Below the pieces are notes generated by a model. It saw nothing but the letters and a program-made list of their open reading frames with translations. It had not been told where the DNA came from and made no database searches. Below, in pieces: positions 1-41,089 of a DNA stretch of 41,089 bases; within the stretch, counting starts at the first letter, position 1; every line of letters starts with the position of its first letter. Position numbers and translations under genes: made by a program. This stretch comes from Bdellovibrionales bacterium (GTDB lineage: Bacteria; Bdellovibrionota; Bdellovibrionia; Bdellovibrionales; UBA1609), in NCBI GenBank assembly GCA_022450595.1, contig JAKUPT010000007.1:1-41089 (forward strand), written 5' to 3'.

Positions 1-618
1 GGGATTGCCCAAAAAGGTTTGCCTGGCACAATTAAAAAAGTAAAAATGGAATTAAAACTGATAGCCGACATAGGTTTGATCGGTTTTCCCAATGCCGGCA
101 AGTCCACCCTAATCTCAGTGATCTCTAATGCCAGGCCCAAAATTGCCAACTACCCCTTTACAACCTTAACTCCACAACTTGGTGTTGTAAAATATGGTGA
201 TGATCAGTCCATCGTTGTGGCAGATATTCCGGGTCTTATTGAAGGGGCTCATAAAGGAGTCGGTCTCGGCATTCAGTTTTTAAAGCACATTCAAAGAACA
301 AAAGCTTTTGTGCATTTAATTGATGTGAGTGGCTTTAGTGGAAGAGACCCCTTAGATGACTACAACAAAATTAATGACGAGCTAAAGTATTATGATGAAA
401 CTTATAAAGGCGTTTCTGATTATGTGCCATTGGCTCATAGGCAACAGTTAGTGGTTTTAAATAAAATAGATGCCATTGATGAGAGAGCTCTTGATACTGT
501 AAAGCAACAGTTTGAAGAGCAGGGAGTGAATGTATTAACTATATCCGCTGCCACTCATGAAAACATTAAACCTTTAATTACAGAAATGGGAAAGAAGGTA
601 TTTGGTGATGACAAATAA
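1..618 (+). CDS. obgE: Obg/CgtA GTPase, C-terminal part (5' truncated by window edge)
   Basis: This is the GTPase part of Obg, a factor that binds the large ribosomal subunit late in assembly. Translation is open from base 1, so the N-terminal glycine-rich Obg fold lies outside the window. The G domain is complete: G1 GFPNAGKST (bases 82-108), switch [12 protein letters not shown]4 NKID, and a G5-like SAAT. The protein ends soon after the G domain and has no acidic tail like that of E. coli ObgE. Its last 11 bases overlap the next gene, whose SD lies inside obg, so the two are probably translationally coupled. The family call is secure. Confidence 0.95.
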
Positions 619-1612
619 AAAAATTGGAGTCTTTGGAGGCTCTTTCAATCCGATTCATCAAGGTCACATAAATAGCATGTTAACCGTGGCCGACATTATG
701 AACTTAACAACTATTAAAGTTGTACCGGCTTTACAAGCACCATTAAAACTTCCCACCGAAGGGCCAACACCTGAGCAAAGACTAGAGATGGTAAAGCTTG
801 GGGTGAGAGAGTATCCAGAAATTATAGAAGTTGATGAAATTGAGCTTAAGCGTGATGGAACCAGTTACACTCTAGACACTATTGATCAGTATCAGGCTTT
901 ACATCAAGATGAAGAGATCTATTTAATTATTGGTGCAGATCAATTTGAAAAGTTTGACCAGTGGAAAGGCTATAAAGACATTCTTTCAAAAGTTCACTTA
1001 ATTGTGACCACAAGACCTGGAGCACAGCTGCCAAAAAACAAAGAAGAGTTCCCAGAAGGGTTACAAGATATTGTTGAAATTTTCGACTACGACCAAGCCA
1101 CCCTTACGACAGGGAAATCCATCACTTTTATTAAACTCAAAGACGTAAACGTTTCAGCCACTGATATTAGAAAGCGCTTAAGAACCGGCAGAAGTGTGGC
1201 CCAATATTTACCACTTGAAGTGGAAAAGTACATTCGTGACAACGGCTTGTTCAATACCATTGGCGACAAAGTCAAAGACTATAAAGAGCTCACTATGTAC
1301 TGTGTGGATTTTTTAAAAAACAAATCGGCCATTCAAGTAGAAGCCTTTGACCTTACAGGCCTTGATCAACCCTCAGAGTTCACCATTGCAGCCAGTGGTA
1401 CCAGCGGTAGAAACACCGCAAGTCTTGCTGAAAACTTAATCCGTTCAGTAAAAGACGAATACGGAGTGTTCCCTTACACTGTTGACGGTGAAAAAGAGGG
1501 CAAATGGGTAGTGTTAGATTATGGAAACCTTATTGTTCATTTGTTTTATGACTATGTACGTATGGAATACAAAATCGAAGACCTCTGGCGCGAAGGCACA
1601 AGGTTGTCATGA
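608..1612 (+). CDS. nadD: NadD-RsfS fusion: nicotinate-nucleotide adenylyltransferase joined to ribosomal silencing factor
   Basis: Two domains lie in one uninterrupted frame. Residues 1 to about 210 are NadD, which adenylates nicotinate mononucleotide in NAD synthesis; the nucleotidyltransferase motif [11 protein letters not shown] is at residues 10-20 and a SATDIRKR motif is near 182. From about residue 222 to the end is RsfS (Iojap/DUF143), which binds L14 and blocks subunit joining; it shows [19 protein letters not shown] and [19 protein letters not shown]. In most bacteria these are two adjacent genes. I chose ATG 608 because AGAAGG (593-598) sits 9 bases upstream; TTG 602 and GTG 605 are alternatives. 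The stop overlaps rlmH as ATGA. I saw no internal SD and start that would release RsfS separately. Confidence 0.93.
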
Positions 1613-2082
1613 CCTCTGTTGAGGTGTGGCGCATTCAGTCCTCAAAAGAAAAGTGGTTGGAGCTTTTTGAGCAAGATTATCTTAAAAAGCTCAATCATTT
1701 TGTCAAAGTCGATATTAAAATCATAAAAACCGACAACTTACCTCGCCAACAAAGTGATCAAAAAGTAAAAAATGAAGAACAAAAAATTTTAAAAGCCCTA
1801 AAGCCTGAAGACTACCTCATCATTTTTGATGAAGCGGAGAAAGAGTCTAAAAACTCCATAGTCTTTGCTGACAAAATTCAAAAAGCTTTAGAGCTCAATA
1901 AACAAAAAATAATTTTTCTAATTGGGGGAGCCTTTGGCTTAAGTCAGGAAGTTAAATCAAGAGCCAATTTAAAGCTTTCACTCTCACCACTTACAATGAA
2001 TCATCATGTGGCTTACGCCATGGCTTTAGAGCAACTTTATAGAAGTTTTACTATTATTAACGATATTCCCTATCATAATTAA
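1609..2082 (+). CDS. rlmH: 23S rRNA (pseudouridine-1915-N3) methyltransferase RlmH
   Basis: A SPOUT-class methyltransferase that methylates pseudouridine 1915 in helix 69 of 23S rRNA on the assembled 70S ribosome, using SAM. At 157 residues it matches the family length. Diagnostic segments are FLIGGAFGLS (about 103-112, the SAM-binding knot) and the C-terminal block running from LSLSPLTMNHHVAYA to IINDIPYHN, including EQLYRSF. The ATG overlaps the NadD-RsfS stop (ATGA), so translation is probably coupled. The obg/nadD/rsfS/rlmH neighbourhood is a classic one, which supports the call. A convergent gene ends 11 bases downstream. Confidence 0.95.
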   Translation: MTSVEVWRIQSSKEKWLELFEQDYLKKLNHFVKVDIKIIKTDNLPRQQSDQKVKNEEQKILKALKPEDYLIIFDEAEKESKNSIVFADKIQKALELNKQKIIFLIGGAFGLSQEVKSRANLKLSLSPLTMNHHVAYAMALEQLYRSFTIINDIPYHN

Positions 2083-2093
2083 GGTAATAAACA

Positions 2094-2594
2094 TTATCCG
2101 AAGTAGGGCAACCATATGATCTTTTTAACTACATCATTTTTATATTCATACTTTAGGCAATAGTCACTTTCTCCAGCACAGTATTTAGTTATGGAGTCTG
2201 AGATTTTTATGCCAACACCGAGCAATTTTTCTACCTGAGATCTTTTATCATTTATATTAATTCCATTGCTTAATTTATATCTATCACTTGTAATTTCAAC
2301 GCTTACGATAACACTGCTTATAACTTTAGCTAAGTTAATTAAAAGGCCTTTATATTTTATAGTAGTGTAGAGCGTATCATTTTTTTTAACCTTAGTAATA
2401 TGTGGATCTTTGCCAAATTTATTTAAAATCGTTTTTTTGGTGCTAGGGATTTTGTCCTCCCATTCGCCATGAATAATAGAGCTACACTCTTCTTTTGGCA
2501 TACTCCCCGTGCAACTTTCTCCAGAAAAAAGAGATGTGGGGTCGTAATCCATGTTAGCGAATACGAGTAATGATAAGAATAAAAATTTAAACAT
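2094..2594 (-). CDS. small secreted protein of unknown function
   Basis: I do not recognise a family. The protein is about 166 residues and begins with a short hydrophobic signal-like segment (MFKFLFLSLLVFA), so export to the periplasm or beyond is likely. The mature part has two cysteine pairs, one near the N-terminus (CTGSMPKEEC) and one near the C-terminus (YCAGESDYC), which could form disulfides. An ATG at 2600 directly abuts the purine-rich AAAAGGA, whereas ATG 2594 leaves 6 bases after it, so I placed the start at 2594. It lies 45 bases downstream of comF on the same strand and may share its transcript. Base composition appears more AT-rich than the neighbours. Confidence 0.6.
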   Translation of the reverse strand: MFKFLFLSLLVFANMDYDPTSLFSGESCTGSMPKEECSSIIHGEWEDKIPSTKKTILNKFGKDPHITKVKKNDTLYTTIKYKGLLINLAKVISSVIVSVEITSDRYKLSNGININDKRSQVEKLLGVGIKISDSITKYCAGESDYCLKYEYKNDVVKKIIWLPYFG

Positions 2595-2639
2595 AAACAT
2601 TCCTTTTAAAAGGTAAACATAATATAATTATTAAAATAA

Positions 2640-3302
2640 TCAGTCATCATTAAACTTTAGAGGTCTATAAAACAACGAAAAGGCTGAAAACTTATAGTGT
2701 TTGTTAACATTATTAAAAGCATGCTTTGCAGTTGAGCCTGTAGTCACAATGTCATCAATAAATAAAAGATTGTTTTCTGGATTTAAAAGACTCTTTCTCT
2801 CCGTGAGAGTAAGATCGGAGTTAAGCTTTAAGTTAGGAAGCTTCCTTTGGTTTTTCGATTTACTTTTTTGAAGAGCACTTGTGTTCACTCTTTCAAAGGC
2901 ATTAATGATTTTAAGGTTAAAAATTTCGGCAAGGGATTCTGCAATTATATAGGCATGGTCTTTTTGGTTTTTGTTTTTTGAGGGGGCGGGTAAAAGAATT
3001 GGTTGATTTTGGAAGGCTTCACTGACGTGTAGAGAGACTTCTGTGCAAAGTTCGTAAATAGCTTGTTTTAAATATCCGCCTTTAAGGGCATAAATGATTG
3101 GGCGAAGAAGAGGGTCGTTGTCTTCGGTCCAATGGCACCAGTTGTACACAGTGAACCCAAGATCTAAATATAATTCTTTTTGGCTTAAATCAGATTCATG
3201 AAGTAGCTGATTCTTACATGAGTCACACAATAGGCTTGTGGACACTAATTCATATCTTTTGCACACATGACAGATTCGAATGTAGTTCCAAAACTTTTCC
3301 AT
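2640..3302 (-). CDS. comF: ComF-family phosphoribosyltransferase-like protein
   Basis: ComF proteins assist DNA uptake in competent bacteria and carry a type I phosphoribosyltransferase fold. Here a four-cysteine zinc motif opens the protein (C11, C14, C26, C29), and the PRPP-binding loop LLFIDDIVTTGSTAKHAF lies near residues 179-196. At 220 residues it matches the family. The ATG at 3302 has only a weak SD. The biochemical role of ComF remains poorly defined, so I claim family membership rather than an enzyme reaction. The upstream spacer of about 300 bases is shared with a divergent LolA-like gene. Confidence 0.85.
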   Translation of the reverse strand: MEKFWNYIRICHVCKRYELVSTSLLCDSCKNQLLHESDLSQKELYLDLGFTVYNWCHWTEDNDPLLRPIIYALKGGYLKQAIYELCTEVSLHVSEAFQNQPILLPAPSKNKNQKDHAYIIAESLAEIFNLKIINAFERVNTSALQKSKSKNQRKLPNLKLNSDLTLTERKSLLNPENNLLFIDDIVTTGSTAKHAFNNVNKHYKFSAFSLFYRPLKFNDD

Positions 3303-3600
3303 AAATACTGTTGATGCAAAAGCTTATGCACGCTCAAAGTGTGCTTATTTCACTAAAGGCTTCGAAATTGGGTGGATAGATTCGATAACCACAATATGTA
3401 ACCTAAACAGCATCAAATAGCCTGACTTTCATTCCAAGTATTTTTGATGGTGAAAAGGAGTCCGTCCATGTCTTGGGGAGGTATTGTGGGGCTGTATTCT
3501 TTTTAAAATCGACTTGAGGTCTAGATATCTGAGGATTTTCGCTTGGAATTTAGGGGCTTTATAGATATATTGCAACGTGTTGAAGGTGAAGGAGAGTTCA
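3303..3600. other. divergent intergenic region between comF and the LolA-like gene
   Basis: A non-coding stretch of about 300 bases that must hold promoters for both flanking genes. I could not fix a convincing -35/-10 pair for either. Visible structure: a small hairpin GCACGC-TCAAA-GTGTGC (3328-3344, one G-T pair) in the comF leader; an 8-base inverted repeat ATTCCAAG (3431-3438) / CTTGGAAT (3542-3549); and a 12-codon ORF with a strong SD, listed separately. Confidence 0.5.
3468..3506 (+). CDS. possible 12-codon leader ORF upstream of the LolA-like gene
   Basis: ATG at 3468 is preceded by a strong AAGGAG (3455-3460) with a 7-base spacer, and encodes MSWGGIVGLYSF before TAA. An in-frame ATG also exists at 3447. 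The ORF ends 94 bases before the chosen LolA start. The SD is the only evidence that it is translated; it could be chance, or a leader peptide linked to expression of the downstream gene. Confidence 0.2.
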   Translation: MSWGGIVGLYSF

Positions 3601-4248
3601 TTGTTTATAAAGCTAATGGTTTTGTGTTTTTTAAGCCTGCAGGCCTTTGGGGAGAAGAAAGACTTAAGGCTGATCAAAGAGGCCTTTGACAGTTATTGGA
3701 GCTCAGAGCTTGTAAGTATGGATGTAGAGCGAGAGAACACCTATTCATTGCTTGATAAAACTGAGACCTCTAAAGGAAAAATGTATTTTTCTAAAGGTCA
3801 GTTGAGACTAAATATGCATGACCCTAAGCCAAGTCACCTAGTTATTGGTGAAGATGTGATTTGGTTTGCTGAAAAATCAGATTTTGAAAAAGACAAATGG
3901 GTGGTTGTTAAAGTAGCCAAAGATAAAGCCAAAAGAGCTCAAGCTTTCTTTAATCTATTATTTGGAAACACCGGTGTGACTAAAAAGTTAGAGTTGATCG
4001 GTAACAATAAAGTTAAAGACTTTGAAAGTTACATTTTAAAACCAAAAAATGCCTCTGAGTTTCCTGGGGTGACTAAGCTTGCCATTATTTTTCACCAAAA
4101 AACCAAAGAGGTGATGTTTTTACAGTACTGGGATGATTTAGAAAATAAAACATCTTATGAGCTAACTAATATTGAAAGAAAAGAAAAGTCTGACAAAAGC
4201 CTTTTTAAATACACGCCTCCTAAGAATTCAGACGTGACCGTATATTGA
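3601..4248 (+). CDS. lolA: LolA-like periplasmic outer-membrane lipoprotein carrier
   Basis: LolA shuttles lipoproteins from the LolCDE transporter through the periplasm to the outer membrane. This protein has a signal peptide (FIKLMVLCFLSLQAFG) and a body of alternating beta strands with LolA-like features: KGKMYFSKGQLRL, an aromatic WFAE strand, and a C-terminal FKYTPPKNSDVTVY resembling the family's F-x-P-P-x-x-x-D-V ending. I chose TTG 3601 because AAGGAG (3589-3594) is 6 bases upstream and it gives a clean signal peptide; GTG 3577 and ATG 3616 are alternatives. Similarity is at fold level, so a related LolA-like protein is possible. The end of the gene provides part of the SD for rimO. 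Confidence 0.72.
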   Translation: MFIKLMVLCFLSLQAFGEKKDLRLIKEAFDSYWSSELVSMDVERENTYSLLDKTETSKGKMYFSKGQLRLNMHDPKPSHLVIGEDVIWFAEKSDFEKDKWVVVKVAKDKAKRAQAFFNLLFGNTGVTKKLELIGNNKVKDFESYILKPKNASEFPGVTKLAIIFHQKTKEVMFLQYWDDLENKTSYELTNIERKEKSDKSLFKYTPPKNSDVTVY

Positions 4249-4256
4249 GGAAGTAC

Positions 4257-5645
4257 ATGGAAATTAAAAATCAAAACGACAATGAAAATAAAAAAGTTCA
4301 CTTTGTAAGTTTGGGATGCCCTAAAAACTTGGTCGACACCGAGATCATGTTGGGCTCTCTCACCCAAGAAGGTTACAGCGTGACAGACAACGCAGACGAA
4401 GCGGACACGGTGATTGTAAACACTTGTGGATTTATTGAAGACTCAAAAAAAGAATCCATTCAAACCATTATTGAAATGGGTGAAAAGAAAAACAAAAACT
4501 TAAAAAAGCTCGTTGTAGCGGGTTGCCTGACTCAAAGATATAAAGATGAACTCGTCGAAGGGCTTCCTGAAGCCGATATTTTTATTGGCTCGGGTGCTTT
4601 TCAAAACATCGCCGATATTTTAAAAAACCCCGGTAAAGATGAAAACGGCAGTGTACAAAAAAAGTTTTTCTATTTGCCAACTTATCTTCAGCAAGAAGGC
4701 ACACCCAGAGTTAACACCCAGCCTAAATACAGAGCCTATTTAAAAATCTCTGAGGGCTGTAAAAAACGTTGCGCTTTTTGTGCCATTCCAATGATCAGAG
4801 GTAACTTACAGTCGCGCTCTCTTGATGCCGTAGTAAGTGAATCAAAACTTTTAGTGGCCGGTGGTGTGAAAGAGCTAATTGTGATTTCTCATGATTTTAC
4901 TGACTACGGTTGGGACTTAAAAAGAAAAGACAAAACCCGTACAGAGTCTCCCTATGAGTTATTAAAAGCTCTTTCCGATAATTCTGGTGCTCAATGGATT
5001 CGTTTACTTTATTTGTACCCAGATGGCATAACTCCAGAGGTGATTGAGCTGATCAAAAGCCGCGACAACTTAGTAAAGTACTTTGATATGCCTCTTCAAC
5101 ACATTAGCAACTCAGTTCTTAAGCGCATGAATCGCCGAATGACCAAGGAAGAGATTGAAGAGGTCTTGAAAAATATTAAGGCTGAAATTCCAGAAGCTGT
5201 GATAAGAACTCAATTTATTGTGGGCTTTCCTGGTGAGACGGAAGAAGAGTTTCAAGAGCTTTTAAAGTTTGTGGAAGAGCAGCAGTTTGACCGTGTGGGG
5301 TGTTTTAAATACTCACCAGAAGAAGGAACCAAAGCGGGAAGCATGCCTGATCAAGTTGATGAAGCCACTAAGCAGCGTCGTCATGATCAGCTTATGGAGT
5401 TGCAGCAAGATATTTCAAGAAAGCGTCACCAAGCCATGATTGGCAAAGTGCTGCCTGTATTGGTGGAGGGCTTTAGTGAGGAAACAGACTTGTTACTACA
5501 AGGCCGAAGCTCACAACAAGCACCTGATATAGACGGTGTGGTTTATATCAATGAGGGTGATGCCAGTGTTGGAGACATGGTGAATGTTGAAATCACTGAC
5601 AGCCATGACTACGATCTTTTAGGAAAGATTGTTTCTAAACAGTAA
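4257..5645 (+). CDS. rimO: ribosomal protein S12 methylthiotransferase RimO
   Basis: A radical-SAM enzyme that adds a methylthio group to the conserved aspartate of ribosomal protein S12. The N-terminal UPF0004 domain shows its cluster cysteines in SLGCPKNLVDTE, NTCGF and AGCLTQR. The radical-SAM motif CKKRCAFC has cysteines at about 168, 172 and 175. A C-terminal TRAM domain is present (VLVEGFSEETDLLLQGRSSQ). The SLGCPKNLVD signature favours RimO over the tRNA enzyme MiaB. ATG 4257 follows TGAGG and overlaps no coding sequence. It directly follows the LolA-like gene and is probably co-transcribed. Confidence 0.95.
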   Translation: MEIKNQNDNENKKVHFVSLGCPKNLVDTEIMLGSLTQEGYSVTDNADEADTVIVNTCGFIEDSKKESIQTIIEMGEKKNKNLKKLVVAGCLTQRYKDELVEGLPEADIFIGSGAFQNIADILKNPGKDENGSVQKKFFYLPTYLQQEGTPRVNTQPKYRAYLKISEGCKKRCAFCAIPMIRGNLQSRSLDAVVSESKLLVAGGVKELIVISHDFTDYGWDLKRKDKTRTESPYELLKALSDNSGAQWIRLLYLYPDGITPEVIELIKSRDNLVKYFDMPLQHISNSVLKRMNRRMTKEEIEEVLKNIKAEIPEAVIRTQFIVGFPGETEEEFQELLKFVEEQQFDRVGCFKYSPEEGTKAGSMPDQVDEATKQRRHDQLMELQQDISRKRHQAMIGKVLPVLVEGFSEETDLLLQGRSSQQAPDIDGVVYINEGDASVGDMVNVEITDSHDYDLLGKIVSKQ

Positions 5646-5711
5646 TTCTTTATAAGAATAGTCTTTGGGGTCTAAGTTCCTGAAAATACAAAATTATTTC
5701 TTGACTTACCG

Positions 5712-5748
5712 AGCCACGGTCCCCCAGAATAAAAGGTGGCTAGGGGAT
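5712..5748 (+). promoter_or_regulatory. structured leader: interlocking stems over a ribosome-binding site
   Basis: AGCCAC (5712-5717) is complementary to GTGGCT (5736-5741), and GTCCCC (5719-5724) in the intervening loop is complementary to GGGGAT (5743-5748). The second pair covers the SD (AGGGGA, 5742-5747) of the short ORF at 5755. The two helices cross, so they could form an H-type pseudoknot or act as alternative hairpins with the SD free or hidden. The 11-base A-rich linker and the single base between the two 3' strands make the full pseudoknot somewhat strained. A TTGACT at 5701 lies too close to serve as its -35 element. I did not match it to a named riboswitch class. Confidence 0.4.
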
Positions 5749-5754
5749 GCAACT

Positions 5755-5832
5755 ATGATTTCAGGACAACTTGTGATGTTTTTTGTTTATTCAGTAATGA
5801 TATTTTTTGTGGTTAACGTATTAGTTAATTAA
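5755..5832 (+). CDS. candidate 25-residue hydrophobic membrane peptide
   Basis: ATG 5755 has an SD-like AGGGGA (5742-5747) 7 bases upstream and encodes 25 residues ending at TAA 5832. The sequence is MISGQL followed by one continuous hydrophobic segment (VMFFVYSVMIFFVVNVLV) long enough to cross a membrane. The stop abuts the stop of the convergent hpt gene. No plus-strand gene follows, so it is not a leader peptide for a downstream gene. Size and composition resemble small membrane proteins and type I toxin peptides, but that is analogy only. It could also be a fortuitous ORF in an AT-rich spacer. Confidence 0.4.
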   Translation: MISGQLVMFFVYSVMIFFVVNVLVN

Positions 5833-6348
5833 TTACTGACTGAATGTAAACAAGCCTTCGTAATTTCGACCGTACTCTTCGGAATCCATTCCATACCCAA
5901 TCACATAGCGATCATCAATAGTTTTACCAATATAATCAGGCTTAATAGGAAGCTCGCGACGGGCGGGTTTATCAAACAGACTGACCACTTTTAAGGTTTC
6001 AGGGTCGTTGGCCAGTAAACGTTTTACTAAAAACGACAAAGTACGTCCTGCGTCTACAATCTCTTCAAGTATAAGTACATCTTTTCCAGTAATGTCTATG
6101 GAGATGTCTTTAAGGATTCTTACGCCCTCATTTTTTGGCGAAGTCAGGTGAACAAAATCCAACTCTTGATCTAAATTGATTTTTCTCATTAGGTCGGCCA
6201 CAAACAAAAAAGAGCCTTTTAGTGGGCAGATCATTACAAGCTTACGACCGGCATAATCACGCTCGATTTGTTGTGCTAAGCTTTCTACAAGATCTTCGAT
6301 TTCTTCTTTTGTGATGAAGGGGATCATTTCGCTTTTCATTTGTGCCAT
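5833..6348 (-). CDS. hpt: hypoxanthine phosphoribosyltransferase
   Basis: A purine-salvage enzyme that transfers phosphoribose from PRPP to hypoxanthine or guanine in the cytosol. The PRPP loop is DVLILEEIVDAGRTLSFL; other family segments are PLKGSFLFVADLMRKI, DFVHLTS and the C-terminal PDYIGKTIDDRYVIGYGMD. ATG 6348 is 7 bases after AGGAGA; the GTG two codons upstream is less well placed. It is the last gene of a minus-strand run that begins with bamD and the TPR gene. The loop glutamate pair reads EE where many homologues have ED, a conservative change. Confidence 0.93.
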   Translation of the reverse strand: MAQMKSEMIPFITKEEIEDLVESLAQQIERDYAGRKLVMICPLKGSFLFVADLMRKINLDQELDFVHLTSPKNEGVRILKDISIDITGKDVLILEEIVDAGRTLSFLVKRLLANDPETLKVVSLFDKPARRELPIKPDYIGKTIDDRYVIGYGMDSEEYGRNYEGLFTFSQ

Positions 6349-6359
6349 GGCCACATCTC

Positions 6360-7079
6360 CTAAAGTGAAATTTGTTGTTGGTGTTTAAGTTGATTGATCA
6401 TTTTAACGGCCTGAGGATGATCTGGCTGTCTACTTAAAACACTTTGCCACTGTTGTTTAGCTTTAGTCAGTTCCTCTTGTTCGTAATAAATTTGGGCAAG
6501 CTTTAGTCTTCCTGGAATAAAATCAGGAATGATAGCAATAAGATCTTCTAAAGCTTTAGCCGCTTTTTTTAAATCACCAGACTTAACATAACATTCAACC
6601 ACCTTCATAGTAACTTCCGCTTTTCTGGTGGTGAGATTTAAAGACTTGTAAAACTGCTCAAGGGCCTCTTTAGGGCGTCCATAGTGCAGGTAAAGATCGC
6701 CAAGCTCGTCGTGCTTGGTGGATAACTTCTCATTGATAAAAGGGTCATCTTTAACACGAGTTTCATCTAAAACCTTTTTAGCATCATTAAAAACCTTTTG
6801 TCCCTCATCGTAGCGTCCAAGGTCGTTTAATATAATACTAAGTCCTACACTTGCATCAGTGAATGATGGATCAAGCTCTAAAGCGCGCTTAAAAGCACGA
6901 ATGGCCTTACTGAACTTTCCATTGTCATAGAATATAGCACCCAGCATGTGAAAGACTTCTGGAGATTTAGAATTTTTAAGAACCAATTGGTTCAAAATAG
7001 GTTCAGCTTGCGAATAGTTATCTTCAATAAAGTATTCACGAGCGGCTACTAGTAGTTCTTCGTGATCAACGTAGCTCAT
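6360..7079 (-). CDS. TPR-repeat protein
   Basis: A protein of about 239 residues made almost wholly of tetratricopeptide repeats, for example EVFHMLGAIFYDNGKFSKAI followed by RAFKRALELDP, and ELGDLYLHYGRPKEALEQFY. No signal peptide or membrane segment is visible, so it is probably cytosolic and acts as a protein-interaction scaffold. ATG 7079 is preceded by AAAGGAT and overlaps the end of bamD, so the two are likely coupled. The partner is unknown. The last repeat (RLKLAQIYYEQEELTKAKQQ) is followed by a short glutamine-rich tail. Confidence 0.8.
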   Translation of the reverse strand: MSYVDHEELLVAAREYFIEDNYSQAEPILNQLVLKNSKSPEVFHMLGAIFYDNGKFSKAIRAFKRALELDPSFTDASVGLSIILNDLGRYDEGQKVFNDAKKVLDETRVKDDPFINEKLSTKHDELGDLYLHYGRPKEALEQFYKSLNLTTRKAEVTMKVVECYVKSGDLKKAAKALEDLIAIIPDFIPGRLKLAQIYYEQEELTKAKQQWQSVLSRQPDHPQAVKMINQLKHQQQISL

Positions 7080-7809
7080 TGGCAATATCCTTTGCTTTTT
7101 TGGCTTCAGAAGATTTTGGGTATTCTTTAATTAACTGATTGTAGTATAGGCGCGCCTTATCCTTTTGTTCCGCCTTTAAAGCACTATAGCTGGCGCGATA
7201 TAGAGCTTTGGAGCGAAGACCCACGTCGGGAAACTGTCTAATGATATTTTCATATCTTCCAAGCGCGCTTGAGAAAGTCTCACGTTTGTAATAAAAGTCC
7301 GCAATATAAAGCTCTTTTTGAGCTAATTTATCAAGCGTCTTTTGGCGGTAGTCTTTAGCACGGGCAATGTACTCAGAGTTTGGGTGCTTCATGATTAACT
7401 CGTCATAAATATCGATGGCTTGAGGAGCTGCTGAAAGATCTCGTGCGATCACTTCAGGAATTTGATTAAACAAGCTCATTGCTTGGCGGTAAATGACATA
7501 GTCTATTTTTGGATGCTTAGGGTGCAAAGACTTAAAAAGCTCGTAAGCGTACTGAGCTTCAATAAAGTTTTGTCTCTCAAATTCAATATCTGCAATTTTT
7601 AGCTCAGCCTCTGTGGCTAACTTGTGGTAGGGAAATTTATTTTTAACAGTGTTATACTGAGATATGGCCTCTTGAAATCTTGAGGCTTCTTCAAATAATT
7701 GGGCTTTTTTGAAGGCTCCTTCAGCAGTAGAGGTGTCTACATCAGCCAAGTGGCTGCAGGCGGCAAAAATAAATACAAATATGGGTAAAAGTCCCTTTAA
7801 TGCTTTCAT
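7066..7809 (-). CDS. bamD: outer-membrane assembly lipoprotein BamD (YfiO family)
   Basis: BamD is the essential lipoprotein of the BAM complex that inserts beta-barrel proteins into the outer membrane. The N-terminus is a lipoprotein signal with lipobox FAAC (cysteine at 18). The mature protein is 230 residues of BamD-type TPRs, including AFKKAQLFEEASRFQEAI, YRQAMSLF and a late YYKRETFSSALGRYENIIRQ. Length agrees with the family. The start codon ATG 7809 has no strong SD. Its 3' end overlaps the next TPR gene by 14 bases. Confidence 0.88.
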   Translation of the reverse strand: MKALKGLLPIFVFIFAACSHLADVDTSTAEGAFKKAQLFEEASRFQEAISQYNTVKNKFPYHKLATEAELKIADIEFERQNFIEAQYAYELFKSLHPKHPKIDYVIYRQAMSLFNQIPEVIARDLSAAPQAIDIYDELIMKHPNSEYIARAKDYRQKTLDKLAQKELYIADFYYKRETFSSALGRYENIIRQFPDVGLRSKALYRASYSALKAEQKDKARLYYNQLIKEYPKSSEAKKAKDIANELR

Positions 7810-7840
7810 GCCAGAAGTTTACTGGGGAATAACATGAGGA

Positions 7841-8902
7841 TCAAGATTTAAACTCAACTAAGTGGTCGTAAATACTGATCAGGGTCACTTTTAAGGCACT
7901 GGCAACCGGAATGGCAATAATCATTCCCAAGACTCCCATAAATTGAGAGCCAATAATAATGGCCACAACCACTGTGATCGGGTGGAGATCCACAATTCGA
8001 GCGACAACCATGGGTATGATAAAAAAGATATCAATGATTTGAGCCAACCCGTAGGTGGCCACCATCAGTATAAAATCAATCGACGGTGTTGAGTTAATTA
8101 AAGCAATGATGATGGCGGGCACCGCGCCAATAATGGGCCCAACATAGGGAATCAAGTTTGTAAGGGCCGCAAAAACAGCAAGCAAAGGGGCGTAGGGAAA
8201 AGAGATCAGCCACAGTCCAAACCACACAACCGCTCCAACAATGGCCGCTTCTAACAGTCGAGCCCGTATAATGCCCCCTAGCTGTTGGTTTATTTGATGA
8301 AATAAATTAAGTATCAATTCAAAGTGGCGATTAGGAACAAGGGCAAGCATTTTACGGGACATTTTGTTGCCATCCCGAAGCATAAAAAAAGCAAAAAAGG
8401 GTGCTAAAATCAGTGTAGTTAAAGACTTTGAGACAATCTTTGGAAGACTTTCAAAAAAACTGCCCATGTTGCTTCTTAAAAAGTCCTCAACCTGCTGGCC
8501 AAAATCGTAGTTTCCAATTATATCGTTTAAAAACACAAAGCGAGATTCAAAGCCTTTAATAATTCGCATAGTGCCTTCGATATAACGAGGACTGTCCAGT
8601 TGAAGTAGAGTCAATTGTTGACTGATCATGGGAGAAATAATTGAGGTAATTAGAGCCAAAAGCCCACCGGTGATCACAAAAAGTAAAGAAATTGAAATTT
8701 GCCGTTTGAATTCATTTCGCTCAAGGTAGTTTACAATGGGGCTAAAAAGATAGCTGATCACAAAAGCCAATAAAAACGAAGGCAACAAACTTTCGATTTT
8801 AATGAGCATTAAAAAAAATAAAAACATCAAGCCAACAAAAGCTGTCAGCTGAATGTTTTGTTCACGAATGAGTTTTTTTTGTCTTGAGGAAAATGGCTTC
8901 AC
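7841..8902 (-). CDS. AI-2E/PerM-family membrane permease
   Basis: A 353-residue integral membrane protein of the AI-2E transporter superfamily, whose members include exporters of signals and sodium/proton antiporters; the substrate cannot be read from sequence. About seven or eight hydrophobic segments are visible: a pair at 18-60, one near 70-92, and a C-terminal cluster after about 205. The family block TNLIPYVGPIIGAVPAIIIA is present, as is the segment FAFFMLRDGNKM. The start is GTG 8902, three bases after the stop of the upstream gene (TGATGAGTG), which suggests translational reinitiation. Confidence 0.88.
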   Translation of the reverse strand: MKPFSSRQKKLIREQNIQLTAFVGLMFLFFLMLIKIESLLPSFLLAFVISYLFSPIVNYLERNEFKRQISISLLFVITGGLLALITSIISPMISQQLTLLQLDSPRYIEGTMRIIKGFESRFVFLNDIIGNYDFGQQVEDFLRSNMGSFFESLPKIVSKSLTTLILAPFFAFFMLRDGNKMSRKMLALVPNRHFELILNLFHQINQQLGGIIRARLLEAAIVGAVVWFGLWLISFPYAPLLAVFAALTNLIPYVGPIIGAVPAIIIALINSTPSIDFILMVATYGLAQIIDIFFIIPMVVARIVDLHPITVVVAIIIGSQFMGVLGMIIAIPVASALKVTLISIYDHLVEFKS

Positions 8903-8905
8903 TCA

Positions 8906-9445
8906 TCACTCGCTTTGTTGTGCAATCAATTGGATTTCTTTTCTTAACTCAGTAATTTTATGTCCGGTCTCTTTAAGTCGGCGGCCCAAAACCTCACAAA
9001 GTCGCAATACAATTTTTACGCCGGTAGAGGGGTTTCTTTCTATGATTTCAAAAAGATCAGGCTTAAAAAAACCAACACAACGAACCTGATCTTGAGCAAG
9101 AGCTGAAGCTGTTCTTTTTTCATTGCTATCAACAAGGGCCGACTCACCAAAAAAGTCTCCCTCTTTTAGGTTTGTAATAACTTGGGCTTCTGGCTCTTCG
9201 CTGCTGCGATCTTCTACATAGATGTTAATATGTCCTTTGAGTACAATGTACATTCCAACACCTAAATCGCCTTGCTTGAAAATAAACTCGCCGGGCTTGT
9301 AATCTCTAATGTGAACATTGCTTCGCAAAAACTTGATCTCTCGACGGCTTAGGCCTTCAAAAAGGTAACAGTTTTTTAAAAGCTCATGAATTTGTGTTTC
9401 TTGAAGGTCTTTTCTAAAAAAATTTTGCCAAAAAAGATCTACCAT
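8906..9445 (-). CDS. cyclic-nucleotide-binding-domain protein
   Basis: A stand-alone CRP/FNR-type cNMP-binding domain of about 180 residues. The beta-roll and phosphate-binding cassette are intact: GDFFGESALVDSNEKRTASA keeps the glutamate that contacts ribose and the arginine that contacts phosphate, so ligand binding is plausible. There is no C-terminal DNA-binding helix-turn-helix, only a helix ending in KEIQLIAQQ, so it is not a classical CRP regulator. It probably acts by protein contact. ATG 9445 follows AGGGTGGGAT and overlaps the end of the upstream membrane protein gene by 7 bases. Confidence 0.85.
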   Translation of the reverse strand: MVDLFWQNFFRKDLQETQIHELLKNCYLFEGLSRREIKFLRSNVHIRDYKPGEFIFKQGDLGVGMYIVLKGHINIYVEDRSSEEPEAQVITNLKEGDFFGESALVDSNEKRTASALAQDQVRCVGFFKPDLFEIIERNPSTGVKIVLRLCEVLGRRLKETGHKITELRKEIQLIAQQSE

Positions 9446-10251
9446 ATATCCCACCCTGAAAAGACAAAAAGGTTTTGAGAAGGCACCCAGCCAATAGCCC
9501 CTTTTGAGGTTTTAATTTGAGTCCATTGACTTTGTTCGCTCTCCACCTGAACAACGTCGCCCTCTTCCACTTCGTTGACGAAGGTGGCCTCAGCGCTGGG
9601 CGTGACGTAAAGAGGTTGACTGGCGATCAGGCTGGCTTTTTTATCGATTAAAGAATGGGCTTTAAAGGCTGTAAAAAAGCTTAAGAGCACAAAAAGGCTT
9701 CCACTTACGAGTGTTTTAGTTAAAAAAGGTTGAAAACTAAAGTCTATGTTTTCTTTTAATGCCTGCCTTCTAATTTTACGCACTCTAAGCATTAAAAAAC
9801 CAAAATACACTAGGGCCACACCATGCAGTGAGAACAGCAGTTCCGCTGGTACATAGGTCAAGAAATAACGATCAAGCCAAGAGGTCATTTTTAAGGCCTT
9901 AGGGTTTTTTTCGTTGAAGGCTTTAAGGGCCCGATGTGCCTGGAAAAACAACGGGGAGACAAACTGAGCTTTTCGCCACGCGCCAATTGTGTAACCGATT
10001 TTTTCAGCGTTCATAGCGCTTAACCCGAGATTAAAGAGCACATTTGGGTTATTTTTGTCCTGATTGTAGGCCTGTAAGAACTGTTCAAAAGATTCTTGAT
10101 ACTGTTGGTTTTTATAAAGCTGAAGTCCCTTTAAAAAAGAGCTCAGCTCAGAATTGTTTTTAGGGCTCTCGTCTACGCCTTGATAGTCCTGTGCATAACC
10201 CTGTGGAAAAATAAAGAAAGTAAATAATAGGCTAAAAATTAATTTTCTCAT
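9439..10251 (-). CDS. exported TPR / transmembrane / SH3-like protein (BatE-like layout)
   Basis: The order is: signal peptide (LIFSLLFTFFIFPQGYAQ); one or two TPRs (residues about 35-110, with NVLFNLGLSAMNAEKIGYTI); two membrane segments (about 132-152 and 180-200); then a bacterial SH3-like domain at the C-terminus (VQVESEQSQWTQIKTSKGAIG, WVPSQNLFVF). This layout resembles BatE of the aerotolerance (Bat) operon, but no batA-D or MoxR gene is nearby. GTG 10257 is an alternative to ATG 10251. Overlap with the downstream cNMP-binding gene suggests the two act together at the inner membrane. Confidence 0.72.
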   Translation of the reverse strand: MRKLIFSLLFTFFIFPQGYAQDYQGVDESPKNNSELSSFLKGLQLYKNQQYQESFEQFLQAYNQDKNNPNVLFNLGLSAMNAEKIGYTIGAWRKAQFVSPLFFQAHRALKAFNEKNPKALKMTSWLDRYFLTYVPAELLFSLHGVALVYFGFLMLRVRKIRRQALKENIDFSFQPFLTKTLVSGSLFVLLSFFTAFKAHSLIDKKASLIASQPLYVTPSAEATFVNEVEEGDVVQVESEQSQWTQIKTSKGAIGWVPSQNLFVFSGWDIW

Positions 10252-10333
10252 AAACACGAGTTTAGAAATGCTCTTAGTATTTGTCTAGAACTCATCGTAT
10301 TATATTTTCATTTTAGTGCCTATGGGCATAAGC

Positions 10334-10362
10334 TTGTCAGTCCCGGTGGAGCAGAGTAGTAT
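10334..10362 (+). promoter_or_regulatory. sigma70-type promoter of the AST-like operon
   Basis: TTGTCA (10334-10339, 5 of 6 matches to TTGACA) is separated by 17 bases from TAGTAT (10357-10362, 4 of 6 to TATAAT). The predicted start lies about 27 bases before the aminotransferase ATG. Just upstream a short dyad, TGCC-TATG-GGCA (about 10317-10328), could be an operator, but I cannot assign a regulator. Confidence 0.5.
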
Positions 10363-10395
10363 ATTCGAGCAAATAACAAAAAGGACTTACAGTAT

Positions 10396-11769
10396 ATGAG
10401 CCAATTAATCGGTTTAAACATGAATAAAGACGCAAATATTGATGCAAAAATTGAAGAGCTTGTTGGGCTTGTGTCAGAACACTCTGAGCACATCAAGGGC
10501 TTAAAAGATGCGGATCAGGAAGAGCATGCTAAAAAAGACATTGAGTTGTTAGAAAATATGCGAGGACGACCATTGTTTTACCCCTATCTCGGCTCCGGCA
10601 TTGGGAAGGGCTGCTATGTTGAGACCAACGATGGCGCTGTAAAGATGGATTTAATAAATGGCATTGGAATTAATATTTTTGGCCACTCCCACCCCGAGAT
10701 TATGAAGGCGGCGGTTAAAGGGGCTGTGCAAGATGTTGTTATGCAAGGAAACTTAGAGCCCGGTGATGAGATGGTGCGTGTTTCTGAAAAACTGGTTGAA
10801 ATTGCCACAAGAAAGAGTCGCTTAAAGCACTGTTGGCTTACAACTTCCGGCTCTATGGCCAACGAAAACGCTCTAAAAATGTGCCGCCAAAAAACCGGTG
10901 CTGCTAGAATGGTCATTGCCATGCGAGCCGCCTTTGCTGGTCGTACCACTATGATGGCTGAAGTCACTGACAACCCGAGCATGCGCGAGGGGCTACCGGA
11001 GTATAATGAAATTTTAAGAGTGCCTTTTTATGACAAAAACAATCCAAACAGTACTGAAGAGGCCACTCAAATTTTAAAAGAGCATATAGAAAAACACAAA
11101 GGCAATATTGCGGGTTTTATCTTTGAACCTATTCAGGGAGAGGGTGGCTATAATGTAGCGCCAAGAGAGTTTTTTGTGCCTTTACTTGAAATGTGTCGAG
11201 ACAACGGAATTCCTGTTTGGGCTGATGAGATACAAACTTTTTGTCGCACCGGAGAGTTCTTTGCCTTTGATAAGCTGCAATTGTCGGAATACATTGATAT
11301 TTGTACCGTTGCTAAAACTCTTCAAGCGGCAGCCACATTATACACCGAAGAGCTGAACCCAAAGCCGGGTTTAATTGCTGGAACCTTTGCCGGGTCTTCG
11401 GCGGCGCTTTCTGCGGGACGCAAGATTTTAGACATTCTAGACACGGAAGACTACATGGGGCCCAAGGGTAAAGTGGAGTCCATTCATAAAGAGTTTGTAG
11501 GCATGCTCAACGAACTCAATGAAGGTAGCTGCAAGGGACTTCTACAAGACGCCGGAGGCATGGGCTTAATGGTGGCCGTCACTCCTCTTGATGGAACTAA
11601 AGAGAGTATGATTAAAGTCTTAAAAGCACTTTATAAAAATGGAATCATTAGCTTTGGATGTGGTCGAGGGCCTTTTAGGGTGAGGTTTTTAATTCCGGCA
11701 GTGATGACATCAGATGATATCCAGGTGGCCAAAAAAGTTATTGAAAAATCGATTTTGGAGCTTGCTTGA
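10396..11769 (+). CDS. class-III PLP aminotransferase, AstC-like
   Basis: A fold-type I class-III aminotransferase of 457 residues, about 50 longer than AstC because of an N-terminal extension. Recognisable parts are GHSHPEIMKA, TTSGSMANENALKMCRQKTG, FIFEPIQGEGGY, the PLP aspartate in WADEIQTF, and the Schiff-base lysine in VAKTLQ (residue 307). The usual glycine-rich stretch after the lysine is replaced by AAATLYTEELNPKPGLI. In context with AstA and AstD it probably transaminates a succinylated (or acetylated) ornithine to the semialdehyde. It could alternatively act on free ornithine or lysine. SD AAGGA (10381-10385). Confidence 0.75.
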   Translation: MSQLIGLNMNKDANIDAKIEELVGLVSEHSEHIKGLKDADQEEHAKKDIELLENMRGRPLFYPYLGSGIGKGCYVETNDGAVKMDLINGIGINIFGHSHPEIMKAAVKGAVQDVVMQGNLEPGDEMVRVSEKLVEIATRKSRLKHCWLTTSGSMANENALKMCRQKTGAARMVIAMRAAFAGRTTMMAEVTDNPSMREGLPEYNEILRVPFYDKNNPNSTEEATQILKEHIEKHKGNIAGFIFEPIQGEGGYNVAPREFFVPLLEMCRDNGIPVWADEIQTFCRTGEFFAFDKLQLSEYIDICTVAKTLQAAATLYTEELNPKPGLIAGTFAGSSAALSAGRKILDILDTEDYMGPKGKVESIHKEFVGMLNELNEGSCKGLLQDAGGMGLMVAVTPLDGTKESMIKVLKALYKNGIISFGCGRGPFRVRFLIPAVMTSDDIQVAKKVIEKSILELA

Positions 11770-13112
11770 ATTTTATAGAGCTTTGCCAAAAATTTATTTC
11801 TATCGACTCAACACCACAGCAAGGCAATAAAGACCTTGCTGTGTTTGTATCGGAGCTTTGTTCCGAATGGGGGCTTAGCTCTCAATTGTATTTTGAATCA
11901 TCAGATTCACCTCAAAATTGTAATCTTGTGATTACCCCAAAAGACATGCAAAAGCATGATGGAGGTTTACTGCTTCAAACTCACTTAGACACTTCAGAGC
12001 CGGGTGTTTATGCCTTGTGGACAAAGACCAACGCTAACCCATTTAACTCTAGCATATATGGCGATGATCTGTATGGGCTCGGAGCCGCCGACTGCAAGTT
12101 AGATTTTTTATGTAAACTGATAGCTTTAAAAGCCTATAAAGATAAAAGATTTAAAAAGCCTTTGTATTTGGTGGGAACTTATGGAAAAGAAAGTGGTATG
12201 CAGGGAGCGATTAAATTGATTCGCCATGGTCAGGTCAAAGTTAACTCGGCACTTGTGGGGGAGCCAACTTCATTACAACTTGTGCACGCTTGCTCAGGGC
12301 TAACTCACTTAGAAATAAAAATCCCTTTCACTCAACAAGAAAAAGATTATCACTCTGAGCACAACAACACTGAAAAAAGCCAAACTCAAAGCAAAGTCTT
12401 TCACGGCAAAGCGGCTCATTCGGGCTACCCCATCATGGGCGAAAACGCCATTATACTCATGCTTGAGTACTTGAAAAAGCTACCTGAAGGCGTGGTTATT
12501 ATGGATCTTGCCGGCGGAGTAGGCTTTCAGTCTGTTCCAGAAAATGCCTTTGTGGAGTTTGATATCTCTGGTGACATTGAAAACAACATGGCTAGCAAGG
12601 TCATATATTTGGTTGAGCAGTTAAAAGAACTAGAGGAGGACTTTCAAAACTATCCCGATGAAAGCTTTTATCCTCCAGTGGCAACAATGAATTTAGGCAC
12701 TGTAACAACCACCAATGACGAGGTCATAATATCTGGCAGTTGCCGGGTGCCACCTGCGGTGAAAGAGCCCATTTATTCTGCCTGGATTAAAAGTGTGGCC
12801 AATATTTGTGAGACCCTAGGTGCTGAATTTAACATTAAAGAGTATCGAAAGCCTTTTATGTTATCTTCTAAATCAGAGTTTTTAAAAAAGGCTTATGAGT
12901 TAATGCTCACCAGTGGCTTTTCAACAAGTTTAATAAAAAGCTCTGTTTGCACAGAGGCAAATATTTTTAATAGATTTGGCATTGAAAGTTTAGTGTTGGG
13001 GCCAGGAAAAGGCATTGGTAACTCCTATGCTCCCAATGAAAAAGTGAGCATTAAAGAGCTGCATCAGGCCACAGAGTTTTATAAAAAAATGATAGAAAGC
13101 AATTGTGTATGA
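11766..13112 (+). CDS. M20-family metallohydrolase homologue (ArgE/deacylase-like) with altered active site
   Basis: An M20 peptidase/deacylase of 448 residues with the usual two-domain layout. Metal-ligand positions H73-x-D75, D109 and E166 are present, and the lid domain keeps FHGKAAHSG. Two key positions differ: the DEE motif reads G-K-E (K141-E142), replacing the catalytic base glutamate, and the C-terminal AHxPxE motif reads SYAPNE, with Y421 in place of the metal-ligand histidine. By position it would replace AstE, removing the acyl group from glutamate, but it may be inactive or changed in function. The TTG start overlaps the upstream stop (TTGA) after a GGAG. Confidence 0.78.
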   Translation: MNFIELCQKFISIDSTPQQGNKDLAVFVSELCSEWGLSSQLYFESSDSPQNCNLVITPKDMQKHDGGLLLQTHLDTSEPGVYALWTKTNANPFNSSIYGDDLYGLGAADCKLDFLCKLIALKAYKDKRFKKPLYLVGTYGKESGMQGAIKLIRHGQVKVNSALVGEPTSLQLVHACSGLTHLEIKIPFTQQEKDYHSEHNNTEKSQTQSKVFHGKAAHSGYPIMGENAIILMLEYLKKLPEGVVIMDLAGGVGFQSVPENAFVEFDISGDIENNMASKVIYLVEQLKELEEDFQNYPDESFYPPVATMNLGTVTTTNDEVIISGSCRVPPAVKEPIYSAWIKSVANICETLGAEFNIKEYRKPFMLSSKSEFLKKAYELMLTSGFSTSLIKSSVCTEANIFNRFGIESLVLGPGKGIGNSYAPNEKVSIKELHQATEFYKKMIESNCV

Positions 13113-14128
13113 ACTTTATTATTCGACCAGCAAAAGAGGGTGATCTTGAGTCTTTGTTTGACTTGGCAAAGCAATTTACTTTGTTGAACCTTCCTGCCAA
13201 CAAAAAAGAAATTGAAAAAAAAATCTTAAAAAGCCAAAAGTCGTTTAAAGGTGAGCTAGATAAAAGTGAAGCTTTATACTTTTTTGTTTGTGAAGATTTA
13301 GAAGACGGATTGCTGGCGGGCTGTTCACAAGTAGTGGCTAAAAAAGGCACGCCCACAAACCCTAACTACAGCTTTAAAGTTCTAAAGCGGGAGAGATTTA
13401 GTCCTGATTTAAGTGTGGGCTTTATTCACCAAATTCTGAGATTGCATTTAGACATGGATGGGGGCACTGAAGTTGGAGGGCTTATATTAGACAAATCTTA
13501 TAGAAGGCGTCCAGAAAAGCTTGGTCGGCTTATAAGTTTATCTAGATTTGTTTATATTGGCATGAATCAAGATCGATTTGAGGATGAATTGCTAGCTGAG
13601 ATGGCGCCCCCACTGACCGATGAAGGAAGAAGTGAATTTTGGGAAGCCTTGGGGCGTCGATTTACTGGTATGCCTTATCAAGAAGCCGATGCCTTAAGCC
13701 AAACCAACAAAGAGTTTATAAGAAGTCTTTTCCCGGAAGAGGACATATATCTTTGTCTATTAGATCCAAAAGCAAGGTTGGTGTTGGGTCGTGTAGGTCC
13801 TGAAACCGGACCCGCTCTTCATATGCTTGAAAGCATTGGGTTTAAATATAAAAATGAAGTGGATCCTTTTGACGGAGGCCCTCATTACGGGGTTAAAAAA
13901 CAAGATGTGAGTTTAATCAAAAAAGGAAGCTTCTATAAATATGCAGAAGGTGAAGTGGAGTCTTATGAAGTTCACCCTGGACTTGTTGCTGTGGGAAAAA
14001 ATGAAGACTTTAAATGTACTCGAACAGCCTATAAAATCATTGATGATAAGGTTTACTTGCCCGAGCTTGCAGCTCAAGCTTTACAACTTCAATCAGGCGA
14101 GCAAATATATTTAACTGTTTACCAATAA
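13109..14128 (+). CDS. astA: arginine/ornithine N-succinyltransferase AstA-like
   Basis: An AstA/AruG-family GNAT acyltransferase that transfers succinyl from succinyl-CoA to the alpha-amino group of arginine (or ornithine) as the first step of the AST pathway. At 340 residues it matches the family. Diagnostic segments are FIIRPAKEGDLESLFDLA at the start, GGTEVGGLILDKSYRRRPEK, LGRLISLSRFVYIGM, MAPPLTDEGRSEFWEALGRR, FTGMPYQEAD, and FDGGPHYG. ATG 13109 overlaps the stop of the M20 gene (ATGA). Without AstB nearby, ornithine is a reasonable alternative substrate. Confidence 0.88.
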   Translation: MNFIIRPAKEGDLESLFDLAKQFTLLNLPANKKEIEKKILKSQKSFKGELDKSEALYFFVCEDLEDGLLAGCSQVVAKKGTPTNPNYSFKVLKRERFSPDLSVGFIHQILRLHLDMDGGTEVGGLILDKSYRRRPEKLGRLISLSRFVYIGMNQDRFEDELLAEMAPPLTDEGRSEFWEALGRRFTGMPYQEADALSQTNKEFIRSLFPEEDIYLCLLDPKARLVLGRVGPETGPALHMLESIGFKYKNEVDPFDGGPHYGVKKQDVSLIKKGSFYKYAEGEVESYEVHPGLVAVGKNEDFKCTRTAYKIIDDKVYLPELAAQALQLQSGEQIYLTVYQ

Positions 14129-14140
14129 GAGAGGATTTTT

Positions 14141-15646
14141 ATGCAACCAACATATGAATGGAAAGGCGACTTTATAAATAATAAATTTATAAAAAACGAT
14201 CGTCCCGATGGAGACTTTCAAAATGTAAGTCCCGCGGATTTAAAAGAGCAAGTATTTCATTTTGAGTATTCCTATCAACATGTAGACCAAGCCTGTGAGG
14301 CAGCAAGAAAAGCCTATAAAAAATGGGCTCATACTTCTTATGAAGACAGAAAAGCACTTGTGCTAAAATTAAAAGAACAGTTTCAAAAAAATTCCGAGAG
14401 AATTGCAGAAATCATTGCCAGAGAAACCGGAAAACCTTTTTGGGAATCAATGACTGAAGCTAAAGCCATCGTGGGAAAAATAGACACAACAATCAATGCT
14501 TCTATGAAGCTTGTTGAAACCTCAGTGGTTGAAAATGCTCTCCCACAAGTCAACGGTGTGATTCGCTACAAACCAAGAGGTGTTATGGCCGTGGTGGGTC
14601 CATTTAACTTTCCCGCTCATTTACCAAACGGCCATATGGTACCAGCTCTTTTAACGGGTAATACTATTGTTTATAAACCCAGTGAAAAAACACCCGCTGT
14701 GGGGCAAATATACGCCGAGATGATTGAAGCCGCTGGGTTTCCTGAGGGCGTATTTAATCTGGTTCAAGGTGATGGCCAAACTGGTAAACGCTTAGTGGAG
14801 CATGAATGGGTGGATGGAGTTTTATTTACCGGCTCTTATGATGTGGGTTTAAAAATCAAAGAAGCCACACTCACTCACTACTGGAAGCTTTTAGCTTTAG
14901 AAATGGGTGGAAAAAACTCCACGATTGTTTGGGATGATGCTGATATAGACAAAGCTTTATATGAGAGCCTGCTTGGATGTTTTTTAACGGCAGGGCAAAG
15001 ATGCTCTTGCACAAGTAAAATCATTTTACATAAGTCGATCAAAGATCAGTTTGTTGAGCGCTTTTATAATGCGGCTAAAAAAATAAAAATTGGTTATTGG
15101 AAAGACAATCCTTTCATGGGTCCATTAATCAGTGAAGACAGTGTTGAAAAATACATACGCTTTCAAGAAATTGCCAAGCGTGAGGGGGCTGAAAACTTAA
15201 TGCGTGGAAAAGCCTTAGAGACAGAAAAGCCCGGCCACTATGTCACTCCAAGTATTAACATGGTTAAAGAATTTGATCCAAAGTCCTTTTATCAAAATAA
15301 TGAAATCTTTGGTCCCAACGTCGCTATTTTTACAGTGGACGAATACGAACAAGCCATGGAAATCACTAACAGTGCAGGCTTTGGCCTTGTTGCCGCTATT
15401 TTTACAAAAGATCAAAGTCTTTTTGAAAAAGCATTGATTGATGCTCGCGTGGGGCTTTTAAATTGGAACCGAACCACAAATGGCGCAAGCTCTAAATTAC
15501 CGTTTGGAGGCATGGGCAAATCAGGCAATGATAGGCCGTCGGCTCACTTTGCGGTCAACTATTGCACAGTGCCTGTGGCTTCATTAGAAGATAAAACCCC
15601 ATTTAATAAAGAACAACAATTACCAGCCTTGGACTTTGAAATATGA
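14141..15646 (+). CDS. astD: succinylglutamate-semialdehyde dehydrogenase AstD-like
   Basis: An NAD(P)-dependent aldehyde dehydrogenase of 501 residues that would oxidise N-succinylglutamate semialdehyde to N-succinylglutamate. The catalytic residues are E254 (LEMGGKN) and C288 (AGQRCSC). The cofactor region VVGPFNFPAHLPNGH and TGNTIVYKPSEKTP, and the C-terminal block WNRTTNGASSKLPFGGMGKS followed by GNDRPSAHF, match AstD more closely than generic dehydrogenases. It has a good SD (GAGAGGA) 13 bases after the astA stop. Its end overlaps mltG. Confidence 0.88.
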   Translation: MQPTYEWKGDFINNKFIKNDRPDGDFQNVSPADLKEQVFHFEYSYQHVDQACEAARKAYKKWAHTSYEDRKALVLKLKEQFQKNSERIAEIIARETGKPFWESMTEAKAIVGKIDTTINASMKLVETSVVENALPQVNGVIRYKPRGVMAVVGPFNFPAHLPNGHMVPALLTGNTIVYKPSEKTPAVGQIYAEMIEAAGFPEGVFNLVQGDGQTGKRLVEHEWVDGVLFTGSYDVGLKIKEATLTHYWKLLALEMGGKNSTIVWDDADIDKALYESLLGCFLTAGQRCSCTSKIILHKSIKDQFVERFYNAAKKIKIGYWKDNPFMGPLISEDSVEKYIRFQEIAKREGAENLMRGKALETEKPGHYVTPSINMVKEFDPKSFYQNNEIFGPNVAIFTVDEYEQAMEITNSAGFGLVAAIFTKDQSLFEKALIDARVGLLNWNRTTNGASSKLPFGGMGKSGNDRPSAHFAVNYCTVPVASLEDKTPFNKEQQLPALDFEI

Positions 15647-16701
15647 TTAGAGCCCTTGTTTTAGTTTTTTCTGTATCACTCATTGGAGCTGCAATTTACT
15701 TTGGTCAGGGCATGGTTTTGCCAGCTTGTTCCAATGGAGAAAAGGTTTTATTTGAAGTGCCTGAGGGTGACAACTTAAGTCAGGCCAGTCGTCGATTAAA
15801 AAAACAAGGGCTTATAAAAGACATATTAGGGTTTAAGATTCTTGCAAAGATCACAGGTAATTCTGTAATTAGACTGGGCGAGTATGAGCTTAGTTGTGCT
15901 CAAACTCCTTTAGCCATCTTACAGATTTTAAATAAAGGTGTGAGCGTTGTAAGAACAATCACCTTTCCTGAAGGTATCAATGTTTATGAGATGGCAGAGC
16001 AGTTAGAGGCGTCAGGATTAGGGGAAAAGAAAAAGTTTTTAGAGCTAGCTTTTGACAAAAGCTTTATTAAAAAACTTTTAGGTGAGGAAAAGTACTCTTT
16101 AGAGGGCTACTTGTTTCCAGAGACCTATGGCATGACTAAGTACGATGGCGAAGAAAAGTTGATCAACTTGATGGTTCAAAAGTTTTTTTCGGCCTATGAG
16201 GAGCTTATTGAAAAGTACGGTACTAGTTCAATGCCTGTAAAGCTCAATCGACATGAACAGGTGATTCTTGCAAGTATTGTTGAAAAAGAGACCGGTGAGC
16301 CATCGGAACGACCGATCATTGCTTCGGTCTTTTATAATAGAATGAAAAAAAACATGCGCCTACAAACAGATCCAACTATTTTGTATGGAATTTTAGATCA
16401 GACCAAGGTTTTAAAAAACAACATCACTAAAAAAGACATACAAACAAAAACCAGATACAACACTTACAGAATATCTGGCCTTCCTCATGGCCCCATTGCA
16501 AACCCGGGAGCCAAAGCTTTAGAGGCCGTATTAAATCCCGCCTCAACTGAATATTTATACTTTGTCAGTCGCAATGATGGCACCCATGTGTTTTCACAAA
16601 CCTATAAGCAACATCAAAATGCTGTAAGAAAATTTCAATTAGATAAAAGTATGAGGGAAGGCCGGTCCTGGCGGGATCGTTACCAAAAAAATAGTAACTA
16701 A
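15643..16701 (+). CDS. mltG: endolytic murein transglycosylase MltG (YceG)
   Basis: An inner-membrane lytic transglycosylase that cuts nascent glycan strands and sets peptidoglycan chain length. It has an N-terminal membrane anchor (ALVLVFSVSLIGAAIYFGQG), a LysM-like segment (VPEGDNLSQASRRLKKQGLI), and the YceG catalytic region with ASIVEKETGEPSERPIIASV, where the glutamate of EKE is the expected catalytic residue, and QTDPTILYGI. At 352 residues it is normal size. The ATG overlaps the astD stop (ATGA), so a cell-wall enzyme is translationally coupled to an amino-acid operon. Confidence 0.94.
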   Translation: MIRALVLVFSVSLIGAAIYFGQGMVLPACSNGEKVLFEVPEGDNLSQASRRLKKQGLIKDILGFKILAKITGNSVIRLGEYELSCAQTPLAILQILNKGVSVVRTITFPEGINVYEMAEQLEASGLGEKKKFLELAFDKSFIKKLLGEEKYSLEGYLFPETYGMTKYDGEEKLINLMVQKFFSAYEELIEKYGTSSMPVKLNRHEQVILASIVEKETGEPSERPIIASVFYNRMKKNMRLQTDPTILYGILDQTKVLKNNITKKDIQTKTRYNTYRISGLPHGPIANPGAKALEAVLNPASTEYLYFVSRNDGTHVFSQTYKQHQNAVRKFQLDKSMREGRSWRDRYQKNSN

Positions 16702-16702
16702 A

Positions 16703-17380
16703 TTATTCGCCAGGAGCTCTGTAATTATATTTAATCACACTGATTACTTCCGCATCAGGAAGAACGGTTTTAGTGCGAAGCTCGTAAGAGTTTTCGTTTT
16801 GATAAAGTCTTAGTTCTGTTTGTTGTGGAATGTATTTGGTTAACTTATCTGAAGCCTCTTTTTGCGAAGCCGCAGTAAAATTCGGTGTAATAGCCCCTTT
16901 GGTGTTAGCGCTTATTAAAACATTTGCAACACGAGTGGTGATTTCACCAGTTCTTGTCAGTTTTTGAGGGGACTCTTGAGAACTTTCTGCAATGCTAAAA
17001 TCTGTGGTCAAAGTGTAGCTGAAAGCAATATCTTGGCCCTGTTTTAAATTTCTAGCGCAATTAATAGCTTCTGAATAAGAGAGGTTTTCTTCCCCCGTTT
17101 TACGATCTGTTGTTTTAACAGCAACCTCTGACACAGAAATCATGGTTGGATCAGTTTCAGCGATTTCTTTATAGTAAATTTGGCTTTCTACATAATCATA
17201 ACTACCCACTGGCAGCTGATTGAGATCAAAAGGTACTGTTTGATCAGCTTTATCTTGGTCGACAACTTGTACATTGAATTCAGCAGGACATCTGTTGCCA
17301 GAAAGAGCTAGATAATTTCGTCCGCCGCCGCAAGCAGAGAGCAAAACTAAAGCGGGTAGAAGTAGGCCGATTTTTTTCAT
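16703..17380 (-). CDS. lipoprotein of unknown function
   Basis: A 225-residue lipoprotein with a clear lipobox (LLSAC, cysteine at 17) followed by GGGRN. I do not recognise a domain. The body alternates polar and hydrophobic strands and is rich in threonine and glutamine, consistent with an all-beta periplasmic domain. GAGGT lies 6 bases before ATG 17380. It is convergent with mltG with only one base between stops, and is followed upstream on the same strand by a membrane-anchored protein gene. Confidence 0.7.
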   Translation of the reverse strand: MKKIGLLLPALVLLSACGGGRNYLALSGNRCPAEFNVQVVDQDKADQTVPFDLNQLPVGSYDYVESQIYYKEIAETDPTMISVSEVAVKTTDRKTGEENLSYSEAINCARNLKQGQDIAFSYTLTTDFSIAESSQESPQKLTRTGEITTRVANVLISANTKGAITPNFTAASQKEASDKLTKYIPQQTELRLYQNENSYELRTKTVLPDAEVISVIKYNYRAPGE

Positions 17381-17446
17381 TAATACCTCATCTGTTTAAG
17401 ATAAGGTATTTAAACATAGCCCTGTGTCGCTTGCAATATAGAATGA

Positions 17447-17950
17447 TTATAGGGCATTAGGGTTGGTGATTAGGGTCAGAGATGAGGTTTGAGGGTCGAA
17501 TTTGTAAATATTCAAGTGTGCGACTAAATTTTCGTCAAATCCCGGAACGAGGATTTCCACCTTTAAATCACCATCCAGATCCTCTAAAGCCAAGTTGGTC
17601 ATCTGACCCTGATAGAAGAAAAAACCATCTTTTTTGTTGGGCACTTGTATACGCGTAATTAGAGGTTGGTGGTGGGTGTTGGAGCTGTCATAAACTTCTA
17701 AAAATATGCCCTTTTTAGTCTTTATTTTTACAACTTTAATTTTAGTACCATCTTTTAAAAAAGCATCGATAGTAGAAAGCAGCTTTCTTTTATCAGGAAA
17801 CACGGCTGTTTGAATTTGCTCTTTAAAATTGTCGTTAAGTGCAATAATATGCACTAAGAGGAAAAGGCCAATTAAAAGACCAAGGCCCCATTTTTTTAAA
17901 AAGCCATCCCACTTTGACGGGGTTTGTTCTGTGTCGTTCATGTTAATCAT
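17447..17950 (-). CDS. membrane-anchored protein with an FG-GAP/VCBS-like repeat
   Basis: A 167-residue protein with one N-terminal membrane segment (WGLGLLIGLFLLVHIIAL) and a periplasmic tail. The tail contains LALEDLDGDLKVEILVPGFD, a typical FG-GAP/VCBS-like Asp-rich calcium loop of a beta-propeller blade; only one is evident. Function unknown. Two in-frame ATGs (17950 and 17941) are both weakly supported by SDs. The start region is divergent from the nitroreductase gene. Confidence 0.65.
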   Translation of the reverse strand: MINMNDTEQTPSKWDGFLKKWGLGLLIGLFLLVHIIALNDNFKEQIQTAVFPDKRKLLSTIDAFLKDGTKIKVVKIKTKKGIFLEVYDSSNTHHQPLITRIQVPNKKDGFFFYQGQMTNLALEDLDGDLKVEILVPGFDENLVAHLNIYKFDPQTSSLTLITNPNAL

Positions 17951-17996
17951 ATCGGCATAAATATAAGGAAAATTAAGCCCGACGAAAGGCCTACTA

Positions 17997-18596
17997 ATGA
18001 ACCAAGAAGAGTTTTATAAATTACTTGAAACACGACGTTCTATTAGAAAGTACAAAAAAGATCCTGTACCAAAGGCTGTCATTGAAAAAATACTACAGGC
18101 CGGAATGCAGGCCCCATCAGGGAAAAATCGACAAAACTGGCGTTTTTTTGTAGCCACCGGTGAAAAGCGTGAGGAGTACTTAAAGTACTCTCAGAAGTCT
18201 TGGATCGGCATAAAAGATGTGCTGCAAAAACGCTTAAAGCCGTCTTTGTATGAGTTTACAGAACGCTTTTTTTACACTCTAGGAGATGCTCCTGTTGTGA
18301 TCTTTTGCTATTCCCACAATGACAAGTCTGAGCGCTACCACACAAGTATTGGAAGCGTGTATATGGCGGTCGAAAATATGAATCTTGCCTGCTTTGTAGA
18401 AGGGCTTGGATGCTGCACCATGGGTGCTCCACTAGAAATTAAAAACGAAGTGGATGAGTTTTTAGGCGTGAATGAGCTTGAAGAATATAAAAATGGAGAG
18501 CTTGAACTACTTTGTGCTCTTGTGCTGGGATACCCAGATCATGAACCACCAAAGGCCCCAAGACAACTTGAGGGACGAGTAACCTGGCTGTCATAA
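17997..18596 (+). CDS. nitroreductase-family FMN oxidoreductase
   Basis: An NAD(P)H-dependent flavin oxidoreductase of the nitroreductase fold, 199 residues. Signature segments are LLETRRSIRKYKKDPVP, QAPSGKNRQNWRFFVATG and GCCTMGAPLEIKNEVDEFLG. These enzymes act as homodimers with FMN and reduce nitro compounds, quinones or flavins; the substrate cannot be read from sequence. GAAAGG precedes ATG 17997. It is a single-gene transcription unit, convergent with the core operon. Confidence 0.88.
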   Translation: MNQEEFYKLLETRRSIRKYKKDPVPKAVIEKILQAGMQAPSGKNRQNWRFFVATGEKREEYLKYSQKSWIGIKDVLQKRLKPSLYEFTERFFYTLGDAPVVIFCYSHNDKSERYHTSIGSVYMAVENMNLACFVEGLGCCTMGAPLEIKNEVDEFLGVNELEEYKNGELELLCALVLGYPDHEPPKAPRQLEGRVTWLS

Positions 18597-18620
18597 AGCT
18601 TTGTCATGTAATGAGCTGAT

Positions 18621-19247
18621 TCAATGACTTATTTTTATCCAGCTTAAATTTCTTCCAGAGTTTTCACGATCTCTTCTATAGGAGTGGTGATGATCCGATT
18701 TAAAGGTGTCAACATTGAGTGCATTGATTGTGTTGATGCCGTGAGATCTGAGTTCATATTCAGCAAGGGCTTTTAAATCAATGAGTACTTTTCCTGGAGC
18801 ACTGTCTTTAATAGCATTAGGGCATTCTTGTATAGGCTTGTAAATTTGATATTCATTTAATGTATCCTTACCAAACTCAAAACTTTCTTGATGAATATGA
18901 GGACCAATAAAGGCTGCGGCTTTTTCTGGTTTTGAAAAGCAGGTTTTGATTACATTCGTAAGTATGCCAGTAAATAGACCTTTCCATCCAGCATGTACGG
19001 CGGCCACGGTGGTGCCGTCGGTCATCATGATGGGCATACAGTCGGCAGTAAGAATGCATAGCTCTAAGCCCGGTTCTTGGGTGAAGTGGGCATCAGCTTC
19101 AAAAGTTTTGTCATTGCTAGCTGAAACAACAAGACTGCTGTGCACCTGTTTTAAGCGACAGGAGTTTGAGGAAAAATTATGATTATGATGTTTGTCGCCA
19201 AAAAAAATCTCTATGTTGGGCTGAATAAAATGACTTTGAAAACTCAT
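18621..19247 (-). CDS. pgeF: PgeF/YfiH-family purine nucleoside phosphorylase (multi-copper oxidase-like fold)
   Basis: A member of the YfiH/LACC1 family. Family proteins have purine nucleoside phosphorylase and adenosine deaminase activity, and PgeF edits misincorporated L-serine in peptidoglycan precursors. The zinc-binding signature is intact: LTADCMPIM, AAVHAGWKG and, nearer the C-terminus, KSDHHHSYRRDRENSGR. At 208 residues it is slightly short for the family (about 240), mainly at the N-terminus. ATG 19247 overlaps the rluD TAA by one base, after GGAG. It is the last gene of the core operon. Confidence 0.88.
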   Translation of the reverse strand: MSFQSHFIQPNIEIFFGDKHHNHNFSSNSCRLKQVHSSLVVSASNDKTFEADAHFTQEPGLELCILTADCMPIMMTDGTTVAAVHAGWKGLFTGILTNVIKTCFSKPEKAAAFIGPHIHQESFEFGKDTLNEYQIYKPIQECPNAIKDSAPGKVLIDLKALAEYELRSHGINTINALNVDTFKSDHHHSYRRDRENSGRNLSWIKISH

Positions 19248-20218
19248 TATGACTCCTTTAACAGCTCAAGTAAGTGCTTTAATTCTTTCGGCCAGTCACA
19301 CTCAAAGCTTAAAGGCTTTTCTGTGATAGGGTGAGTGATTTCAAGTTTAAAGGCATGAAGGGCGATGCGGTCCATATTTTGAACAAGCTTTCTAAGCTCG
19401 GCAGAGGCAAGTCGTTTGTCTCTTTTTTCAGAGCCGTACTTAATGTCTCCTAATAATGGGTGACCAAGTTCTGTGGCATGCACACGAATTTGGTGAGTCC
19501 GGCCTGTTTCAAGTTCGCACTCAATCCATGAAACATTTTGCAGATATGTGGCTTTTTTAGAGATATGGGTTTTTGCATACTTTCCTGTTTTTAATTTGTC
19601 TGAGCAAAAACGTTTTCGATCTTTGGGGTGTCGAATAAGGTAGCTTTCAACAGTTTTTTTATCGGCTTTAAAGTTTCCATGCACAAGCGCCCAATAAAAG
19701 CGCTTGGCTGTTTTTTCTTTAAACTGTTTTGACAAATTTAAATGGGCCACATCATTTTTTGCAATCACCATAAGGCCACTGGTTTCTTTGTCCAGCCGGT
19801 GTACAATTCCTGGTCTTTTTTCTGCAAAGCCCATAGAAAGCCCCTGCACCTTATCAACGATGGCGTTAACAAGTGTGTCTTGCTCATGGCCGTGGGCGGG
19901 ATGAACCACAAGGCCTGAAGGTTTATTCACAACAAGTATATGGTCATCTTCATATCTAATGTCTAAGTCTATTTTGTATGGCCGGATCTCATTGCTTGAA
20001 TCGGAAATAGGTATTTTTACAAGCACGGTATCTTTAACATTTATTTTCTGAGCAGGTTTGGCGGGCTTAGAATTTACGGTCACAAGATTCTTTTCAATAA
20101 GTTTTTGGGCTCGGGACCTTGTTTTAATTTCAGGATGTGACGACAACAACTTGTCGAGTCGTTCAGGTGCTTGGTGTGATTGTGTGTATATTGTCAATTC
20201 TTTATAGCTTGTGCTCAT
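19247..20218 (-). CDS. rluD: RluA/RluD-family large-subunit rRNA pseudouridine synthase
   Basis: A pseudouridine synthase with an N-terminal S4 RNA-binding domain (RLDKLLSSHPEIKTRSRAQK, residues about 20-80) and a catalytic domain. The conserved GIVHRLDKETSGLMVIAKN contains the catalytic aspartate, and TGRTHQIRVH is present. At 323 residues with an S4 domain it best fits RluD, which modifies helix 69 of 23S rRNA, but RluC-like specificity cannot be excluded. The start overlaps the upstream gene (ATGA). Confidence 0.9.
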   Translation of the reverse strand: MSTSYKELTIYTQSHQAPERLDKLLSSHPEIKTRSRAQKLIEKNLVTVNSKPAKPAQKINVKDTVLVKIPISDSSNEIRPYKIDLDIRYEDDHILVVNKPSGLVVHPAHGHEQDTLVNAIVDKVQGLSMGFAEKRPGIVHRLDKETSGLMVIAKNDVAHLNLSKQFKEKTAKRFYWALVHGNFKADKKTVESYLIRHPKDRKRFCSDKLKTGKYAKTHISKKATYLQNVSWIECELETGRTHQIRVHATELGHPLLGDIKYGSEKRDKRLASAELRKLVQNMDRIALHAFKLEITHPITEKPLSFECDWPKELKHLLELLKES

Positions 20219-20868
20219 TTGACCATATTCATATAAGACTTTGCGACTTTATTTTCATCAAGGCTAAGAGCTTTTGCTAATTGAACCACAAAGCCTCGAA
20301 CAAAAACTCGGGCAGGAAGTTTATCAAAATTATTATCTTCAACAGCTTTTAAATACGTGCGACTGATTTTTGTCTCTGCGCTAAGTTGTTCTAAAGAAAT
20401 ATTTTTATAAACTCGAACTTTTCTAAGAAAAGAACCATCCCACTCCATAGTATTTTCAATAGCATCTTCCATTTCAGGCTTTACTTGATAGCTGCCAAAG
20501 CGTGTCTTTTTATGACCATCAGGCACATCATTTGAAAGTTTTGATTGTGGTTTGGGTGTGGGCTCATGGCCATCTTGCAGCACTTGGCTGTCATTGGAAA
20601 GCTCTTCCGGTGATAACTTAGAATGGCCTACAAGTTGTAAATCATAATCTCGTCTTTTAGATTTGTTGCTTAAAACATGATAAGCTTCTTCTATGAGCTT
20701 AGAAAGTTCTAAAGCCTCTTCTCGAGTGAACATAGTATACAGAGCTGGACTGTCTGGAGAATAAGTCTCTTTCGCACGTTGGTAGGCGCGATGAATCTCA
20801 TCTTGTGGAGCATCCGGCGACACTTCGAGCAGCTCATAGTATGTTTGTTCATTAGATATATAACTCAT
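20215..20868 (-). CDS. J-like domain joined to a RodZ-type helix-turn-helix
   Basis: A 217-residue cytosolic protein. Residues about 9-78 form a J-domain-like helical hairpin (YYELLEVSPDAPQDEIHRAY, then a late YHVLSNKSKRRDYDLQLVG), but the HPD motif reads S37-P-D, so DnaK stimulation is doubtful. A polar linker of about 50 residues follows, then a RodZ-type HTH at about 145-215 (ISLEQLSAETKISRTYLKAV, KLPARVFVRGFV). This HTH resembles that of the RodZ-like protein at 36164. It lies just downstream of a MinD/ParA-like ATPase in the same operon, suggesting a shared role in positioning or cell-envelope organisation. Confidence 0.8.
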   Translation of the reverse strand: MSYISNEQTYYELLEVSPDAPQDEIHRAYQRAKETYSPDSPALYTMFTREEALELSKLIEEAYHVLSNKSKRRDYDLQLVGHSKLSPEELSNDSQVLQDGHEPTPKPQSKLSNDVPDGHKKTRFGSYQVKPEMEDAIENTMEWDGSFLRKVRVYKNISLEQLSAETKISRTYLKAVEDNNFDKLPARVFVRGFVVQLAKALSLDENKVAKSYMNMVK

Positions 20869-20893
20869 ATTTTACCACTTATAACATAAAAGA

Positions 20894-21850
20894 TTAGCTT
20901 GCTACACGTCGTATTTCTGTATGAGCCAACTTTCGACTCATCTGCATGAGCTGAGTGTAGAGTTGACTGTGGGGATGCTCAACCAGTAAGTGTTTGCGTG
21001 ATCGTAAAGACTGCCACACTGCATTGTCATAATCCAAGTGACCTAAAAACTCGGTGGGCAAACCAAAGTACTTTTGACTCACACTTTTTATGGAGTGACC
21101 AAGACCAATGTCCTTGTAAGAACGACATTGGTTTAAAATAATATTAAACTTAAAGCGTTCTATTTGCTGCTTTAATGAAATGCTTTCTTCTTCTTTAAAC
21201 AGTCGTTTTAAAAGATCGTTCGGTGAGCGTATCCCTAATTGTTTTTGTTGAGTCATGAGCTCGGCAATAACAGGAGACAACTGATATTGATATTCATAAC
21301 GCTTTATAAACTTAAAAAATGAGGCCTTCATAAACCTATAAGCATTTTCAATACTAGAGGGCTCAGGTGTTGTTACGATGATTTTATCTGTAGCCATTAA
21401 AAAGAAATCTAAAGTCAGTTCATGTGTGCCAGCACTAAGATCTAAAATCACATAGTCGGCATCACAATGGTAAATCGAGGACATCAAGCGTGATTTTTGC
21501 GGAATGCTTAATTGGGTGACATCATCAATTGAGTTGTTACCGCCAATTAAACTAAGTCCAGCAAAAGATGTTGGGTGCATAATGTCTGTTAATTTTGTTT
21601 CTGGCTTTAATATAAAATCTTGTAATCCTTTTGGTGGGGGGGCTAGGCCAAGACTTGTATGTAGATTTGAACAGCCAAGATCTAAGTCTATACTGACCAC
21701 CTTGTGGCCCATGTTGGCTAGAAAGATACTTAATGATGAGCTTACAAAGGATTTACCAATACCGCCTTTTCCGCCAGCAACCGCAATGATGCGGGCTTTG
21801 GGGCGATTGATACCTCGATTGATTTTTCTCACATTATTAATTTCAACCAC
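20894..21850 (-). CDS. MinD/ParA-type (FlhG-like) P-loop ATPase
   Basis: A deviant-Walker ATPase of 318 residues; such proteins position machinery by ATP-dependent dimer switching on membrane or DNA. It shows the deviant Walker A GGKGGIGKS, Walker A' SIDLDLGCSNLHTSLG, and YVILDLSAGTHELTLDFFL. The C-terminus has no clear amphipathic MinD targeting helix. It starts at GTG 21850 after GAGTGG, with moderate confidence. Similar ATPases are called FlhG or MinD; no flagellar or cell-division gene is adjacent, so the cargo is unknown. Confidence 0.85.
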   Translation of the reverse strand: MVEINNVRKINRGINRPKARIIAVAGGKGGIGKSFVSSSLSIFLANMGHKVVSIDLDLGCSNLHTSLGLAPPPKGLQDFILKPETKLTDIMHPTSFAGLSLIGGNNSIDDVTQLSIPQKSRLMSSIYHCDADYVILDLSAGTHELTLDFFLMATDKIIVTTPEPSSIENAYRFMKASFFKFIKRYEYQYQLSPVIAELMTQQKQLGIRSPNDLLKRLFKEEESISLKQQIERFKFNIILNQCRSYKDIGLGHSIKSVSQKYFGLPTEFLGHLDYDNAVWQSLRSRKHLLVEHPHSQLYTQLMQMSRKLAHTEIRRVAS

Positions 21851-21875
21851 AATTCCACTCTTACAAATTTAGAGG

Positions 21876-22583
21876 TTAGTTTATAGGTTTTAACAAACCT
21901 TTCTTTAGATTTTCCTCGGCTTCTGAGGCTTTTAAGTAAAGTGGTTTTAGGCTATTCCATTGATTTTTTTTAAAAAATTCAAATTGTTGATTATAAAGCT
22001 CGATTAAGGTTTTAGCCTTCGGCATATTGTAGTCACTCTTAGCAAGCTTAAAGTCTTGATGAACATTAATAAGCCCATCGCCCACATAAACATGATTGGC
22101 GTTCACCTTAAGATCTTTTAAAGACTTTAGTTGTGGTTTTTCTATAAAGCTTAATTTTTTATTTTCTACTTGGTATTGAGCATAAAAAACTAAATTTTTT
22201 TGTGCATTACAAACCACATGTATATTTTGGTTTAGCTCTCGGGCCGCCCAAGCCATACTCGACAGGGTGTCTGTTGAGTAAATAGGAATATTTAGACTAT
22301 AGGCTAAAGATTTAACAAAATTTAATCCTACACGTAGACCTGTAAAACTTCCCGGACCATGGGTGATGAGCAGAGCACTAATATCTGACAAGTTAATACT
22401 GTGTTTATCTAAAAGGCTTTGGAATTCTGTGGTGATCAGTTCAGCGTGTGAAAATACTTTTTTGTTTTTAATATCTTTAGAGCGCATCCACTCTTTATGT
22501 TCTAACAAATTAAGAGTGGAATTTTTTTTAGCTAAAGCCAAGCTCCCAAGTTTTGAGCTTGTCTCAACACAAAGATAATACAT
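21876..22583 (-). CDS. tsaB: tRNA threonylcarbamoyladenosine protein TsaB (YeaZ)
   Basis: TsaB is the ASKHA-fold scaffold that partners TsaD in making t6A37 on ANN-decoding tRNAs. Diagnostic segments are CVETSSKLGSLAL, SALLITHGPGSFTGLRVGL and NIPIYSTDTLSSMAWAA. At 235 residues it has normal length. The ATG lies one base after the rseP stop, so the two are coupled. Confidence 0.93.
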   Translation of the reverse strand: MYYLCVETSSKLGSLALAKKNSTLNLLEHKEWMRSKDIKNKKVFSHAELITTEFQSLLDKHSINLSDISALLITHGPGSFTGLRVGLNFVKSLAYSLNIPIYSTDTLSSMAWAARELNQNIHVVCNAQKNLVFYAQYQVENKKLSFIEKPQLKSLKDLKVNANHVYVGDGLINVHQDFKLAKSDYNMPKAKTLIELYNQQFEFFKKNQWNSLKPLYLKASEAEENLKKGLLKPIN

Positions 22584-22584
22584 A

Positions 22585-24252
22585 TCACCATCTCAAACTT
22601 TGAAGATAATTTGTCACGTCATTGTATAAAGAAAAAACCATTAAAGACATTAACAAGATAAAGCCAACGGTTTGCGCGATTTCCATCTTTTTTAAGCTTA
22701 TAGGAGACCCTTTAAGTGCCTCGATACTAAAAAACACTAAATGCCCACCATCTAAAACGGGAATGGGAAGCAGGTTTAGCAAAAATAAGTTAATGGACAA
22801 AATAGCCATCATTTTAATAAAAGCACTAATCCCTTCTTCAAATGACGTTCTAGAAAAACGGCCTATGCTGATGACGCCGCCAATATTTTTTGCAGATACA
22901 GTGCCATCAATAAGTCTCCAAATACTGACCAAAATCATTCCTGACCATTTTACAGAATCTTCAATGCCAATCCAGGCAGCCTTCAGTGGGTTAAGCGTTT
23001 GTTGTTTGGTTTTTTCCGCTAATGTCTGGAAAAAAGCAGGACTTACACCAATTGTATAGCGGTCTTCCGTACTGCCGGTGGCTGTCATCAAGTTTTCAGA
23101 CAGCTGGGGAGTAATATCAAATTGCATCTTTTTGCCTTCACGGTAAATGATGAACTCGAAATACTTATCTTCAGGATTAAAGTCTCTTACAACTTCAATG
23201 ACCTGTTCCCACTCATTTAAAGGCTGGCCATCAATTTCTAAAAGCTTGTCTCCGGCTTTTAGGCCGGCTTTTTCGGCCGGTGAGTCTGACTGAATTCTAT
23301 AGATGTAGAGTTCCGTGCTTTCAACACCGAGACTGTTTAACACATTAGAGGAGTCTAGTTTGTTTGAGGCAATACTAATGGAGCGTTCTTTGGCCGCTGG
23401 GTCATTAAAAGTTTTTACAGTAAGATTAACCGCTTCATTCGAGTTTGCGGCCTTTTCTAAGGCCGATTTTAATTCGCTATATAAAAGCACTGGAGTCTCA
23501 TTTACTGCAAGAATTTCATCAAAGGTTTTTAAACCATTTTTTGCACCAACTCCGTGCTGTGCAACTCCAACGACGGGAAGAGTGGCCAAGTTATGCAAGC
23601 CGGTGATTGTCCCTACGTCAGACTCTAGACTTAGAATGTTTTTGTTTTTTCCTTGGGTTGTTTTTGCAGCAAGTTCTAACTCTTCACCGTCACGAAGCAA
23701 AGAAACATTGATTGTTTCGTTTGGGTTTTCTTTAATAATTCTTTCAAGATCCATCCAGTTATCAATAGTTTTATTATTAACAGTTTGAATTTTGTCACCA
23801 GATCTAAAACCCATTTGATAGGCTTGAGAGGAGCTGTCAATGTCTCCAACCACAGGAGCTGGCACCTGCTCTCCAATCATCGCAATAAAGGCAAAGAGTA
23901 TTGCAGCAAAGGCAAAGTTGATAAAAGGGCCTGCGAATACAATAGCAAATCTTTGACTCACGGGCTTGTGTAAGAAAGAGTACTTTTTTTGATCTTCAGG
24001 GACTTCAGCCTCAGGATTGTCACCATACATCTTAACGTAGCCACCAAGAGGGAAGAGTGAGAGGGCGTAGGTGGTGTCGCCTTTTTTAAAAGAAAGAATC
24101 TTTTTTCCAAAACCAATGCTGAAGGTTTCCACTCGGACCCCAAAAAACTTAGCCACAGAAAAGTGCCCTAGCTCGTGCACAAAGATTAAAACACCAAGCA
24201 AAAGAAAAAACGGAATAATGTTATCTTGGATAAACTGAGCGGTTTCTACCAT
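22585..24252 (-). CDS. rseP: RseP-like site-2 zinc metalloprotease with three PDZ-like modules
   Basis: An inner-membrane site-2 protease that cleaves anti-sigma factors and signal peptides within the membrane. The catalytic HELGH is at 26-30 and the second metal site is LPIPVLDGGHLVF near the C-terminus. About 555 residues, some 100 more than E. coli RseP (450). Between the membrane segments I see three PDZ-like modules: around 125-200 (AYQMGFRSGDKIQTVNN), 215-310 (GAKNGLKTFDEILAVNE) and 325-405 (PAEKAGLKAGDKLLEIDG). The start is ATG 24252 after GGAGGT; TTG 24270 is less likely. The spacer before it, next to cdsA, holds a weak GGCTAC/GTAGCC dyad. Confidence 0.92.
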   Translation of the reverse strand: MVETAQFIQDNIIPFFLLLGVLIFVHELGHFSVAKFFGVRVETFSIGFGKKILSFKKGDTTYALSLFPLGGYVKMYGDNPEAEVPEDQKKYSFLHKPVSQRFAIVFAGPFINFAFAAILFAFIAMIGEQVPAPVVGDIDSSSQAYQMGFRSGDKIQTVNNKTIDNWMDLERIIKENPNETINVSLLRDGEELELAAKTTQGKNKNILSLESDVGTITGLHNLATLPVVGVAQHGVGAKNGLKTFDEILAVNETPVLLYSELKSALEKAANSNEAVNLTVKTFNDPAAKERSISIASNKLDSSNVLNSLGVESTELYIYRIQSDSPAEKAGLKAGDKLLEIDGQPLNEWEQVIEVVRDFNPEDKYFEFIIYREGKKMQFDITPQLSENLMTATGSTEDRYTIGVSPAFFQTLAEKTKQQTLNPLKAAWIGIEDSVKWSGMILVSIWRLIDGTVSAKNIGGVISIGRFSRTSFEEGISAFIKMMAILSINLFLLNLLPIPVLDGGHLVFFSIEALKGSPISLKKMEIAQTVGFILLMSLMVFSLYNDVTNYLQSLRW

Positions 24253-24353
24253 ATGAAAATAAACCTCCAAAAAAATATACTAATATTTTAATCGCTGTAA
24301 AAACAAATGGCTACCACTAATAAGATTTCTGAAAAATCATCGACTTTTGTAGC

Positions 24354-25193
24354 CTAAAATTTAAATAAAGCCAGAAGATATGCAAAAACGGGAGCGGCAA
24401 AGTATACACCATCTAGACGATCTAAAACTCCTCCGTGCCCAGGTAAAAGGCGCCCAGAGTCCTTTTCATCAGCCAGTCGTTTAATGAGGGACTCAAACAA
24501 GTCTCCAGACTGACCACAGAGTCCAGTGATAAAACCTATCACAACTGCGGCGAGCCATTTCGTTGGGCTTTCAATGGGAAGGTAGTAGGTAAAAAACAAT
24601 GAGCATAAAATACTGCCCAAAAGGCCGGAGGCCATACCCTCAACAGTTTTTTTAGGAGATAGGGCTGGCATCAGCTTTTTGTTTCCAAATGTGCGACCAC
24701 CAAAATAAGCCATAGTGTCCCCGATAAAAACAACGGCCAGCAGGTATAAAAAATAAAATAAAAAGAAAGGGGCTGAATCAACGTTTTTTTGAATTAAACT
24801 TAAAGCAGCCAAGGGGAACATCACTGAGTACACCAATCCGAAGGCAAAAAACAAAATGTACTTAAACTTGTCCATCAGATCGATTTGTTTTCGGTCTCTA
24901 TAAATCACCGCCACAGAATATAAGACTACAAAGGCAGCGATGGCCTGATCGCTTTGGTCGGGATGAACGGAGTCTAATAAAATGAGTACTGCTGAGCTTA
25001 TTAAAAATAAAAGTCTATATTGTTTTTTATGAGGTTGAATTTTTTGAATAAGCCTCATGTACTCATTGCAACCCATAAAGACCACTATGTAGCCAAGCCA
25101 CAAGACGCCTACATGTTGAAAAAGATAACCAGCTAAAAATAAGACTATTAAAGCAAAGGCTGCAGACAAAACCCGCACTAAAAGTGGTGACAA
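24354..25193 (-). CDS. cdsA: phosphatidate cytidylyltransferase CdsA
   Basis: A membrane enzyme that makes CDP-diacylglycerol from CTP and phosphatidate, feeding all phospholipid synthesis. About eight hydrophobic segments span 279 residues. The C-terminal family signature is LLPGHGGVLDRLDG, with SPKKTVEGMASGLLGSI upstream. The chosen start is TTG 25193, because AAGGAT sits 7 bases upstream and no ATG fits. The gene follows uppS closely. Confidence 0.93.
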   Translation of the reverse strand: MSPLLVRVLSAAFALIVLFLAGYLFQHVGVLWLGYIVVFMGCNEYMRLIQKIQPHKKQYRLLFLISSAVLILLDSVHPDQSDQAIAAFVVLYSVAVIYRDRKQIDLMDKFKYILFFAFGLVYSVMFPLAALSLIQKNVDSAPFFLFYFLYLLAVVFIGDTMAYFGGRTFGNKKLMPALSPKKTVEGMASGLLGSILCSLFFTYYLPIESPTKWLAAVVIGFITGLCGQSGDLFESLIKRLADEKDSGRLLPGHGGVLDRLDGVYFAAPVFAYLLALFKF

Positions 25194-25212
25194 TTTAAGA
25201 TCCTTGTAAAAA

Positions 25213-25968
25213 TTAATGATTTAAAACTATTCGATGTTTATCAGTTTGTATAGTTTTAACGATCTGCTCAGAGGTTTGACCAAATCGGCGTTCTTTTTTG
25301 CCAAATTTTTCAAGAGCTTGGTCAAAGTCATTTGCGGTAAAGTCAGGCCAAAGCGTATTTATGAAGCAAAACTCACTATAGGCGGCCTGCCAAAGATAAA
25401 AGTTAGAAACACGTTCTTCACCGCTAGTTCGAATAATAAGATCAGGGTCAGGAAAAGCTGCGGTCATTAGGTGTGAGGCAATCACTTCGTCATTGATATC
25501 TTGTGGCTGTAATTCTCCAGCTTTTACCTTTTCAGCGACCTTTTTTGTGGCGTTAATAATGTCGGTATGACCAGAGTAACTGATGGCAAAAATTAATTTC
25601 ATTCCAGTGTTTGCTCTAGTAGCCATCTCAGTCTTGTTCACGGCCACTTGTACTTCTTGGGGAAGAATTTCTTTTTCTCCAATACAATAAAAGCGAATAT
25701 TGTTTTGCATTAAAGTTTTAGTCTCCTTGTAAAGTTGTTTTACAAGCAGCTTCATAAGAAGGTTAACCTCTTGTGCAGGTCTCGCCCAGTTTTCTTTGCT
25801 AAAGGCAAACAATGATAAACACTCTAAATTGCTTTGTGCGGCATGTTCGATAATAGTTTTCGCCGCTTTAGCCCCACGTATATGACCCCAAAAGCGATTG
25901 TGTCGGCGGGACTGAGCCCATCGACCATTTCCATCCATAATAACTGCAACATGACGAGGTTGTGCCAA
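25213..25968 (-). CDS. uppS: undecaprenyl diphosphate synthase UppS
   Basis: A cis-prenyltransferase that extends farnesyl diphosphate with eight isopentenyl units to make the C55 lipid carrier for peptidoglycan and other envelope glycans. Signatures: AVIMDGNGRWA with the catalytic aspartate, GHIRGAKA, FAFSKENWARP, and RTSGEERVSNFYLWQ near the C-terminus. At 251 residues it is the usual length. The start is TTG 25968 after AAAGGGA. Confidence 0.95.
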   Translation of the reverse strand: MAQPRHVAVIMDGNGRWAQSRRHNRFWGHIRGAKAAKTIIEHAAQSNLECLSLFAFSKENWARPAQEVNLLMKLLVKQLYKETKTLMQNNIRFYCIGEKEILPQEVQVAVNKTEMATRANTGMKLIFAISYSGHTDIINATKKVAEKVKAGELQPQDINDEVIASHLMTAAFPDPDLIIRTSGEERVSNFYLWQAAYSEFCFINTLWPDFTANDFDQALEKFGKKERRFGQTSEQIVKTIQTDKHRIVLNH

Positions 25969-25987
25969 AACAATGTGTCCCTTTAAA

Positions 25988-26545
25988 TTATACTGTTAGT
26001 AGTTCTTTTTCTTTGTCATCAGAAATTTTATCTACTTTTGCAATGTAATCATCTGTAAGCTTTTGAATTTGATCTTCAAGGCGCTTTTTGTCGTCTTCAC
26101 TGATCGCCTTATCTTTTAAGGCTTTTTTAATTTCATCATTCGCGTTTCTACGCGCCATTCTCACAGCAACACGCGCATCTTCTACAATCTTTTTAACATT
26201 TTTAACAAGCTGTTTACGACGCTCTTCCGTAAGTTCAGGCACCTTTAGGCGAATCACTTTTCCGTCATTTTGAGGGCTCATACCAAGGTCACTTTTAACC
26301 AATGCCGCTTCAATATCCTTTAGAACAGAAGCTTCCCATGGTGCAATGACAAAGCTTCTTGCATCTGGGGTTGAAAGAGTAGCCACTTGGTTAAGTGGAG
26401 TGGGGTTGCCGTAATAGTTTACTTTGATAGGATCAAGCATAGAAACTTGCGCTCTACCTGTTCTTATGTTTTTAAGTTGATCTTTTAGTGCCTCAAGGGC
26501 TTTTTCCATTTCAAGCTTTGATTGCTGTTCGAGATTGTCTAACAT
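25988..26545 (-). CDS. frr: ribosome recycling factor
   Basis: Frr, with EF-G, splits post-termination ribosomes into subunits. The 185 residues match the family exactly in size and in the long helical C-terminal part. Signatures are LKNIRTGRAQVSMLDPI, RSFVIAPWEASVLKDIE, and EERRKQLVKNVKKIVEDAR. AAGGAG lies 8 bases before ATG 26545. It is 12 bases downstream of pyrH. Confidence 0.96.
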   Translation of the reverse strand: MLDNLEQQSKLEMEKALEALKDQLKNIRTGRAQVSMLDPIKVNYYGNPTPLNQVATLSTPDARSFVIAPWEASVLKDIEAALVKSDLGMSPQNDGKVIRLKVPELTEERRKQLVKNVKKIVEDARVAVRMARRNANDEIKKALKDKAISEDDKKRLEDQIQKLTDDYIAKVDKISDDKEKELLTV

Positions 26546-26557
26546 GCGGGCGACTCC

Positions 26558-27280
<723 letters not shown>

Positions 27281-27931
27281 TTACTGCTTAACTTGAGCTG
27301 CAACTTCTTCAGCAAAGTCGACAGTTTTCTTTTCAATGCCTTCGCCAAGTTCAAAACGAGCAAATCTGCGAACAACAATGTTTTCACCAATTTTAGCAAT
27401 AAGATCTGTTAAAACTTCTTTAACAGTTTTATCTTGGTTTTTAACAAACTTTTGGTCCATCAAGCAGATCTCTGAGGCCCACTTTTTTAACTGGCCTTCA
27501 AGAATTTTGTCTAAAAATTCTTTCTTTTTACCTTCTTCAAGAGCTTTTGCTTCTAAGATTTCACGTTCTTTGTTGCGAGCTTCTTCAGGAATTTCTTCAG
27601 AACTGACATACTTTGGAGCAAGAGCGGCAATGTGCATAGAGATGTCTTTACAAAAGTTTTGAAAGTCTTCGTTACGAGCCACAAAGTCAGTTTCAGAGTT
27701 TACTTCTAAAAGAACACCAACACGGCCATCACCGTGGATGTATGAAGAAACTAAGCCTTCAGCCGCTACGCGATCAGCTTTTTTAGCTGCAGCACTAAGG
27801 CCTTTTTTGCGAAGCCACTCAGCGGCTTTATCAAAATTTCCATCAGCTTCTTCAAGTGCTTTTTTACAGTCAAGCATTCCTGCACTTGTTCTTTCACGAA
27901 GTTCTTTTACCATTGACGCATTAATTGCCAT
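27281..27931 (-). CDS. tsf: elongation factor Ts
   Basis: EF-Ts is the nucleotide exchange factor for EF-Tu. The N-terminal UBA-like domain is typical (RERTSAGMLDCKKALEEADG, WLRKKGLSAAAKK), followed by the core EVNSETDFVARNEDFQ. At 216 residues it is shorter than E. coli EF-Ts (283) and closer to the single-core form known from Thermus. AAAGGAT precedes ATG 27931. It lies directly after rpsB, the usual arrangement. Confidence 0.96.
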   Translation of the reverse strand: MAINASMVKELRERTSAGMLDCKKALEEADGNFDKAAEWLRKKGLSAAAKKADRVAAEGLVSSYIHGDGRVGVLLEVNSETDFVARNEDFQNFCKDISMHIAALAPKYVSSEEIPEEARNKEREILEAKALEEGKKKEFLDKILEGQLKKWASEICLMDQKFVKNQDKTVKEVLTDLIAKIGENIVVRRFARFELGEGIEKKTVDFAEEVAAQVKQ

Positions 27932-27960
27932 TTTTAGATCCTTTCTTAAATAAAAATAAA

Positions 27961-28878
27961 TTACTTTTCTGTTTTTTCTTCAGAAGGTTCTTCTTGTTCT
28001 TCTTCTTTACGATCAAGTTCCATTTCAATTTCAACATCTTCAGCAAGACCTGCTGCTACAAACTTACGCTTAACTACTGTTGGTCCAGACTTGTCGTCTT
28101 TTTTGTTAGCATCAGCTTTTTCGTCTTCTTGAGCTTTTTTCTCAGCAGCGGCTTCAGCAGCAGCTTTGTTTTTCTCTTCACGAAGTCTCACTTCATATTC
28201 TTTTGCGCCTTCAATGTAGCAATCAGCAATGTAGTTAGAGAATAAAGAAATTGAGCGGATAGCATCATCGTTTCCAGGAATTGGATAGTCGATTTTGTCT
28301 GGATCTGTGTTGGTGTCAGCAATAGCAACAACTGGAAGTCCAAGCTTTTGAGCCTCTTTTACAGCAATGTGCTCTTTGTTAAGGTCACAAACAAATACTG
28401 CAGAAGGAGCTTCTTTCATGTCACGAATACCCTCTAAGAAGGACACAAGCTTTTCGTATTCTTTTTCAATTTTGTTGCGCTCTTTTTTTGAATAAAGCTG
28501 TAAGTCACCTTTTTCGCGCATTTGTTCAATACGCTTCATACGATCAATACGCATTTTGATAGTTGCAAAGTTAGTAAGAGTTCCACCTAACCAACGTTTA
28601 GTAACAAAAAACTGTCCGGCTTTGTTGGCAGCATCTTGAATTGGCTTCATAGCTTGTTTTTTTGTTCCCACAAAAATGATTTTTCCGCCATCAGCACTTA
28701 AGTTGCGAACGAACTCGCCAGCTTTTTTAGCATGTTCTACAGTCTTTTGTAGATCAATAATGTGGATTCCGCCTCTGTTTGTATAAACAAAGGGTTTCAT
28801 TTTTGGGTTCCAGCGTTGTGTTTGGTGTCCGAAATGCACTCCAGAATCGAGCATTTCCTTCATAGTGATTTGAGCCAT
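27961..28878 (-). CDS. rpsB: ribosomal protein S2 with a charged C-terminal extension
   Basis: A component of the 30S subunit. The N-terminal 225 or so residues match S2: SGVHFGHQTQRWNPKM, GGIHIIDLQKT, KRWLGGTLTNFATI, VFVCDLNKE and ADTNTDPDKIDYPIPGNDDA. From about residue 225 on there is an extension of some 75 residues, rich in Lys, Glu and Ala. It contains the hydrophobic island GPTVVKRKFVAAGLAEDVEI and ends in a poly-acidic tail. It is the first gene of the core operon, preceded by a structured leader. Confidence 0.95.
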   Translation of the reverse strand: MAQITMKEMLDSGVHFGHQTQRWNPKMKPFVYTNRGGIHIIDLQKTVEHAKKAGEFVRNLSADGGKIIFVGTKKQAMKPIQDAANKAGQFFVTKRWLGGTLTNFATIKMRIDRMKRIEQMREKGDLQLYSKKERNKIEKEYEKLVSFLEGIRDMKEAPSAVFVCDLNKEHIAVKEAQKLGLPVVAIADTNTDPDKIDYPIPGNDDAIRSISLFSNYIADCYIEGAKEYEVRLREEKNKAAAEAAAEKKAQEDEKADANKKDDKSGPTVVKRKFVAAGLAEDVEIEMELDRKEEEQEEPSEEKTEK

Positions 28879-28883
28879 ATTGT

Positions 28884-28938
28884 TCTCCTTGGTTATGCCA
28901 CCTTCCTCCGACGCCTCAAATATATTTGAGGACCAAGG
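28884..28938 (-). promoter_or_regulatory. rpsB leader that can hide the ribosome-binding site
   Basis: In the mRNA sense, CCTTGGT (28938-28932) pairs perfectly with ACCAAGG (28893-28887), the latter containing the start of the SD AAGGAGA (28890-28884) of rpsB. Stacked directly inside is a palindrome CCTCAAATATATTTGAGG (28931-28914), which folds with a 4-base loop. A purine-rich strand, GGAGGAAGG (28908-28900), is left unpaired and could be a protein site. rpsB leaders in other bacteria are autoregulated by S2, so this is a candidate for the same control in a different lineage. Confidence 0.55.
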
Positions 28939-28974
28939 CTCTGGAGAAAGTGTGTCGTTAATTTATTTGGACTA

Positions 28975-29003
28975 CTGTTAGCAGATGTCGACTTTTGAGG
29001 CAA
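28975..29003 (-). promoter_or_regulatory. candidate promoter of the rpsB core operon
   Basis: Reading the minus strand, TTGCCT (29003-28998) is 17 bases from TAACAG (28980-28975), with a TGC just before the -10. Matches to consensus are 4 of 6 and 3 of 6. Position is right for the rpsB leader, but other weak pairs exist nearby. Confidence 0.3.
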
Positions 29004-29072
29004 CAAATCGGCTTAAAAAATATGAAAAAATTTAGGGGGTTAGAAAAAACTATAGCCTCAGGCCCAAAGCAT

Positions 29073-30203
29073 TTAGGCGATGGGCTCAACGTGGGCTTTT
29101 AGTAGGTCTGGGCTGGTTGTAAATTGCTTACAAAGGCTCAATGTGGAGGGCCATTCCAGGCCCCCAACCAGACTGGGGTGAATCAAGTACATATTAGGAG
29201 ATTTTGGAATTAAAAAGCCATCCATTTCAAGATCTTCTATATGTGCCTGATGCTGGGGGGTGATCAGTATTTTTTCGTATAAAAGGTCTTCAAAAGCCTC
29301 TGGAAAAGCTCTTTTTATCTGTTTTTTCATATACTTAATGATTTGCCCCAAAGCCTCTTCGTCTTCAACTTGTTCGTTGTTGGCCAAATACACCCAGGCG
29401 GACTTTTGCATCTGTCCCTCAGGTGTTTGAGTAGGAGTGTTGAAATAGCCCACCGTAGGGTCAAAATCATCTTTTGTGCCCATTAAAAAATAAGGAGTGT
29501 AGGCCGGAGCGCTCAAGTTGTTGTGGGTGAAAAACAACTCTATTGTGGACCAAAAAGAGGTCTTGGCGATTTTTTGTTTAAACTTGCGGTTCCATGAAAA
29601 TTGGTCACCAGCCAGTTGAAATAAGTCTTTAGGGGAGTTGCAAAAATAAAGAGAGTCACAGCTAAGTCTTTTGGCCTCGTTAATTATGACCGCTTCGACC
29701 TTATTATTTGAAAACTCAATGTTGGTGATTTGTGATTTTTCAATATGGTCTTCTCTTAAATCAATTTTCATATTTTGTTTAAAATCAGCCAAATTATCTA
29801 AGCCAAAAACCCACTCGTCGTCATTGTAAAAGGAAAGCTCTTCGCTGGCGGCAAAATTTCGTTTTCCAAAACCATGAAAGTCTTTAAAGCTGCCGGACTC
29901 AAATGTTTGTGGAGTGAGCTTTTCATTGGTTAAGTTAAGATTAAAATATTCTTTTACCCAGGTTTTTAAATCATCATTTAAAGATTTAGCTGGGGTTAAA
30001 AGCCTTGCAGGGGAGACCGTGGTTTTGTGTGGAGGCATGTCTTCAAGTTGATAAGAATAAAAGTCTGCCAGATTATCTTTGTGCTCGATGTAGGCCACCT
30101 TAGTGCCGTTTTTTTTAAGTTGCCAAGCAATAAATAAAGACAAAAAGTCGTTACCAACAACCACCGCTTCAACGGATTGTTTTAAGTTTTTATAATTATC
30201 CAT
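29073..30203 (-). CDS. FAD/NAD-binding-like protein with a degenerate dinucleotide site
   Basis: A protein of about 376 residues that begins like a Rossmann FAD-binding protein: VEAVVVGNDFLSLFIAWQLK, followed by a beta strand ending in glutamate (KVAYIEHKD). The GxGxxG loop reads GNDFLS, so tight dinucleotide binding is doubtful. Later segments (VEAVIINEAKRLSCDSLYFC) resemble the second FAD strand of amine-oxidase-like proteins. I cannot name a substrate. ATG 30203 is chosen; the SD is weak. It follows the CFI-box protein gene by about 20 bases. Confidence 0.6.
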   Translation of the reverse strand: MDNYKNLKQSVEAVVVGNDFLSLFIAWQLKKNGTKVAYIEHKDNLADFYSYQLEDMPPHKTTVSPARLLTPAKSLNDDLKTWVKEYFNLNLTNEKLTPQTFESGSFKDFHGFGKRNFAASEELSFYNDDEWVFGLDNLADFKQNMKIDLREDHIEKSQITNIEFSNNKVEAVIINEAKRLSCDSLYFCNSPKDLFQLAGDQFSWNRKFKQKIAKTSFWSTIELFFTHNNLSAPAYTPYFLMGTKDDFDPTVGYFNTPTQTPEGQMQKSAWVYLANNEQVEDEEALGQIIKYMKKQIKRAFPEAFEDLLYEKILITPQHQAHIEDLEMDGFLIPKSPNMYLIHPSLVGGLEWPSTLSLCKQFTTSPDLLKAHVEPIA

Positions 30204-30224
30204 GAAACCCACTCTCAATTGTGT

Positions 30225-31091
30225 TTATCTGCCTCGTATTTTTCTATTAAGAAGGAAAAAAATCAACCTAGAGGTGAGATTAAGAAAAAATCGCACAAAA
30301 GGAATGACACGGGGGGTATTATTGAGTCGATCTGCCCACTTTGGAGACTTTAAATAGTAAAAGGCAATAAATTTTCTACCTAAAGCATGTTGATTCAACA
30401 CATAGTCTCTAAAAAGTCGCAGTTGGATCACCTGAGGATGAAAAGAGCTTCCGTATACAGCTGTTGCAATAAAGCATCGACCACTTGATTTTCGAGATTT
30501 TTTAATAAACTGACGAATAGGGCCCGCGTTTTTCGCCTTTCTTGAGAAGATTTCAGCTTTTTTTACAATATCAGGGTAAATAGCGCTATAGCCTGCAAAC
30601 TGAGTGAGCTTGCCTAAGGATTTTTTAAAATTATCAGAATAGCGCGGGTGAGCATCATAAATACGTACTAAATCCCAATAAACAGAGACAATAACAGTAA
30701 GTTCTTTTGATCTTGAGGATTTTGAAAAGATATCAGGACTTAATTGGTCTTTTTCAACCTCGTAAATCATTTCTAATACGCGAAGGTACTTTTCATAACT
30801 AATGGCCGCTTCAGCGAATGCTTTTTGTGTCATAAGTTGTCGGCCACGCTTAACTAGGTTTACACGAGATTTCCAAAGCATCACACGGTTTTTTTGCTTG
30901 GCCTCTTCCTCCATACGAAGCTTAACTCCTCTGGAGATATTATTAGAAAGAGCATCATAACAAGTCTCACACACAGAGTCTGGTAAGTTGCCGGCTTGAC
31001 CAGTAGACTCCAGGGCAACTCGCATTCCTGTTTCTACAGGGTATAATTTAGTTGATGGCATTCCGCATTTGGGACAGGTTACTTCACTCAT
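30225..31091 (-). CDS. CFI-box C-terminal protein with N-terminal zinc-ribbon-like motif
   Basis: A 288-residue protein. The N-terminus has CPKCG (5-9) and CETC (about 40-43), a zinc-ribbon-like pair. The middle is helical and basic. The C-terminus shows the CFI-box: CFIATAVYGSSFHPQV, LRLFRDYVLNQHALGRKFI, FYYLKSPKWADRL, ending with a hydrophobic segment and basic residues. CFI-box regions are widespread and often sit at protein C-termini, with a proposed role in processing or anchoring; function here is unknown. ATG 31091 has no SD. Confidence 0.75.
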   Translation of the reverse strand: MSEVTCPKCGMPSTKLYPVETGMRVALESTGQAGNLPDSVCETCYDALSNNISRGVKLRMEEEAKQKNRVMLWKSRVNLVKRGRQLMTQKAFAEAAISYEKYLRVLEMIYEVEKDQLSPDIFSKSSRSKELTVIVSVYWDLVRIYDAHPRYSDNFKKSLGKLTQFAGYSAIYPDIVKKAEIFSRKAKNAGPIRQFIKKSRKSSGRCFIATAVYGSSFHPQVIQLRLFRDYVLNQHALGRKFIAFYYLKSPKWADRLNNTPRVIPFVRFFLNLTSRLIFFLLNRKIRGR

Positions 31092-31100
31092 AATTAAAAT

Positions 31101-31129
31101 AGTATAATACTAATTAATAAGAGTGAAAA
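31101..31129 (-). promoter_or_regulatory. candidate promoter giving a near-leaderless transcript
   Basis: Reading the minus strand, TTTTCA (31129-31124) and TATACT (31106-31101) are separated by exactly 17 bases. The -10 element ends 9 bases before the ATG at 31091, so transcription would start at or very near the start codon. This agrees with the lack of any SD there. Confidence 0.4.
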
Positions 31130-31172
31130 GCCATGCGCTTAATCAGTTTTAACTGTACTAAAGTAATGTCTG

Positions 31173-33191
31173 TTAGAGCATGGAATAAGGGTCAATATCG
31201 ACCAATAAGCGAGAGCCACTGGGAAGCCATTTTTCATCACCAACAAGTTGATTACAAAAGTTCTCTAAAACTTTAGAGTCTTTTGCTTTTAGTAAAATAT
31301 GATAACGATATTTTCCTCTAAGCTTTGCTATGGCGGAAGCTGTTGGGCCTAAAATTTTAATTTGCTCGTACTGAGAATGTCTGTCTTTTAATATGCTGGC
31401 TCGTTTTTGAGTGAGATGGGCTGAGTTCTCAACTTTGTTGTGATCATTGCCCTGAATTCTAAGGCTTGCAAGGCGTCCATAGGGAGGGTAGGAAAGTTGT
31501 TTTCTAAATTCCAACTCATGTTGGGCAAAGTCTTCATAATTATTTGTAATGGCAAACTGAATGCTTGTGTGGGTGGGATTGTAAGTCTGTAAAACCACTT
31601 GGCCTGGGTTTTCCGAGTGACGTCCTGAACGACCGGCCACTTGAGTGAAAAGCTGAAAGCTTCGCTCTGCTGTTCTAAAGTCGGGCATATTAAGGGCTAC
31701 GTCAGCCATCACAAGGCCAACTAGTGTGAGCCCTGGAAAGTCTAAACCTTTTGCAATCATTTGAGTGCCAATTAAAATATCAACTTGTCGATTTTCAATA
31801 TTTTTAATTAATGTTTCTAATTGTTCACGGCTTTGAATTTCATCTCTATCCGCTCGAGCAAGTCGTGCCTCAGGAAAAAGTTTTGCAATATCATTTTCAA
31901 CCAGCTCTGTACCAAGCCCCAGGGAGTGCACATCAGGATCTGCACATTTTGGGCAGTTGTCTGTTAAGTGTAAATGGTAGTCACAGTAGTGACAAACAAG
32001 ATGGTTTCTAGCATGTAGAGTAAGGCTTATTGAGCAGTTGGGACACTCAAAAACATAACCACAAGACTGACACAAAACGGTTTGTGCCATACCTCTTCTG
32101 TTTAAAAACAAGGCCACTTGTTCGTTTCGTTCTAATGTCAGTTTAATTTTATCGTAGAGTGCTTGGCTGAGCCAGAATGGCAGATCGACTTTTGAGTCTT
32201 TGCGAGCCTCTCGTTCCTGGCGCATATCTATAATTTCAAACTCAGGCATAGCGCGACCAGAGACTCGACTAGTGAGTTTATGAAGTTGATATTTTTTATC
32301 CAAAACATTATTCCAGCTCTCTAAACTGGGGGTGGCAGAGCCTAAGGCAACAGGGCATTTATGATAAAAACCAAGCATGACGGCAGCATCGCGAGCATTG
32401 TATTTTAATTTTTCATCTTGTTTAAAGCTGGACTCGTGCTCTTCATCAACCACAATAAGACCAATGTTTTCCATGGGGCAAAAAAGTGCAGACCTTGCAC
32501 CAATAAGAATGGGTTTTTCATGGTCAATAACACTCCACCATTGGTTAGTTTTCTCGCGAGGGGTGAGACTTGAGTGAATGACGGCCACTTGCTCAGGAAA
32601 GCGAGAAGAAAACCGCTCTATAAGTTGAGGCGTTAATGAAATTTCTGGCACCAAAACTAAGGCCTTTTTCCCTCGGGCCAGAACTTTTGCAATGCTGTTC
32701 ATATACACTTCAGTTTTTCCAGAACCCGTGACTCCAAATATTAAATGGGTGGAAAATCCATCTGAACCAGCTAAGGTGTTTACTGAAGAAGTTTGCTCTG
32801 GAGTCAGTTGAGGAGCATGGCTTTGATCAAATTGAGGAACAACCTCAGCTTTTTTTGTTTTGCGATTTGATTTCTTTTTTAAGTTTGGAAAAGTGTACTG
32901 ATAAATTTGTCCAACAGGATAAATATAATATCGGCTGAGCCATTCAATCCATCTAAGGTAGGCTTTTGGTAATTTAATCTCCATATTGTAGGACTGAATG
33001 GATTTAATTTTTAAATCACCGTCAGGCTTTTGTGCTTGTGAGAGCACAACACCTTTTACTTTTCTTCTCCCTAAAGGGACAGTTACAGGGCAGCCCTCGG
33101 GGAGTAAAATGTTTTCATTAAGGCTGTAGGTTAGGGGAGGTAGTGGAGCCTCTACAGCCACATGGTAGTACTGTGTTTCGTTATCTTGCAT
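31173..33191 (-). CDS. priA: primosomal replication restart helicase PriA
   Basis: A 3'-5' superfamily 2 helicase that recognises stalled forks and reloads DnaB. The N-terminal DNA-binding domain (VAVEAPLPPLTYSL) leads into the helicase core with Walker A FGVTGSGKTEV and Walker B VVDEEHE. A zinc-binding region follows, with paired cysteines in CQSCGYVFECPNCS and CHYCDYHLHLTDNCPKC. At about 672 residues it is full length. ATG 33191 overlaps the end of the upstream secreted-protein gene by 11 bases; TTG 33206 is an alternative. Confidence 0.95.
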   Translation of the reverse strand: MQDNETQYYHVAVEAPLPPLTYSLNENILLPEGCPVTVPLGRRKVKGVVLSQAQKPDGDLKIKSIQSYNMEIKLPKAYLRWIEWLSRYYIYPVGQIYQYTFPNLKKKSNRKTKKAEVVPQFDQSHAPQLTPEQTSSVNTLAGSDGFSTHLIFGVTGSGKTEVYMNSIAKVLARGKKALVLVPEISLTPQLIERFSSRFPEQVAVIHSSLTPREKTNQWWSVIDHEKPILIGARSALFCPMENIGLIVVDEEHESSFKQDEKLKYNARDAAVMLGFYHKCPVALGSATPSLESWNNVLDKKYQLHKLTSRVSGRAMPEFEIIDMRQEREARKDSKVDLPFWLSQALYDKIKLTLERNEQVALFLNRRGMAQTVLCQSCGYVFECPNCSISLTLHARNHLVCHYCDYHLHLTDNCPKCADPDVHSLGLGTELVENDIAKLFPEARLARADRDEIQSREQLETLIKNIENRQVDILIGTQMIAKGLDFPGLTLVGLVMADVALNMPDFRTAERSFQLFTQVAGRSGRHSENPGQVVLQTYNPTHTSIQFAITNNYEDFAQHELEFRKQLSYPPYGRLASLRIQGNDHNKVENSAHLTQKRASILKDRHSQYEQIKILGPTASAIAKLRGKYRYHILLKAKDSKVLENFCNQLVGDEKWLPSGSRLLVDIDPYSML

Positions 33192-34038
33192 AAGTGTAAA
33201 AATCAATAATTAATGAGCTGTCGGAAGGCATTTTAAGCCAACGGTCTTTATCTTCTTTGCCAATATCATTGGGGCGTAAAAGTTTTTTATTAGAAGAAGA
33301 GGAACTCATTGTGCGAACTTCTTTTGTGTGAATTTCAACCATTGAGTCTTTAAATTTTATTCTTCGAATTTTTGGAAAATAAAGGCCGTTGGAGTAACGG
33401 CTGTAATCTGTGGCAGTAACCTCAGTCCCATCAGAAAGCCGAACCTTATCTATATGAAAACCATCTTGTTCAATCCATAAACCAGGATAGGCAGACTCGG
33501 CAGACAGAGGGGTTGGCGTTCCAAAGGCCCAACTAATCGATCCGTTGACTCGAGCTAAATTAACAAAGCCAGGTTTAACATAGGCTTTATCTTTAGCGCT
33601 GTTTTTAAGCTGTTCATATTGATTAAAGTCAGAGGCAGATAAAATTTTTGTATTAAGCAAATGACTTTTTAGACCGTCTTTAGAGCGAAAATGAAAGAAA
33701 GGCTCAATCCACGAGGTGTAGTTGTTGTCAGCTTTTAAGTTTCCCGAAGCATCGAGGTAATATTTTTTCTTATCATTATAGATAATTGTAATATCGAGCC
33801 GGTCTTGGAGTTGCTTTTTTCCTTGAGCTCTCATGCGGGCGTTATACCCATCATCAATGATCCATTGCTCATGAACGGTATAGCTTACGTTGTTATCTAT
33901 AAAAATAACGTCTTGATCAATTAAATAAAGGCCACGGCCGTGCTTATCTGCGGTTTTTTCCAAAATCATATCCGGCTCAGGAATATAGGCCATTGCAAAA
34001 GTTGGAATTAAACATATTAAAAGTATCATTAGTTTCAT
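33181..34038 (-). CDS. exported protein of unknown function
   Basis: A 285-residue protein with a clear signal peptide (MKLMILLICLIPTFAMA). I do not recognise the mature domain. It has many aromatic beta-strand segments (YYLDASGNLKADNNYTSW, and RRIKFKDSMVEIHTKEV), reminiscent of periplasmic or outer-membrane-associated beta-rich proteins. Its ATG overlaps the galU stop (ATGA) and its end overlaps priA, so it is expressed in a tightly packed operon. Confidence 0.68.
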   Translation of the reverse strand: MKLMILLICLIPTFAMAYIPEPDMILEKTADKHGRGLYLIDQDVIFIDNNVSYTVHEQWIIDDGYNARMRAQGKKQLQDRLDITIIYNDKKKYYLDASGNLKADNNYTSWIEPFFHFRSKDGLKSHLLNTKILSASDFNQYEQLKNSAKDKAYVKPGFVNLARVNGSISWAFGTPTPLSAESAYPGLWIEQDGFHIDKVRLSDGTEVTATDYSRYSNGLYFPKIRRIKFKDSMVEIHTKEVRTMSSSSSNKKLLRPNDIGKEDKDRWLKMPSDSSLIIDFYTYAR

Positions 34039-34922
34039 AATTGACCTGCCAGTGTTTTTAAATAGTCTCTAAACTCATCCTTAAGTTCACTATGTTTTAA
34101 TGCTAACTCGACATTAGCCATTAAGTAACCCAGTTTGTCCCCAGCGTCGTAACGTTTTGCCTTAAAAGGGCAGGCCATTAGGCCTTGGTTTTGAGCAAGA
34201 AGGTTCATAGAGTCCGTGAGTTGGATCTCATTGTTTTTACCCGGCTTGGCATTTTTTAAATGTTCAAATATTTGTGCATCAAATATGTATCGACCAGGAA
34301 GTGCAAAATGACTAGGAGCTTCTTCGGCAGTAGGTTTTTCAACCAGAGACTCCACCTCAAAAGCATGTTCTGTCGTGGCTCCGGATTTGGGCTTAACTAT
34401 GCCATATTTGTGAACCTGTGAGGCCCCTACGGGCATCACAGCCACACTTGAAAGACCACTGCTGTCATAGTTTGTGGCCAGCTGTTGTGTGACTGTTGGA
34501 TCTCCTTTTTCAGAGATCATAATTTCATCTCCTAAAAGCACCGCAAAAGGTTCATCGCCGACAACAGGCTTACTGCAATAAACGGCATGCCCAAGGCCGA
34601 GCGCTTGTTTTTGTCGAACACTAATGATGTTGGCCATGTTTCTTATTGAATTAATAGTTTCTAAAAGATCTGTTTTACCGGTTTTTTCCAAAGTGTCTTC
34701 AAGTTCATAAGAACGATCAAAAAAATCTTCAATAGAGGTTTTTTGTCTTCCGGCAATAATCACAATATCTTCAATTCCGGCGGCGATGGCCTCTTCAACC
34801 ACATAAAACAAAATAGGTTTATCCACGACAGGAAGCATCTCTTTTGGTGTGCTTTTAGTTGCAGGTAAAAATCTTGTTCCAAGCCCGGCAGCTGGTATAA
34901 CTGCTTTTTTGATAGATTTCAT
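34035..34922 (-). CDS. galU: UTP-glucose-1-phosphate uridylyltransferase GalU
   Basis: This enzyme makes UDP-glucose, a precursor for lipopolysaccharide and other glycans. The nucleotide-binding segment AAGLGTRFLPATKSTPKEML is canonical, followed by VVDKPILFYVVEEAIAAG. The substrate segments FAVLLGDEI, VESLVEKP and GRYIFDAQIF are also present. 295 residues, as usual. AGAGGTC precedes ATG 34922. It lies in an envelope-related run with the exported protein, RodZ-like protein and PHP-like protein. Confidence 0.95.
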   Translation of the reverse strand: MKSIKKAVIPAAGLGTRFLPATKSTPKEMLPVVDKPILFYVVEEAIAAGIEDIVIIAGRQKTSIEDFFDRSYELEDTLEKTGKTDLLETINSIRNMANIISVRQKQALGLGHAVYCSKPVVGDEPFAVLLGDEIMISEKGDPTVTQQLATNYDSSGLSSVAVMPVGASQVHKYGIVKPKSGATTEHAFEVESLVEKPTAEEAPSHFALPGRYIFDAQIFEHLKNAKPGKNNEIQLTDSMNLLAQNQGLMACPFKAKRYDAGDKLGYLMANVELALKHSELKDEFRDYLKTLAGQL

Positions 34923-34946
34923 AATAGACCTCTTTAGTAAAAAAAT

Positions 34947-36158
34947 TTAATCTATCACATGAAGCGGGTTTGTGTATATCCAAGTGATCCAATTTTTGCC
35001 GTCTGGTAAAGGCAAAGTGGGCGCCACACGCACCTCGGCTCGATAACTGCCCTTTAAATGCAAGTATAACTCTGTGTTAAGCGAGTTGGATGTTAAAACC
35101 CTCACACCATTTCGGTAAATAATCACTTCATAGGGAACCTTAGGTTTTTGAGAAAGCACAACCTTTAAAACCGGCTTATGTTTTAAAGAGATCTTTTCAC
35201 CCATAGTGTAAACATCATTCTTGGATTTAGCATAAAAATTGAAGCCTTTAGGATTGGAGATAAGGTCAAGGCTCATATAAAATTGACCACGATGAAGTGC
35301 TTGTAATATTTTAGCTTTATCATTTTCAAAATGACCGGTGAGTTCAGATCGTAACAACACATGGTTAGTGAAAAAGTTTAAAAGCGTTTTATTTGAAGGG
35401 ACATTAAAAAATTTGTTGGGGCCAAATTTAATTTTTGTGTCAGCTTCTGTTCCCGCGTAGCCTGCAATAAAATTTTTAATATTGAGCTTATCCCACATTT
35501 CAAGTTCTTGTTTTGGTCGCTTATAAAGCCTTAAAAGTGCTAGCTCAGAGTTAAATGGATAAGCGTATAAGCTCCAGAGAAAAGAAGCTTTTGAGCGTTG
35601 CCAGGCCTCCTGCCAGAGCCTTTTAAGGTTAATGACCTCAACCCCGTCAAAACCAACTGGGATTTCTCCGTGCCATTTAAACCCAGGTTTTAAGGGATGT
35701 GCGAGAATAAAGCTTCCATCCTTGGGTTCGTGCTCAGAGCGAGAGAGCATATCTGCCAGGTGAGAATTTACACTGTCACTATTTTGAAAAGCTTTATTAA
35801 ATTGTTTTCGGTATACAATGACTCGAGAGTTTAAATAACTGTACTTTTTCCCCTCAAGTAACAATAGGCGGTTGTAGTAAGCTTCTCTGCTCTGACTTTG
35901 TTGAAAGTCATTAAGTTCAGTTAAAATAATAAAATCAAGATCGGCATACTGAGCATCACTGATGATTTGTTTAAACTCTGTGTTGCCAGTTGATCGGTCT
36001 GTAGGCAGGTGAGTGACACCTTTATAATCAAAAAAATATTCAGGATGACTTGATGTAATGCTTTGGTCGGTAATTTGAATAGAGAACCGATTAAGGTAAA
36101 GCCCGTAAATAAAGCCTAAAAAAACTAATGTTAAAATTGGAACAAAAAATCGTTTCAT
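34947..36158 (-). CDS. membrane-anchored PHP-like protein with missing metal ligands
   Basis: A 403-residue protein with an N-terminal membrane segment (VPILTLVFLGFIYGLYL) and an extracytoplasmic PHP-like fold. The first PHP motif (usually H-x-H) reads H50-L-P52, and the usual TDH motif reads T80-E-L-N, so the trinuclear metal site looks broken. Later elements survive: ILAHPLKPG and FDGVEVINL. A C-terminal beta domain (about 310-395) follows. Hydrolase activity is unlikely; binding or structural use is possible. AGGACTT precedes ATG 36158. It follows the RodZ-like gene by 5 bases. Confidence 0.65.
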   Translation of the reverse strand: MKRFFVPILTLVFLGFIYGLYLNRFSIQITDQSITSSHPEYFFDYKGVTHLPTDRSTGNTEFKQIISDAQYADLDFIILTELNDFQQSQSREAYYNRLLLLEGKKYSYLNSRVIVYRKQFNKAFQNSDSVNSHLADMLSRSEHEPKDGSFILAHPLKPGFKWHGEIPVGFDGVEVINLKRLWQEAWQRSKASFLWSLYAYPFNSELALLRLYKRPKQELEMWDKLNIKNFIAGYAGTEADTKIKFGPNKFFNVPSNKTLLNFFTNHVLLRSELTGHFENDKAKILQALHRGQFYMSLDLISNPKGFNFYAKSKNDVYTMGEKISLKHKPVLKVVLSQKPKVPYEVIIYRNGVRVLTSNSLNTELYLHLKGSYRAEVRVAPTLPLPDGKNWITWIYTNPLHVID

Positions 36159-36163
36159 AAGTC

Positions 36164-37225
36164 CTATGGATAAGTGACTGTTTTACTTTGACCTAAATTA
36201 CCAGGCACGCCTAAGTATCGTCCGTTACTTATCACATTGACGCTACCGGCGTCACTAAAGTTCACTTCAATTTTATCGCCCTTAAGTACATGGACTTTTC
36301 CGGGCTCAAGCTTAAAGCTTGTTTCCTTTTTTCCGTCAATAACAGCCTTAATAGTAACTGCATCCATGGCTTCAAGTATAACCTCATGTTTAGAGGCTGC
36401 TTGAGTCGCTTCTGGTTCTTTTTGTTTTTCGGGCTCTTCTTGCTTTTCTACAGGTTTTGGCTCAGGAGCCGGTGTGGCTTCTTGTTTTTTAGGTTCAGGC
36501 TTTGGCTCAGTTGACGGTTTTTGTTGAGTCTGCTGTTCTTTTTGTTTTTTTACTTCCGGCTGTGATTCTGTGTTTTTAACAGGCTCTGGTTTTGCCGGTT
36601 CAGTTTTTTGCTCAGGGGCTTTGGGCTTCTCTTCTACGGGTTTATTGTCATCAACTGGTTTTGGTTCTTTTAATTCAATATCATTTTTAACTTCGTTAGG
36701 AGTGATGGGCTCAAGCTGCTCTTGCACTGGTGTGGTTAGTGCTTTTTGTTTTTCAGATTGGTATTTTTCAACTAAGCCTTTTACAAAAATAATCATAAAG
36801 ATTAAAAAAACCACAAACACCACTAAAAAAATCTGCTTTGTGATGGTGGCTTCTTTTAAAAAGGGGAGTTTTAAATTCGTAGGCTTAGGAGTTCCTATTT
36901 TTTTCTTTTTTGGTGGCTTAGGTTTTTTTACAGGAGTTTCAGATGCATTTTTTTTTGTTTCTTCTTCCTTGGGTGCTGCGGGCTTTGGCTGAGGGTTTAG
37001 GTCCTCTTCAAATAACTGAAGAACATTGTCTGGGTTTAATTTTAAAAATTCAGCATAGGTTTTCACAAATCCACGTAAAAAAGGCTTGGCTGGCAATTTT
37101 TTTGAATTGTTCTCTTCCATAGCTTCAAGCACTCGGGCATTAATTTTAGTGGCCATAGAAACTTCATTTAAACTTAGGTTTTGTTCTATTCTTGCTTTTT
37201 TTAACTCTTCGCCAGTTTTTTTCAT
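36164..37225 (-). CDS. rodZ: RodZ-like cytoskeletal protein
   Basis: The order is: RodZ-type HTH at the N-terminus (LKKARIEQNLSLNEVSMATK, residues about 1-75); a basic segment; one membrane helix at about 132-150 (IFLVVFVVFLIFMIIFVKGL); a periplasmic linker of over 100 residues very rich in Lys, Pro and Glu; and a C-terminal RodZ domain (DUF4115) near 280-353 (LEAMDAVTIKAVIDGKKE, SVNVISNGRYLGVPG). RodZ links MreB to the elongation machinery. AAAGGT precedes ATG 37225, four bases after the TPR gene. Confidence 0.85.
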   Translation of the reverse strand: MKKTGEELKKARIEQNLSLNEVSMATKINARVLEAMEENNSKKLPAKPFLRGFVKTYAEFLKLNPDNVLQLFEEDLNPQPKPAAPKEEETKKNASETPVKKPKPPKKKKIGTPKPTNLKLPFLKEATITKQIFLVVFVVFLIFMIIFVKGLVEKYQSEKQKALTTPVQEQLEPITPNEVKNDIELKEPKPVDDNKPVEEKPKAPEQKTEPAKPEPVKNTESQPEVKKQKEQQTQQKPSTEPKPEPKKQEATPAPEPKPVEKQEEPEKQKEPEATQAASKHEVILEAMDAVTIKAVIDGKKETSFKLEPGKVHVLKGDKIEVNFSDAGSVNVISNGRYLGVPGNLGQSKTVTYP

Positions 37226-37229
37226 GGTT

Positions 37230-37994
37230 TTACCTTTTTAATGTTTGCAAAAGCTCTTTTGAGCTGGCTCGCCATTTTTCGTTTTCAGTGGATGTGTTTG
37301 CTTGCAACTCTTCAAGCAATGCCACCGCTTCATTATATTTATTTATTTGTAGGAAGGCGACAGCTGCATGGTATTTGTTTTCTTGGTACATTTCAGCCTG
37401 CTTTTCACAAAGGTGAATATTTCTAAAAAAAGCATTAGCTGCAGTCTCATATTTTTTTTGCTCATAAAGAGTGTGAGCATAAATGGTGTTGGTGAAACAG
37501 CTGTTTTTTCTCATTGAAAGTGATTTGCGTAAAAACTTATAAGCCTCATCGTACTGTTTATTTTTATAATAGGCATAGCCTAGGTTAGAATAAGACTTCT
37601 CAGGCATAGCATAGGTTAAATCTTCAGTGGCCTTTGTGAGCACTGATATGGCTTTATCGTACTGGCGCATGTCGATAAGCACGCGGCCGTAGTTATTCAT
37701 TGCCTCAGTGTATTTCGGGGCGAGCTCAAGAGCTTTTTTAAGGTTTTTTTCAGCAAGAACATATTTTTGTCGGAAATAATAGGCTAAAGCTAAGTTATTA
37801 TAAGCCACAGGGTTTGTGTCGTCTGCGATAATTGAGTTTTGTAAATAGCGTATGGCTTGTGGGTTGTCGCCATTAGAAAGGTGAGCAGTGCCAATCTGTA
37901 GTAAATACTTGGCTTGTTTTTGCGTCTTTTTCTCATTGTGAGCACATGAGATGCTAAACGATATTAAAATAAGGAATAAAGCTCTAAAAAACAT
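37230..37994 (-). CDS. TPR lipoprotein, PilF/PilW-like
   Basis: A protein of about 254 residues with a lipoprotein signal (FFRALFLILISFSISC; lipobox cysteine at 17) followed by about five TPRs (for example NPVAYNNLALAYYFRQKYVL, and EAMNNYGRVLIDMRQYDKAI). PilF/PilW pilotins assemble type IV pilus secretins in the outer membrane, and the repeat register is similar; no pilus genes are nearby, so the role is open. ATG 37994 gives the best signal peptide; TTG 38030 is an alternative. It precedes rodZ by 4 bases. Confidence 0.72.
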   Translation of the reverse strand: MFFRALFLILISFSISCAHNEKKTQKQAKYLLQIGTAHLSNGDNPQAIRYLQNSIIADDTNPVAYNNLALAYYFRQKYVLAEKNLKKALELAPKYTEAMNNYGRVLIDMRQYDKAISVLTKATEDLTYAMPEKSYSNLGYAYYKNKQYDEAYKFLRKSLSMRKNSCFTNTIYAHTLYEQKKYETAANAFFRNIHLCEKQAEMYQENKYHAAVAFLQINKYNEAVALLEELQANTSTENEKWRASSKELLQTLKR

Positions 37995-38069
37995 AGAACT
38001 AAAAGTTAACAAATAATTGATAAAGGGCAAAGGTTTAAAAGAGTTGTGCTTCAGAATTGGGTGAATGCA

Positions 38070-38104
38070 TTATTAGCCAGCACAGGTTTTGTGCTGGCTA
38101 ATAA
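38070..38104 (-). terminator. strong hairpin after ndk
   Basis: A perfect 15-bp stem with a 5-base loop (TTATTAGCCAGCACA, loop GGTTT, TGTGCTGGCTAATAA on the plus strand), 4 bases after the ndk stop. There is no T-run after the stem in the minus-strand direction, so it may act as a partial terminator or an mRNA stabiliser between ndk and the TPR-rodZ genes. Confidence 0.6.
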
Positions 38105-38108
38105 TTGA

Positions 38109-38534
38109 TTAAAGATTACAAATTTCGTTTTTTTCAAAAAATAAAGAAAGCTCTCTTTGAGCGCTTTCAGGGCTGTCACTGCCATGAACGGCGTTTTCAC
38201 CCATGCTGTCGCCAAATTCTTTACGAATTGTGCCCTCTTCCGCTTTGGCTGGGTCTGTTGCGCCCATAATTTCACGGTTTTTTAAAATAGCACCCTCACC
38301 AGCAAGACACATAACCATCACGGGAGCAGAGGTCATAAATTCAACCAGCTCACCAAAAAATGGACGTTCTTTGTGTTCAGCATAAAATTCTTCAGCTTTA
38401 GATTTCTCCATTTGGATGATCTTTGCAGCTGCGATTTTTAAGCCGTTGTCTTCAAATTTTTTAATAATCGCACCGATGGCATTTTTCTTCATTGCATTTG
38501 GTTTAATAATACTAAACGTTTGTTCCATACCCAA
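38109..38534 (-). CDS. ndk: nucleoside diphosphate kinase
   Basis: Balances nucleoside triphosphate pools by phosphate transfer through an active-site histidine. The catalytic motif [16 protein letters not shown] is intact, and the N-terminus [18 protein letters not shown] is typical. At 141 residues it is the usual length. I chose TTG 38534 because AGGAG is 7 bases upstream and the resulting M-G-M-E-Q-T-F aligns with the family start (MAIERTF in E. coli); ATG 38528 would leave 13 bases. Confidence 0.93.
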
Positions 38535-38599
38535 AATAGCTCTCCTTTTTTTATTATTATGGCGTGAAGCTAGCTAAATATAGCTTTTGGGGCAAGTTT

Positions 38600-39001
38600 T
38601 TATTTTTTCTTTCTTCGGCTCTGCCCGGGAACAATGCCAATTTTGGGGTCTGATTTTAAAATCCAATCAATAAGTTCAGAAGCACAGAGTTCAAACCTAT
38701 TACAGTTGGCAGGCAAAAAGAGCCATTTCGCTAGAATGGGGTGATTTATAAGCTCTGGCATATTTGATTTTAAATGACTGTGGTGGGGGCGATCTGTTGG
38801 AACCAAAATTCCATTCCAGAGGTCAAATTCGTAGCTATGTCCTCGGTATTCGCGATCTCCTGGGGATTCGGCGAGCATTAAAACCATAAGGTCATTATAG
38901 TAAATAGCAAGCCCTCCAAACATGGCCCTTGTATAATAACTCTCAGAGCCCTGAAGTGGCTCACAAAATATTTCGTAGGAAAAGACTTTCTTTTTTTTCA
39001 T
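38600..39001 (-). CDS. TfoX N-terminal-domain-like protein
   Basis: A 133-residue protein whose core RAMFGGLAIYYNDLMVLMLA matches the TfoX/Sxy N-terminal domain, a fold linked to competence regulation in some Gammaproteobacteria. The rest shows no clear TfoX C-terminal domain; the end is basic (RRKKK). The similarity is short and a competence role here is inference. ATG 39001. It is divergent from the AlkC-like gene, and the shared spacer is about 70 bases. Confidence 0.6.
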   Translation of the reverse strand: MKKKKVFSYEIFCEPLQGSESYYTRAMFGGLAIYYNDLMVLMLAESPGDREYRGHSYEFDLWNGILVPTDRPHHSHLKSNMPELINHPILAKWLFLPANCNRFELCASELIDWILKSDPKIGIVPGQSRRKKK

Positions 39002-39074
39002 GATAAGTTACACCATTTTAACAAATAAGTGACAGGCTTGTTAACTCAGTTAAAACCATCTAAGGTTATAGCAT

Positions 39075-40145
39075 ATGGCAGAACTTTTAAAAAATAGCTT
39101 TGATAAAAAGTTTATAAATACATTAAGTTTAAAGTTAGATCAGTTGGATTCAAAGTTTAATAGAAAAGATTTTACTAAATCTTTTCAAAAACAAGACTGG
39201 GAAGCTTTAGAACTAAAACAAAGAATTCGAGCCATATCACACTTAATGCATGAGCATCTGCGTGGTGACTATAAGAAAAGATTGCAGACGTTGATCTCTT
39301 GTTCAGAGCAATTAACCGGATTTCAGTCTCTGGTGTTCCCTGATTATGTGCAAGTTTATGGTTTAGATTTAAAAAACGAAGACTTGTCATTGAGTGCTTT
39401 AAAGGAGCTCACAAAGTATTCAACTTCCGAGTATGCAATACGCCCATTTATAAAGCGATCACCAGAAAAGCTGATGAAAACACTATTACAGTGGTCAAAG
39501 GATGACAATTATCATGTTCGACGCCTTTCTAGTGAGGGCTGCAGGCCTCGTCTTCCCTGGGGGGGGCAGCTTCGAGATTTTATAAATGATCCAGCTTTAA
39601 TTCTCCCAATTTTAGTTGAACTTAAAGCCGATCCTTCAGACTATGTTCGTAAAAGCGTAGCCAATAACTTAAATGACATATCAAAAGATCACCCCCAAAT
39701 TGCATTAGATTTTGCAAAAAAACACTGGGGACAAAGCGTTCCCGTTGATCGAACCATTAAGCACGGCTTAAGAACACTTTTAAAAAGCTCAAACACACAG
39801 GCCTTAAAAATTATTGGCTATAATTTAAAATCCATTAAGAACATAAAAATTTCTACCACAAAAACGGTTCCAAAAAACAAACTATTAAAACTCAATATCT
39901 CCTACGAAGTGACCACACCATCAACGGTAAGAGTTGAGTACAAAATGCATTTTTTAAAAGCCAATAACACATATACAACTAAAGTATTTAAGGTCAGTGA
40001 AAAGCCCCATAAAAAAGGCCATCACAGTCTTCAAACGCATTATAACTTTAAGCCTATCTCCACGAGAAAATACTATTCAGGAGAACACTTTGTCTCCGCC
40101 GTCATCAATGGCAAAGAGTCCGATAAAGTCAGTTTTAAGTTATAA
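39075..40145 (+). CDS. AlkC-like DNA alkylation repair glycosylase
   Basis: A 356-residue protein with HEAT-like helical repeats over about 70-235 (LLQWSKDDNYHVRRLSSEGC, KADPSDYVRKSVANNLNDIS) and a C-terminal Ig-like beta domain after about 245. This order, with the RRLSSEGCRPRLPWG segment, matches AlkC, a DNA glycosylase that removes 3-methyladenine and related lesions without base flipping. AlkD has no Ig domain, so AlkC is favoured. ATG 39075 follows AAGGTT. Gene adjacency adds nothing. Confidence 0.82.
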   Translation: MAELLKNSFDKKFINTLSLKLDQLDSKFNRKDFTKSFQKQDWEALELKQRIRAISHLMHEHLRGDYKKRLQTLISCSEQLTGFQSLVFPDYVQVYGLDLKNEDLSLSALKELTKYSTSEYAIRPFIKRSPEKLMKTLLQWSKDDNYHVRRLSSEGCRPRLPWGGQLRDFINDPALILPILVELKADPSDYVRKSVANNLNDISKDHPQIALDFAKKHWGQSVPVDRTIKHGLRTLLKSSNTQALKIIGYNLKSIKNIKISTTKTVPKNKLLKLNISYEVTTPSTVRVEYKMHFLKANNTYTTKVFKVSEKPHKKGHHSLQTHYNFKPISTRKYYSGEHFVSAVINGKESDKVSFKL

Positions 40146-40201
40146 ATATAAAGCGCCAGCCAGGCCTAACCTTTTATATTAGTAAACCTGAGCCTGTTTA
40201 A

Positions 40202-40331
40202 GTTCATTTTTTAATAAGATTTTTTCACTGTTCTATGAGAGACCTCAGCGGTCCAGGAGGGACCGCAAGCTGCGAGGCATGGAGGCCGTGTCTCGAATAG
40301 AACAGTGAAAAAATCTTATTAAAAAATGAAC
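40202..40331. repeat. 130-bp palindromic element with perfect 35-bp inverted arms
   Basis: The 35-base arm 40202-40236 is the exact reverse complement of 40297-40331, flanking a 60-base GC-richer centre. The arms are AT-rich; the centre holds a second perfect stem, GCGGTCC (40248-40254) with GGACCGC (40260-40266), and GAGAC (40239-40243) with GTCTC (40290-40294). GCCTG lies just outside on the left and CAGGC on the right, so complementarity resumes outside the arms after a small gap. It lies between alkC and sucD in a 334-base non-coding gap. It looks like a miniature mobile or REP-type element, or a very strong hairpin; no target duplication is obvious. Confidence 0.75.
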
Positions 40332-40422
40332 CAGGCACCATAAAACGGCAACCCCTCTTAGACACAATGTAGGTATAACGGTTTAAGATAACTTAAAAAT
40401 ACTTTATTTAACTTGTAGAAAT

Positions 40423-40453
40423 AAAAAAAGCCCCAAGCAAAAACTTGAGGCTT
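40423..40453 (-). terminator. rho-independent terminator of sucD
   Basis: In the minus-strand sense, AAGCCTCAAG pairs with CTTGGGGCTT (one mismatch position; loop TTTTTG) and is followed by a T-run (40429-40423). It lies 27 bases after the sucD stop. Confidence 0.8.
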
Positions 40454-40479
40454 AAATATAAACAATTATAAAAACTTTT

Positions 40480-41089
40480 TTACTTTAAAGAAGCCTTTAA
40501 AGTTGTACCTAGCTCAGCAGGAGATCTGGCGATTGAACAGCCCGCAGCCTCTAAGGCTTCAAACTTGGCATCTGCAGTTCCCTTGCCGCCACTGATAATA
40601 GCACCTGCGTGACCCATTCTTTTGCCCGGAGGAGCTGTAGCTCCAGCAATAAATGCTGTTACAGGTTTTTTAAACTCACGCTTAATGTATTCAGCCGCTT
40701 CTTCTTCAGCGCTTCCACCAATCTCGCCGATCATGATTACAGCGTCGGTGTCTTTATCTTGGTTATATAAATCAAGCATGTCGATAAAGTTTGTTCCGTT
40801 GACCGGGTCTCCACCAATACCAACACATGTGCTTTGACCTAAGCCAAGCTGACTTAACTGCCAAACCGCTTCATAAGTAAGAGTTCCAGAGCGAGAAAGC
40901 ACACCAATGCGTCCAGGCTTATGAATGTGGCCTGGCATAATACCAATTTTACATTCTCCAGGAGTGATAACACCTGGGCAGTTTGGACCAATCATGCGTA
41001 CGCCTTTAGCTTCAACGTATTCTTTAACGTAAAGCATGTCTAGCGTTGGAATACCTTCAGTGATACATACGATTAGCTCGATACCCGCA
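40480..41089 (-). CDS. sucD: succinyl-CoA synthetase alpha subunit (5' end beyond window)
   Basis: The alpha subunit of the TCA-cycle enzyme that couples succinyl-CoA to nucleotide triphosphate formation. The frame stays open to base 41089 ([18 protein letters not shown]), so the N-terminal CoA-binding part lies outside. Visible family parts are [49 protein letters not shown] and [14 protein letters not shown], which holds the phosphorylated histidine. It is complete at the C-terminus and followed by a terminator. If the AST-like pathway works, it would supply or use the same succinyl-CoA pool. Confidence 0.95.

Follow-up and report, generated by a model that had tools for sequence, protein, structure and literature searches.

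A conserved single-span membrane peptide gene of the Bdellovibrionales, with an apparent RNA pseudoknot that largely coincides with its predicted promoter

Introduction

The window analysed here, a 41,089-nt stretch of the genome of a Bdellovibrionales bacterium (UBA1609), contains a 187-nt spacer between rimO and a convergent hpt-type gene, and in this spacer lies a hydrophobic open reading frame of 25 codons (5755–5832, + strand). Two short complementary pairs cross each other immediately upstream, the second of them covering the Shine-Dalgarno (SD) sequence of the frame. Is this a small membrane protein under the control of an RNA switch, a type I toxin kept silent, or an ordinary small gene whose upstream sequence only looks like a folded RNA? 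The initial annotation had proposed either a type I toxin or a ligand-controlled small membrane protein; the comparison with homologous loci described below upholds the small membrane protein, and neither the toxin nor the ligand control.

Results

The frame encodes the peptide MISGQLVMFFVYSVMIFFVVNVLVN, and its stop codon abuts that of the hpt-type phosphoribosyltransferase gene (5833–6354, − strand; Pfam Pribosyltran), a convergent neighbour conserved by synteny. On the other side lies rimO (4245–5645, + strand), coding for a radical-SAM methylthiotransferase (Pfam UPF0004, Radical_SAM and TRAM) and retained on the upstream side in the window's family. The SD sequence AGGGGA (5742–5747) has the ATG 7 nt downstream, and an SD-like motif precedes the start in 57 of 59 homologues. 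The same 59 loci, a set for which no genome of the organism's own genus was found, underlie all counts of motifs, SD sequences, stems and hydropathy given here.

A peptide-coding frame of this kind lies far beyond chance expectation. Over 209 pairs of homologues pN/pS is 0.125, substitutions at the first, second and third codon positions number 598, 263 and 2440, respectively, with a clear excess at third positions, and many close pairs differ by synonymous changes only. These codon statistics argue for strong purifying selection at the protein level. The frame is very short and has no match in the protein-family libraries searched (Pfam, PADLOC and NCBIfam), as would befit a chance or decaying frame caught within the rimO-hpt spacer; that reading is refuted by the purifying selection, the synteny, the single copy in 95 genomes and the conserved promoter and SD sequence, and its probability is close to nil. 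The ORF is almost certainly a genuine gene, and the single-span hydrophobic membrane peptide that the initial annotation read from one sequence stands as a conserved, selected, single-copy gene with its own SD sequence. A profile search of the PDB gave one match, photosystem II PsbI (E 0.18), which was set aside as chance similarity over an 11-residue hydrophobic stretch.

The gene appears to belong to one order. A profile built from 27 peptides matched 95 of the 141 genomes of the Bdellovibrionales, exactly once in each, and beyond the order an earlier profile run on a sample of the phylum gave no more than weak, partial matches. At the DNA level, the spacer matches three other genera of the family at 75–81% identity, and these matches run from one end of the ORF to the other, give or take a few bases, the flanks being without alignment. 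A scan of genome contigs for close alignments returned ten loci, all in Bdellovibrionales, and the named relatives carrying it are classified under Bdellovibrionales, Bdellovibrionaceae or Pseudobdellovibrionaceae, UBA1609 included. The peptide represents an undescribed family of this order, of a known kind.

The genomic surroundings are equally constant. In the window's family and in several others the order is rimO, peptide gene, in some cases an extra gene, and then hpt in the opposite direction; pattern scoring places the peptide gene next to hpt in most loci, and the gene is fixed beside rimO or hpt in most lineages. It also adjoins hpt in Bdellovibrio, where the opposite side is in many species occupied by a divergent chemoreceptor gene; the upstream place of rimO is taken by a divergent gene for a methyl-accepting chemotaxis protein at L028, L030 and L048, among other Bdellovibrio loci. 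About ten genomes (L014:278-1501, L092, L097 and other loci of the family) have a gene of ~400 amino acids between the peptide gene and hpt. Its product has no Pfam or NCBIfam match; an apparent signal peptide and aromatic C-terminal end make it look like an outer-membrane barrel. The statement of the initial annotation that no gene follows on this strand is therefore true of the window and fails in several relatives, where this gene precedes hpt.

Most members of the window's family that have small genomes lack the peptide, as do a few with larger ones, and within this family its loss goes with genome reduction. Reduced genomes that lack it measure ~2.1 Mb or less (G001, G012, G013, G016 and G028-G030). 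In two peptide-less genomes, G003 and G017, the loss from the rimO-hpt position is real, because only ~30 nt are left between hpt and the next open frame, which in G003 is rimO. Having been lost in small-genome relatives and in some larger ones, the peptide is therefore dispensable there.

One homologue lies at about 108,514–108,585 of a 3,782,950-base genome, which we take to be that of B. bacteriovorus HD100. Eight attack-phase sRNAs have been listed for HD100 (PMC3627812), and the peptide gene at 108.5 kb matches none of them; nor is it the hit-locus sRNA of that strain, which is located at 96,436–96,822 (PMC3818213).

Upstream of the ORF, a promoter scan gave a −35 box, TTGACT (5701–5706), and a −10 box, CAGAAT (5725–5730), with a spacer of 18 nt. 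The homologues carry an equivalent arrangement: an exact TTGAC occurs 35–95 nt before the start in 50 of the 59, against 3.4 expected, followed in most of them at 16–18 nt by a −10-like box. These conserved boxes indicate that the peptide gene has its own sigma70-type promoter. From the promoter spacing, transcription would start near 5737 and leave a leader of ~18 nt, and the leaders estimated for the homologues are mostly 11–33 nt long.

In Bdellovibrio the spacer of this promoter is itself conserved, as is seen at loci L114-L118. The consensus there reads TTGACGnAGGTCnTAAG-N6-TARNTT, and in the five Bdellovibrio genomes tested a full match occurs once per genome and always at the peptide gene, which suggests a gene-specific control element. 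A corresponding role might be proposed for the window, where the inverted repeat AGCCAC-N18-GTGGCT surrounds the −10 box and could be a DNA operator controlling the promoter in this lineage only. The position of the repeat and the unusual conservation of the Bdellovibrio spacers speak for such an operator; yet the crossing arrangement recurs in no other homologue, no alignment extends from the ORF into the upstream DNA, and repeats with 6-bp arms are common by chance, so that we regard it as very unlikely.

The letters of the two crossing pairs are as first described. In stem 1 (5712–5741), AGCCAC (5712–5717) is complementary to GTGGCT (5736–5741), over the promoter spacer and the −10 box; in stem 2 (5720–5747), TCCCC (5720–5724) pairs with GGGGA (5743–5747), and the G5719-T5748 wobble would raise the number of pairs to six. 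The geometry is as tight as the initial annotation had noted, a single base separating the two 3′ arms. Combinations of this type, with crossing Watson-Crick stems of 6 and 5 bp, arise in 31% of the sequences when the 187-nt spacer is dinucleotide-shuffled, and in 1.9% when only its GC-rich 56-nt core is shuffled; there are 139 of them on the + strand of the 41-kb window. Crossing stems near the start occur at a single one of the 59 homologous loci, that of the window, the expected number being 0.63. Neither helix shows conservation or covariation in the homologues, whose spacers align only inside the ORF: the ORF is retained and the stems are not, the outcome that had been named beforehand as counting against a structured RNA.

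These results bear directly on the possibility that a pseudoknot riboswitch or another cis-regulatory RNA at 5712–5748 controls the peptide. The two interlocking pairs, with the second over the SD sequence, resemble preQ1-I and other H-type pseudoknot riboswitches, in which pairs likewise cross and the last arm lies on the SD, and a transcript reading through from rimO would carry both arms. Unlike those riboswitches, however, the proposed structure has a 10-nt middle loop and a 1-nt last loop, and its stems are unconserved. Rfam gave no match at the gathering score and, in permissive mode, one chance match only (E 2.9), and under an energy model that is free of pseudoknots no segment tried is more stable than shuffled sequence (z +0.8, +0.5, +0.5 and +0.2). 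Moreover, both 5′ arms (5712–5724) sit between the −35 and −10 boxes; because the start of transcription is placed at about 5737, they would belong to the promoter spacer and be missing from the mRNA of the gene itself, and they would enter RNA only by read-through from rimO. An RNA switch is thus extremely improbable, and the hidden SD, the pseudoknot and the ligand control of the initial annotation fall with it. We consider both stems most likely to be chance complementarity within a promoter, with no role of their own.

A second possibility is that the peptide may be toxic or pore-forming, and more specifically a type I toxin kept silent in two ways, through sequestration of its SD and through antisense RNA that the convergent hpt transcript would supply. 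Its size and hydrophobicity fit, as they do for Ibs, ShoB, TisB and TimP, and with abutting stop codons a transcript reading through from hpt would be complementary to the mRNA of the peptide. Against this, and unlike the type I toxins, the peptide comes as a single copy per genome, retained at one locus across the order, with neither evidence for an antitoxin RNA nor a structured leader. Sequestration of the SD is unconserved, the leader is too short, and no leader structure capable of holding off translation was found in the homologues, given the stem count and leader lengths reported above. A consensus scan of 5650–6354, of a kind that cannot exclude a promoter, returned none on the minus strand. 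The convergence with hpt that antisense control requires is in addition interrupted in several relatives, because the ~400-aa gene is inserted between hpt and the peptide gene. A type I toxin under antisense hpt control, as first suggested, is consequently unlikely.

The membrane character of the peptide is preserved throughout the family. In all 59 homologues the highest mean hydropathy over 19 residues is at least 2.36, with a median of 2.87. Lys and Arg residues number 27 within the first eight positions, none in the middle and one at the C-terminal end, and acidic residues are absent. Phe18 is invariant and Val14 and Asn21 are nearly so, and the conservation follows a helical periodicity (p=0.026).

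Discussion

Taken together, the sigma70-type promoter and the ~18-nt leader with an ordinary, open SD sequence would make 5701–5832 an independent and complete small gene. Its product would insert in the inner membrane as a single span. According to the positive-inside rule, the end rich in Lys and Arg stays cytoplasmic; because nearly all charges are Lys or Arg of the first eight residues, the N terminus is placed in the cytoplasm, and the C terminus would then lie at or just past the outer face of the inner membrane. Buried asparagine drives helix-helix packing, and the face formed by Val14, Phe18 and Asn21 may pack against another transmembrane helix. The fitness of this conserved face for packing leads to the hypothesis of an accessory or regulatory subunit, in which the peptide would stabilise or regulate a larger protein of the membrane, as CydX, KdpF and AcrZ do. 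The explanation as a whole, with the accessory-subunit role included, is in our judgement rather probable on the basis of sequence comparison.

CydX, KdpF and AcrZ of Enterobacteria are likewise tiny and conserved, with one hydrophobic helix and few charges, a likeness of general build rather than one traced in the sequence. The genes for CydX and KdpF lie beside those of their partners, whereas the neighbours of the peptide gene, rimO and hpt, code for soluble enzymes. Identity with CydX itself is ruled out, since the genome of the window has no cytochrome bd subunit I: PF01654 is absent from it and from 123 of the 141 genomes of the order. Phylogenetic profiles with the oxidase families PF00115 and PF01654 yielded no partner, the heme-copper oxidases (PF00115) being so nearly universal in the order as to be uninformative.

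More speculatively, these peptides of about 25 residues could form a family of modulators acting on a membrane complex peculiar to the Bdellovibrionales, for example one of the predatory life cycle, with the Bdellovibrio promoter carrying a dedicated control element; we offer this as a tentative and rather doubtful extension.

For sequence annotation, the locus illustrates that what looks like an RNA pseudoknot covering an SD sequence can be promoter sequence and for the most part untranscribed. For the biology of the group, a model predatory bacterium gains a well-supported gene that is found neither in Pfam or NCBIfam nor in the papers searched, and its exact address in HD100 makes it open to deletion and tagging.
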